DNA of 40,666 bases from Acidobacteriota bacterium (GTDB lineage: Bacteria; Acidobacteriota; Blastocatellia; Pyrinomonadales; Pyrinomonadaceae). Below are positions 1 to 40,666 of this stretch, piece by piece. Under the pieces are notes generated by a model. It worked only from the letters and a program-made list of their open reading frames with translations. It made no database searches and was not told the DNA's origin. The position numbers and the translations under genes were made by a program. Numbering within the stretch: position 1 is the first letter of the stretch; each line of letters begins with the position of its first letter. The stretch covers positions 1 to 40,666 of the forward strand of contig JAOAPY010000050.1 of the NCBI GenBank assembly GCA_025463135.1, written 5' to 3'.

Positions 1-112
1 TACCACCTGCGGTAGCGGGTGGGTTGTCGTTGGAGCAGCAATAACGCCGAGAGGATCTGGTTTGCCCAGCGATCTTGTTCGGGAGCAGACCCACCCGCTA
101 CCGCAGGTGGTA
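1..112. repeat. Palindromic repeat with perfect 24-bp arms
   Basis: Positions 1-24 and 89-112 are exact reverse complements and enclose 64 bases with no gene. The arms contain the word CCACCTGCGGTAGCGGGTGG. The element may continue to the left of the window. It resembles a small non-autonomous palindromic element; no transposase gene is nearby. No second copy was noticed in this window. The rest of the stretch to 207 shows no gene. Confidence 0.8.
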
Positions 113-207
113 CTGACCTCATTGCCTAGTATCTCGCCGAGCAGTCCTTTCTTTCTCAGCAACACGCTAACGGAGCACTACTCTCAGTTGAGTGGATGGT
201 CTAATTT

Positions 208-1701
208 TCACGAGCCATTCAGTCGACGCGTACGAACGTAATCCGAGACGTGGTTGCCATAGCGTTCCATGAACGGCTGTCTGTAGTCTGTGCCGCGGAT
301 AACATGCCGGCATTCGGTCGTATCACAGATGCACTCGAACGCTTCCATGTGCTCGTCACAAAAGGTGGCATAGTCCATGGTAATTTCTTTGCCGGGCGTG
401 ATCTCAGTGCGCGCTACCAGATTGAGACCATCGAGCCAGGCGCTGGGATCGCAGGAATGGTTGATGGGCTTCCAGTGATCCGGGTCGTGACTCCAACTGA
501 CAAAAATCTCGTCGGTCAACGGATAGGCATACTGCGCAAACCACTGCTGCTGTTGCTCATTCCAGTTCTCCTTCACGTGCTTCCTGGTTACCAACACATG
601 TGGTTGCTCTTCGTAGGATTCAATGACCTCGCCCGCTTCGATGGTCTCTACGGCGTACATGCCATAGTGACTTTTGCTGTCGAGATACAGTTTCCATTTC
701 TTGTGCAGCCGGCTGTGACGTCTCAAAGCGGCCTTGATAATTTTTTCAAAGAACTCCCGGTGTCCCCACGCTTCCTGCATCAGGATAAGATCGGCGCTGC
801 CTGCTTCTTCCAGGGGATAGGCCACGTCACAGTTGGGATTGATCTCGAGCATGAATAGCTCGCCCTGCTCATTCATGCGAATGTCGCAGCGACCATAGCC
901 GGCGCCATTCAAGCCGATGAACAGCTTTTTGGACATGTCCTTCAGCCGCGTGTTGATGGCGGCATCATCGCTTTGCACACAAGTCATCGCCTCGTAGTCT
1001 TTCCACTTCAGGTCAAAATGTTTGAAGGATTCGCCGCTCGGGAAGCGAAATTCGACGGGTTGATAAGCAAAGGGCTCGAGTTCATTGTCCGCGTTTTCCA
1101 CTACCAGAACGGAAAACTCGCGGCCTTCTATGAACTCTTCGATCAGCGTGCCGCCAAAAGCGGAGATCATTTTCCCGGCCTCGACCCTCAATGCTTCGGG
1201 AGTTTCGACTCGCGATTCACGTGTCAGGCCGATGCTGCTATAGCTGTTGGGGTGTTTAGTGATTAAGGGAAATTTCAGAGAGGTCGCAGCCAGTTCAATA
1301 CTGTGGCTGTGGGCCGCGAATACATAGGCGGGAGCCTTGATACCCCAAAAGTGACAGACCCTTTTCATCATCTCTCGCGACGGCTCGTAGAAGTTTGAGG
1401 TTGCGCCGGTAAAGGGGACCTTCAATCTTTCCAGCGTCTGGACCACTTCAATACCAGGACGATCTTCATCCCAGGCGCCGTCGCACAAATTGATGAAGAC
1501 ATCAAAGCCGCGTCGCGAAAGCTCAACGACTTGCCGCACAGCTTTGGCCTTATCAATGCAGGCAGTCTCGCATTGATGCCCTTCGAGGTGACGAACCACA
1601 TCCGACAGCGGATCAAAATCTTTCATCGGACTATCAGAGTTTTCGTAGGAAGGATCAAGGATGCAGATTTTCACAGGGGGCTTACCTCGAGGCAATCGCA
1701 A
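208..1701 (-). CDS. ATP-grasp / SET-domain fusion protein
   Basis: A 497-residue protein in two parts. Residues 10 to about 325 resemble D-Ala-D-Ala ligase-type ATP-grasp enzymes: IEEFIEGREFSV, then GYGRCDIRMNE and the metal-binding stretch LEINPN near residue 285. ATP-grasp enzymes join a carboxylate to an amine through an acyl phosphate. Residues 333-497 form a SET domain: NHSCDP at 414-419, GKEITMDY ending at 443, and a post-SET cluster CICDTTEC at 457-464. With Cys417 this cluster could bind zinc. SET domains usually methylate protein lysines with SAM. The sequence shows the fusion; the substrate is unknown. One hypothesis is an enzyme that ligates and then methylates a peptide or amino acid. 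A GTG at codon 10 (VKICILDP) is an alternative start. The gene is divergent from recQ. Confidence 0.85.
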   Translation of the reverse strand: MRLPRGKPPVKICILDPSYENSDSPMKDFDPLSDVVRHLEGHQCETACIDKAKAVRQVVELSRRGFDVFINLCDGAWDEDRPGIEVVQTLERLKVPFTGATSNFYEPSREMMKRVCHFWGIKAPAYVFAAHSHSIELAATSLKFPLITKHPNSYSSIGLTRESRVETPEALRVEAGKMISAFGGTLIEEFIEGREFSVLVVENADNELEPFAYQPVEFRFPSGESFKHFDLKWKDYEAMTCVQSDDAAINTRLKDMSKKLFIGLNGAGYGRCDIRMNEQGELFMLEINPNCDVAYPLEEAGSADLILMQEAWGHREFFEKIIKAALRRHSRLHKKWKLYLDSKSHYGMYAVETIEAGEVIESYEEQPHVLVTRKHVKENWNEQQQQWFAQYAYPLTDEIFVSWSHDPDHWKPINHSCDPSAWLDGLNLVARTEITPGKEITMDYATFCDEHMEAFECICDTTECRHVIRGTDYRQPFMERYGNHVSDYVRTRRLNGS

Positions 1702-1815
1702 TCGTTCGAACAGTGTTGAATATATATCACGAAAGTGCGCACAAAGATCGACGACTTGTGATTTATATATCGTCGTACTTGAAACATCAGATCTTAATCT
1801 TTAGACTCCCGGCGT
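1702..1815. promoter_or_regulatory. Divergent intergenic promoter region
   Basis: This AT-rich 114-bp gap between two divergent genes must hold both promoters. It contains an imperfect dyad, ATATATATCAC near 1720-1730 against GTGATTTATATAT near 1758-1770. The right arm also lies in a second palindrome, CGACGA...TCGTCG. These could be operator or promoter elements; no -35/-10 pair is convincing enough to place. Confidence 0.4.
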
Positions 1816-4089
1816 ATGCCCACGATTGCTGACGCCCTCATCTCCCTGCGCGAGCATTTCGGCTTTGAGGGTTTCCGCGCCGGCCAGACGGAAGTCATCA
1901 GCGCAATCCTCGAAGGGAAGGATGCTGTCGTAGTCATGCCCACGGGCAGCGGCAAGTCGCTCTGCTATCAATTGCCCGCGATGATGTTGAGTGGCGCGAC
2001 GTTGGTTGTCTCTCCGCTCATCGCCTTGATGAAGGACCAGGTGGATGCCTTACGCGCGCGTAACCTGCCCGCCACTTTTATCAACAGCTCAATCACGCCG
2101 GCCGAACAGCACGCGCGTATCGACGCGTTGCGGCGGGGCGAATTGAAACTCGTTTATGTGGCCCCTGAACGGTTCCGCAGCGGCCGCTTTGTCGAGGCCT
2201 TACAGCGCGCCGGGATCTCTCTTTTTGCCGTTGACGAAGCACATTGCATCTCGACTTGGGGACACGACTTTCGCCCTGACTATCTCAAGCTAAAGGCGGC
2301 AATCAAAGCGCTTGGCAGCGTGCAGACACTGGCCCTGACCGCGACGGCGACGCCCTATGTGCGGTCGGACATTATTCAACAACTGGGCCTGGTCGCGCCT
2401 CCTACGTTTGTCAGCGGATTCGACCGGCCGAATCTCTCGATCGAAGTCATTCATACCGAAAGGGAACTGGAAAAGATTGCGCACATCAAGCGGCTGGCCC
2501 TCACGCATAAAGGATCGGGAATCATTTACGCCTCAACACGCAAAGCGGTCGAACAGGTCGCCACCAACCTGCAGTGGCAGGGATTGAGTGTGGCCGCTTA
2601 TCACGCGGGTATGGGCGACGGCGTACGCATCAAGGCGCAGGAAGACTTCATGTCGGGGCGCGCGCAGATGATCGTGGCTACTAATGCTTTTGGCATGGGC
2701 ATCGACAAACCGGACATTCGTTTTGTCGCGCACTATCAAATGCCCGGGTCAATCGAAGCCTACTATCAGGAGATTGGGCGCGCCGGTCGTGACGATTTAC
2801 CTTCGGACTGTGTCCTGCTCTTCAACTATGCCGACAAGAACACGCACGACTTTTTTATTGAAGGCTCGTATCCGGATCGGCAAACGATTCAAAGCGTCTA
2901 TGACTCACTAATCTCGACGCGACTGCAACGTATCGAGCTTTCCACCAAAGAGATCGCGCAACGTTCCGGCGCCGGCAACGAGATGGCCGTCAACTCTGCG
3001 CTCTATTTGCTCGAACGAGCCGGACACATTCAAAGAGTTGCCTCAACCGATAACCAGCGACGCGTTCGCAGCGTAGTCTTACTGGATTCCGAGCCGGCGA
3101 AGCTGCGCGTTAATCCCAACGATGTCGCTGGACGGGCGGCGTTGGAGCGGCGCAAGCTGCGCGAGATTCTCAACTTCTGTTATACGGACTATTGCTTTCG
3201 CGCGCACATTCTGGATTATTTCGGGGATCGGCATCACGCTCGGCAGTGCGGCACGTGTGGAAACTGCGCTCCACGTTCTTATTCCGGCAGCCTGCCGTCG
3301 CTGAATGACTCCTTAAAGAGAACCCCCGCGGGCAAAGCCGCTCGTAAAGGTCGTAGCGGATCGCTGGAGTTAGTGGTCCCGAGAGAGATTACCGACGACG
3401 AACTGTTGCGCGTGCGCAAAATTCTGGCCTGCGCCGCGCGCATGAAGGGGCGCTTTGGCAAGAATGTCCTGGCCTCAACCCTGCGCGGCTCGGCAGCGAA
3501 GAACGTGATGCAGGCCCGTTTGAACGAGCTTTCCACTTACGGATTGTTGAACGATCTGAAGCAGGACGACATCCTGCTTTACGTCGATGCCCTGATCTTG
3601 GCGCGCTGTTTACGAATCACGCCTGGCGAATACCCCATGGTATTAATTACGGAGTTGGGAGAGTCGGTGATGCGTGAGCGTGAGCGAGTGGAACTGACGC
3701 TGCCCGCGGGTGGCCGGCCCGTCGCCGTAGTGGAACTGCTCGCGAGCACCGGCGAACTCGTAAACGTTCCCAGCAAAACGATGTTGGAGACCTACGAACT
3801 CTACCGGCGAGGGATCTCGGTGGCGGACATCGCGAGCCAACGCAATTGCACGGCGCGCACGATCGAAGGCCATCTCGCCGATTGCGTTCGCGCCGGGCTC
3901 GACATTGACATCTCGCACTTTGTTTCAGAGAGTGAGCGCTTGTTGATTCAAAAGGCGGTCGCGGAACACGGCGCCGATAAGTTGAGGCCGCTGCGCGATG
4001 CCTTGCCCGAAAGCATCAGCTATACGATGATTCGTTTCGTCATCGCCGAACTACAGCAAGCGGGAAAACTGGAAAGCCAACCGGAATGA
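1816..4089 (+). CDS. recQ: RecQ-type ATP-dependent DNA helicase
   Basis: A 757-residue superfamily 2 helicase that unwinds DNA 3'-5' in recombination and repair. Walker A is MPTGSGKSLCYQ at residues 41-52, and the DEAH box lies in VDEAHCISTWGHDFRPDY (DEAH 140-143). Motif VI is in YYQEIGRAGRDD. The RecQ-specific zinc region begins with CYTDYC near residue 454 and ends with CGTCGNC near 478-484. A winged-helix RQC region follows. The last 120 residues contain a helix-turn-helix stretch (GISVADIASQRNCTARTIEGH) of the kind seen at the C-terminus of some Bacillus-type RecQ proteins. No HRDC domain is obvious. It starts at ATG with no clear Shine-Dalgarno sequence. Confidence 0.93.
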   Translation: MPTIADALISLREHFGFEGFRAGQTEVISAILEGKDAVVVMPTGSGKSLCYQLPAMMLSGATLVVSPLIALMKDQVDALRARNLPATFINSSITPAEQHARIDALRRGELKLVYVAPERFRSGRFVEALQRAGISLFAVDEAHCISTWGHDFRPDYLKLKAAIKALGSVQTLALTATATPYVRSDIIQQLGLVAPPTFVSGFDRPNLSIEVIHTERELEKIAHIKRLALTHKGSGIIYASTRKAVEQVATNLQWQGLSVAAYHAGMGDGVRIKAQEDFMSGRAQMIVATNAFGMGIDKPDIRFVAHYQMPGSIEAYYQEIGRAGRDDLPSDCVLLFNYADKNTHDFFIEGSYPDRQTIQSVYDSLISTRLQRIELSTKEIAQRSGAGNEMAVNSALYLLERAGHIQRVASTDNQRRVRSVVLLDSEPAKLRVNPNDVAGRAALERRKLREILNFCYTDYCFRAHILDYFGDRHHARQCGTCGNCAPRSYSGSLPSLNDSLKRTPAGKAARKGRSGSLELVVPREITDDELLRVRKILACAARMKGRFGKNVLASTLRGSAAKNVMQARLNELSTYGLLNDLKQDDILLYVDALILARCLRITPGEYPMVLITELGESVMRERERVELTLPAGGRPVAVVELLASTGELVNVPSKTMLETYELYRRGISVADIASQRNCTARTIEGHLADCVRAGLDIDISHFVSESERLLIQKAVAEHGADKLRPLRDALPESISYTMIRFVIAELQQAGKLESQPE

Positions 4090-4344
4090 GTTTCGCTACC
4101 TCCGATCTTCAGGCCCGGAGGGACGTAATGTTTATAGAACCGGAATCCCAAACCACTTTAAAGCGCCGGAGGAGCGAAATATTTCGTTTCGCTAAGAGGC
4201 ACATCGCGCTCTTCCGGAGCTATACAATTCTTTCTGCTACCTGAGCTATAAACATTTGGCCGCTCTGCGGCCAGGCAAGTTTTATGGTTACCAATCTAAA
4301 CACCCTGCACAAAGCTCGTAAACATCTGACTCAGCGAGGATCCC
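4090..4344. repeat. Intergenic stretch with palindromic CCGGAGGAGCG repeat
   Basis: No gene is seen. The stretch contains the words GTAATGTTTATAGAA and CCGGAGGAGCGAAAT, with a complementary GCTCTTCCGGAGC further on. Close relatives of both words occur at 14806-14900, so this is a dispersed palindromic repeat family. It follows the recQ stop and could fold as a terminator. Confidence 0.5.
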
Positions 4345-6687
4345 TTGACGCAAATTTCCCCCACTAAAGCTCAAAAGAATTCACAAATGCTTGCCGGCTT
4401 CGAGCTGTTTCTGATCAGCACCGTGATCTTATTTCTCGAACTGGCTGCCATTCGCTGGTTTCCCGCTCACGTGTTGTACCTGACCTTCTTTACAAACATA
4501 GTATTGCTGGCATGTTTCCTGGGCATGTCGGTAGGTTGTCTGGCCGCCAGCCATCGGCGCAATTATTTGAAGTGGACGCCATTGTTGCTGGCCGTGGCGC
4601 TGCTGGGTGCACTGTTTGTGGAAATAAGCAGCGGCTCGTTTGTAAAGTTTCTGGATGTCGGTCACCAGGCCTCGCCACAACTGGTGTTTTTCGGCACTGA
4701 ATATCACAGTCAGGATCTCTCTCGTTATGCAGTGCCGGTCGAGGCCTTGTGCGGGTTCTTTTTTCTGATCATTGCATTGGCGCTGATTGGGCCCGGCCAG
4801 GAACTGGGTCGAGCACTCAACCGCTGGACCAATCGGGTGCAGGCCTACAGCATAAACATCAGCGGCAGCATCGTTGGCATTCTGTTGTTTGCGCTTTGTT
4901 CGAGGTTGCAGCTTTCACCGTTGTGGTGGTTTTCGCTGGTGGCGCTCGGGCTGGCCTATTTTCTTTTCATTTCACCGCGGCGGTACTTTAGCAAGCTCTT
5001 TGGACCAGGTCTGCTCGCCTTCTTTTTGCTGATCGCGATGGTGAGTCTGGCGGCCTATACCCCAGTCCATAACAACTATGAAGGGCAACGCGAAGCACAG
5101 CATTTCTGGTCGCCCTACTACCGCATCGATTTCAAGCAGAAAGACCTTTCGTTGTCGGTGAATCTGATCTATCACCAGCAAATGGTTTCACGTAATGAGG
5201 TGTTTCCGGCTTACGCCCTGCCGCATTTGCTGAACCGGGACAGCGGCCGTCCGGCTTTCAAGGATGTGATGATCATCGGCGCCGGATCGGGCAATGATGT
5301 CAGTCGGGCCCTGCAATGGGGCGCGGATCATGTGGATGCCGTCGAGATCGATCCGGCCATCTACGGGCTGGGACGACAGTATCATCCGGATCGTCCCTAC
5401 CAGGATTCGCGCGTGCAGATTCATCTGGATGATGGTCGTAATTTTTTGCGAGCGACGGAACGTAAATACGATCTGATTGTTTACGCGCTGGTGGATTCAC
5501 TGGTGTTGCACAGCGGTTACAGCAATATCAGACTCGAAAGTTACCTGTTCACGAAGCAGGCGTTCGCGGATGTGAAACGGCACTTGAAGCCCGGTGGCAC
5601 ATTTGTGATCTACAACTATTTTCGCCAGGGCTGGTTGGCCGCGCGTTTACAAAACGGGTTGGAAGAAGTCTTCGGGGCAGGGAATTCGCTCGTCCTAACC
5701 TTGCCATATCGCAAGGTCATTGAGCCTGAGACTGCGACCTTCGGAGACTTCACTGTCTTCTTCGCCGGAGACACGAACGCCTTGCGAACCGCCTTCAGCA
5801 AGCAGCCTGAATATTTTCTCCGCAAGGATCAGCCGCCCGGGCCTGCCTCGCCGAATGGATTCTTGAATGCAGCACCGACGGATTTCGCGCAGGCTGTCGC
5901 CCAGGGCAAGCAGGATCAATCTGCCTGGCAGCGATTTGGACTCGCAACTGTGGCGCCCGTGGCCGGTGGAATACGCACGGCAACCGACAACTGGCCCTTT
6001 CTTTATTTGCGCAGTCCGATGATCCCTACCCTGAGCCTGCGCGGCATGCTCATCATGGGCGTTCTGGCCCTGTTGCTGATTGTCGTGTTTCTGCCGCGAC
6101 GAAAGGGCGCGGATCAGAGCGTCAGTGCAAGTGGTCCTCTTAACCTGCAAATGTTTTTTCTGGGCGCTGGTTTCATGCTCGTCGAAACCAAGGCCGTCGT
6201 TTCGATGGCGCTGTTGTTTGGCAGCACCTGGGTCGTTAACTCGGTGGTGTTTTTCGCCGTGCTGGTAATGATCCTGTTGGCGAGTCTCTTCACGTTAAAG
6301 TCAAAGAGCCCCAGGTTGGGACTTTACTATGCAGGCCTATTCGTGGCGCTCTTGCTGAACGTTTTGATTCCGCTCGATTTCTTTTTGGGGATCAGCCGCA
6401 CGCTGCAGGTAACGGGAGCTTGCCTATTGGTCTTCGCACCGATTTTGTTTGCTGGTCTGATCTTCGCGGCCCTGTTCAAGAGTACGGCGGAACCTGATCG
6501 CGCGTTCGGCTTTAACATTGCCGGCGCCATGATTGGCGGACTGGCGGAATACAGTTCGATGCTGCTGGGGTTTCAATACGTAGTGCTGGTGGCGTTGCTG
6601 TTCTATGCCCTGTCGGCGCTGGGTCTGCGACGAGCAAAAAGCGCGGCCGTCTCCGACGAGCTACCCGGCGAAGCGCTGCCGGATTAA
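4345..6687 (+). CDS. Membrane protein with spermidine-synthase-like SAM domain
   Basis: A 780-residue protein. Several membrane segments fill residues 15-230. A Rossmann domain of the spermidine synthase/methyltransferase type lies at about 270-470: IIGAGSGND near 310, VDAVEIDPAIYGLG, and LDDGRNFLRATERKYDLI. A second membrane block occupies about 570-770. This is the known layout of large spermidine-synthase-like membrane proteins, whose substrate is generally unknown. The SAM-binding glycine loop and the acidic EID residue are present, so binding of SAM or decarboxylated SAM is plausible. Real polyamine synthesis is not shown. The start is a TTG preceded by AGCGAGGA. It lies 335 bp upstream of the NRPS genes on the same strand, but the gap argues against one operon. 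Confidence 0.8.
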   Translation: MTQISPTKAQKNSQMLAGFELFLISTVILFLELAAIRWFPAHVLYLTFFTNIVLLACFLGMSVGCLAASHRRNYLKWTPLLLAVALLGALFVEISSGSFVKFLDVGHQASPQLVFFGTEYHSQDLSRYAVPVEALCGFFFLIIALALIGPGQELGRALNRWTNRVQAYSINISGSIVGILLFALCSRLQLSPLWWFSLVALGLAYFLFISPRRYFSKLFGPGLLAFFLLIAMVSLAAYTPVHNNYEGQREAQHFWSPYYRIDFKQKDLSLSVNLIYHQQMVSRNEVFPAYALPHLLNRDSGRPAFKDVMIIGAGSGNDVSRALQWGADHVDAVEIDPAIYGLGRQYHPDRPYQDSRVQIHLDDGRNFLRATERKYDLIVYALVDSLVLHSGYSNIRLESYLFTKQAFADVKRHLKPGGTFVIYNYFRQGWLAARLQNGLEEVFGAGNSLVLTLPYRKVIEPETATFGDFTVFFAGDTNALRTAFSKQPEYFLRKDQPPGPASPNGFLNAAPTDFAQAVAQGKQDQSAWQRFGLATVAPVAGGIRTATDNWPFLYLRSPMIPTLSLRGMLIMGVLALLLIVVFLPRRKGADQSVSASGPLNLQMFFLGAGFMLVETKAVVSMALLFGSTWVVNSVVFFAVLVMILLASLFTLKSKSPRLGLYYAGLFVALLLNVLIPLDFFLGISRTLQVTGACLLVFAPILFAGLIFAALFKSTAEPDRAFGFNIAGAMIGGLAEYSSMLLGFQYVVLVALLFYALSALGLRRAKSAAVSDELPGEALPD

Positions 6688-7023
6688 TTGCACGCCTGGG
6701 ACCGCGTGCATCCTGCGTGCCGACGTTCCGTTAGTAGCCCTCCGATGATGTAAAACACTATTCACCCACCGTTAGCGCGCCGGAGGAGTGCGGTCCAGGG
6801 GTTGTCGTACAGGTTATCCGCATTTCCAGATCCACGGCATTCGCCAATCCTTTATCCCGCCTTCACTGGAATTTTATGCGCATCCAGGCTACGACCTGCG
6901 TCAATTCCCTGGGCTTTCCACGGGAAATCCTTTCCTATTACTCCTTTAGCCTCTTAGTGAGAAGATTTTTACTCGCCGCGTAGGAAGAACAAACATTCAG
7001 GGAGCCATTTCTGATTCACTACT
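6688..7023. other. Intergenic region upstream of the NRPS genes
   Basis: A 336-bp stretch without a gene. Just after the previous stop, GCACGC and GCGTGC form a short hairpin (about 6688-6710) that may act as a terminator. A CCTCCG/CGGAGG palindrome follows at about 6740-6786, related in sequence to the 4090-4344 repeat. The remainder probably carries the NRPS promoter; no confident -35/-10 pair is visible. Confidence 0.45.
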
Positions 7024-8943
7024 ATGTCTAATCCATTCACTTCGTTAAGGGCCTCTTACAAAGACAATGGTCCCCAGGTTTCTCGCGGCGTACGGCGTCA
7101 ATTCACTAAGAGTCGCGCTACGCCGAAAGAGTTACTGATTACGCAAATGTTCGCTGATAGGGCGATGAGCGCACCCGAAAGTACGGCGCTAAAAGCCGGA
7201 GCCCGGTCTCTGACGTATGCAGAGTTGGACCGGACGGCCAACCGCCTGGCTCACTACCTGATTGAATGCGCCGTTGGTCCCGAGTCCATCGTCGCAATTT
7301 GTCTGGACCGCTCACTGGACTCAGTGATCTGCGCGCTCGCCGTCCTGAAAGCTGGGGGAGCCTATCTTCCGATCGACCCCGCATATCCAGGCGAACGGCT
7401 CGCTTTCATGCTCAATGATGCTCAGCCAACTGTCGTGCTTACGAAACAGGAAACATCCGCGCAACTGACCACCGGCGCCTGGCGCGTCTTAGAGATAGAC
7501 CGCGAGGCTACTGTCATTGAACGCTATTCAGCTGAAGCGCCGCTCAATAGATCAACCTCTGAAGATCTGGCCTATGTTATTTACACTTCAGGATCGACAG
7601 GTGAGCCAAAGGGCGTGGAGATCACGCACGGCAGCCTGATGAACTTGATTTCGTGGCATCAGCAGGCCTTCGACGTTACGAGGGCCGACCGCGCAAGTCA
7701 CCTCGCTGCCGTCGGGTTCGACGCTTCGGTTTGGGAAACATGGCCCTACCTGGCGGCCGGAGCAAGTCTGCATTTGCCGGATGAGGACACGCGAGTTTCG
7801 CCTGAGCACCTGCGTGACTGGCTGGTGGCCGAAGGGATCACCATCAGTTTTCTGCCAACCGTGTTGGCTGAACGAGCGATGACTCTGGATTGGCCGGAGA
7901 ATATCGCCTTGCGCTTCCTGCTAACCGGCGCCGACACTTTGCATAGCTATCCGCCGGCCGGCCTACCCTTCGCGGTAATTAATAACTATGGTCCAACCGA
8001 GTGTACCGTGGTCTCGACCTCAGGCACGGTCGAACACGGAGTCTGCCGCGATGTTCTGCCAACAATCGGTCTGCCCATCGCGAATACGAAAATCTACATC
8101 CTCGATGAGCAGCAGCGACAGGTCTCGGAAGGTTCGGCCGGCGAACTCTATATCGGCGGCGCCGGAGTTGCTCGAGGTTACTTGAATCGTCCGGATTTGA
8201 CGGCGGAAAAGTTTATTGAGAATCCTTTTAGTCTTCCTTTTGATAAGGATGGCAACGCACGTCTGTACCGGACGGGTGACATCGCCCAATTCCTTCCCAA
8301 TGGTGAGATCGCATACCTGGGGCGCGTCGACGATCAGATCAAGGTGATGGGCTATCGCATCGAGCCCAACGAGATTGTGGCCGTGCTGAATCGTCATGCG
8401 GAAGTACAGGAGAGTGTCGTTGTAGCGCGCGACATCGTCTGTAGCGAGCGACAACTGGCCGCCTACGTCGTCCTGAAAAGCGAAGCGCAATTGACAGCTG
8501 AGGATCTACGGGGCTTTCTGCGCGCCGAATTGCCCGATTACATGGTGCCCTCGATTTTTGTACGTCTCGATTCGCTGCCGACGACTCGCAACGGCAAAGT
8601 CGATAAGAAATCGCTGCCCGCGCCCGTTGCGGAGAATACCTTATGGGACGAGGTGTTCACGGGCCCGCGCACGCCCCTGGAAGAGCGACTGGCGATTATG
8701 CTTTCCACTCTGCTGGGGATCGAAGCGGTCAGTGTCCACGATAATTTCTTCCTGCTCGGCGGGCATTCATTGCTGGGCACACAGCTCATCGGACAGATTC
8801 GCGGAGCCTTCGGAGTCGACCTGGCTTTACGTTCGCTCTTTGACGCGCCGACCATCGCGGAACTGGCTCAGGAAGTCGAGAGATTACTGCTCGCTCGAGT
8901 TCAAGCGATGAGTGAGGACGAGGTATTGCAGTTATTAACGTAA
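7024..8943 (+). CDS. NRPS adenylation-carrier didomain, predicted leucine-activating
   Basis: A 639-residue free-standing A-PCP protein. It activates an amino acid as its adenylate and loads it on its own carrier arm. A motifs: YTSGSTGEPKG near residue 186, NYGPTE near 320, YRTGD near 414, and the catalytic Lys in NGKVDKK near 522. Aligned by eye to GrsA, the pocket residues read D-A-W-F-L-G-N-V-V plus K, the published leucine code. The carrier motif is LGGHSLLG with the phosphopantetheine Ser at 582. There is no C domain and no TE. An A-PCP followed by a P450 is the arrangement used elsewhere to beta-hydroxylate a tethered amino acid (for example NovH/NovI or NikP1/NikQ). Beta-hydroxyleucine is therefore the inferred product. 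Confidence 0.92.
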   Translation: MSNPFTSLRASYKDNGPQVSRGVRRQFTKSRATPKELLITQMFADRAMSAPESTALKAGARSLTYAELDRTANRLAHYLIECAVGPESIVAICLDRSLDSVICALAVLKAGGAYLPIDPAYPGERLAFMLNDAQPTVVLTKQETSAQLTTGAWRVLEIDREATVIERYSAEAPLNRSTSEDLAYVIYTSGSTGEPKGVEITHGSLMNLISWHQQAFDVTRADRASHLAAVGFDASVWETWPYLAAGASLHLPDEDTRVSPEHLRDWLVAEGITISFLPTVLAERAMTLDWPENIALRFLLTGADTLHSYPPAGLPFAVINNYGPTECTVVSTSGTVEHGVCRDVLPTIGLPIANTKIYILDEQQRQVSEGSAGELYIGGAGVARGYLNRPDLTAEKFIENPFSLPFDKDGNARLYRTGDIAQFLPNGEIAYLGRVDDQIKVMGYRIEPNEIVAVLNRHAEVQESVVVARDIVCSERQLAAYVVLKSEAQLTAEDLRGFLRAELPDYMVPSIFVRLDSLPTTRNGKVDKKSLPAPVAENTLWDEVFTGPRTPLEERLAIMLSTLLGIEAVSVHDNFFLLGGHSLLGTQLIGQIRGAFGVDLALRSLFDAPTIAELAQEVERLLLARVQAMSEDEVLQLLT

Positions 8944-9101
8944 GAACAAATCCATTTTCCATTTGAGATTTCTCATTTGACATTTTTTATTGATGGCCCA
9001 GTCTTACCAGTAAGTCGCGAGTCGTTCCGGAAATCAAATGGTCAATGAGAAATGACAAATAGTGACAAATGCCAAATGGGAAATGATGTCTAACCACAAA
9101 T
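8944..9101. repeat. AT-rich inverted words between NRPS and P450
   Basis: This spacer has the words TTTCCATTTGAGA and TTTCTCATTTGACA on the left. Their near-complements AATGAGAAATGACAAAT and CCAAATGGGAAATG lie on the right. Together they form a loose inverted repeat of about 130 bp. No ORF is present. It separates two genes that appear to act together and looks like a small repeat insertion. Confidence 0.55.
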
Positions 9102-10415
9102 ATGACCACCCCCAATTCAACATCTCCGCCCCGCCGGCCGCCAACACTGAGCCTGTATCAACTCCTGGATCCTGAGGTCCTGGCTAATCCCTATCCGCTT
9201 TACGCCCGTCTGCGTACCGAGTCCCCCGTTTATTGGGATCCGTATCTCCACGCCTGGGTCGTTACGCGCTATGCGGACGTCGTTACGGTGCTGCACCATT
9301 TTTCCGCCAATCGCACGCCCACGCCTGAGCAATTTGCCGCTCTTGGTCTGGCTGAACTTGGTCCCGTTTCGCAGATGATGGTCAGGCAGATGCTGTTCAT
9401 GGATGCGCCCGACCACACGCGTTTGCGAGGCTTGGCATCAATGGCGTTCACTCCTGCGCGAGTCGAAGCCTTGCGCTCTCATATCCAGGAGATCATGGAT
9501 CGGTTACTGGAGCCACTGTTGTCCGCCGGTCGCCTGGATGTGATCGCTGATCTGGCTGCGCCGTTGCCGGCCATCGTCACTGCCGAAATGCTCGGCGTGC
9601 CGACCAGGGACAGCGACCAATTAAAGTCATGGTCGGCAGATTTCGCGGAAGTGCTGGGTAACTTTCAACACAATCCTGATCGTGCCTCGCGCACCCTGAA
9701 GTGCGTTGAAGAAATGAGTTCGTATTTTCGCGCCGCGATTCAGCAGATGAAGACAGAACCGCGCGAGGGTCTTATCAACGCGTTAATGACCGCCGAGATC
9801 GATGGCGATCGCCTGACCGAGGAAGAGATCATCGCCAACTCGATCGTGACCATGGTGGGTGGACAAGAGACTACTACGAACCTGATTGGCAATGGAGTCC
9901 TGGCCCTGCTGCGCCATCCGGATCAGTTGGACAGGCTGAGATCGGATCTCAGTCTGATCCCGTCGGCCGTTGAAGAGTTGTTGCGTTTCGAAAGCCCGAG
10001 CCAGCACACGGCGCGCATCGCGCCACAAGATACGGAACTGGGAGGAAAGAAGATCCGCAAAGGCCAGGCGGTCATCGCCGTGATGGGAGCGGGCAACCGC
10101 GATCCGGAGCGCTTTCCCGATCCTGATCGACTCGACATTGCGCGCAAGGACAACCGCCATCTGGCGTTTGGCTGGGCCAGCCACTTCTGTTTTGGCGCGC
10201 CGCTGGCGCGCATTGAAGGACAAATCGCGCTCGAGGCGATTGTCCGGTTGGCCGATCTGGCATTGGAATCCGGCCCACTGGTCTGGAGAGACAACCTGGG
10301 CCTCAGGGGATTGATGACCCTGCCCGTAACGTTTGGCCAGGGGCTAGCACCGGTGTGTAATCAACCGCGAATCGAGCCTGTGACCAGTGGCTGTCCATTC
10401 CACGGCGCGGCATAG
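9102..10415 (+). CDS. Cytochrome P450, candidate aminoacyl-carrier hydroxylase
   Basis: A 437-residue soluble bacterial P450. The I-helix oxygen-binding segment is MVGGQETTTN near residue 252, the ExxR motif is EELLR near 292, and the heme loop FGWASHFCFGAPLAR puts the axial Cys at 363. The loop departs from the usual FGxGxHxC by having Ala in place of the second Gly. No membrane anchor is seen. It lies between an A-PCP gene and a C-A-PCP-TE gene on the same strand, with a 56-bp gap to the latter. By analogy with known tailoring P450s in such loci it probably oxidises the amino acid held on the A-PCP protein. That role is inference. No ferredoxin gene is adjacent, so the electron partner must come from elsewhere. 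Confidence 0.9.
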   Translation: MTTPNSTSPPRRPPTLSLYQLLDPEVLANPYPLYARLRTESPVYWDPYLHAWVVTRYADVVTVLHHFSANRTPTPEQFAALGLAELGPVSQMMVRQMLFMDAPDHTRLRGLASMAFTPARVEALRSHIQEIMDRLLEPLLSAGRLDVIADLAAPLPAIVTAEMLGVPTRDSDQLKSWSADFAEVLGNFQHNPDRASRTLKCVEEMSSYFRAAIQQMKTEPREGLINALMTAEIDGDRLTEEEIIANSIVTMVGGQETTTNLIGNGVLALLRHPDQLDRLRSDLSLIPSAVEELLRFESPSQHTARIAPQDTELGGKKIRKGQAVIAVMGAGNRDPERFPDPDRLDIARKDNRHLAFGWASHFCFGAPLARIEGQIALEAIVRLADLALESGPLVWRDNLGLRGLMTLPVTFGQGLAPVCNQPRIEPVTSGCPFHGAA

Positions 10416-10422
10416 CACAGTC

Positions 10423-10443
10423 CGACAAACCTTTAGTTTGTCG
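10423..10443. repeat. Short hairpin before the second NRPS gene
   Basis: CGACAAAC and GTTTGTCG are perfect 8-bp arms around a 5-base loop in the P450-NRPS gap. The same word forms the core of the MITE-like elements at 15897, 24948 and 35235, so this may be a relic of that family. It could also affect the relative expression of the two genes. Confidence 0.5.
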
Positions 10444-10471
10444 TTGCCTTTCGGAGACACAGAGCGATTTT

Positions 10472-13400
10472 ATGCACGAGCATCTTCCTATCACGACGAC
10501 AAACTCAAGTTTGCCGGACATCTCCGATGCCAAGCGGGCCCTGCTCCAAAAATATCTGCGAGGAGACCTCGCGCATTCAACTCCAGAGTCGCGTGTGATC
10601 GCACGCCGCGCGCCCGGAAGTTCCGTTCCACCTTCGTTCGGACAGGAACAGCTTTGGTTGCACGCCCAACTGTCGGGCGATTTCCCGCTCTATAACGAAC
10701 CGGTTACCGTGCGCCGGACTGGCCCACTCGACCTGGTCGCTCTGAAGCAAAGTCTCAACGAGATCATTCGCCGCCACGAAGCCTGGCGCACTACCTTTAG
10801 TACCAGGGATGGTCAGTTGGTCCAGATCATCAACCCTCCGGTTGACCTTGAACTTCCGGTGGTGGATCTCTGCGATTTGGAAGAAGGTGAACGTGAAGCC
10901 GAAGCGCTGCGTCTGGCTACGGAAGATGCGCGGCGACCCTTCGACCTGAATAACGGCCCATTGCTGCGAGCGATGCTGGTGCGCTTGAACGATGCGGACC
11001 ACCGCTTGTTCATCACCTTGCACCAGATAATCTTCGATGGTGTATCTCTCTACAGCGTGTTCCTGCCGGAACTGGCATCGCTGTACGAATCTTTTGTCAA
11101 CGGCCAACCCTCTGGGCTCGCGGAATTGCCCATTCAGTATGGAGACTTCGCTGCCTGGCAACGCGATCAACTGCGGGATGAAGCACTCTCAGACGAATTG
11201 GCCTATTGGAAAAAGCAGCTTACCGGCGCCCCGACTGCGCTGGAGTTGCCGACTGATCGACCGCGACCGGCAATCCAAACTTTTCATGGAGAGCAACTAT
11301 CTTTCACGTTTCCACAGCAGCTAAGCGAAGCACTCAAGCTGCTAAGCCGGCGCGAAGGAACGACCCTCTTCATGACTCTGTTAGCAGCATTTCAAACCCT
11401 GCTTTATCGCTACACCGAACAGGATGATTTGCTGGTGGGCACGGTCACGACGAACCGCAAGCGATCTGAGTTTGATGAGCTCCTTGGGTTTTTTCTTAAC
11501 ACCCTCGTGCTGCGCACCGATCTGGCGGGCGACCCCACGTTCCATGAGCTGCTGGGGCGCGTACGCAAAGTGACCGTGGACGCGCTGGCCCATGGCGATG
11601 TCCCCGTTCATCGTTTGCTGAAGGAACTGGAGCGAGAACGTGACCTGAGCCGCAATCCGCTGTTTCAAGTGATGTTCGTGCTCGAGCCACCCTTGCCGGC
11701 GCCTCGGCCGGGATGGGAGCTGAGTCAGGTCGATGTTGATGCCGGCATAGCGAGGGTCGATCTGTATCTCGAACTGGATGATCGACCTGAAGGCCTCGTG
11801 GGTCGTTTCAGATACAACAGTGATCTCTTTGATGCTGCTTCCATCAACGGCATGCTGGCCCACTTACGGACTTTGCTGGAAGGTGTTGTTGCCAATCCGG
11901 AGTGTCGCATCTCGGACTATCCATTGCGCGCCGAGTTTGGAGACACTGGCGACCTTGCCGGCGGCAACAGCGTTCGTCTCGTAAATCCTTTTACAAGCTT
12001 TGCACAACAAGAGATCGAGCAATCAATACCAGCCCGCTTCGAAAGTCAGGTCAGAAAATATTCCCGGAACATTGCCGTTAAGAGCCGGACACATCAGTGG
12101 TCTTACGAGGAATTGAACCGTCAAGCTAACCGGATAGCGCAGACAATTTTCAATCAACGCGGCGAGGGCGAGGAGAGAATCGCTATTCTGTTTGACCACG
12201 ATGCACCTATGATCGCTGCGTTACTGGGCACGTTGAAAGCGGGCAAAACTTACGTCCCGCTCGATCCCTCGTATCCCATCGAAAGGCTCGCCTACATCCT
12301 CGCCGACTCTCAGGCAGTCGCACTGTTAACCAATGACGCGAACCTCGCGCTGGCCCAGGAACTGACTGCCGATGGCGTTGAACTTATCAATATCGATCAG
12401 ATGATCGATTACCTGGATACGGCTGCGACATTCGCCGGTGCAGTCGATGTTCCAGCCGAACGTCTGGCTTACATTCTGTATACCTCTGGTTCGACGGGAA
12501 ACCCGAAGGGAGTGATGCAAACCCACCGTAATGTTTTGCATTTCATTCGGGCCTACACTAACAACCTTCACATCAGCGCGAATGATCGTCTTACGCTCTT
12601 GTCGTCCTATTGTTTCGACGCGGCGCTTATGGATATTTACGGCGCCTTGTTGAATGGCGCCACACTCTATCCGGTCGATATCAAGGAAGAAGGGCTAGCA
12701 GGGCTTACCGAACGGCTCAGCGATGAAGGGATCACGATTTATCATTCGACGCCGACGGTCTATCGCTATTTTATTAATTCGCTGACTGCCGGAAATAGCT
12801 TCACTGAACTGCGTCTGGTCGTGTTGGGAGGAGAAGAAGTCACCCGTACCGACGTTGACTTGTACAAGAAACACTTCGCGGATGATTGCCTGTTGGTGAA
12901 CGGTCTTGGACCAACGGAAGCCACCGTAAGCCTGCAGTACTTTATCGACAAGGGCAGCAATATTTCGGGTCAGGGCGTTCCGGTCGGCTATCCGGTTACG
13001 GGCACTGAGATTGTATTACTAAATAGGGCCGGGAAACCGGCAGAGATTCGCGGCGAGATTTCCATCCGCTGCGAGCATGTCGCGCTAGGTTACTGGAGAA
13101 ATGCGAAGGCAACCGAAGCTGCGTTTTCTCAGGAATCAGGTGTACGTGTTTATCGCACCGGCGACATGGGACGCAGGTTGCCGGACGGTTCAATTGTCTT
13201 TGAAGGAAGAAAAGACTTTCAGATAAAGATAAGAGGCTTTCGTGTCGAGTTGGGAGAGATCGAAGCAGCGCTAAGCCAACACCCTGCAGTACGCGAGAAC
13301 GTGGTTGTGCTCAGTCGGACCAACGCCGGCGACAAGCAGTTGGCGGCTTATGTTGTCATCAAGCCGGATCCGGCGGCAGGCGACATCGACCTGCGCTCGT

Positions 13401-14746
13401 TCTTGAAAAATAAACTGCCGGATTACATGCTGCCCACTGCGTTTGTAGTGCTCGATTCATTGCCAATGACTGCGAGCGGTAAACTGAACCGGCGCGCGCT
13501 GCCTGAACCGAAAGAGTTTGCCGACCAAACGAAAGTCACTTTCACGCCTCCGCAAACCATCGTTGAAAAACTTTTGGCCGGCATCTGGTCGGACTTGCTC
13601 GGCGTCAAAGAACCGGGAATCAACGATAATTTCTTCGAGTCAGGCGGACACTCTTTGCTGGCCGTACGCTTGTTCGCACTGGTAGAGAAAGAGTTGGGCA
13701 AACGCTTGCCGCTGGCTACGCTTTTCCGGGCGCCGACCATCGCCCAACTTGCTGAAATAATTGATCGGGACTGGACGTCGCGTTGGACCTCGCTGGTTCC
13801 GATTCAAACTGCCGGCTCAAAGCCACCCTTCTTCTGTGTCCATGCCCTGGGCGGGACCGTGATTGAGTACTACGATCTGGCGCGGCACCTGGGACCGGAT
13901 CAACCGTTTTATGGCTTACAGGCGCAGGGCGTTGATGGCCAACATTCGCCGCATACAACTATCGAAGACATGGCGGCGCACTACATAAAAGAGATCCGCG
14001 AGGTCCAACCTTCGGGGCCTTACTTCATCGGCGGCCGATCGATGGGCGGAACGATAGCGTTTGAGATGGCCTGTCAGCTTGAGCGAATGGGTGAGCAAGT
14101 TGGGTCGCTTGCGCTCTTGGATACGTACCCGTCCGGATACGTCAAGCTGTTGCTGGATGCCGAGAGACTATCCAATAAGTTTGCATTGTTCGCCAGGCGA
14201 ATCGGATGTCACTTTTCAAACTTGAAAGGTCTGGCTGGACGAGAGAAGTTTCGCTATGGCGCGGAGAAAATGCGATATGTGCCGGCCAGGATTAAGGCTT
14301 CCCTGTGGCGACGAGCTTATCGCTTGTACCAGAATTTCGGTCGCCAGTTGCCGCGCGCGCTTAGCGATGTACGAGAGTTCAACACCATGGCCCGGCTCAA
14401 CTATGCGCCGCAGGTGTTTGGCGGAGAAGTGACGCTCTTCTGGGCCAGTCAGGATTTGCGCGGGTCTTTTGATCTGGTAACAGGCTGGCGCGTATTGGCG
14501 GGCGGTGGCATGAATGTACACGAAGTTTCCGGCAATCATTTGAATCTCATCAAAGAGCCTTACGTCAGCGAACTGGCTGTGAAGTTACAAAACTGTCTGC
14601 AAAAGGCGCAAGCGCAAGTTTCGATCAGACTTAACCAGACAGGAATCGCCGCCGTCTCAGATGAAGTACAACCTCAGGAAGAGGCGCGGCCGCGCCGTTT
14701 TTGTCCTCCCGCTCATATCAAGCAGCATTCAATTCCCGCGACCTGA
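10472..14746 (+). CDS. NRPS with C-A-PCP-TE domains, variant condensation site
   Basis: A 1424-residue terminating NRPS module. The condensation domain (about 40-470) has HQIIFDG at 184-190 where active domains have HHxxxDG, so the catalytic second His is Gln185. The rest of the fold, for example YGDFAAWQRDQL and RNPLFQVMFVLEP, is well kept. The adenylation domain (about 515-1010) has YTSGSTGNPKG near 669, GLGPTE near 810 in place of the usual NxYGPTE, and the Lys of SGKLNRR near 1004. The pocket by eye is D-A-M-H-V-G-G-V-S, a code not recognised. The carrier motif ESGGHSLL has Ser1061. The thioesterase (about 1110-1395) has GGRSMGG with Ser1190, LLDTYP and SGNHLNLI as a likely Asp-His pair. 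It probably condenses its own amino acid with the one supplied by the upstream A-PCP protein and releases a dipeptide-scale product. Confidence 0.93.
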   Translation: MHEHLPITTTNSSLPDISDAKRALLQKYLRGDLAHSTPESRVIARRAPGSSVPPSFGQEQLWLHAQLSGDFPLYNEPVTVRRTGPLDLVALKQSLNEIIRRHEAWRTTFSTRDGQLVQIINPPVDLELPVVDLCDLEEGEREAEALRLATEDARRPFDLNNGPLLRAMLVRLNDADHRLFITLHQIIFDGVSLYSVFLPELASLYESFVNGQPSGLAELPIQYGDFAAWQRDQLRDEALSDELAYWKKQLTGAPTALELPTDRPRPAIQTFHGEQLSFTFPQQLSEALKLLSRREGTTLFMTLLAAFQTLLYRYTEQDDLLVGTVTTNRKRSEFDELLGFFLNTLVLRTDLAGDPTFHELLGRVRKVTVDALAHGDVPVHRLLKELERERDLSRNPLFQVMFVLEPPLPAPRPGWELSQVDVDAGIARVDLYLELDDRPEGLVGRFRYNSDLFDAASINGMLAHLRTLLEGVVANPECRISDYPLRAEFGDTGDLAGGNSVRLVNPFTSFAQQEIEQSIPARFESQVRKYSRNIAVKSRTHQWSYEELNRQANRIAQTIFNQRGEGEERIAILFDHDAPMIAALLGTLKAGKTYVPLDPSYPIERLAYILADSQAVALLTNDANLALAQELTADGVELINIDQMIDYLDTAATFAGAVDVPAERLAYILYTSGSTGNPKGVMQTHRNVLHFIRAYTNNLHISANDRLTLLSSYCFDAALMDIYGALLNGATLYPVDIKEEGLAGLTERLSDEGITIYHSTPTVYRYFINSLTAGNSFTELRLVVLGGEEVTRTDVDLYKKHFADDCLLVNGLGPTEATVSLQYFIDKGSNISGQGVPVGYPVTGTEIVLLNRAGKPAEIRGEISIRCEHVALGYWRNAKATEAAFSQESGVRVYRTGDMGRRLPDGSIVFEGRKDFQIKIRGFRVELGEIEAALSQHPAVRENVVVLSRTNAGDKQLAAYVVIKPDPAAGDIDLRSFLKNKLPDYMLPTAFVVLDSLPMTASGKLNRRALPEPKEFADQTKVTFTPPQTIVEKLLAGIWSDLLGVKEPGINDNFFESGGHSLLAVRLFALVEKELGKRLPLATLFRAPTIAQLAEIIDRDWTSRWTSLVPIQTAGSKPPFFCVHALGGTVIEYYDLARHLGPDQPFYGLQAQGVDGQHSPHTTIEDMAAHYIKEIREVQPSGPYFIGGRSMGGTIAFEMACQLERMGEQVGSLALLDTYPSGYVKLLLDAERLSNKFALFARRIGCHFSNLKGLAGREKFRYGAEKMRYVPARIKASLWRRAYRLYQNFGRQLPRALSDVREFNTMARLNYAPQVFGGEVTLFWASQDLRGSFDLVTGWRVLAGGGMNVHEVSGNHLNLIKEPYVSELAVKLQNCLQKAQAQVSIRLNQTGIAAVSDEVQPQEEARPRRFCPPAHIKQHSIPAT

Positions 14747-14848
14747 TCCTCCAAACCTGTAACAACGAATCTGTGAATCCAGTCGCTTGGCTTCAGTCTC
14801 GTACGGACGAAATGTTTATAGAAGTACCATCGCGAATATAGCTATTTG

Positions 14849-14896
14849 AGCTCCGAAGGAGCGCAATGTAACTCAGCATTTCGCTCCTTCCGAGCT
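14849..14896. terminator. Palindrome between convergent genes
   Basis: AGCTCCGAAGGAGCG at 14849-14863 pairs with CGCTCCTTCCGAGCT at 14882-14896 with one mismatch. It sits between the NRPS stop and the converging DUF1801 gene, so it may end transcription from both sides. It belongs to the repeat family also seen at 4090-4344; the word GGACGAAATGTTTATAGAA just upstream (14803-14821) is shared with that copy. Confidence 0.5.
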
Positions 14897-14943
14897 TTCA
14901 ACTTCTTTGGGGTGCTGGTTCTCTCACAAACAATGAGACGGGT

Positions 14944-15336
14944 TCAGCGGCGGCGCGCAGCGTCCTTAGCTGCAGGCGGTTTCTTGTTGGCGTACTCGGC
15001 GATACGAGTCTTTACCAACTTCCGCACCAGTGTTGCTGATAAAGGGCGCTCCACTTGAAAGCGGATGGTGCCCTTGCTCGTGTCGTAGTTCCTGAGATCG
15101 TTCTTGTGCGCTTCTATTGGGTGAGCACCGGGATGGAAAGCGCAGTGGTTCGCGGCCGCGCCAAAAGACACTAACAACCTGCCATCAAGACGGAAGCCCG
15201 GAATCTGATAGCTGATGCACTCTTCAGCCCTGGGCGCCGCGGACTTAATCATGCTGCGAAGCTTCTCAAGCGCAGCTCGTTTTTCTCTGCTCAACGGTGC
15301 CAGGTACTCATCGATGTTCTTTGGTTTAGCCTGCAT
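14944..15336 (-). CDS. DUF1801 family protein (YdhG-like)
   Basis: About 130 residues matching the DUF1801 pattern: NIDEYLAPLSREKRAALEKL, then APRAEECISYQIPGFRLDGR, NHCAFHPG, and TSKGTIRFQVERPLSATLV near the end. Members are small cytosolic proteins; a relative has been described as an iron chaperone, but the role here is unknown. The start at 15336 (MQAKPKN) was chosen because GGGAG precedes it at good spacing. A longer frame to 15393 would run almost up to the HIT stop. The C-terminal tail is rich in Lys, Ala and Arg. The gene lies 58 bp after the HIT gene on the same strand, so the two may be cotranscribed. Confidence 0.85.
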   Translation of the reverse strand: MQAKPKNIDEYLAPLSREKRAALEKLRSMIKSAAPRAEECISYQIPGFRLDGRLLVSFGAAANHCAFHPGAHPIEAHKNDLRNYDTSKGTIRFQVERPLSATLVRKLVKTRIAEYANKKPPAAKDAARRR

Positions 15337-15394
15337 TGTTTTGTACTCCCGGAGAGAACTATTGAAACTCGATCTGTACCCGCCCACGATCAAA

Positions 15395-15841
15395 TTATTC
15401 GGGGGCGGCTGCGAAAGCCTCTCTTATCTTTTCGGCAACTTCATTCAATTCCGTCCTCTCGGGTCTCTGAAAATAACCAGGAGGCAATTTAAGTCCGAAG
15501 CCATCGCCATCATGGCGAGGAAATACATGCAGATGAACGTGGAAAACTTCCTGCATGGCTGCTTCACCGTCCGCCAGAAACAAATTGACGCCTTCACACT
15601 TTAGGTCGCATTGACGCAATGCAGCGGCGAGACGCTGCGCGACACGAAACATCTGCGCGCCTTCTTCATCTTTCAAGTCCGCGAGAAAAGCGGCATGTCT
15701 ATTTGGTACAACGAGAAGATGACCGGGATTAACAGGCTGGATGTCCATGAAAGCTGCGCAAAGTTCATCTCGATAAACAAGGCTGGCTTCCAATTCGCCG
15801 CTTAGGATCTTACAGAAGATACAATCTCTTTCATCGGTCAT
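15395..15841 (-). CDS. HIT family nucleotide hydrolase
   Basis: A 148-residue histidine-triad protein. The triad is HVHLHVFPR with His101, His103 and His105. The N-terminus carries CIFC (Cys7 and Cys10), a pair common in HIT proteins with a structural zinc site. HIT proteins hydrolyse nucleotide phosphoramidates or dinucleoside polyphosphates such as AppppA. The length and the PVNPGHLLVVPNRH stretch fit the branch typical of bacteria. It starts at ATG and is followed by DUF1801. The MITE-like element at 15897 lies in its upstream region and may influence its promoter. Confidence 0.9.
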   Translation of the reverse strand: MTDERDCIFCKILSGELEASLVYRDELCAAFMDIQPVNPGHLLVVPNRHAAFLADLKDEEGAQMFRVAQRLAAALRQCDLKCEGVNLFLADGEAAMQEVFHVHLHVFPRHDGDGFGLKLPPGYFQRPERTELNEVAEKIREAFAAAPE

Positions 15842-15896
15842 GCTAAATTCAAGGTAAGCAGAGTAGTCCGAGTTGGCTCATTGTTCTCAAAGCGCG

Positions 15897-15996
15897 GTAG
15901 TAGTGCAGTTTGATGTCCGATAAGCTTTTTTCGCTTGTCGTAACGCCGCGACAAACTAAGTTTGTCGGACATTTGCTGCGAAACTGCACCAGCACC
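15897..15996. mobile_element. MITE-like element, copy 1
   Basis: A roughly 100-bp element with imperfect terminal inverted repeats (TAGTGCAGTTT at the left end, AAACTGCACCA at the right) and an internal CGACAAACTAAGTTTGTCG palindrome. It is flanked by CAAAGCGCG (15888-15896) and CAAAGCGTG (15997-16005), a 9-bp target duplication with one mismatch. It is inverted relative to the copies at 24948 and 35235. It encodes no protein. Confidence 0.8.
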
Positions 15997-16038
15997 CAAA
16001 GCGTGATCCGCTTTCCTACTATGCGGCGTCTGGTATTT

Positions 16039-16626
16039 TCAGTTTACCTCTGGTGAAGGAACAACTTTCCACGAAATCCTGCATTCATCACTCGGTTTCA
16101 TTTCTTCGACTCGAAACAGCACGTAGAGATCAACCTTGTCGTGCTTGCTGTGAAGCAGATACATGTGACCGGATGTTGCTTTGACGAGCACTGCTTCGGG
16201 AGATCGCTGGATTACTTTTCCCGCCCGATAGTCCTCTCGAAGACCGTGGTCGTGGGGCATATTACTCGCGAGGAGAATGGGAGTGAAATATATATCGGAC
16301 CAACCCAATACGCCCAGGTCTCGAATTTGGCTTCGAGAACTCTCTCCCATTGGCACATCAAACCAATCCATATCGCCGTTTTCTGATCTGCCGCCATAAC
16401 GTAGGTCGTAATAGTTAGCAGTGGGAGGATTCGTGGAATCCCCTCTTACTCCTATGGCAAAGTTGACAGTAGCGGCCAGGGCATCTGGATGTTTTATTTG
16501 CGTCAACAGTGTGACTGTAGATAAGTCAGCAGCAGAACTTTGCGGATGTTGAGCTCTGAGGCTGTGTCCGTTGACCAGGACCAGCGCAACAAGCATGCAG
16601 AAGATGGACGCTTGTTTGATATTCAC
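16039..16626 (-). CDS. Secreted protein of unknown function
   Basis: A 195-residue protein with a likely signal peptide: a short charged N-terminus, the hydrophobic stretch IFCMLVALVLVNG, and a possible cleavage after LRAQ near residue 26. The start is GTG, chosen for the AGGAGATAAG upstream. The mature part has no motif I recognise. It includes LLTQIKHPDALAATVNFAIG and a C-terminal YVLFRVEEMKPSDECRIS. No lipobox is present. Its neighbours are a carbonic anhydrase upstream and a MITE-like element downstream; neither suggests a role. Confidence 0.7.
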   Translation of the reverse strand: MNIKQASIFCMLVALVLVNGHSLRAQHPQSSAADLSTVTLLTQIKHPDALAATVNFAIGVRGDSTNPPTANYYDLRYGGRSENGDMDWFDVPMGESSRSQIRDLGVLGWSDIYFTPILLASNMPHDHGLREDYRAGKVIQRSPEAVLVKATSGHMYLLHSKHDKVDLYVLFRVEEMKPSDECRISWKVVPSPEVN

Positions 16627-16673
16627 CTTATCTCCTTTGGAACCCGGACGCGGAGCCCGTATGCAACCGCCAA

Positions 16674-17321
16674 TCAGCGCTGAAATCCGGCAAGCACTGC
16701 ATCGGAACAGGCTTGGAGTTCCGTCTCATCTGTTACGCAAACCTCGAGGTCTCGGAGCAGTCCGTCGCGTATGTCATAGACCCAGCCGTGCACAGCCAGC
16801 GCCTGGCCGCGCGCCCACGCCTCACGCACAATAGTCGTTTGGCTGACGTTGACTACCTGCTCAATGACATTCAATTCGCAAAGGCGATCGTGCCGCTGCT
16901 GCTCGCCAGGCAACGCGTTGAGCTGGTCCAGATGTTTTCCTCGCACGTCCTGGACGTGTCGCAGCCAATTGTCAATCAATCCTAACTTCTCATCGCGCAG
17001 TGCGGCCAGTACGCCACCGCATCCATAATGGCCGCAGACGACGATGTGGCCGACTCGGAGCACGTCGACTGCGAACTGGATAGCTGAGAGGCAGTTCAAA
17101 TCGGTATGGGCCACCACATTCGCAACGTTGCGGTGTACGAACATCTCGCCGGGCAGCATGCCCACTATTTGGTTTGCCGGCACGCGGCTATCTGAGCACC
17201 CGATCCAAAGATACTTTGGTGTCTGCTGTGCGGACAGACGCAGGAAGAACTCGGGATCCTGCCGCACCATCTGGGCAGCCCAGACGCGATTGTTCTCGAA
17301 TAGATGACTGAGAAAACGCAT
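16674..17321 (-). CDS. Beta-class carbonic anhydrase
   Basis: A 215-residue cytosolic zinc enzyme that interconverts carbon dioxide and bicarbonate. The zinc ligands are Cys42, in IGCSDSRVPAN with the Asp44-Arg46 dyad, His98 and Cys101, in CGHYGCGG. The segment MFVHRNVANVV is also typical of the family. The length matches Can-type enzymes. It starts at ATG. It sits alone on the minus strand; the gap to the secreted protein gene downstream is only 47 bp, so readthrough is possible. A structured repeat lies just upstream at 17409. Confidence 0.93.
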   Translation of the reverse strand: MRFLSHLFENNRVWAAQMVRQDPEFFLRLSAQQTPKYLWIGCSDSRVPANQIVGMLPGEMFVHRNVANVVAHTDLNCLSAIQFAVDVLRVGHIVVCGHYGCGGVLAALRDEKLGLIDNWLRHVQDVRGKHLDQLNALPGEQQRHDRLCELNVIEQVVNVSQTTIVREAWARGQALAVHGWVYDIRDGLLRDLEVCVTDETELQACSDAVLAGFQR

Positions 17322-17408
17322 GCCGGAGATGTTACACCAGAGGCGCTGAACGTCCGAGTTGAGAGGCGTTAGAATAAAATCAAAAGAGAAAGTAAACCAT
17401 TGAAAACT

Positions 17409-17511
17409 GTAGGGCGGACCTGCGTGTGTCCGCCCATTATCGCAATAAAAACTGTCTCAGGTAGGTGCGGTGTATCTCGCCGCGCGGGCAGACACATAGG
17501 TCCGTTCCTAC
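17409..17511. repeat. Inverted-repeat element, second family
   Basis: A roughly 103-bp element starting GTAGGGCGGACCTGCG and ending with the near-complement, CATAGGTCCGTTCCTAC. The left part also folds by itself (GGGCGGAC at 17412-17419 with GTCCGCCC at 17428-17435). It lies between the P-loop kinase and the carbonic anhydrase genes and encodes nothing. It looks like a miniature transposable element or intergenic palindrome. No second copy was seen in the window. Confidence 0.6.
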
Positions 17512-17525
17512 CTGAAAGCGCCCTG

Positions 17526-18074
17526 TCACGATCTGATTATCTCCGGCGATTCAAGCTCGTCCGAACTCGGAGGTTCAAACAGCCGACACCAGCGTCTGAG
17601 CCGAACTTCATCTATCTGAAATGTACCCGACGGCAAGTCGGCATTTCTTGTCGCCCAACGCTTCAGCAGTGCGTCTTCATGAACATCTAAAAAATGAAGC
17701 TCACTGCGAGCGCCAAGTTGTGCTGCTCTTGCACGGAAATCCTCTCGCTCGCTGCGAGACCAGAAACCAAAGTCCAGGATAACATCGATGCCCAGCACCA
17801 GGATCCGAGCAGCAAGGTCCCACAGCACTGCTTCGATTGGGTCCCGCGCGGCGTCGAGCGCTTCTAACGAAAGATCGTTACCGAACAAGCGGATGATCCA
17901 CTCATCAGGTGTCAGGCGAAGCGCTGACCGCTCCTGCTCAATCTGCTTTGCCAGCGTGGTCTTTCCGGCACAAGGCAGGCCACAAATGAGATGAAGGGTC
18001 GCGATGGTTTTTACTCCGCTTCGCGGTCTTGTGTTCCGGAATAGGAACGTCAATCCAGAGGTTGCAGATTGCAA
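17526..18074 (-). CDS. P-loop kinase / AAA-type ATP-binding protein
   Basis: A 182-residue protein with Walker A CGLPCAGKTTLAKQ near residue 31. It has RLTPDEWIIRLFG as the substrate-proximal Asp region and VILDFGFWSRSERED as a Walker-B-like strand with a following helix. This layout is typical of the small kinases grouped with zeta toxins and chloramphenicol phosphotransferase. They phosphorylate small molecules or nucleotides; the substrate here is unknown. The first 20 residues look unlike the family, so a GTG start at 18014 (VKTIATLHLICG) is likely the true one. No antitoxin-like gene is adjacent, which argues against a zeta toxin role. Confidence 0.75.
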   Translation of the reverse strand: MQSATSGLTFLFRNTRPRSGVKTIATLHLICGLPCAGKTTLAKQIEQERSALRLTPDEWIIRLFGNDLSLEALDAARDPIEAVLWDLAARILVLGIDVILDFGFWSRSEREDFRARAAQLGARSELHFLDVHEDALLKRWATRNADLPSGTFQIDEVRLRRWCRLFEPPSSDELESPEIIRS

Positions 18075-18086
18075 AATGTACGCACA

Positions 18087-18704
18087 TCACTTCTTATTCA
18101 TTTCTGCGACCCGCTCTTTGATCTCCTTTAAGGAACGACCGCCCATCAAACGCCGTAACTCGTCCGTGACGCCTCCATCCACCGGATACAACATTATTGG
18201 GCCGTTATCTATAGAGCGAAGCTGTGTGCCGAATCGCTGTGGATGACCAATGTTCATCAAGAACCGATCCTCACTGGCTGCTGCCAGGGACAGAGTATCT
18301 TTATCGTTCTTCCCTTTGCTGATCGCCACGACCCAAAACTCATGTGCCAACAAAAAATCTTCAGGTGCCTGCCCATGCTGCAGGACCGTCGCGGCACAGT
18401 CGTAATCATTGGCAGTCACCACCAGGTTTTGCGTGTAGAGTTCTTTCACCCGTTTTAGCCGCGGCTTGTCACGCTGTCCAAGAGAGGCCGAGTCGATGGA
18501 TTTCCCTGCAGGTGGAGTGCGGTCAGACTGATCTTCATCGCACAAGCGCTTGAGTTCCTGATTGTCTTCTGACCTATCTTTGGGCGCTTGCGCCGCACTC
18601 GATTGAGCCTGCACCGGAAGGAGCGAGAGCCAAGGGCGAAGCACGATACCACCCACTGCCAACACAATGAGAACCAGTGAGAGTTTAGCGAAATAATTTA
18701 ACAT
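18087..18704 (-). CDS. Exported or anchored DUF6624-like protein
   Basis: About 205 residues from the Met at 18704. One hydrophobic segment at residues 8-30 (LSLVLIVLAVGGIVLRPWLSLL) acts as signal or anchor. The body has a pattern seen in DUF6624-like proteins: DYDCAATVLQHGQAPEDFLLAHEFWVVA, then AAASEDRFLMNIGHPQRFGTQL near the C-terminus. The function of these proteins is not established. The reading frame stays open upstream to 18773, but that part is arginine-rich and unlikely to be translated. The downstream P-loop kinase frame begins only 12 bp later, so the two may be cotranscribed. Confidence 0.65.
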   Translation of the reverse strand: MLNYFAKLSLVLIVLAVGGIVLRPWLSLLPVQAQSSAAQAPKDRSEDNQELKRLCDEDQSDRTPPAGKSIDSASLGQRDKPRLKRVKELYTQNLVVTANDYDCAATVLQHGQAPEDFLLAHEFWVVAISKGKNDKDTLSLAAASEDRFLMNIGHPQRFGTQLRSIDNGPIMLYPVDGGVTDELRRLMGGRSLKEIKERVAEMNKK

Positions 18705-19025
18705 AGCAGTCACCTGTGAGATTTTGAGGCCTCTTCGGAATGCAGCGACCAAAGCGACGACAGGTCGTCGCACTCCGAATTAAGTTTTCAAAAGCGGTCG
18801 ATCTATTGGCGTATCCGGTTCGCGTAACAAGTTGTCGATAAGAAAGGGTTTGATTTGCCTCGAGCCCATCCGGGACTCTTGGGAAGAAAGGGATCGCTGC
18901 TTAAGTTTGCCAGTAACAATCCGGCTTGAGGAAGGACCATACCAACTAAAGAGTCTGATCGGAAAGCTGTAGTCGCGCGCGATGCACCGGCGGGCGGCGG
19001 CACGGCGACGACAAACGCAATCCAG
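18705..19025. other. Intergenic stretch, nothing recognised
   Basis: About 320 bp lie between the DUF6624-like start and the stop of the PQQ-repeat gene. I see no convincing ORF, RNA gene or repeat. A minus-strand frame overlapping the end of the PQQ gene is a shadow. The part nearest 18705 presumably carries the promoter of the DUF6624-like gene. Confidence 0.4.
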
Positions 19026-20756
19026 TTAACGGCTCGCGAGCGATAGCCGGAACGCGGCCATCTCCTCGCCGTTGCGAACCAGCAGTACATCGCCGGCCAG
19101 CACCGGGTGGTTCCAGGTCTTGCCCTTGATCGCGGGGAACCGCGCGAGCTCAGCAAACTTTTCCGGCGTCGCACTGACCAGCGCCAGCGCACCGTCCTCA
19201 GTCAGCAACAGCAGCAAGTCCTGATCGGCCAACAGGACCAGCTGGCCGTGGCCGTAACTTCCGCCCTTCCATTTGCGCGCGCCGTCTTTGAGGTCGATGC
19301 AGGCTATGCTGCTGCCGTCGAAACCGAACGCATGGCCCTTGTGCACGACGAAATCATTGAAGTAGGGATTCAACCCTTCCGAGGTCCAGCGCTCTGCGAC
19401 GGTCCAGCCGCCGGGTCCGTTCGAAACTGCAAGACGGCGCATGCCGTTTCCTTCGCCGTCATGGACCAGCACATCACCGTCCGCGGTCAGGGCCGGCTGC
19501 ACGATGCGGGTGTTGGATGATAATGGGTATTCCCAAAGTCGCTTGCCATCGGCCGGCGCGACGCTGATCGCGCCAGTTCCGTTCAGCAGGAGGATTTGCG
19601 GAACTCCCTGGATCGTCATGAGATGTGGTGAGCTATAACCTCCACCGCTTTTCGGACCGATCCAACGCGGTTGGCCATTGGCGAGATCGTAAGCGGCGAG
19701 CGTGCCGGCCGTGGCGATGACGACGATGTCGCCAACGACCAGCGGTGAGCTCGAGAAACCCCAGCCCGGTACTTTGGTCTGGGTGTCGGACGCCGCGTTG
19801 CGTGACCACACGACGGCGCCGTTAACGGCGTTGAGCGCGTTCAGGATTCCGGTCCCACCAAATGTATACACGCGACCATTGCTGAGGGTCGGAGTCCCGC
19901 GCGGACCGGCGCCGCCGTTCGACTCCCAAAATCGAGTTGCGTCGTGGTGTCTCCAAACCGGCTTGCCGGTGGTTACGCTGTAGCAGCTAACGAGCTCGTC
20001 GTCACCGCGTTGCTCTTGCGTGTAGAGGAGATCGCCGCTGACTGCGAAGGAAGACCAGCCCGGTCCGATCGGGTGGCGCCAGAGCTCGACCGGCGGCGAT
20101 GCGGTCCAGTCGGTCTTGATCCGCACGCCGCGAACGACGCCGTCGCGTTCGGCTCCGCGAAAGCCGGGCCAGTTGGCCCCCGTCTTTGCCGCCGCCGGAT
20201 CCAACGCTACTGCCGCCGGCTCGTCACCGCCCAGGGCCAGGAGACGTTCTTCGGGAGTCTTCGTCCAGCGCCAATGGAAATCAGAATTGGCGTCTCCAGT
20301 GATGCCGCCGGTCCGCACAAACAACCACGCTCCGCACGCGAGCAGAATAGCGACGGCCAGTGCCCCGCGCCGAGGCCACTTGGACAAACGACGGCTTGCC
20401 GCCGCTGCAGCGACCAACGCGACGCTCAAAAGTGGAATGGCGAATACGGGGAGCATCATCCCCATCATTCCATTCGCAATGGACGCGTGAACGATGCGCT
20501 TTGCGACGACGATCGCAAATACCATCAGCACAATCGCGCCCACGCGTTCGACCCATGGCGCTCGGCTGAAGAACAGCCACCACACGACAATGGCCAAGGT
20601 ACCGACGAGTGCTCCAAGCACGCCGTAAATCATGGCATCCGGCACGATGATGGGAACGACAAACCTGGCCAGTATCAAAAGCACAGCGGCGACCACGCCG
20701 GGCCACAGCCTTAGCGGCTTCTTAAACGTCGATGCGTCGGAGTGTGTGATGTCCAT
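19026..20756 (-). CDS. Membrane-anchored PQQ-repeat beta-propeller protein
   Basis: A 576-residue protein. About five hydrophobic segments occupy residues 18-160. An extracytoplasmic PQQ-like/BamB-like propeller follows, beginning NWPGFRGAERDGVVRG near 195, with repeats such as GKPVWRHHDATRFWE, GAVVWSRNA, GQPRWIGPKSGGGYSS, GKRLWEYPLSS and GARKWKGGSYG. The W-rich repeats match the PQQ-like beta-propeller pattern. Residues needed for a PQQ dehydrogenase are not evident, so this is more likely a scaffold or sensor than a dehydrogenase. Membrane N-terminus plus PQQ-like repeats is a frequent layout in Acidobacteriota and Planctomycetes. It starts at ATG. Confidence 0.82.
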   Translation of the reverse strand: MDITHSDASTFKKPLRLWPGVVAAVLLILARFVVPIIVPDAMIYGVLGALVGTLAIVVWWLFFSRAPWVERVGAIVLMVFAIVVAKRIVHASIANGMMGMMLPVFAIPLLSVALVAAAAASRRLSKWPRRGALAVAILLACGAWLFVRTGGITGDANSDFHWRWTKTPEERLLALGGDEPAAVALDPAAAKTGANWPGFRGAERDGVVRGVRIKTDWTASPPVELWRHPIGPGWSSFAVSGDLLYTQEQRGDDELVSCYSVTTGKPVWRHHDATRFWESNGGAGPRGTPTLSNGRVYTFGGTGILNALNAVNGAVVWSRNAASDTQTKVPGWGFSSSPLVVGDIVVIATAGTLAAYDLANGQPRWIGPKSGGGYSSPHLMTIQGVPQILLLNGTGAISVAPADGKRLWEYPLSSNTRIVQPALTADGDVLVHDGEGNGMRRLAVSNGPGGWTVAERWTSEGLNPYFNDFVVHKGHAFGFDGSSIACIDLKDGARKWKGGSYGHGQLVLLADQDLLLLLTEDGALALVSATPEKFAELARFPAIKGKTWNHPVLAGDVLLVRNGEEMAAFRLSLASR

Positions 20757-21141
20757 GTGAGACCTATACGCTTCTCAACAGTCAGTTTGTTCCTCGTTTC
20801 TGGGCGGACGTATCTAACTCATGACTCTGCTTCGGGTCATTATGAGCTGCAAGATAGCAAATCGCGCTCCTGGTCCCGGCAATTCGGTTCAAGATTAGTC
20901 CGAATCTCATTCTCACCCGGTTTCAACCGCGTGACTTGCCGCTGATCAAGTTGGTCAACCGTCTTAATCATCGACAAGCTAAGGAAGCTTGTCGGACAGT
21001 GTGGCTAGCGTTCCGGTTGCCATTCCAGCGTCGCTGGATGAAGTTAGTTGAAGCCGTAAGCCGGGATTGCAGTGAGTGCAATAACGATGAGTATTAGCAA
21101 CCGATCTTCATAACCTGAACCTTTTGCGAGTACTGGCCCTG
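20757..21141. other. Intergenic region with CGACAAGC hairpin
   Basis: No gene is seen in 385 bp. A hairpin at 20972-20994 has arms CGACAAGCT and AGCTTGTCG and is followed by GACAGTG. It shares its words with the core of the MITE-like family and is probably a relic. The end near 20757 should hold the PQQ gene promoter. Confidence 0.45.
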
Positions 21142-21390
21142 TCATCCTCCATGCGAGAAGATCAGGTTCCAAAGAGTCAGCGAGATTAGAGTAAGGAAGA
21201 AGAGAACAGTGCCTGGCCACAGCAATAGCCTCTCTCGTGTCGACAGATTCGTCCAGTATGTTTCGCGCAGCGAGCGTTCGCGCAGCGCCCGCCAGCCAAA
21301 CTTCCTTGCCACTCTAGTCTGAATGTAGGTCAGCGTAATAACGCTGACGGCAAATGAACAGAATAGCAATCCGAACCAGGCTACAAACAT
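21142..21390 (-). CDS. Small two-segment membrane protein, probable cassette gene
   Basis: An 82-residue protein starting MFVAWFGLLFCSFAVSVI. It has one hydrophobic segment at 1-22 and a second near 58-76 (WPGTVLFFLTLISLTLW), with a basic loop between them. No family is recognised. The Met at 21390 was chosen because the frame upstream runs into an attC-like sequence and would only encode its translation. That sequence (21394-21500) directly upstream suggests the gene entered as an integron cassette; it is the left-most gene with such a mark. Confidence 0.6.
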   Translation of the reverse strand: MFVAWFGLLFCSFAVSVITLTYIQTRVARKFGWRALRERSLRETYWTNLSTRERLLLWPGTVLFFLTLISLTLWNLIFSHGG

Positions 21391-21393
21391 TTT

Positions 21394-21500
21394 GGGGTCC
21401 GTGGAATTAACCGGGCGCCGCGATTCGCAAGAACGTCGAATCAATTAGACAACCTAAGGAACGCGCGACGCGCGGTCTGGTCCAACGACGTCGGTTGCGC
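21394..21500 (-). other. Decayed attC-like site
   Basis: The left arm keeps GGAATTAACCGGGCGCCGCG, and the right arm keeps CGCGGTCTGGTCCAACGACG followed by GTTGCGC. These correspond to the L' and L''-R'' parts of the intact sites further right. The left core triplet AAC is lost. Same orientation as the intact array. Confidence 0.5.
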
Positions 21501-21635
21501 CGTCATTCCCAACGTTCTTGACGCCGTTGTGATCTTGCCGGAGCAATAGAATGACGTACGATAAAAGAGAATACATCGGGACCGCAAGTCATGGTATCCA
21601 GGTTGTTTGAAAGGCGCGACGCTCTACCGCGTCGT

Positions 21636-22265
21636 TCATTTTTCGGGACAGTCCTTTTTCTTTAGCACGTGTTGGAACGAGTTCGCATAGCTTTCGAAAG
21701 CCTGCATCGCCCGGTCGTTGGCCGACTGGTCGCGTACGATTGCGGTTAAGACAACGACCTCACCTGCAGAAACGGTTGTTAGGAAATATTGGCGCGCCCC
21801 GTTTTGATCGCGCGGATCAAGAGCTGCCCACAAATAGAATGTAAAGCCTGGCTGTCCGTTAGCCGCGGCTTTCACGCGCGGCCCGAGCTCAACGAGCTTT
21901 CGCAACGGCGTAGGTGTTTTCTGCATGTAGTCGAATTCATAGGCCTGGTGTTTCTTCAAGATATCAAGATCAGCCACACCTTGTTCCGGTTTCATGAAGT
22001 CAGTTGGCTGAACCATGAGATTTTCATAGAAGTTTCCATCGATGATGAATCTTCGAGGACCGCTGGTACCGTTGGGAAAAGAGATTTGTTTTCCGGTTAG
22101 CGCGAAGTACAGGTCAGGACTCTCACGAAAAACATAAAAGAGAAACCCGCTCCCATCGTTGGCGCGCAGGGAAGTCATTCCATTCTTGCCACACGGCGAA
22201 GGCGCAGCGGAAGCCGATGAGCCGAGCATGAATAGGAGCAACACAGCGCCGAGTTTGAATTTCAT
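21636..22265 (-). CDS. Secreted protein of unknown function
   Basis: A 209-residue protein with a clear signal peptide (MKFKLGAVLLLFMLGSSASA, cleavage near 20-21). The mature part begins APSPCGKNG and ends with HVLKKKDCPEK, so Cys24 and a C-terminal Cys could pair. A stretch such as YLWAALDPRDQNGARQYFLT and VVVLTAIVRDQSANDRAMQ suggests a compact alpha/beta domain, but I do not recognise the family. It lies in the region where integron sites have decayed and may be an old cassette cargo. Confidence 0.7.
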   Translation of the reverse strand: MKFKLGAVLLLFMLGSSASAAPSPCGKNGMTSLRANDGSGFLFYVFRESPDLYFALTGKQISFPNGTSGPRRFIIDGNFYENLMVQPTDFMKPEQGVADLDILKKHQAYEFDYMQKTPTPLRKLVELGPRVKAAANGQPGFTFYLWAALDPRDQNGARQYFLTTVSAGEVVVLTAIVRDQSANDRAMQAFESYANSFQHVLKKKDCPEK

Positions 22266-22289
22266 CGTTTCAAGTTCCCTGAGTGAAGG

Positions 22290-22315
22290 ATAAGCAACCC
22301 AACGATTTGTTGCCT
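22290..22315 (-). other. attC remnant, right half only
   Basis: CCCAACGATTTGTTGCCT reproduces the L''-R'' end of the intact sites (core CCAACGATTTGTT). No matching left arm lies within 120 bp, so the site is truncated. It lies between two minus-strand genes, as expected for a former cassette border. Confidence 0.5.
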
Positions 22316-22384
22316 ACCAATGCGTTCGAACGCTCGATTAGCGGAACGATTGCGGCCCGCCCGCCTTCCACCTCGCAGCGCTGA

Positions 22385-22828
22385 TTAGTGGCTCGGATCC
22401 GGATACAGTGCTGCAAATGCTTCAAGACAGAACCAGACAAGGTGGAACGCGATAGCCACTCGAACAATTCCGAGCGATCCCATTGACCTAAACACATCCA
22501 ATGAAAAGAGAGCCGCGATTAGAGGCGGACAGTGCGCCAGCGCTCCAACCACATTCCATTTTCTCGCATTCTCCTGACCCGATCCAAGAATCAGTAATAC
22601 CGCAATAATCAACATCAACAGATAAGCCTGGATCAGCCCAACCCAGACCATGGGAGTTTGCTGCATGAAACCAAATAGGCCGGTCCCAGTCATCCAGCCG
22701 ATGGTCGTAGCGACAGCGTTCCCCAACGCAACCAGCGTCAAAATCGTACCATGGATCCGCAGTAGCCGGCGCCGAAACTTGAAAATACTCGAAGCCGGTT
22801 GGCGCTCCGTTAAGAGGCTGGCGTTCAT
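22385..22828 (-). CDS. Four-segment integral membrane protein, cassette-borne
   Basis: A 147-residue protein with about four membrane segments: 28-48, 60-82, 95-112 and 118-140. No family is recognised. GCGGAGGAAAACGCA supplies a strong ribosome site before the ATG. The attC-type core GCGTAAC lies only 14 bp upstream of the start codon, a normal spacing for a cassette gene whose leader is short. Small membrane proteins without known function are common integron cargo. Confidence 0.65.
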   Translation of the reverse strand: MNASLLTERQPASSIFKFRRRLLRIHGTILTLVALGNAVATTIGWMTGTGLFGFMQQTPMVWVGLIQAYLLMLIIAVLLILGSGQENARKWNVVGALAHCPPLIAALFSLDVFRSMGSLGIVRVAIAFHLVWFCLEAFAALYPDPSH

Positions 22829-22841
22829 TGCGTTTTCCTCC

Positions 22842-22876
22842 GCGTAACGATCTGATTAGAGTTGACCGCGCGGCGT
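22842..22876 (-). other. attC remnant, left half only
   Basis: GCGTAACGATCTGATTAG followed by AGTTGACCGCGCGGCG matches the R'-L' end of intact attC sites, with a small insertion. The L''-R'' half is missing. It marks the start of the cassette that carries the membrane protein at 22385-22828. Confidence 0.55.
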
Positions 22877-22951
22877 TACATCCAACCTATGAATTACTCA
22901 ATCGAGGTAGCGAACAGATTTCCCGCAGGGCTCTTAATTACTCTGAGGGTG

Positions 22952-23356
22952 TCATATGCTCCAGGCCGCATCAGTGAAGGCACTGTTCATAAAATTGCGG
23001 ACGACCTGACCATCCGAGAACTCCAAAAGAAGATCAGACGTCTCTAAGTCCACTTCGCAATCGATCAGCACTGCGCCGTCAAGACCATCTGTTAGAGCAC
23101 ACATTCGGTCAAAGGTCTTTTGATACTCTTCTTTTGATATGAAATCCGATTCACGAAAAGGGAAATCACCGCTGCCAACAATTATCTCGCCCTGCTGCTG
23201 ATAGCGCCACGGTGGATTAATGCAAATACTAACAACGCCTTTATCACGCGGCTCTCCAAAGAAATAGAGAAGAATGCTGCTGCAAGCGATTAGTTTGCAG
23301 GAGACCGTCTCTCCCAGAAGTTTCTTCAGTTCAAGATGTTTTTCTTCAAGCGTCAT
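22952..23356 (-). CDS. Hypothetical cytosolic protein
   Basis: A 134-residue acidic protein that begins MTLEEKHLELKKLLGETVS and ends with an aromatic-rich tail. Features include NPPWRYQQQGEIIVGSGDFPF and a C-terminal DLETSDLLLEFSDGQVVRNF. Proteins with this feel, around 130 residues with a final strand-rich half, often occur as single cargo genes in integrons and among immunity proteins. I cannot assign a family. No signal peptide or membrane segment is present. Confidence 0.6.
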   Translation of the reverse strand: MTLEEKHLELKKLLGETVSCKLIACSSILLYFFGEPRDKGVVSICINPPWRYQQQGEIIVGSGDFPFRESDFISKEEYQKTFDRMCALTDGLDGAVLIDCEVDLETSDLLLEFSDGQVVRNFMNSAFTDAAWSI

Positions 23357-23383
23357 GACTCATCAAGGTAAGATTCTAATAAT

Positions 23384-23536
23384 TTACCGCATACTGATGT
23401 ACACCACCACGTACCCGGTACGCTTTCGGTAAGGCTCAATAACCTCATAGTAGAAACGCACGGCTCGCAGTAGAGCGAATGGTGTCGCGCCCAGAATCGC
23501 GATCGTGATAAAGCCCGTAGTAATGGAACTCAGCAT
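23384..23536 (-). CDS. Possible tiny membrane protein
   Basis: A 50-residue frame from the Met at 23536 (MLSSITTGFITIAILG). A single hydrophobic helix at 5-25 is followed by a basic, tyrosine-rich tail ending YVVVYISMR. The upstream ribosome site is weak. The frame is open further upstream, but that part looks random. It could be a real small membrane gene or chance. Confidence 0.35.
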   Translation of the reverse strand: MLSSITTGFITIAILGATPFALLRAVRFYYEVIEPYRKRTGYVVVYISMR

Positions 23537-23580
23537 TGACTCGTGATTAAGCACGCAGGCGGCATAGCGCAGACGATTTA

Positions 23581-24096
23581 TCAGACGTGCAGGTCCAACA
23601 GTTTGGAAAGAAGATCGGCAAGGCACTCTTTTATTGATTTTCCCGAAGTGTCAATAATGATTCTTTCTTTGGACCAAAGATGATACTCGCGACGCTCAAC
23701 GTCTTTCCATGTTGGCAGGCTTAGTCCTGGAACTGTTGAAGAACGGTTTTCGACTCGGTTGCGATGTTCAAGTTTGTCAGAACACACAACCTCGATATTG
23801 ACGTATCTGGCTCCCGATTCCACGGCGACCTTTTCCCATTCATTTCTCGTTAATTCAATCGGATTACACGAATCGGCCACAACGCTATTGCCTATTCGCA
23901 GGTTGTCGGCAGCGAGTCTATACGAGAGGCGATACCCTTCGCCTTCGACATTGATTGCGCATAGGTCCCTTAGCGCCTGCTCAACGGTATCTATCCGTAA
24001 ATGAACGGCCGTAATCTGCTTTGCGAGTGCCTGCGATAGCGTAGTCTTTCCCGTGCCTGGTAGCCCGGAAAAAATATAGAGACTTGGCATGGTCAA
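23581..24096 (-). CDS. Small P-loop kinase (AAA family)
   Basis: A 171-residue protein. Walker A is FSGLPGTGKTTLSQALAK at residues 9-26. VHLRIDTVEQALRDL follows as the substrate lid region, and NSVVADSCNPIELTRNEWEKVA as the Walker-B-type strand. This is the same broad group as the kinase at 17526-18074, but the two are clearly diverged. Members phosphorylate small molecules, nucleotides or sugars; the substrate here cannot be read from sequence. Start may be ATG at 24096 or the Met two codons later (MPSLYIF). It lies just left of an attC half site, so it is a probable cassette gene. Confidence 0.75.
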   Translation of the reverse strand: MTMPSLYIFSGLPGTGKTTLSQALAKQITAVHLRIDTVEQALRDLCAINVEGEGYRLSYRLAADNLRIGNSVVADSCNPIELTRNEWEKVAVESGARYVNIEVVCSDKLEHRNRVENRSSTVPGLSLPTWKDVERREYHLWSKERIIIDTSGKSIKECLADLLSKLLDLHV

Positions 24097-24122
24097 GTTT
24101 ACCGAATGGGCCGCAATCTTAC

Positions 24123-24157
24123 GCCTAACGGTTGAGCCGAGATGGCGCGGGCGACAG
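24123..24157 (-). other. attC remnant, left half only
   Basis: GCCTAACGGTTGAGCCGAG followed by ATGGCGCGGGCGACAG matches the R'-L' half of the intact sites at 35421 and 35972. No L''-R'' arm follows within the next 150 bp. The sequence up to 24384 shows no gene. Confidence 0.55.
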
Positions 24158-24384
24158 AAAAAGTCACGATCGCCCTAAGGTTGAGTCTTTGATCCGGTCG
24201 CTACGACTCCCGGTTCTGCACCCGAGCAGGTGACTCTCAAAGCTTTGTGCAGTCGTGCATTGCGATGTTTACTAAATGACTTTCTTCATTAGTGCGAGCG
24301 GCATAACAAGTTGGTTTGTGCAAAGGCGCCCGGATTAGACGTGCTGCAAATCATGCCGTTCGTGCGGCGTCAGCGAAATCCAGC

Positions 24385-24909
24385 TCACCGAGCCTCCCTG
24401 GCGCGCTTCGAAAAATGCCAAAGACCTCCCGTAATCTCAACGGGCAAACGATGGCCCAGTTGGCGGGCGAGCATGACAATCTGCCCGCGATGATGACCTT
24501 CATGCGCGACGAAATAGGTTAGGACATGCCCGACGTCGAGGGGAAGATTACGCCAAGTGTACGCCGAGGATGCGGGGATCGTGCCGCCCTGGTCAAAGCC
24601 GAGCTTGAGCAAGCTGATAATGCCGCGGCTGCTGCGGCCTAGTGCTGGAATCAGCTCCTTCGGTCCAACCTTGTGTCGATTGACGGCTCGCGGTACCGCG
24701 ATGCCGTGTTCCTTTCCTAACGTCTTGATCCACATACACCGCGCGTTGTGGATGTGGCCGGCGATCATCCGCACGGTTCGTCGTGGAGCCCCCGGCACGG
24801 TGGCTTCCCATAGCTCCTGGGGTAAGTGCTCGACGAGGAAGACGGTAACGCGGTTGCTGGTTCTCCACGCGGCGAGCAGCATATCCCGCTGATCAGGTGC
24901 AGATTTCAT
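24385..24909 (-). CDS. DinB-like four-helix metalloprotein
   Basis: A 174-residue protein of the DinB/YfiT-like superfamily, whose members bind a divalent metal through three histidines; some are thiol-dependent transferases. Visible ligands are in GHIHNARCMWIK near residue 51 and HEGHHRGQIVMLARQLG near 140. The final helix pattern fits the fold. The start at 24909 was chosen for the CAGGGACG upstream; an upstream ATG at 24933 is less likely. A MITE-like element begins 38 bp upstream, so the promoter of this probable cassette gene may have been altered. Confidence 0.75.
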   Translation of the reverse strand: MKSAPDQRDMLLAAWRTSNRVTVFLVEHLPQELWEATVPGAPRRTVRMIAGHIHNARCMWIKTLGKEHGIAVPRAVNRHKVGPKELIPALGRSSRGIISLLKLGFDQGGTIPASSAYTWRNLPLDVGHVLTYFVAHEGHHRGQIVMLARQLGHRLPVEITGGLWHFSKRAREAR

Positions 24910-24947
24910 CACGCGTCCCTGGAAAATGATCAAGCCGACGCCGAACG

Positions 24948-25046
24948 GCTAGTGGTACAGTTTCGCGGCAAATGTCCGACAAACTTTAGTTTGTCGCGGC
25001 GTTACGACAAGCTAAAGCTCATCGGACATCAAACTGCACCAGTACC
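24948..25046. mobile_element. MITE-like element, copy 2
   Basis: A 99-bp element with ends GCTAGTGGTACAGTTT and AAACTGCACCAGTACC and an internal CGACAAACTTTAGTTTGTCG palindrome. Perfect 9-bp duplications CGCCGAACG flank it at 24939-24947 and 25047-25055. The duplicated target contains GCCGAAC, the core of integron attC sites, so it appears to have landed in a cassette border. It is the same length as copy 3. Confidence 0.85.
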
Positions 25047-25055
25047 CGCCGAACG

Positions 25056-25379
25056 AAGTGTTATGTTGCGGTTGGGTGAGACAACGGTGATCGCCGGCAA
25101 TAAAGAAAGTGAGCGGCGCGATAAATGAGGTGGCGCTCCTGAAAACAGGATTGACTGGTCTAAACCAAATCCTGACGCCCCGGATCAAGACCTCGAACAC
25201 CGGTACGTGGATGGATCGTCACCGCTCAGGCCGGATTATACCCCCTGGCGATACCTGAGCGACAACATCATTTCAGAGTTATCCAACGACAGTCTTCGGC
25301 GCGCTCAGGGAGCAAAAGTTTCGTACCGAACGTGAATATTCGCAACTCTGGTTCAATGACGTGTTAGCCGCGGACTCGC
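25056..25379. other. Stretch without a confident gene
   Basis: About 320 bp upstream of copy 2 of the MITE, on the cassette reading direction. A minus-strand frame of 62 codons crosses the element and is not convincing. GAACGAAGTGTTATG beside the element resembles the R'' end of an attC site. Nothing else is recognised. Confidence 0.35.
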
Positions 25380-26072
25380 TTATTGCTCGAGGGCCTTATG
25401 TAACGCTGCTCTAGCGAGCAGACGTGTCGAATCCAAAGTGGGTAGAGGAGTGTCGTCCGGGCGCACGATTAAAGGTATCTCAGTGCAACCCAGAACGACC
25501 GCATCACAACCACGCGCTTTAAATTGTCCGGCAACTGCATTGAAATATAACCGGGATGCTTCCGGGAAGATGCCGTTGACCAACTCCTTGAAGATGATCT
25601 CATTGATCTTTTCCCTGTCAGCCTCGTCGGGTATTTCGCTCTCGATCCTAAACTCCTTCAATGCCTCCGGGTAAACACTACTCTCTGCCAAATACTTCGT
25701 CCCCAAAATGCCGAGCCGCCCGTAGCCCAAACGGTGGGCTTCTTCAGCGACGGCTCCGGCGATATGTAGCCAGGGTATAGGGGACTGCGGGATTAAATAC
25801 TTGAACGCCTGGTGATATGTGTTATCAGGGCAGATGGCAAAGTCGGCCCCGGCCCGCGCGACTTTATGCGCGGAGGCTGCCAGAAGCGCGGCCACTGTCT
25901 CCCAGTCGTTCGCACGAATGGGGGGCATGTGTTGGGCCATTGGCAGCGAGTTCATTGTTATTTCAGGGTGATTATGCTCACCCATGATGGCAGGCGCCTC
26001 CAGGCAGATTGTTCGGTAACAAAGGGCAGCGCCCTCGGCACTGCCAGCTACGATACCAATGTGTTGGGTCAC
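25380..26072 (-). CDS. Aspartate/glutamate racemase family protein
   Basis: A 230-residue cofactor-independent racemase of the Asp/Glu type, which inverts the alpha-carbon with two Cys residues. Both are present: Cys81 in AICPDNTYH and Cys196 in VVLGCTEIPL. The N-terminal GIVAGSAEGAALCYRTI and the ITMNSLPMAQHM stretch fit the family. In place of the usual xCNTxH at the first Cys it has CPDNTYH, one residue longer, as seen in the broad-specificity or hydantoin-racemase-like branch. The exact substrate is therefore uncertain. It is on the minus strand like its neighbours. Confidence 0.85.
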   Translation of the reverse strand: MTQHIGIVAGSAEGAALCYRTICLEAPAIMGEHNHPEITMNSLPMAQHMPPIRANDWETVAALLAASAHKVARAGADFAICPDNTYHQAFKYLIPQSPIPWLHIAGAVAEEAHRLGYGRLGILGTKYLAESSVYPEALKEFRIESEIPDEADREKINEIIFKELVNGIFPEASRLYFNAVAGQFKARGCDAVVLGCTEIPLIVRPDDTPLPTLDSTRLLARAALHKALEQ

Positions 26073-26314
26073 GAACTCTTTACCTCCCTCATCAAAAGAC
26101 TATTGGAACTACTAAGGGGAGCACATAAGGCTTCACGTTTCGCCGAAACACTTGCGGATTGTTACTGCGGTGAATTGCAGATACTTACATCAAGGATTAC
26201 AAAACAAGAACAGGCAGTCGCAGTCATTGGCTGGATTAATCAAGCTCAAGATCAATTATGATCCTCGATAACAGATAGTTTGACTAAAGTCCTGCGCTTA
26301 AAGACCAGCACGTT

Positions 26315-26680
26315 TCAGGCCACCGGCGATGTACTTTGTCCGATCCATAAGCGGTTTCCATCCGGATCGCTTATTCGAAACTCCGTAAGGCCGTAGAAGG
26401 TGACGTCCAATTCCGGCACAGCCAAACCGTTCCTCCGAACCTGCTGGTGATACTCGACGATATCATCAGGATATAGATAGAGGATCGGGTCGCGAGGATT
26501 GTCTGGATGTGCATTGATCGATTGATCCACCATCAAACGGCACTCGTTGAAGCGGAGCATGGCCCAGCCCCAATCGTCGTTTCTTTTCTCAACTTCAAAA
26601 CCCAGCATCTTGCAGTAAAAGTCCACGCTTACCGGCATGCTTCTGACCGGCAGCATTGGGATCAATTTGTTCATCTTCAT
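26315..26680 (-). CDS. VOC (glyoxalase/bleomycin-resistance-like) protein
   Basis: A 121-residue single-domain protein of the vicinal oxygen chelate superfamily. It has LIPMLPVRSMPVSVDFYCKMLGFEVE, then DDWGWAMLRFNECRLMV, and the C-terminal half with TEFRISDPDGNRLWIGQ. Metal-ligand positions are not fully conserved, as in many small binding or resistance-type members. Known members include antibiotic-binding proteins, so a resistance role is possible but unproven. A half attC site at 26720 lies 40 bp upstream of the start. Downstream, CTGCGCTTAAAGA near 26292 resembles the middle of other attC sites. Confidence 0.82.
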   Translation of the reverse strand: MKMNKLIPMLPVRSMPVSVDFYCKMLGFEVEKRNDDWGWAMLRFNECRLMVDQSINAHPDNPRDPILYLYPDDIVEYHQQVRRNGLAVPELDVTFYGLTEFRISDPDGNRLWIGQSTSPVA

Positions 26681-26719
26681 ACAACCACCGTTATAGAGCT
26701 ATCGTCTCGCCTTTACCAT

Positions 26720-26780
26720 GCCGAACGATCGAATTCAACGGGCGCGTGCGATCAGCATTCAAGCCGCGCCGTGTAAGTTA
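26720..26780 (-). other. attC left half, possibly split by insertion
   Basis: GCCGAACGATCGAATTCAAC begins the left arm, and GCATTCAAGCCGCG follows as in the middle of the intact site at 35972. The right half is absent here. A right half lies at 28472-28520 beyond the histidine kinase, so a single site may have been split. Confidence 0.55.
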
Positions 26781-26817
26781 TTCGATCCATTTCGATTATC
26801 CGAGCACCGCAGGAATT

Positions 26818-28161
26818 CTATTGGTCGACTCCCGCGACCTCTTTCGGGGAAGGCAACGGGAAGCGCGTGTGCACGGTCGTGCCGACGCCCGGCACCGACT
26901 CGATGTCGACGCTGCCGCCGACGAGTTCGGCGCGCTCGCCCATGCCCATCAGCCCCAGATCGGTGCGCAGCCGCTCGACGTTGAAGCCAACGCCGTCATC
27001 CCTGACCGTGACCTGGAGGGCAACGTCCTGCACCGTCATCGTCACTTCGACGTGGCGAGCGCGCGCGTGCCGAGCAACGTTGCTCAGCGCCTCTTGCACG
27101 ATGCGAAAGCAGGCGGTCTCGATCTCGACCGGCGCCCGCGCGTCGGGGGGCTTGGCAGTGAAACTTGCGCTTAAGCCGGCGCGCTCACCGTGGCGCGTCA
27201 CCAGGTTCCGCAGTGCCTCGACCAGACCGAACTCGTCGAGCACCGACGGGCGGAGTTCGAAGGCAAGCGTCCGCACCTGCTCAAACATCTGTTTGATGAT
27301 CCGCGTGGTCTCAGGAACGCGCGCGCGCGCGGCGGGTGAGAGCTCGGCCTCGATGTCCTGGAGGTTCAGCGAGATCGCGACGAGCGACTGCCCGAGCTGG
27401 TCATGCAGCTCGCGGGCGAGCGCGGCGCGCTCGCGCTCTTGTTCCTCCAGGAGACGGCGCGACAGCGAGCGGTAGCGCTCCTGCGACTCTCGCAGGCTGT
27501 CCTGCGATTGCTGAAGCTGCTCGAGGTTCGTCATCATCCAGTCGACCTCGTGCCGCGGCCAATCGGGCGAGAGATACTGCTCGGGCACTACGTAATAAGG
27601 ATTCCGGCAGATTCGATCACCGATGACCACGAGCGGGTGCACGATGATCATCTCGCGCAGCGTTTCGGGCGTGAACCGCCGCACATCGAATTGACATAGA
27701 CCGGCGCAGGCGTGACGTTCCCATACCCGGTTGAGGTTGAGTCGCGCTTCAAACTCGGCGAGGGCCTTCATGTCGCCGTTCAGCGTCCAGCTCATTTCCC
27801 CGACAATCCGGAAGCCGGTATAGCCGGCTTTGCGGGACCCGATGGCATACTGCTCGATTTTCTCCAGCATGTCCCGCGTCTGGAGCCCCTGCGCGAGCGG
27901 CTTCTCGAAGATTGCCAGCCGGCCCTTGCCTATTTCTGCGTCGATGTCGACGCCCTCGGACGCGAGCGCACTGAGAATGCTCTCTCCGCCGTCATCGACA
28001 ACACAAACGCAAAGCTCGCCGCGATCGAGGCCGGCGCGGATGTACGTGACGGCGATCGCCACCTCCTCCTCGCGCTGGTCGTACAATGTGCAGACGTGGT
28101 CGGCCGGACCGAGTTGCTCTATTGCTGCGCGAACTCTTTCGAAGCGATTGGCGGCATGCAT
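26818..28161 (-). CDS. MEDS-domain sensor histidine kinase
   Basis: A 447-residue cytosolic kinase. Residues 8 to about 175 form a MEDS/DcmR-like sensor domain (DHVCTLYDQREEEVAIAVTYIRAGL, later GKGRLAIFEKPLAQG). A coiled-coil linker runs over 208-245. A HisKA_3-type dimerisation domain follows with the phospho-acceptor His253 in RELHDQLGQ. The ATPase domain has the N-box Asn361 in QEALSNVARHA, DDGVGF at 388-393 and GLMGMGER. This is a NarL/DesK-type kinase, so a LuxR-type response regulator is expected as partner; none is adjacent. The gene is noticeably more GC-rich than its neighbours, which suggests separate acquisition. Confidence 0.88.
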   Translation of the reverse strand: MHAANRFERVRAAIEQLGPADHVCTLYDQREEEVAIAVTYIRAGLDRGELCVCVVDDGGESILSALASEGVDIDAEIGKGRLAIFEKPLAQGLQTRDMLEKIEQYAIGSRKAGYTGFRIVGEMSWTLNGDMKALAEFEARLNLNRVWERHACAGLCQFDVRRFTPETLREMIIVHPLVVIGDRICRNPYYVVPEQYLSPDWPRHEVDWMMTNLEQLQQSQDSLRESQERYRSLSRRLLEEQERERAALARELHDQLGQSLVAISLNLQDIEAELSPAARARVPETTRIIKQMFEQVRTLAFELRPSVLDEFGLVEALRNLVTRHGERAGLSASFTAKPPDARAPVEIETACFRIVQEALSNVARHARARHVEVTMTVQDVALQVTVRDDGVGFNVERLRTDLGLMGMGERAELVGGSVDIESVPGVGTTVHTRFPLPSPKEVAGVDQ

Positions 28162-28471
28162 GGTGTCCTCCCAAAATCGATCATACTGGGGGTAGTTGCG
28201 AGGTCACTGAACAAGATGCGATCAGAATTGTAGCGCGGGTCAACGCGATGAGAATAGCCCGTGGCGCCCAAATGAAATCCGATGCGACCCTGAAATCAGG
28301 ACGAGGCTTATGTACATGAGGAGAGACTATCGGTTGAACCGGCTTCTACTACCAGTGTTCGTATTACGTTGTCATGACACCAGCAACCACAGGCAATGTA
28401 AGCAAGCCGCTTCTTTGGTTGATTGCACGAGGAAGAGGTATTCCCATAAGGCCATTTATCAGTGATGTAAA
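28162..28471. other. Intergenic stretch without a recognised feature
   Basis: About 310 bp upstream of the kinase hold no convincing ORF or RNA. The region is probably the kinase promoter and part of the inserted segment that separates the two halves of an attC site. Confidence 0.35.
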
Positions 28472-28520
28472 TAGTTGAGAAAAACGCTATCGCGCGCTCA
28501 CCTGCAACGAATTGTTATGC
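28472..28520 (-). other. attC right half
   Basis: AGTTGAGAAAAACGCTATCG, then CGCGCTCACCTGCAACG and ATTGTTATGC. It is nearly identical to the right half of the site at 35421. The matching left half is not found next to it; a candidate left half is at 26720. The core supplies the TAA stop of the gene at 28515. Confidence 0.75.
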
Positions 28521-28880
28521 TACGGTGTGGTCCAAGGAAGCGATCGACTCCAATTCTGGAAGATTCAAATCGTCGTCGCCCGCACCAAGATCGTAAATCT
28601 CAAGTCCTGTGATTGCCTGGTTGGTGCCCCACACGATTAGACCGACGTCGCCTCCCCGGGCGGTCTTGCCGGTGCCGTCAGCAATCGGTTTGTTTTGTTC
28701 GGTGGAGTCCTTTACAAAATCAACGCTCGCGCAGCCGCAATCACAACGACCCACAACGCGCAAAGCCGAGATAGTGCCAATTAGTCCGGTCGCTTCAGGA
28801 ATCACGGAAGCGTGTTCGAGGGCTGCGCGAAGGCAGGCAGCCTCGGCTGCACTGATTTCTCGATTTGGCTTCGCACGCAT
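28515..28880 (-). CDS. Hypothetical cassette protein with CDCGCASVDF motif
   Basis: A 121-residue protein. The middle carries VVGRCDCGCASVDFV, three close cysteines that might bind a metal. It is followed by GDVGLIVWGTNQAITGLEIYDLGA and an acidic tail. I recall this combination only from uncharacterised proteins, not from a named family. The stop TAA is formed by the attC core (GCATAAC), so the gene ends inside the recombination site. A start at 28880 gives the full N-terminus; the ribosome site is weak. Confidence 0.7.
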   Translation of the reverse strand: MRAKPNREISAAEAACLRAALEHASVIPEATGLIGTISALRVVGRCDCGCASVDFVKDSTEQNKPIADGTGKTARGGDVGLIVWGTNQAITGLEIYDLGAGDDDLNLPELESIASLDHTVA

Positions 28881-28955
28881 ATTTTAGAGCGGCAATACGC
28901 GCGATTGAGCAACTGAATTAAATTTCGGGAGCTCACTTCGCTGTCTGTGCAAAAT

Positions 28956-29531
28956 TTAGACCCTTAGCGAGCCACGGAACGCCCTGGCAGCGTAGTAAGA
29001 TTCGGCACCGTTGTGATAAACGAAGACACGACCGAAGCGGTAATCAGCAAAGATGGCGCCGCCGAGTTTTCTGATCTCAGAAGGTGTTGTAATCCAGCTC
29101 GACGTTTTCGTATCGAAATTTCCAAGTTTCTGCAACTCTCGATATTGTTCTTCGGTTAAAAGCTCAATGCCTATGTCAACTGCCATATCAATAGCGTTAT
29201 TTTCGGGTTTATGTTCCTTCCTTGACTGCAGCGCTTGACGGTCGTAACAAAGACTTCTGCGGCCTTTAGGGCTTTCCGCTGAACAATCATAAAAGATGTA
29301 TTCGCCCGTCTTCTTATCAAACCCGACAACATCCGGTTCACCGCCGGTTCTTTCCATTTCACTGAGCGACCACAGTTTTTCAGTATTAGCTTCCAGCTTT
29401 GCCTGCACTTTAGCCCATTCAAGACCTTTATGGCGGTTCATGTTTTTCTCAAAACGGGCTTTCAATGCTCTGAGTAGTTCTTCACGTTGTTCTGGTGACA
29501 ATTTCTTTTTATTGCGATTGATTTTGCTCAT
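28956..29531 (-). CDS. DUF4256 family protein
   Basis: A 191-residue protein with the full DUF4256 signature: ELLRALKARFEKNMNRHKGLEW, LWSLSEMERTGGEPDVVG, YIFYDCSAESPKGRRSLCYD, ELLTEEQYRELQKLG, and a final VYHNGAESYYAARAFRGSL. Function is unknown. It is highly conserved across distant bacteria, which is typical for genes moving in cassettes or plasmids. The length equals the family norm. No intact attC lies between it and the downstream gene, so the two share a merged unit. Confidence 0.85.
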   Translation of the reverse strand: MSKINRNKKKLSPEQREELLRALKARFEKNMNRHKGLEWAKVQAKLEANTEKLWSLSEMERTGGEPDVVGFDKKTGEYIFYDCSAESPKGRRSLCYDRQALQSRKEHKPENNAIDMAVDIGIELLTEEQYRELQKLGNFDTKTSSWITTPSEIRKLGGAIFADYRFGRVFVYHNGAESYYAARAFRGSLRV

Positions 29532-29686
29532 ACTTTTACTCTAACAAAGATAATAGGGTCGACAACTGGTCGATTGTAAAGATTCACGGGTAGTTTATCG
29601 AGTGAATTTGGAATTTTGGTGACTTCATTTCTCTTTCCGACTGCCCTGGTGTGCCAGCAAGGTTGGTTGACGAAACAAAGTTATTC

Positions 29687-29764
29687 TTAGTCGTGCGTTG
29701 CGACGTTTTCAATAAAGTCGTGAACCGCCCGTATCCAATCCATATAGGTCGAGTAAGATTGACG
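29687..29764 (-). pseudogene. Short coding remnant at a cassette start
   Basis: An open frame leads from the attC border into GRQSYSTYMDWIRAVHDF and stops at 29687. The composition looks coding, but only about 26 codons remain, so it is most likely the 3' end of a lost gene. The rest of the stretch between 29532 and 29686 shows nothing. Confidence 0.3.
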
Positions 29765-29867
29765 GCCCAACGTTTGAGTTGACCGGGCGACGCAAATCAA
29801 AGCATTCTTCGCCGCACCAGGCAAGTTGCGAAACACCGCGCCGCTCGCGTCCAACGATTTGTTAGGC
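29765..29867 (-). other. attC site
   Basis: Intact site. The left core is GCCCAAC (29765-29771) and the right core is GTTAGGC (29861-29867). The inner arms are GAGTTGACCGGGCG and CGCTCGCGTCCAACGA. On the minus strand it reads as a standard attC. The right core supplies the stop of the gene at 29862. Confidence 0.9.
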
Positions 29868-30350
29868 GTCGTGCGCGCGTCTGTTAATTAACAATGCCTT
29901 GATACCACATACCATCGCAACGCCGACCAAAAGAATGCGTAAGTAATTGCCGTATGCCCATTCTATTGCTGCCTTCTCCAGTGTTTCTGGCGGCGTGTGC
30001 ATAGGATCATGAAACAATATAAAGTTGCGGGGATAATGAAATGTGAAAGTGATTACGTCACCTGCAACAATTAAGACTAATGCAAGAATCAGCCACCACC
30101 TTCGACCAGCCGGACGCTTCCACCCAAGTATCAAAGAGATAAGAATTGACAGTTGCGTTAAAGGTGCAATAAAGCGAAAGAAGCTCCCTGGATTTGCCAC
30201 CGCCATAAACTGCCTCAGGTGTTCGAGGGATTGAGGAATGCCGACACGAAAGTTTGGGGCAAGGACGATGGAATCATATAGCGAGCCACCGAAGAGAGCA
30301 CCGATGGAGATTATGGCCACGCAAAGTATGATTTCTTTTATCTTCGACAT
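29862..30350 (-). CDS. DUF1772-like integral membrane protein
   Basis: A 162-residue protein with four membrane segments: 5-27, 58-76, 84-104 and 133-155. The first loop contains APNFRVGIPQSLEHLRQFM and then NPGSFFRFIAPLTQL, close to DUF1772 (anthrone-oxygenase-like) proteins. Several conserved polar residues of that family seem present, including the His-Pro-containing stretch FHYPRNFILFHDPMHT. No enzyme role is proven. GGAG precedes the ATG. The stop TAA is part of the attC core GCCTAAC, so gene and site overlap by six bases. Confidence 0.7.
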   Translation of the reverse strand: MSKIKEIILCVAIISIGALFGGSLYDSIVLAPNFRVGIPQSLEHLRQFMAVANPGSFFRFIAPLTQLSILISLILGWKRPAGRRWWLILALVLIVAGDVITFTFHYPRNFILFHDPMHTPPETLEKAAIEWAYGNYLRILLVGVAMVCGIKALLINRRAHDA

Positions 30351-30365
30351 GTTACTCCAACACTG

Positions 30366-30478
30366 ACGCCTGGAAAGCTCGAATTACCGCGCGCGGGCGA
30401 GAAGCATTCAAGACACGATCTCACGAGCAAGTTTGAGAAGCACGCTGTCCCGCCCTCCAGCGCAATGAGTTGTTACGG
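30366..30478 (-). other. Degenerate attC site
   Basis: The middle (GCATTCAAGACACG, AGAAGCACGCT) and the right end (GCGCAATGAGTTGTTACGG) follow the attC layout. The left arm, GCCTGGAAAGCTCGAATT, has lost the AAC core. An ankyrin-like reading frame runs through it. Confidence 0.5.
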
Positions 30479-30590
30479 CTGTCCAGCCATCGAAGGTCTG
30501 TGCGTACAAATTCGCTCCGGAAGCAATCAAAACCCTGACGAGTTCCAAGTCCTCCTCGTGGGTCTGGTGGTCTGCCGTTGGCGCTCCGCT
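30408..30590 (-). pseudogene. Ankyrin-repeat gene fragment
   Basis: A 60-codon open frame without a Met. Its middle reads DLELVRVLIASGANLYA then DGWTAV, a recognisable ankyrin repeat (V..LI..GAN......GWTA). The remaining 23 residues are the translation of the attC site and not ankyrin. Its upstream border is the right half of another attC (30590-30607). The fragment therefore looks like the tail end of an ankyrin gene left after deletion. Ankyrin repeats bind proteins; no function is expected from this piece. Confidence 0.55.
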
Positions 30591-30607
30591 TCAGCGAGTG
30601 GTTAGGC
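30590..30607 (-). other. attC right-end fragment
   Basis: TTCAGCGAGTGGTTAGGC resembles an attC R'' end (core GTTAGGC). The rest of the site is replaced by the ankyrin fragment. It lies 27 bp after the VOC gene stop, the normal place for the site of that cassette. Confidence 0.45.
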
Positions 30608-30634
30608 GTCGGCTTTGCTGCGACGTGCATAGGG

Positions 30635-31024
30635 TTATTGCCCGGCCGGTGGTTGCCAAAGCTCAACCTTGTTGCCTTCCGGATCCATGACCCACCCGAA
30701 CTTCCCGTAGTCTGAGTCATCGGTCGTATTCTCAAGCACGTCGCAGCCTTCATCGCGGAGCGCTTGCAGAAGCGCCGCCAGGTCTTCCACGCGATAGTTG
30801 ACCATGAAGGTCGACTTGCTGGGAGCGAAGTGTTTGCCATCAGCTGCATCAATCAACCAGGCCGTAGTTCCCTTGGTCGGATTGCCGTCGGCGTCAGTCC
30901 AATCAAACGACGCACCACCCCAGTCTTGTACGTCAATGCCCAGGTGAGTCTTGTACCAGGCACCGAGTGCCTTCGGATCCTTCGCGCTGAAGAATATGCC
31001 ACCAATTCCAGTTACTCTTTTCAT
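30635..31024 (-). CDS. VOC (glyoxalase-like) protein
   Basis: A 129-residue VOC-superfamily protein. It begins MKRVTGIGGIFFSAKDPKAL and continues GAWYKTHLGIDVQDWGGASF. Near the end it has GKFGWVMDPEGNKVELWQPP with the family's C-terminal Glu. The fold binds metals and small ligands; the exact role is unknown. The Met at 31024 was chosen because GAGGATCAG precedes it; the frame upstream is a translation of attC sequence. It differs clearly from the VOC gene at 26315. The cassette lies between the site at 31069 and the broken one at 30590. Confidence 0.85.
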   Translation of the reverse strand: MKRVTGIGGIFFSAKDPKALGAWYKTHLGIDVQDWGGASFDWTDADGNPTKGTTAWLIDAADGKHFAPSKSTFMVNYRVEDLAALLQALRDEGCDVLENTTDDSDYGKFGWVMDPEGNKVELWQPPAGQ

Positions 31025-31068
31025 CTGATCCTCCGAATCGATCCGGATGCGAATGGTCGCCATCCGAC

Positions 31069-31175
31069 ACCTAACGTCCGAGTTGACCGGGCGGCGCGAG
31101 TTCATTCAACCTTCACCGCGCCAGGTCTTGATGCGAAACACGCTACCGCCGCTCGCGTCCAACGAGTTGTTGGCC
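31069..31175 (-). other. attC site
   Basis: Intact site with cores ACCTAAC and GTTGGCC, and inner arms GAGTTGACCGGGCGGCGCG and CGCCGCTCGCGTCCAACGA. The two arms pair over about 16 bp apart from the usual extrahelical base, as expected for the folded bottom strand. Confidence 0.9.
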
Positions 31176-31198
31176 GGCCCCGAATTTAGAGACTGATT

Positions 31199-31837
31199 TT
31201 AATCTCCTTGTTTCTCGCTGGCCTTCGCGAAACTTCGTAACCATTTCTCCAGACGATCAATCGCATTTCGGATGTCACCCTTTATCAACCAGAGATTGTA
31301 AAAAAATGAGACGGCAAAGCCGACGAGAAATACTCGAATCGCCCAGCATTGGGCGCCATCACGAAATTTCAATGGGGCAGTATCTTGAGGCTGCACTTGG
31401 GCGGCATCTTGAATCTGGGGGAAAGCCAATAATAAGAACGTCCACGCAGCCAAAACTGCCGGATAGATTAAACCGGCGGCGAGCGGTTCATTAATCAAGA
31501 GAGCAACTCCGGGAGGACGCTTTGTAAATTGCCCATCCTTAATTCGCAGGTCATTTTCAAGCTTTATTCCAGCCCTTATAAGATACGTGCATTTCTTAAT
31601 TCCGTAGAGTTCATAAAAGAATAACCCAAGCGTGACGATGAACCCGAAGGCCCCGATAGGTCGAAAGAGGGGCTGTATAAACTTTATCTTTGCTGGGTCA
31701 GTTACCAGAAGAAATACCCCAGTTCCAGTCGCCAGCGGCAGAAACCCCAACAGTTTCGCCCGAAAATCATCGATTGAACGATAGCTATTACACAGTTGTT
31801 CATAAACCTTGAGTAGTTCGTCTTGAGGGCTTGCCAT
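31199..31837 (-). CDS. Membrane protein of unknown function, cassette-borne
   Basis: A 212-residue protein. It has four hydrophobic segments, at about 31-47, 59-78, 117-138 and 164-186, and a basic, Lys-rich C-terminal tail. The order of a short cytosolic N-terminus, two helices, a polar loop, two helices and a tail resembles SMODS-associated or SLATT-like membrane effectors in general shape only. No sequence motif confirms that. A strong ribosome site (GGAGGTTAATCC) precedes the ATG. Confidence 0.7.
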   Translation of the reverse strand: MASPQDELLKVYEQLCNSYRSIDDFRAKLLGFLPLATGTGVFLLVTDPAKIKFIQPLFRPIGAFGFIVTLGLFFYELYGIKKCTYLIRAGIKLENDLRIKDGQFTKRPPGVALLINEPLAAGLIYPAVLAAWTFLLLAFPQIQDAAQVQPQDTAPLKFRDGAQCWAIRVFLVGFAVSFFYNLWLIKGDIRNAIDRLEKWLRSFAKASEKQGD

Positions 31838-31880
31838 GGATTAACCTCCACCAATGTCAATTGGGATGCTGCCAAGTGAT

Positions 31881-31986
31881 GCCCAGCGGTTGAGTCGACG
31901 CGGCGGCGCGAATCAGAGCACCCTTCGACGCACCAAGCAAGTTGAGAAACACGCTCCCGCCGCTCGCGTCCAACGATTTGTTCGAC
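31881..31986 (-). other. attC site
   Basis: Left core GCCCAGC, which carries AGC instead of the usual AAC, and right core GTTCGAC. The inner arms are GAGTCGACGCGGCGGCG and CGCCGCTCGCGTCCAACGA. The altered left core triplet could reduce recombination at this site. Confidence 0.88.
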
Positions 31987-32021
31987 GGCGACTTGAAAGG
32001 ACAATCCTCGGTGAGCCGGCG

Positions 32022-32567
32022 TCACAACAGGTCTATCAAACGGTCGTTGTCTCCCGGGCGTGGTTTACTGCCTGCACGCTCGCTGCCACTAAAAAGCAAT
32101 TCCGTAAATCGAAAAATTTTGCTGTCGTCTTTCAGTTGGCCGGAAGGAGTCAGAGGATCAAAGATAACGCCCAAGTGAATACCAGACTTCGGGTTTTTAA
32201 TTGTGCCATCGTCGCGAAGCTTCTGAATATTGGGCTTGCTGGCGTCCAAAGTCAGGACTACTGCCTCACCAGGCTTAACCACGATGGGTCCTACAAACTC
32301 ATTGCTGGTTGCGCCACCGCCCGTCGACAGATCGTCGGAATAAATGAACCTTGCCTTATAGAGCGTCTCGTAGTGTTTGCCGGCGTTGACAAGCAGGATG
32401 GAGGCGAGCAATCTGTCACCCTTCTCGTCAATACTAACAACTGAAGCCCGCAGCACGTGCTGGTTCAGAAGAGTATCCCGGACGAATGCATAGAGCGAGA
32501 GTCCGAGCGCCACGATGGAGGCGACAATGGCAATCTTATCTTTGATGGAAAGGTTTTCTTTGGCCAT
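32022..32567 (-). CDS. Membrane-anchored protein of unknown function
   Basis: A 181-residue protein with one N-terminal membrane helix (KIAIVASIVALGLSLYAFV, residues 11-29) and a strand-rich soluble part. The soluble part contains LLASILLVNAGKHYETLYK and VVKPGEAVVLTLDASKPN, typical of an Ig-like or beta-sandwich domain. No family is recognised. The Met at 32567 was chosen because GAGGTGAT precedes it. The frame upstream only translates attC sequence. Confidence 0.65.
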   Translation of the reverse strand: MAKENLSIKDKIAIVASIVALGLSLYAFVRDTLLNQHVLRASVVSIDEKGDRLLASILLVNAGKHYETLYKARFIYSDDLSTGGGATSNEFVGPIVVKPGEAVVLTLDASKPNIQKLRDDGTIKNPKSGIHLGVIFDPLTPSGQLKDDSKIFRFTELLFSGSERAGSKPRPGDNDRLIDLL

Positions 32568-32584
32568 AGCATCACCTCGAAGCC

Positions 32585-32688
32585 GCCGAACGTCCGAGTT
32601 GACCGGGCGCGGCAATCAACTGGGCCAGCGTCAATCTTGCGCTTAAAGAGTGCGCTGTGCCGCGCTCCGGTCCAACGACTTGTTCGGC
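32585..32688 (-). other. attC site
   Basis: Intact, with matched cores GCCGAAC and GTTCGGC and inner arms GAGTTGACCGGGCGCGG and CCGCGCTCCGGTCCAACGA. The middle segment (TTGCGCTTAAAGAGTGCGC) is shared with the site at 39838, so these two belong to one sub-type. Confidence 0.92.
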
Positions 32689-32707
32689 ATCGGTGTTGAA
32701 AGCAGAA

Positions 32708-33013
32708 TTACCGATGATGTTGCATGCCGTTTACGAACGCATTGAGCCAAAGATAAAAGGCAACCCATGACGCCGCGACAAGTAGCGATGAAACCAAGCC
32801 CAACTGAGCCCAGAGTGCTTCCTTCCAAGTAGCCCGTCCCCTGCGCGCTCGGACCAATTCTACGACACCGATCGTAAATGCAAGAGCGCATAGAGCCGGA
32901 ATGGCAAAATACAGGACAAGACCGATCGTATTGTGAAGCAGGAACACCGCGACAAATGAAAGAAGAGACATAACGCCTAAAATAGCGGCGCTAGTTCCAA
33001 GCCTGAGATTCAT
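32708..33013 (-). CDS. Small three-segment membrane protein
   Basis: A 101-residue protein. Membrane helices lie at about 8-26, 31-51 and 72-92, with an RARRGRATWKE basic loop between the second and third. It is similar in outline to DUF4190-like small membrane proteins, but the motif is not clear. The Met at 33013 (MNLRLGTSAAILG) removes an attC-derived extension. It fills its cassette alone. Confidence 0.65.
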   Translation of the reverse strand: MNLRLGTSAAILGVMSLLSFVAVFLLHNTIGLVLYFAIPALCALAFTIGVVELVRARRGRATWKEALWAQLGLVSSLLVAASWVAFYLWLNAFVNGMQHHR

Positions 33014-33065
33014 GATGGTCAGTTTTCCATCAGCCACGGCAGTTCCGTTGGAGTTACGAAAAGCT

Positions 33066-33172
33066 GCCGAACGGTGGAGTTGACGCGGCGGCGCAAATTC
33101 AATCAAGCATCGCCGGACGAATCAAGTTTACGAAACACGCTCCCGCCGCTCGCGTCCAACGATTTGTTCGAT
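33066..33172 (-). other. attC site
   Basis: Cores GCCGAAC and GTTCGAT; inner arms GAGTTGACGCGGCGGCG and CGCCGCTCGCGTCCAACGA. The HAD phosphatase frame continues 70 bp into this site before stopping at 33103. Confidence 0.92.
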
Positions 33173-33825
33173 TGCGCCGCCGATAGGTGTGTAGCCAGTT
33201 CCGACGGTGTCCGGCACAGAATGTCAGCACCAGCATCCGTAAGTTCGACCTCCGAGCCGTAGCCCCATAGCACACCGATCGATCGGACTTCGTTGGCCTT
33301 GGCCGCCATGATATCGGCTGCCCTGTCGCCGACCATCACCGACGTGCTCGGTCCGACTCCCTCGGCGGCAAGCAGGTAGGCCAGCAACTCGGCCTTGTCA
33401 TCCCACCGTCCGTCGAGCTCGGCTCCATACACCTTCTGGAAATGGTGGCCGAGCCTGAGATAGCTCACGATGCGTTTGGCATAGACCGCCGGTTTCGACG
33501 TCACTACGTACGCTGCGCAGCCCATGTGCCCTATCGTATCGAGCATCGCCGGCACACCCTCGTAGACCTTGTTCTCGTACAATCCCGTGTCGGCAAACCG
33601 CTGGCGGTACCACCGCAACGCTTCCTCGATTCGCTCCGCGTCCGACGTGTCGAGCAGCGTCGCAAACGTGCCTCGCAGCGGCGGCCCGATATAGCTGGCC
33701 AACACATCATCGCTCGGGTACGGGACCCGAAGCTGGTCCAGGGCGAATCGCATACAGCCCACAATGCCGGGTCTCGGATCCGTCAGCGTACCATCCAGGT
33801 CGAACAAGAGGACGGGTGTAGTCAA
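33103..33825 (-). CDS. HAD-family phosphatase, phosphoglycolate-phosphatase-like
   Basis: About 240 residues of the haloacid dehalogenase superfamily. Motif I is LLFDLDGTLTD with the nucleophile Asp, motif II is VVTSKP, and motif IV is MVGDRAADIMAA. The cap domain sits between motifs I and II, as in Gph-type enzymes that dephosphorylate phosphoglycolate or similar small molecules. The start is taken as TTG at 33825, preceded by GGGAGAG; another TTG at 33843 is possible. The last 20 or so residues (QSNKSLDASGGSVF and onward) are translated attC sequence, so the natural C-terminus has been extended by the recombination site. Confidence 0.82.
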   Translation of the reverse strand: MTTPVLLFDLDGTLTDPRPGIVGCMRFALDQLRVPYPSDDVLASYIGPPLRGTFATLLDTSDAERIEEALRWYRQRFADTGLYENKVYEGVPAMLDTIGHMGCAAYVVTSKPAVYAKRIVSYLRLGHHFQKVYGAELDGRWDDKAELLAYLLAAEGVGPSTSVMVGDRAADIMAAKANEVRSIGVLWGYGSEVELTDAGADILCRTPSELATHLSAAQSNKSLDASGGSVFRKLDSSGDA

Positions 33826-33849
33826 CCGGTCTCTCCCTATCAATAAGTA

Positions 33850-33953
33850 ATCGAACGGCCGAGTTGACGCGGCCGCGCGGTAGCGTCAAGTGTGAACTAA
33901 CGAAGCATCTTGAGAAACACGCTCCTGCGGCCGCGTCCAACGATTTGTTCGGT
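33850..33953 (-). other. attC site
   Basis: Cores ATCGAAC and GTTCGGT; inner arms GAGTTGACGCGGCCGCG and CTGCGGCCGCGTCCAACGA. The arms are G+C-rich and pair well. Confidence 0.88.
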
Positions 33954-34064
33954 GGCGCTTATGATTCAACGGGTTCTTCGTTTCGGCTGGCGAACGCCCT
34001 CCGCAGATACGATGAACGATTTCTCGGTGCAACCAAGGCGAGAGCAATTCCGTAGCAGCGCAGT

Positions 34065-34397
34065 CTAGGTTTCTACGCGGGTGACCACATAATGGTTTTG
34101 GTAGAAAATGCAACAGAATTGGCTATAGCTCGTGCCGGATGATGTATATGAGGTTGCGTTAGTGTTTCCACCGGGCGTGTGCACGGTGGCAGTGATCGAT
34201 GAAATCAAGCAAGCCCCGCGCCAAATGCCCGCTCCCGTTTTCATAGAGGCCACACTTTGGGTGTTATTTCCACAAGCGATGTAATTCACCTTAAAGTCAA
34301 CGGTGTATAGCGTTGAGTTCCCCAATGAAACGTCGGGGTAGCCTTCGACATGGAATTTTTCACTCTCGTCGCCAGTGATTTCTTCTTCTTTACTCAT
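34065..34397 (-). CDS. Small protein of unknown function
   Basis: A 110-residue protein with a charged, Glu-rich N-terminus (MSKEEEITGDESEKFHVEGY). The rest is rich in Ser, Thr, Asn and Cys: YIACGNNTQSVAS, then a Gly/Ser/Thr stretch, and SQFCCIFYQNHYVV near the end. It has no signal peptide. The ribosome site AAAGGAAAAAAAG is good. An acidic leader followed by a polar, cysteine-containing core recalls peptide precursors, but no modification enzyme is nearby and no leader motif is recognised. Unknown. Confidence 0.6.
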   Translation of the reverse strand: MSKEEEITGDESEKFHVEGYPDVSLGNSTLYTVDFKVNYIACGNNTQSVASMKTGAGIWRGACLISSITATVHTPGGNTNATSYTSSGTSYSQFCCIFYQNHYVVTRVET

Positions 34398-34439
34398 AAT
34401 CTTTTTTTCCTTTCCTTTCGTTGTTTCGTGTTGTGTGCC

Positions 34440-34465
34440 ACCGAACGGTGGAGTTGACCGTGAGA
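34440..34465 (-). other. attC left half only
   Basis: ACCGAACGGTGGAGTTGACC followed by GTGAGA is the left end of a site. The right half is absent; about 120 bp of non-attC sequence without a gene follow before the next complete site. Confidence 0.6.
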
Positions 34466-34588
34466 TTGCTTTTCAGCTAGTTATCTACACTGCGAGGTGA
34501 ATCAACTACTAGGGCGGCGTTGTTAATAACACGGTTCACCAGAAGGCACAAGCTCTTTCTGTAAATTTGCGGCGCTGCCATAGAAGCC

Positions 34589-34696
34589 ACCGAACGGTTG
34601 AGTTGACCGGGCGCGGCGATGACATTCAACCTTCGACTCAATCAATCAAGTTGCGAAACGCGCCCCCCGGCGCTCCGGTCCAACGATTTGTTATAC
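34589..34696 (-). other. attC site
   Basis: Cores ACCGAAC and GTTATAC; inner arms GAGTTGACCGGGCGCGG and CGGCGCTCCGGTCCAACGA. The two cores are not complementary, as expected after exchange between different cassettes. The right core carries the stop of the gene at 34691. Confidence 0.9.
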
Positions 34697-35035
34697 GTCG
34701 CCGAAACGAGAAATCAGGTTGGTGCAATGTTCGCGCACGATGTCGGTCGCCCAGGCACGCGCAGGCCGAACCTCTGGTTCTTTGCGGGCAAGGGCTGCGT
34801 CGGACCAATTCAGAGCTTCCGCACCAATAGGCAAATGTTCCGTTTCAGATTCAACGAGAATGAAAGCGCGCACATCTTCGTCATTGAAGTCGACATCGAT
34901 TTCACCACAAAGCCTAAGCATCTGGCTCGAACCGTCCAGAACGTCGAGGTCGCCGGAGAGTATCCTCTGGGCTAGCTCGACAACGCGCCCACGTTGCAGT
35001 GCGACATGTTCGTCGTGAGACATTCGTTCGGTCAT
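34691..35035 (-). CDS. Hypothetical cassette protein, possibly DUF2489-like
   Basis: A 114-residue acidic cytosolic protein. It has VVELAQRILSGDLDVLDGSSQ, then RAFILVESETEHLPIG and the C-terminal EHCTNLISRF. The pattern of a helical start, an SETxxLPxG turn and a final CxxLIxRF recalls small proteins annotated as DUF2489; this is a memory-based match only. The Met at 35035 was chosen because the upstream frame is attC translation. The TAA stop comes from the attC core GTATAAC. Confidence 0.65.
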   Translation of the reverse strand: MTERMSHDEHVALQRGRVVELAQRILSGDLDVLDGSSQMLRLCGEIDVDFNDEDVRAFILVESETEHLPIGAEALNWSDAALARKEPEVRPARAWATDIVREHCTNLISRFGDV

Positions 35036-35046
35036 CGGACCAAGAC

Positions 35047-35152
35047 GTATAACGGTTGAGTTGACGCGGCGGCGCGAATTCATTCAAGCATCGCCGGATC
35101 AGTCATGATGCGAAGCACGCTCCCGCCGCTCGCGTCCAACGATTTGTTATGT
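35047..35152 (-). other. attC site
   Basis: Cores GTATAAC and GTTATGT; inner arms GAGTTGACGCGGCGGCGCG and CGCCGCTCGCGTCCAACGA. Nearly identical in its arms to the sites at 33066 and 40370. Confidence 0.92.
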
Positions 35153-35396
35153 TTCGCCCTTTGAAGACACGCGGAGCGGTTCGTCGTCGGTTTCTAATTC
35201 CACGATAGCACCAATGCGCTCCAAGCAGGTGTGTGGTAGTGGGTCAGTTTCGCAGCAAATGTCCGACAAACTTTAGTTTGTCGCAGCGTTACGACAAGCT
35301 AAAGCTCATCGGACATCAAACTGACCCACTACCCAGGTGTGTCATCGAAATCTTGAGCAACCCTTCACGCCAGCCAACGATGTTCAGTTTGGGCAT
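35147..35396 (-). pseudogene. Cassette gene interrupted by a MITE, L7/L12-C-domain-like pieces
   Basis: The frame from the ATG at 35396 begins MPKLNIVGWREGLLKISMTH and then meets the MITE-like element. Beyond it, a different frame gives CLERIGAIVELETDDEPL and stops at the TAA of the attC core. By recollection, both pieces look like the start and end of small proteins related to the ribosomal L7/L12 C-terminal domain. Removing the element and one duplication does not restore one frame. About 25-30 middle residues also seem to be missing, so the gene was probably damaged in more than one step. Confidence 0.5.
35235..35333. mobile_element. MITE-like element, copy 3
   Basis: A 99-bp element with perfect 16-bp terminal inverted repeats, GGTAGTGGGTCAGTTT and its complement. 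Perfect 9-bp target duplications CAGGTGTGT flank it at 35226-35234 and 35334-35342. The inner part matches copies 1 and 2. It encodes nothing; a transposase elsewhere in the genome must move it. Confidence 0.92.
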
Positions 35397-35420
35397 TCCG
35401 CGATCCCACGGATGTTAGAA

Positions 35421-35528
35421 ACATAACGATTGAGTTCAGGTGGCGCGGGCGGTGGCACGCAACCCGGGCCGGACCAAGCTAGTTGAGAAAGGCGCTATCC
35501 CGCGCTCACCTGCAACGAATTGTTATGC
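35421..35528 (-). other. attC site, CAGGTGGCGCGGG sub-type
   Basis: Cores ACATAAC and GTTATGC; inner arms GAGTTCAGGTGGCGCGGGC and CCGCGCTCACCTGCAACGA. These arms differ from most sites but are shared with 35972 and the half at 28472, forming a second sub-type. The core holds the HicB stop. Confidence 0.9.
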
Positions 35529-35738
35529 GGCCCGTACTTCAACGAATTCAATGCTCGAAGAAGGCGGAGGGATAGGTTGGCCATCATCGCGCAACCCTTC
35601 GATGTGAAATTCAATGGCTTCCTGAATGAGTTTCACAACCTCTTCGCGGGTTTCAGCCACAGCCACACAACCCGGCAGATCCGGGACATGCGCACCAAAG
35701 CTAGTTTCTCCCGCTTCTACCACGACGGCGTATTTCAT
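35523..35738 (-). CDS. hicB: HicB-type antitoxin
   Basis: A 71-residue protein of the HicB partial RNase H-like fold. It has KYAVVVEAGETSFGAHVPDLPGC, then TREEVVKLIQEAIEFHIEGL and a Pro-rich turn before SIEFVEV. HicB binds and neutralises HicA and usually represses the operon. This short form lacks the C-terminal DNA-binding domain seen in longer HicB proteins. It starts 9 bp after the HicA stop. Its TAA stop is formed by the attC core GCATAAC, so the pair fills the cassette exactly. Confidence 0.88.
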   Translation of the reverse strand: MKYAVVVEAGETSFGAHVPDLPGCVAVAETREEVVKLIQEAIEFHIEGLRDDGQPIPPPSSSIEFVEVRAA

Positions 35739-35747
35739 ATTTGCCCC

Positions 35748-35933
35748 CTACTTCAGACCAGCTTGTTTGAGAATACTGTTCAGCGTTCCGGGCGGTACAT
35801 CAATGCCAGGTTTCCCAGAGACAGTCACGGTTCCAAGCTTCGTTCGATGGTTGAATTGACGATGGCTCCCGCGCGTTCGCGCCAAATACCAACCATCATC
35901 TTCGAGAAGCCGAATTACATCCCTTACTTTCAC
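35748..35933 (-). CDS. hicA: HicA-type mRNA interferase toxin
   Basis: A 61-residue toxin with the double-stranded-RNA-binding-like HicA fold. It contains RDVIRLLEDDGWYLARTRGS followed by HRQF, where the conserved catalytic His lies in GSHxxF. VTVSGKPGIDVPPGTLNSIL follows, which fits the end of the fold. HicA cleaves mRNA when free of HicB. The order toxin then antitoxin is the usual one for hicAB. Toxin-antitoxin cassettes are thought to stabilise large integron arrays. Confidence 0.9.
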   Translation of the reverse strand: MKVRDVIRLLEDDGWYLARTRGSHRQFNHRTKLGTVTVSGKPGIDVPPGTLNSILKQAGLK

Positions 35934-35971
35934 GCAGGAATGATAAGGCGTTTTCTAAACAAGAGGAAGCC

Positions 35972-36079
35972 GCATAACGGTTGAGTTCAGGTGGCGCGGG
36001 CGGCGGCATTCAAGCCGCGACGGAATAAGCCAGTTGAGAAAGGTGCTATCCCGCGCTCACCTGCAACGAGTTGTTGGGC
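35972..36079 (-). other. attC site, CAGGTGGCGCGGG sub-type
   Basis: Cores GCATAAC and GTTGGGC; inner arms GAGTTCAGGTGGCGCGGGC and CCGCGCTCACCTGCAACGA. From 36080 to 36227 no gene is seen; TTGTTGGGCGTC near 36170 resembles another right core. Confidence 0.92.
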
Positions 36080-36227
36080 GGCCCGTTGATGGAACCCACG
36101 CAGCGTGATTTTCTGCCTCTCGCTGAAGCCACGCAAGCCTCGTTGCGCGAAGCGTGGTCGCGATTCACGTTTGTTGGGCGTCGGGAATTTATTAGGCGCG
36201 ATTATCACTAGCTAATCGGTGTTAGGT

Positions 36228-36845
36228 TTATTGCTCACGGCGTCCGACACTTCGCAAAGCGTACGCCGTACCCGCAGTCAAAGCACCCGCACCTACCAGT
36301 ATCCCGCCAATGATCTCTCCAACATTGAAATCGACAGTTACTTCGGGTCGCTGAGACCAACCCCTCCAAACAGCAACTCCTAAAATGGCAATGATCGCAA
36401 GTAAGGTGACCAGATATGCGCGGTTAACAAGTCTCCGAGGTTGAGAAGGGATGCTCGATTCGAAGTTTTGCACCTTGCGACGAAGTTCCTGGATCTCAGC
36501 CGGTTGACTAAGATAGAACCCTTCTCGTGCTTCGTTGACACGTTTCGTCAAGAGTTCGGTAAGGTATTCATCGAATAGAGGGGCCACTACTTTCCACCGT
36601 TTCGACCAAAGTCTAGATGCTTCTTTTTCAGACATGTCCTGCTTAATATCACGCCATAGCCTCCAAACCTTACCATAGTCGTCATAACGCCAATCACGTT
36701 TGGCCTGCAGCGTCTTGTCGATATCATCATCCATTAACATTTCGCTGAGCGCGCGTGGTCGTTCTTCTAGACTAACAGTCTCCATGTACGCTCGAATGAT
36801 TGATTGGAGTGCAGCTTCATCCCCATAAAGAGAGTTGCTGGCCAT
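36228..36845 (-). CDS. Membrane-anchored helical protein of unknown function
   Basis: A 205-residue protein. The first 130 residues are helical and charged (SEMLMDDDIDKTLQAKRDW, EASRLWSKRWKVV). Two hydrophobic segments follow at about 144-160 (AYLVTLLAIIAILGVAVW) and 176-195 (IIGGILVGAGALTAGTAYAL). The soluble N-terminal part therefore lies on one side of the membrane. No family is recognised. The ribosome site GAGGAGGT and Met at 36845 are convincing; the open frame to 37106 is attC translation. Confidence 0.68.
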   Translation of the reverse strand: MASNSLYGDEAALQSIIRAYMETVSLEERPRALSEMLMDDDIDKTLQAKRDWRYDDYGKVWRLWRDIKQDMSEKEASRLWSKRWKVVAPLFDEYLTELLTKRVNEAREGFYLSQPAEIQELRRKVQNFESSIPSQPRRLVNRAYLVTLLAIIAILGVAVWRGWSQRPEVTVDFNVGEIIGGILVGAGALTAGTAYALRSVGRREQ

Positions 36846-36867
36846 ACAGACCTCCTCGATGTAAGAC

Positions 36868-36974
36868 GCCCAACGGTTGAGTTGACCGGGCGGCGCGAAT
36901 TCATTCGAGCCTCGCCGGGCCAATGATGATGCAAAAACGCGCAACCGCCGCTCCGGTCCAACGATTTGTTCGGC
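36868..36974 (-). other. attC site
   Basis: Cores GCCCAAC and GTTCGGC, extended on both sides by GAC and GTC, so the outer arms pair well. Inner arms GAGTTGACCGGGCGGCGCG and CGCCGCTCCGGTCCAACGA differ by one extra base, the expected extrahelical position. Confidence 0.93.
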
Positions 36975-37014
36975 GTCGCCGTCATTTGAAGGCGCAACCA
37001 CACGCCATCGAGCT

Positions 37015-37377
37015 TCACAAGGTCGACGGATCCCGAAAGTAAGTGAACCAAAGCAACAATCCGCCGCCGATGGCAAACAATGCGATTGGAAGAAAGCCAA
37101 AGCCAATTAGGCCCATGGCGACGACGAGGCAAAACCACATGAGCATCGCGTAAACCCCCGCCCGCTTTAGCAACCTTCCGTCAGGATGAAGTCGGCGATA
37201 TTCCCTGTGTAGTCTGAGAATCTTTGCCTGATACCACCCCAAGTAGCCAAACTGATCGTCTGAAGGCAACTTTGCGTTGACCGCGTCAATGATCGCCCAT
37301 TGGTTGACCGTTGATGCGATGCCGAATCCGCCAGCGCCCAAAACGAACGCTGAAAGTGCTATCAATCTCACGGTCAT
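37015..37377 (-). CDS. Small membrane protein of unknown function
   Basis: A 120-residue protein. It has one hydrophobic segment at residues 5-22 and a hydrophobic hairpin at 75-113 (YAMLMWFCLVVAMGLIGF, LPIALFAIGGGLLLWFTYF). The loop between them contains GYLGWYQAKILRLHREYRRLH, an amphipathic basic stretch. No family is recognised. It lies alone between the sites at 36868 and 37407. Confidence 0.65.
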   Translation of the reverse strand: MTVRLIALSAFVLGAGGFGIASTVNQWAIIDAVNAKLPSDDQFGYLGWYQAKILRLHREYRRLHPDGRLLKRAGVYAMLMWFCLVVAMGLIGFGFLPIALFAIGGGLLLWFTYFRDPSTL

Positions 37378-37406
37378 GGGTTAAAGCCAAAGCAAATAAG
37401 AAAGAC

Positions 37407-37513
37407 GCCGAACATAGCAGTTGACCGGGCGCGGCGATTAGATTCAATCTTCGATTCAATCAATCAACTTGCGAAACACGCTATCCGCGCTCCGATCCAA
37501 CGACGTGTTGGGC
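37407..37513 (-). other. attC site
   Basis: Cores GCCGAAC and GTTGGGC; left arm CAGTTGACCGGGCGCGG, right arm CCGCGCTCCGATCCAACGA. The stretch 37514-37702 after the propeller gene shows no gene. Confidence 0.9.
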
Positions 37514-37702
37514 CGCCTGTTACGAAAAGAATTTGCTAGCACCGTGCGTGTTTCCTCCACGACCGCGACCAGGGAACGTCAACCATGCGGTCCATCGGGA
37601 CGGTCGGGTACAACGCTGCCGCGTGCCACGAGAGAGGGAGAGAGAGCACGTACAACGCCATCATCAGACACCTTCCGAGGTCGTGGCTTTCTTGCCATGG
37701 TC

Positions 37703-39613
37703 CTATGCTGATGCCCCAATAATCGCATACAGCTCGGCGCCGATCGACACGTACAGATCGTGGCCGCGCTGCACGATGGTGGTGATGGCCGGGTCGGGGA
37801 GAGTGCCGAGCGACGTCATTTCGAACGTCACTGGGTCGATCTGCACGAGCGTCGAGCCGAATACCGTGGTGATGGTCCCGCTGGGGCCCTGGGTTACGAT
37901 GCCGATATCCGAGGGAAGGGTGACAGACTTTAAGAGCTGCCTGGACACAATGTCCCAGCGGTAAAGCAGCTGGCCTGAACGCGAAAACCCAACCACCACC
38001 TTCGGCTCGCTGGTGCGGAATAGATAGCCGGTGCCGAGCAAGCCGGGGACGGGCGTCTGTCGCTCAATCTCATTGAGATTGAGATCGTAGAGGACGAACT
38101 CCGCGACGGTTGGTGTCTGGCCCGGGAACGCCGGGTCGTCCCCGATCTTACCGCCGAACACGACGCGCCCCAGCGTATTGAACACTACGAGTCCCAGATC
38201 ACCGACGTAGAAATTGAGGCCCGTGTGTCGGCCAGCGAAGTGCTTGCTTTGGAAGTCGTAGTAACCGATGCCGGCGCCATGGCCGGATCGGTCGCGGAGT
38301 CCAGCCATATAGAGTCGGTTGCTCGCGGATGAGTACGCGAGGATCTCGCTGCGCTTGACACCAGAGTGGTTGACTCCATTCGAGTACTCACCAAGGCGCT
38401 TCGGATTCCCGGTACCATCGTCTGTCGTGACCCATGGTGCATTCGGGTCGTATTCCCACAGCGGAGCGTTGGGATAGCCACTGATATACGCCTTTCCGCC
38501 GACAACGAGGCGAGATCTGCCCTCGGTGACACCCTTAAACGGTCCAAAAGTCGTCATGATTGTGGATGCTGGGTCAAACCGAAAGAACCCCTGGTATTGC
38601 ACGACGTCGCCCAGAAGTGATCCATCCGGGAGCAGCAGGAGCGACTCGATCGGAATCGGTGCCGTTGTGATCGAGAACGGCCACTGTGTCCACGCGCCCG
38701 TCGAATTATGCGGCCTCCACTTCAGAAAGCCGGGGCACAGGGACTCATCGATCTCCGGAGCAGGCCCGATGGGATTAGTGTACGGAGTCGTGTCTCGGGG
38801 GGTGAACGGCGGTGGCTGTCCGTCATGGTACGGATACCAATGTCCGTCAGCGACCCAGAACTGGTCGACCGTCTGGCCGGGCAGGCCAAAATTCTTGTAC
38901 AGCTTGACCGTCAGCCCCTGATTTTCTATCTGTTTAAATTCCGCCCAGGCATTGACCTTCTCCGTCTTGAGGATCCTCTTAGTTTTGGTCGACACGCGAA
39001 CCGCGACCACGTCCCAGATATCCTCGCCCACCAGGACGTAGAGCCAGTCACCGTCGGCAACCAGGTAATAGGCGTAGGCGTTCTGGGTGTGGTCCGCGCT
39101 GCCGACACGGCACAGCGGCGTCACGACAAGTGTGTTTGGATCGATCGTCAACACCTCGGGGAGGCCGTTTGAATCCGAGTTTCCGAGCGTGCCGCCATAC
39201 AACATCGAACCGTGGTGGTTAAACACCATCGAGTAGAGCAAAGAGTCGGTGCTATCCGGCACGCGCCCGCCGTCGACAACGGTCTTGGTCGCTGGATCGT
39301 AGTACCACCACCATGCCGAGTAAGCGGGAAAGAAGACGCGCCCGTTCGGCGCACGTAATTGATTGCGGATGTGGAATTTCTCGTGCGCTCGGTGACCGCG
39401 TTTGACTGGTGGAACCAGAACATCTTCAACGATGTGATAAGCCCCGGTCTCCAGGTTCATCACGACCCACTGGGTCGGATGTTCATCGGGGTAGTTGTAG
39501 AATTGACCGATCCAGTTCCAGCCTCCACCGGCACGTGGCACGAGTGCGTCCGTCCACAGGCGCGCGGTGAAGACGGGCGTGCCTAGCGACGTAAGCGTAA
39601 CCGGTAAGGTCAT
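37703..39613 (-). CDS. Large beta-propeller-like protein in a cassette
   Basis: A 636-residue protein with many repeating strand blocks. Typical pieces are WVVMNLETGAYHIV, PEVLTIDPNTLVVTPL, GFFRFDPASTIMTTFGPF, VVFGGKIGDD and TLVQIDPVTFEMTSLG. The G-x-x-x-x-D-P-x-T pattern marks a beta-propeller of about seven or more blades. The fold is used for binding or for lyase and esterase activities; no catalytic motif is recognised. It has no signal peptide, which is odd for this type of propeller. A clear GGAGATT precedes the ATG. At about 2.3 kb the unit from 37514 to 39837 is far larger than the other cassettes here. Confidence 0.78.
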   Translation of the reverse strand: MTLPVTLTSLGTPVFTARLWTDALVPRAGGGWNWIGQFYNYPDEHPTQWVVMNLETGAYHIVEDVLVPPVKRGHRAHEKFHIRNQLRAPNGRVFFPAYSAWWWYYDPATKTVVDGGRVPDSTDSLLYSMVFNHHGSMLYGGTLGNSDSNGLPEVLTIDPNTLVVTPLCRVGSADHTQNAYAYYLVADGDWLYVLVGEDIWDVVAVRVSTKTKRILKTEKVNAWAEFKQIENQGLTVKLYKNFGLPGQTVDQFWVADGHWYPYHDGQPPPFTPRDTTPYTNPIGPAPEIDESLCPGFLKWRPHNSTGAWTQWPFSITTAPIPIESLLLLPDGSLLGDVVQYQGFFRFDPASTIMTTFGPFKGVTEGRSRLVVGGKAYISGYPNAPLWEYDPNAPWVTTDDGTGNPKRLGEYSNGVNHSGVKRSEILAYSSASNRLYMAGLRDRSGHGAGIGYYDFQSKHFAGRHTGLNFYVGDLGLVVFNTLGRVVFGGKIGDDPAFPGQTPTVAEFVLYDLNLNEIERQTPVPGLLGTGYLFRTSEPKVVVGFSRSGQLLYRWDIVSRQLLKSVTLPSDIGIVTQGPSGTITTVFGSTLVQIDPVTFEMTSLGTLPDPAITTIVQRGHDLYVSIGAELYAIIGASA

Positions 39614-39837
39614 CAGAATCTCCTTAATCGCGTGGACGCGAATCGAATATGGGTCGTTGGCTGTGGCAGCAGCTCCTGCGGACGTGAACGTTTCGAATCT
39701 AACACATTATGTCACGATCACGGGCCGTTGTTGTTTAAGAACACCAGCAACGAATGGCGAGAGCTAGCGGGCTATGCGTTCATAGCGCGCGTTCCGCTGT
39801 TCTCAACAAAATATTTATGTAGCACATGAAAACGAAG
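39614..39837. other. Leader of the propeller cassette
   Basis: A stretch without a gene between the attC at 39838 and the propeller start. It is long for a cassette leader (most here are under 60 bp), so it may carry its own promoter. No -35/-10 pair is certain. Confidence 0.35.
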
Positions 39838-39943
39838 AGCCCCACGATGGAGTTGACCGGGCGCGGCGATGAACTAGGCCAGCGCCAAGCCTTGCGCTTA
39901 AAAGAGTACGCTGTTCCCGCTCTGGTCCAACGAATTGTTCGAT
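39838..39943 (-). other. attC site, left core altered
   Basis: The right core GTTCGAT and arm CTCTGGTCCAACGAATTG are good. The left core reads CCCCACG, having lost the AAC triplet, while the arm GAGTTGACCGGGCGCGG is kept. The middle TTGCGCTTAAAAGAGTACGC matches the site at 32585. Confidence 0.8.
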
Positions 39944-39967
39944 TTCGCCACCACTGTAAACGAGGTC

Positions 39968-40354
39968 TTACGCTTCGTAAATGGAAACCTCAAGAGCCAT
40001 AGAATATTTCGCGGCGAGAGAAACAAGTTCGGCTGGAAAGAGTTGGCTTTGCAGGAAGCCGTTCTTTCGGTTCACGCCAAAGTCCAAGCTAAGACCGTCA
40101 ATACCGAGACTCGATTTCAGCCGTCGGATTTCAAGTCGGTTCGACGTCTGGAATTCAATTGCGTCGTTCACTTGATGCTTAAAATTGTCGGAATCATCGC
40201 TGACAAGTACCGTTAGTCCCGATGTGTCCCAAGCACGGCTCTCAGATTTGCGAGCACCCTTCGTGAACACGTTGCATGGTTCGAGTGAGCTGCCGGCGAG
40301 AAACAATTCCGGCTGGAAATCATCACCCCATGCCCGTAGTACGCAACCACCCAT
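39968..40354 (-). CDS. Hypothetical cassette protein, possibly DUF4279-like
   Basis: A 128-residue protein. It opens with LRAWGDDFQPELFLAGSSLEP, has LTVLVSDDSDNFKHQVNDAIEF in the middle, and ends FPAELVSLAAKYSMALEVSIY. The first motif (WGDDFxP near the N-terminus) recalls DUF4279 proteins, which are small alpha/beta proteins of unknown function; this is a tentative match. A single gene in its cassette, between sites 39838 and 40370. Confidence 0.68.
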   Translation of the reverse strand: MGGCVLRAWGDDFQPELFLAGSSLEPCNVFTKGARKSESRAWDTSGLTVLVSDDSDNFKHQVNDAIEFQTSNRLEIRRLKSSLGIDGLSLDFGVNRKNGFLQSQLFPAELVSLAAKYSMALEVSIYEA

Positions 40355-40369
40355 TGGTAATTAGAAGAT

Positions 40370-40475
40370 GCCGAACGGTTGAGTTGACGCGGCGGCGCGA
40401 ATCAAAGCACCCTGCGCCGCACCAATTTAGTTACGAAACACGCCCCCGCCGCTCGCGTCCAACGATTTGTTATGC
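40370..40475 (-). other. attC site
   Basis: Cores GCCGAAC and GTTATGC; inner arms GAGTTGACGCGGCGGCGCG and CGCCGCTCGCGTCCAACGA. The right-most site seen. The array continues past the window end, since a further cassette gene begins here. Confidence 0.93.
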
Positions 40476-40666
40476 GCGTTGTCGTTGCAACCACCAATTG
40501 TCGCCATTCATGTAACGACGATTGCAAGACGCGCGCACGAAGCGACCGCCACGGAATACGTACGCGGAAGTTTCAATTCCGCTCGGGCAACACAGGCCAC
40601 CGTCTTTCCAGAACGGCGCTGCGATAACAATCCGTCGTTGCGATAAGCGTACGTCAAATGGTTTTT
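40470..40666 (-). CDS. Cassette gene, C-terminal part only (cut by window end)
   Basis: A frame enters from the right end and reads PFDVRLSQRRIVIAAPFWKD, then GGLCCPSGIETSAYVFRG and CNRRYMNGDNWWLQRQRA, before stopping at TAA in the attC core GCATAAC. About 65 codons are visible. The Cys and Trp content and the ordered look suggest a genuine gene; no family is recognised. It is the fifth gene here whose stop is supplied by attC. The start lies outside the window. Confidence 0.6.
   Translation of the reverse strand, partial: KPFDVRLSQRRIVIAAPFWKDGGLCCPSGIETSAYVFRGGRFVRASCNRRYMNGDNWWLQRQRA

Follow-up and report, generated by a model that had tools for sequence, protein, structure and literature searches.

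Organization of the locus

The window, by which we mean the whole 40,666-bp stretch analysed, is the entire contig C52 of the 6.48-Mb genome of a soil bacterium. Its ORF list and Pfam annotation reveal three genes on the same (+) strand, in the order A-PCP, P450 and C-A-PCP-TE, as the preliminary description had stated. The three proteins match AMP-binding and PP-binding; p450; and Condensation, AMP-binding, PP-binding and Thioesterase, respectively, with every score far over the cut-off. The features are:

7024..8943, +, stand-alone A-PCP protein, 639 aa, predicted leucine pocket DAWFLGNVVK (ORF, Pfam, pocket reading)
7153..8598, +, adenylation domain A1, residues 44-525 (AMP-binding and AMP-binding_C)
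8686..8874, +, carrier domain T1, residues 555-617, with GGHSL (PP-binding, sequence)
9102..10415, +, cytochrome P450, 437 aa (Pfam)
9858..9872, +, P450 I-helix GGQET, residues 253-257 (alignment)
10188..10190, +, heme-ligand Cys363 in FGWASHFCFG (sequence, alignment)
10472..14746, +, C-A-PCP-TE protein, 1424 aa (ORF, Pfam)
10628..11929, +, condensation domain, residues 53-486, placed in the cassette-type C clade (Pfam; C tree from a rapid search, motif columns included)
11021..11041, +, C-domain active-site motif HQIIFDG, Gln codon CAG at 11024-11026 (sequence)
12038..13483, +, adenylation domain A2, residues 523-1004, pocket DAMHLGGVSK (Pfam, pocket reading)
13571..13759, +, carrier domain T2, residues 1034-1096 (PP-binding)
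13826..14554, +, thioesterase domain, residues 1119-1361, with GRSMG serine motif (Pfam, sequence)

A tblastn search with the locus's own domains found no further A, T, C, TE or P450 copies in the window, and the earlier statement that only two adenylation domains exist holds at this scale. The rest of the 40,666-bp contig yielded no NRPS domain, so the three genes look like a complete small NRPS locus. One of the genome's 26 condensation matches falls in the window, and its other NRPS clusters sit on other contigs. The hairpin between the P450 and NRPS genes has an ordinary folding energy (z -0.53), and shuffled sequences contain promoter- and terminator-like sites at least as often.

Predicted substrates of the adenylation domains

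Pocket residues were located via the core motifs of each A domain, and positions in A1 and A2 were assigned by GrsA numbering. The proposal that A1 activates leucine is supported: its pocket reads exactly DAWFLGNVVK, this code is kept across phyla and the core motifs are readable, all of which points to a leucine-activating NRPS adenylation domain. Of 79 A-PCP rows, 66 have the exact code, four a partial but consistent one, and nine differ from it at one or two residues; the A domains of L065 and L096, found in other arrangements, carry the deviating pockets DAWFTGNVV- and DALFTANVLK. DAWFLGNVVK is listed with the most frequent Leu/Ile/Val codes (PMC12283262), and the scytocyclamide Leu modules carry it, two of those positions becoming 3-OH-Leu (PMC7524897). 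The scytocyclamide authors, however, attribute the hydroxylation not to a P450 but to cupin-8 proteins that act once the peptide bond has formed (PMC7524897). The A2 code begins DAMHLGG, a string absent from the main text of PMC12283262.

Distribution of the A-PCP and P450 pair

Judged from gene content, the putative leucine A-PCP protein and the P450 are a portable cassette, present in at least seven bacterial phyla and set before varied partners. Our survey covers 85 loci, namely 80 kept of 117 confirmed relatives plus L105-L109, and includes duplicates with identical P450s (L106/L025 and L108/L026) as well as near-copies (five Thermogemmatispora loci; L066/L069). Dropped before counting were L010 and L104, which represent the same place as L024, and L110-L114, whose P450s show 39-42% identity and which have zero NRPS matches in the 3-4 kb covered. 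Many loci come from metagenome bins, and the single Planctomycetota and single Vulcanimicrobiota loci depend on binning.

In 78/85 loci the P450 is preceded on its own strand by an A-PCP ORF, always with a T match. The two are adjacent in 77/85, at -264 to 221 nt from the start of the longest P450 ORF, whereas L039 has a C ORF in between. The seven remaining loci are L065 and L096, with the A-PCP on the other strand, L080, with the A-PCP ~9 kb upstream, L109, cut by the contig start, and L050, L081 and L094, where no A-PCP was found within the 1.7-3.6 kb covered upstream. A-PCP identity tracks P450 identity (r=0.63, 66 loci), a correlation that host relatedness alone could explain.

The downstream partners differ: C-A-T-TE proteins, tandem modules, a TE-like ORF or a GNAT-like ORF. 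Fusions of the P450 to NRPS domains occur in 12/85 loci, eight of them verified by Pfam. In the ktedonobacterial loci L044, L073 and L082 the A-PCP and P450 genes are followed by a TE-like ORF, with zero C matches in the DNA covered; Pfam confirms the TE of L073 and L082 and finds none in the 137-aa ORF of L044. Five further loci have a GNAT-like ORF next and, likewise, zero C matches in the DNA covered. These C-less loci suggest that oxidation can proceed without condensation. We did not find the cassette described in the open-licence PMC literature, a narrow base, nor in the accessible part of a paper on Ktedonobacteria (PMC6497799).

The cytochrome P450

The P450 is the most conserved of the three genes, with 80% identity to its G029/L024 relative, and its structure model has a mean pLDDT of 86.8. 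The heme Cys, the ExxR motif and the I-helix acid-Thr pair are all present in this protein, which is also genetically tied to the A-PCP: C363, E292, R295, G253, Q255, E256 and T257 are invariant in 71 aligned rows, and G254 is conserved in at least 90%. By sequence and fold, the nearest solved relative among the matches listed is P450BioI bound to acyl-ACP (3ejb, 3ejd, 3eje; 39% identity, Z 51.7), an enzyme crystallised with a carrier-bound substrate; CYP109/CYP107 structures are also among the nearest.

P450sky, NovI, NikQ and OxyD are aminoacyl-PCP β-hydroxylases. None of the four was recognised among the best 60 solved structures by sequence or the best 50 by fold. A NovI/P450sky lineage is not shown by these 50-60 best structure matches, short lists that are compatible both with such kinship and with membership of an unrelated P450 family.

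The preliminary description had taken the gene order to mark hydroxylation of the tethered residue. Genomic context supports oxidation of carrier-bound leucine, because the A-PCP gene adjoins the P450 gene, P450-NRPS fusions and C-less loci exist, and the closest solved relative among the matches listed is bound to a carrier protein. The product of this oxidation is likely β-hydroxyleucine, although here we infer the β position.

The condensation domain

The Condensation profile PF00668 covers the window's C domain at full length (positions 6-447 of 456, 326 bits). Its active-site motif reads HQIIFDG instead of HHxxxDG, with Gln in place of the catalytic second His. This motif had gone unmentioned in the preliminary description. 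The second His is absent from 14/58 first C domains of cassette loci, and from both tandem C domains in L056, L058, L066 and L069.

A sequencing error is ruled out by Gln codons, CAG or CAA, at the same site in L025 and eight other loci (L033, L038, L056, L058, L066, L069, L099 and L100); codons were read in these nine loci, and L106, probably from the same genome as L025, is grouped with it. Pseudogene decay in the window is also ruled out, since the C domain differs from that of L025 with dN 0.17 and dS 1.54 (NG86; dS is saturated in several of the comparisons). This dN lies below those of A1 (0.36) and A2 (0.23), not below that of the P450 (0.17). Similarly, window-L025 identity is 73% for the HQ C domain, 59% for A1, 69% for A2 and 60% for the TE. 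Between L038 and L033, dN/dS is 0.40 for C, 0.31 for A1 and 0.15 for the P450, and some relaxed constraint on this C domain is possible. The close relative L024 has an HHIVSDG C domain at the same place and the same A2 pocket as the window. The C domain is halved in L040 and absent from six P450-A-T-TE fusions.

Proposed mechanism and alternatives

We propose that A1 adenylates L-leucine and loads T1, as its exact, cross-phylum pocket suggests. The BioI-related P450 would then oxidise leucyl-S-T1, most likely to β-hydroxyleucyl-S-T1, and in the C-A-T-TE protein A2 would place a second amino acid on T2. The C domain would pass the oxidised leucine to the T2 residue, slowly or with help replacing the missing His. 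Finally, the TE would free a dipeptide-sized product. We consider this part, from the loading of T2 to release, the weakest step. We give the whole scheme a probability of roughly 0.45, a figure that allows for the possible effect of host relatedness and for the scytocyclamide counter-example. The alternatives below overlap with it and with one another, and their odds need not sum to one.

The two adenylation domains had earlier led to the expectation of a dipeptide-sized product. With the catalytic histidine missing from the sole condensation domain this is doubtful, and we regard a dipeptide as uncertain. The same residue raises a somewhat unlikely alternative, in which the C domain is condensation-dead and a structural platform only, which might for instance hold the P450 and T1, with oxidised leucine exiting otherwise and A2-T2-TE working separately. 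The window's sole C domain being HQ, the recurrent loss of the second His in single and tandem C domains, and the halved or missing C domains of L040 and the fusions are all consistent with it; H-to-Q at the same His of the fuscachelin C3 domain leaves ~1% activity (PMC8097023). Against it, the C domain is better conserved between the window and L025 than A1, A2 or the TE, and L024, with the same A2 pocket, holds an HHIVSDG domain at the same place.

The X domain of glycopeptide synthetases has a C fold with an altered HHxxxDG and lies near an oxidase, and interface (I) domains have a role in oxidase recruitment. The latter are a named class of condensation-like domains (PMC10212144). In the window, too, a C fold whose HHxxxDG is altered lies close to an oxidase; however, its altered C domain is the system's only one and occupies the normal elongation place. 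Cassette loci without a C match in the DNA covered weaken the C domain as a general P450 recruiter and count against the platform alternative as well, as they indicate that bringing in the P450 does not in general depend on a C domain.

BioI acts on fatty acyl-ACP and is not known to lie beside an A-PCP or to β-hydroxylate amino acids. Its activity on carrier-bound fatty chains lends some weight to oxidation of carrier-bound leucine away from C-β, giving a desaturated, γ/δ-hydroxylated or N-oxidised residue, an outcome we place on the improbable side. The known aminoacyl hydroxylases P450sky, NovI, NikQ and OxyD probably share a reaction type with the window's P450, namely the oxidation of an amino acid tethered to a PCP, but differ in partner architecture. 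The precedent that combines free A and PCP parts, a P450 and leucine favours the β position: in polyoxypeptin biosynthesis a free A domain, PCPs, a TE and the P450 PlyR (PlyC, PlyD/PlyQ, PlyR, PlyS) are proposed for 3-hydroxyleucine, and the plyR knockout makes no product (PMC3943440). The likeness lies in discrete adenylation and carrier parts and a P450 proposed for carrier-bound leucine hydroxylation. The differences are that polyoxypeptin uses small individual proteins for A, PCP and TE, whereas the window's A-PCP is a single protein; that the polyoxypeptin A substrate escaped prediction, whereas A1 has the exact Leu pocket; and that PlyR resembles NikQ (37%; PMC3943440), whereas the window's P450 is nearest BioI and CYP109/CYP107 structures among the matches listed.

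PlyM, the other P450 of that cluster, is a post-assembly tailoring enzyme (PMC3943440), and the window's P450 could similarly act on the released peptide. We hold this to be very unlikely: A-PCP and P450 stay paired while downstream modules change, some cassette loci have no C match, and P450s are fused to NRPS modules.

A TE that forms a β-lactone, as that of ObiF does, was considered as well; the ObiF TE uses Cys, whereas the window TE has a Ser (GRSMG).

A broader extension of our preferred scheme is unlikely: throughout a cross-phylum cassette, C domains would have lost the second His repeatedly and yet stay conserved, condensation would proceed free of it with the donor β-hydroxyl (or another residue) as base, and the product would be tied to exopolysaccharide in many hosts.

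Implications and genomic neighbourhood

If the proposed scheme is right, a small conserved cassette feeds oxidised leucine to very different synthetases of poorly studied soil phyla, and its P450 may have come to act on carrier-bound amino acids by a route separate from that of the known aminoacyl hydroxylases. The A1, P450, A2 and TE of the window are homologous to those of L024, and the A2 pockets are identical, but the C domains differ, HQ versus HH; the two loci offer a natural experiment on the debated need of C domains for the second His.

The window has zero matches to our polysaccharide marker set, and the exopolysaccharide link is therefore not seen here. Elsewhere, among the 56 related loci that span 15 kb or more, 28 have at least one marker. 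Because the markers themselves were taken from genes seen repeatedly beside cassettes, weight attaches only to the within-genome control: in 16 genomes, chiefly of Terriglobia and Thermogemmatispora and picked for their long contigs, 1/19 control stretches has a marker after dropping L122, which shares ~8 kb with the flank of cassette locus L042 (1/20 with L122). With polysaccharide genes surrounding many of the relatives, such peptides may serve purposes besides antibiosis.

A predicted leucine-loading protein and an adjoining P450

The gene order put forward in the preliminary description is borne out by three open reading frames, whose Pfam domains all score well over their cut-offs:

7024-8943, + strand: A-PCP protein (A1-T1)
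9102-10415, + strand: cytochrome P450
10472-14746, + strand: C-A-PCP-TE protein (C, A2, T2 and TE domains)

With positions set from core motifs and numbered in the GrsA scheme, the A1 pocket reads DAWFLGNVVK, in agreement with the leucine pocket given in the preliminary description. This code is among the commonest of the Leu/Ile/Val group (PMC12283262) and is also that of the leucine-activating scytocyclamide modules, two positions of which finish as 3-OH-Leu (PMC7524897). The scytocyclamide oxidation is credited there to cupin-8 proteins and not to a P450. For the A2 pocket, DAMHLGGVSK, we found no substrate assignment.

The window is an entire contig of a 6.48-Mb genome (56 contigs, 100% complete), and holds one of the genome's 26 condensation matches. 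The count of only two adenylation domains also stands, in that tblastn with the locus's own domains reveals no extra copy in the window. Three PPTases and two MbtH proteins are encoded elsewhere in the genome. Just ahead of the locus, 4345-6687 (+) encodes a large protein that contains a spermidine-synthase-like domain and by eye resembles a membrane protein. At 208-1701 (-), a single protein combines a D-Ala-D-Ala-ligase-type ATP-grasp with a C-terminal SET domain. Between the P450 and C-A-PCP-TE genes lies a perfect 8-bp inverted repeat with a 5-nt loop (10423-10443), around which the folding energy is nothing unusual.

Conservation of the cassette across phyla

Scanning with two queries, the window P450 and a relative 80% identical to it, confirmed 117 relatives, of which 80 loci (64-79% identity) were kept and, together with L105-L109, form an 85-locus set. 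A same-strand A-PCP ORF lies upstream of the P450 in 78 of the 85 loci. It directly adjoins the P450 in 77, where the gap, measured to the start of the longest P450 ORF, is -264 to 221 nt; a C ORF intervenes in L039. Of 79 rows, the window among them, 66 match the leucine code exactly, 4 are partial but consistent, and 9 are off by one or two residues.

The 71 aligned P450s come from Acidobacteriota (39), Chloroflexota (10), Verrucomicrobiota (6), Rokuibacteriota (5), Pseudomonadota (4), Planctomycetota (1) and Vulcanimicrobiota (1) by NCBI ranks, the other five rows being the window and four without phylum label. A-PCP and P450 are conserved as a pair across phyla. An eight-row group with SH-aLRT 100 contains the window P450; its named members all belong to Acidobacteriota, two being labelled Blastocatellia and one gp4. 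A-PCP identity correlates with P450 identity (r=0.63, 66 loci; none of 499 permutations as high), which is compatible with joint descent of the pair, although host relatedness would give the same.

The P450 family is uniform, with 70 relatives at 64-80% identity to the window protein and stretches such as LGNFQHNP and GGQETTTN nearly fixed. Among the matches listed, its closest solved relatives, by sequence and by fold (AlphaFold2 model, mean pLDDT 86.8; Foldseek and VIA-align), are P450BioI-acyl-ACP complexes (VIA-align: 39% identity, Z 51.7, rmsd 1.5 across 378 residues), followed by members of CYP109 and CYP107 and by CalO2. The sequence and fold matches listed include neither P450sky nor OxyD or their kin, to which the P450 may nonetheless be related. 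Since the following Z-scores are close (CalO2, 50.9), the BioI kinship is a ranking rather than a proof.

Variable partners and loss of the catalytic histidine

Other neighbours of the P450 vary: C-A-T-TE proteins, C-A-T chains, free C domains, C-T-TE, a PPTase, a TE-like ORF (L044, L073 and L082; backed by Pfam in the latter two only) or a GNAT-like ORF following the P450 (L079, L085, L090, L095 and L103). The L095 GNAT-like ORF has a Pfam match under cut-off and no NCBIfam match. These five GNAT-type loci show no C domain within the DNA examined, and oxidised leucine might there undergo direct transfer or N-acylation. The A codes of downstream modules differ widely (Gly-, Val-, Thr-, Ser- and beta-Ala-like). 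Fusion of the P450 to NRPS domains is seen in 12 of 85 loci: six P450-A-T-TE, five P450-C-A-T-TE (L040 among them, with half a C domain) and one P450-C-A-T ending at a contig end; Pfam was run on eight of the 12. Because partners vary while the A-PCP(Leu) neighbour is invariant, the P450 more likely acts on leucyl-T1 than on any finished peptide.

The window C domain reads HQIIFDG (Gln codon CAG) in place of HHxxxDG, whose second His is catalytic. In a quick-search tree of 104 C domains, with SH-aLRT as its only support measure, it lies in a 71-member clade (support 100). Outside this clade are all eight C domains sampled from the genome's 25 others, each with HH, and those of the near relatives L024, L026, L027, L108 and L109. 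In the first C domain after the P450 (n=58, window included), the second position is His in 44, Gln in 11 and Ala, Asp or Phe in 3. The tree calls for at least 10 His/Gln/other changes; the catalytic His has been lost repeatedly. L024 carries HHIVSDG in a C domain only ~45% identical to the window's, despite 80% identity in the P450, 64% in A-PCP and an identical A2 pocket, and so the C domain was swapped in one of the two loci. L025, also HQ, matches the window at 73% (C), 59% (A1), 69% (A2), 60% (TE) and 78% (P450); despite its altered motif, the C domain thus ranks above A1, A2 and TE in conservation, and below the P450. Erosion is more advanced in Terriglobia, with six fusions lacking the C domain; L040 (9950-14578) retains C profile positions 202-455 of 456, the C-terminal half, in a P450-(C half)-A-T-TE arrangement that resembles an intermediate between P450-C-A-T-TE and P450-A-T-TE.

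Taken together, the genes and their domains, the leucine pocket, the HQ motif, the cross-phylum A-PCP and P450 pair, the fusions and the loss of the catalytic His suggest that leucine is oxidised on T1. Of the beta-hydroxyleucine locus originally proposed, gene context supports the on-carrier oxidation, and the beta position is taken from precedent: by analogy with polyoxypeptin PlyR, a P450 proposed to act in 3-hydroxyleucine supply (PMC3943440), the reaction would be a beta-hydroxylation.

Genes surrounding related cassettes

Sugar transferases, Wzx flippases, Wzz, BY-kinase, deacetylases and glycosyltransferases surround many relatives. Among loci of at least 15 kb, 28 of 56 carry at least one of 15 such markers and 26 at least two; in a comparison within 16 genomes, markers occur in 15 of 16 cassette loci and in 1 of 20 control stretches of 20 kb (1 of 19 without a control overlapping a cassette flank). 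Marker names were assigned by reading sequences, with Pfam covering only the sugar-transferase family (1-13 copies per genome in 39 genomes). The window has none of the 15, and a polysaccharide role therefore cannot be claimed for it.

Acyl-CoA-dehydrogenase-like ORFs occur in 10 of 71 loci (L047, L051, L054, L055, L059, L061, L063, L067, L068 and L070). The best solved match of the L070 ORF is the prolyl-ACP dehydrogenase 4irn (486 bits; runner-up 315), and its top NCBIfam model, under cut-off, is a prolyl-PCP dehydrogenase. For the separate A protein of L051, multi-domain synthetases rank ahead of the best stand-alone match, the prolyl-carrier ligase 6o6e. These ORFs perhaps provide a second on-carrier amino acid oxidation next to the leucine cassette.
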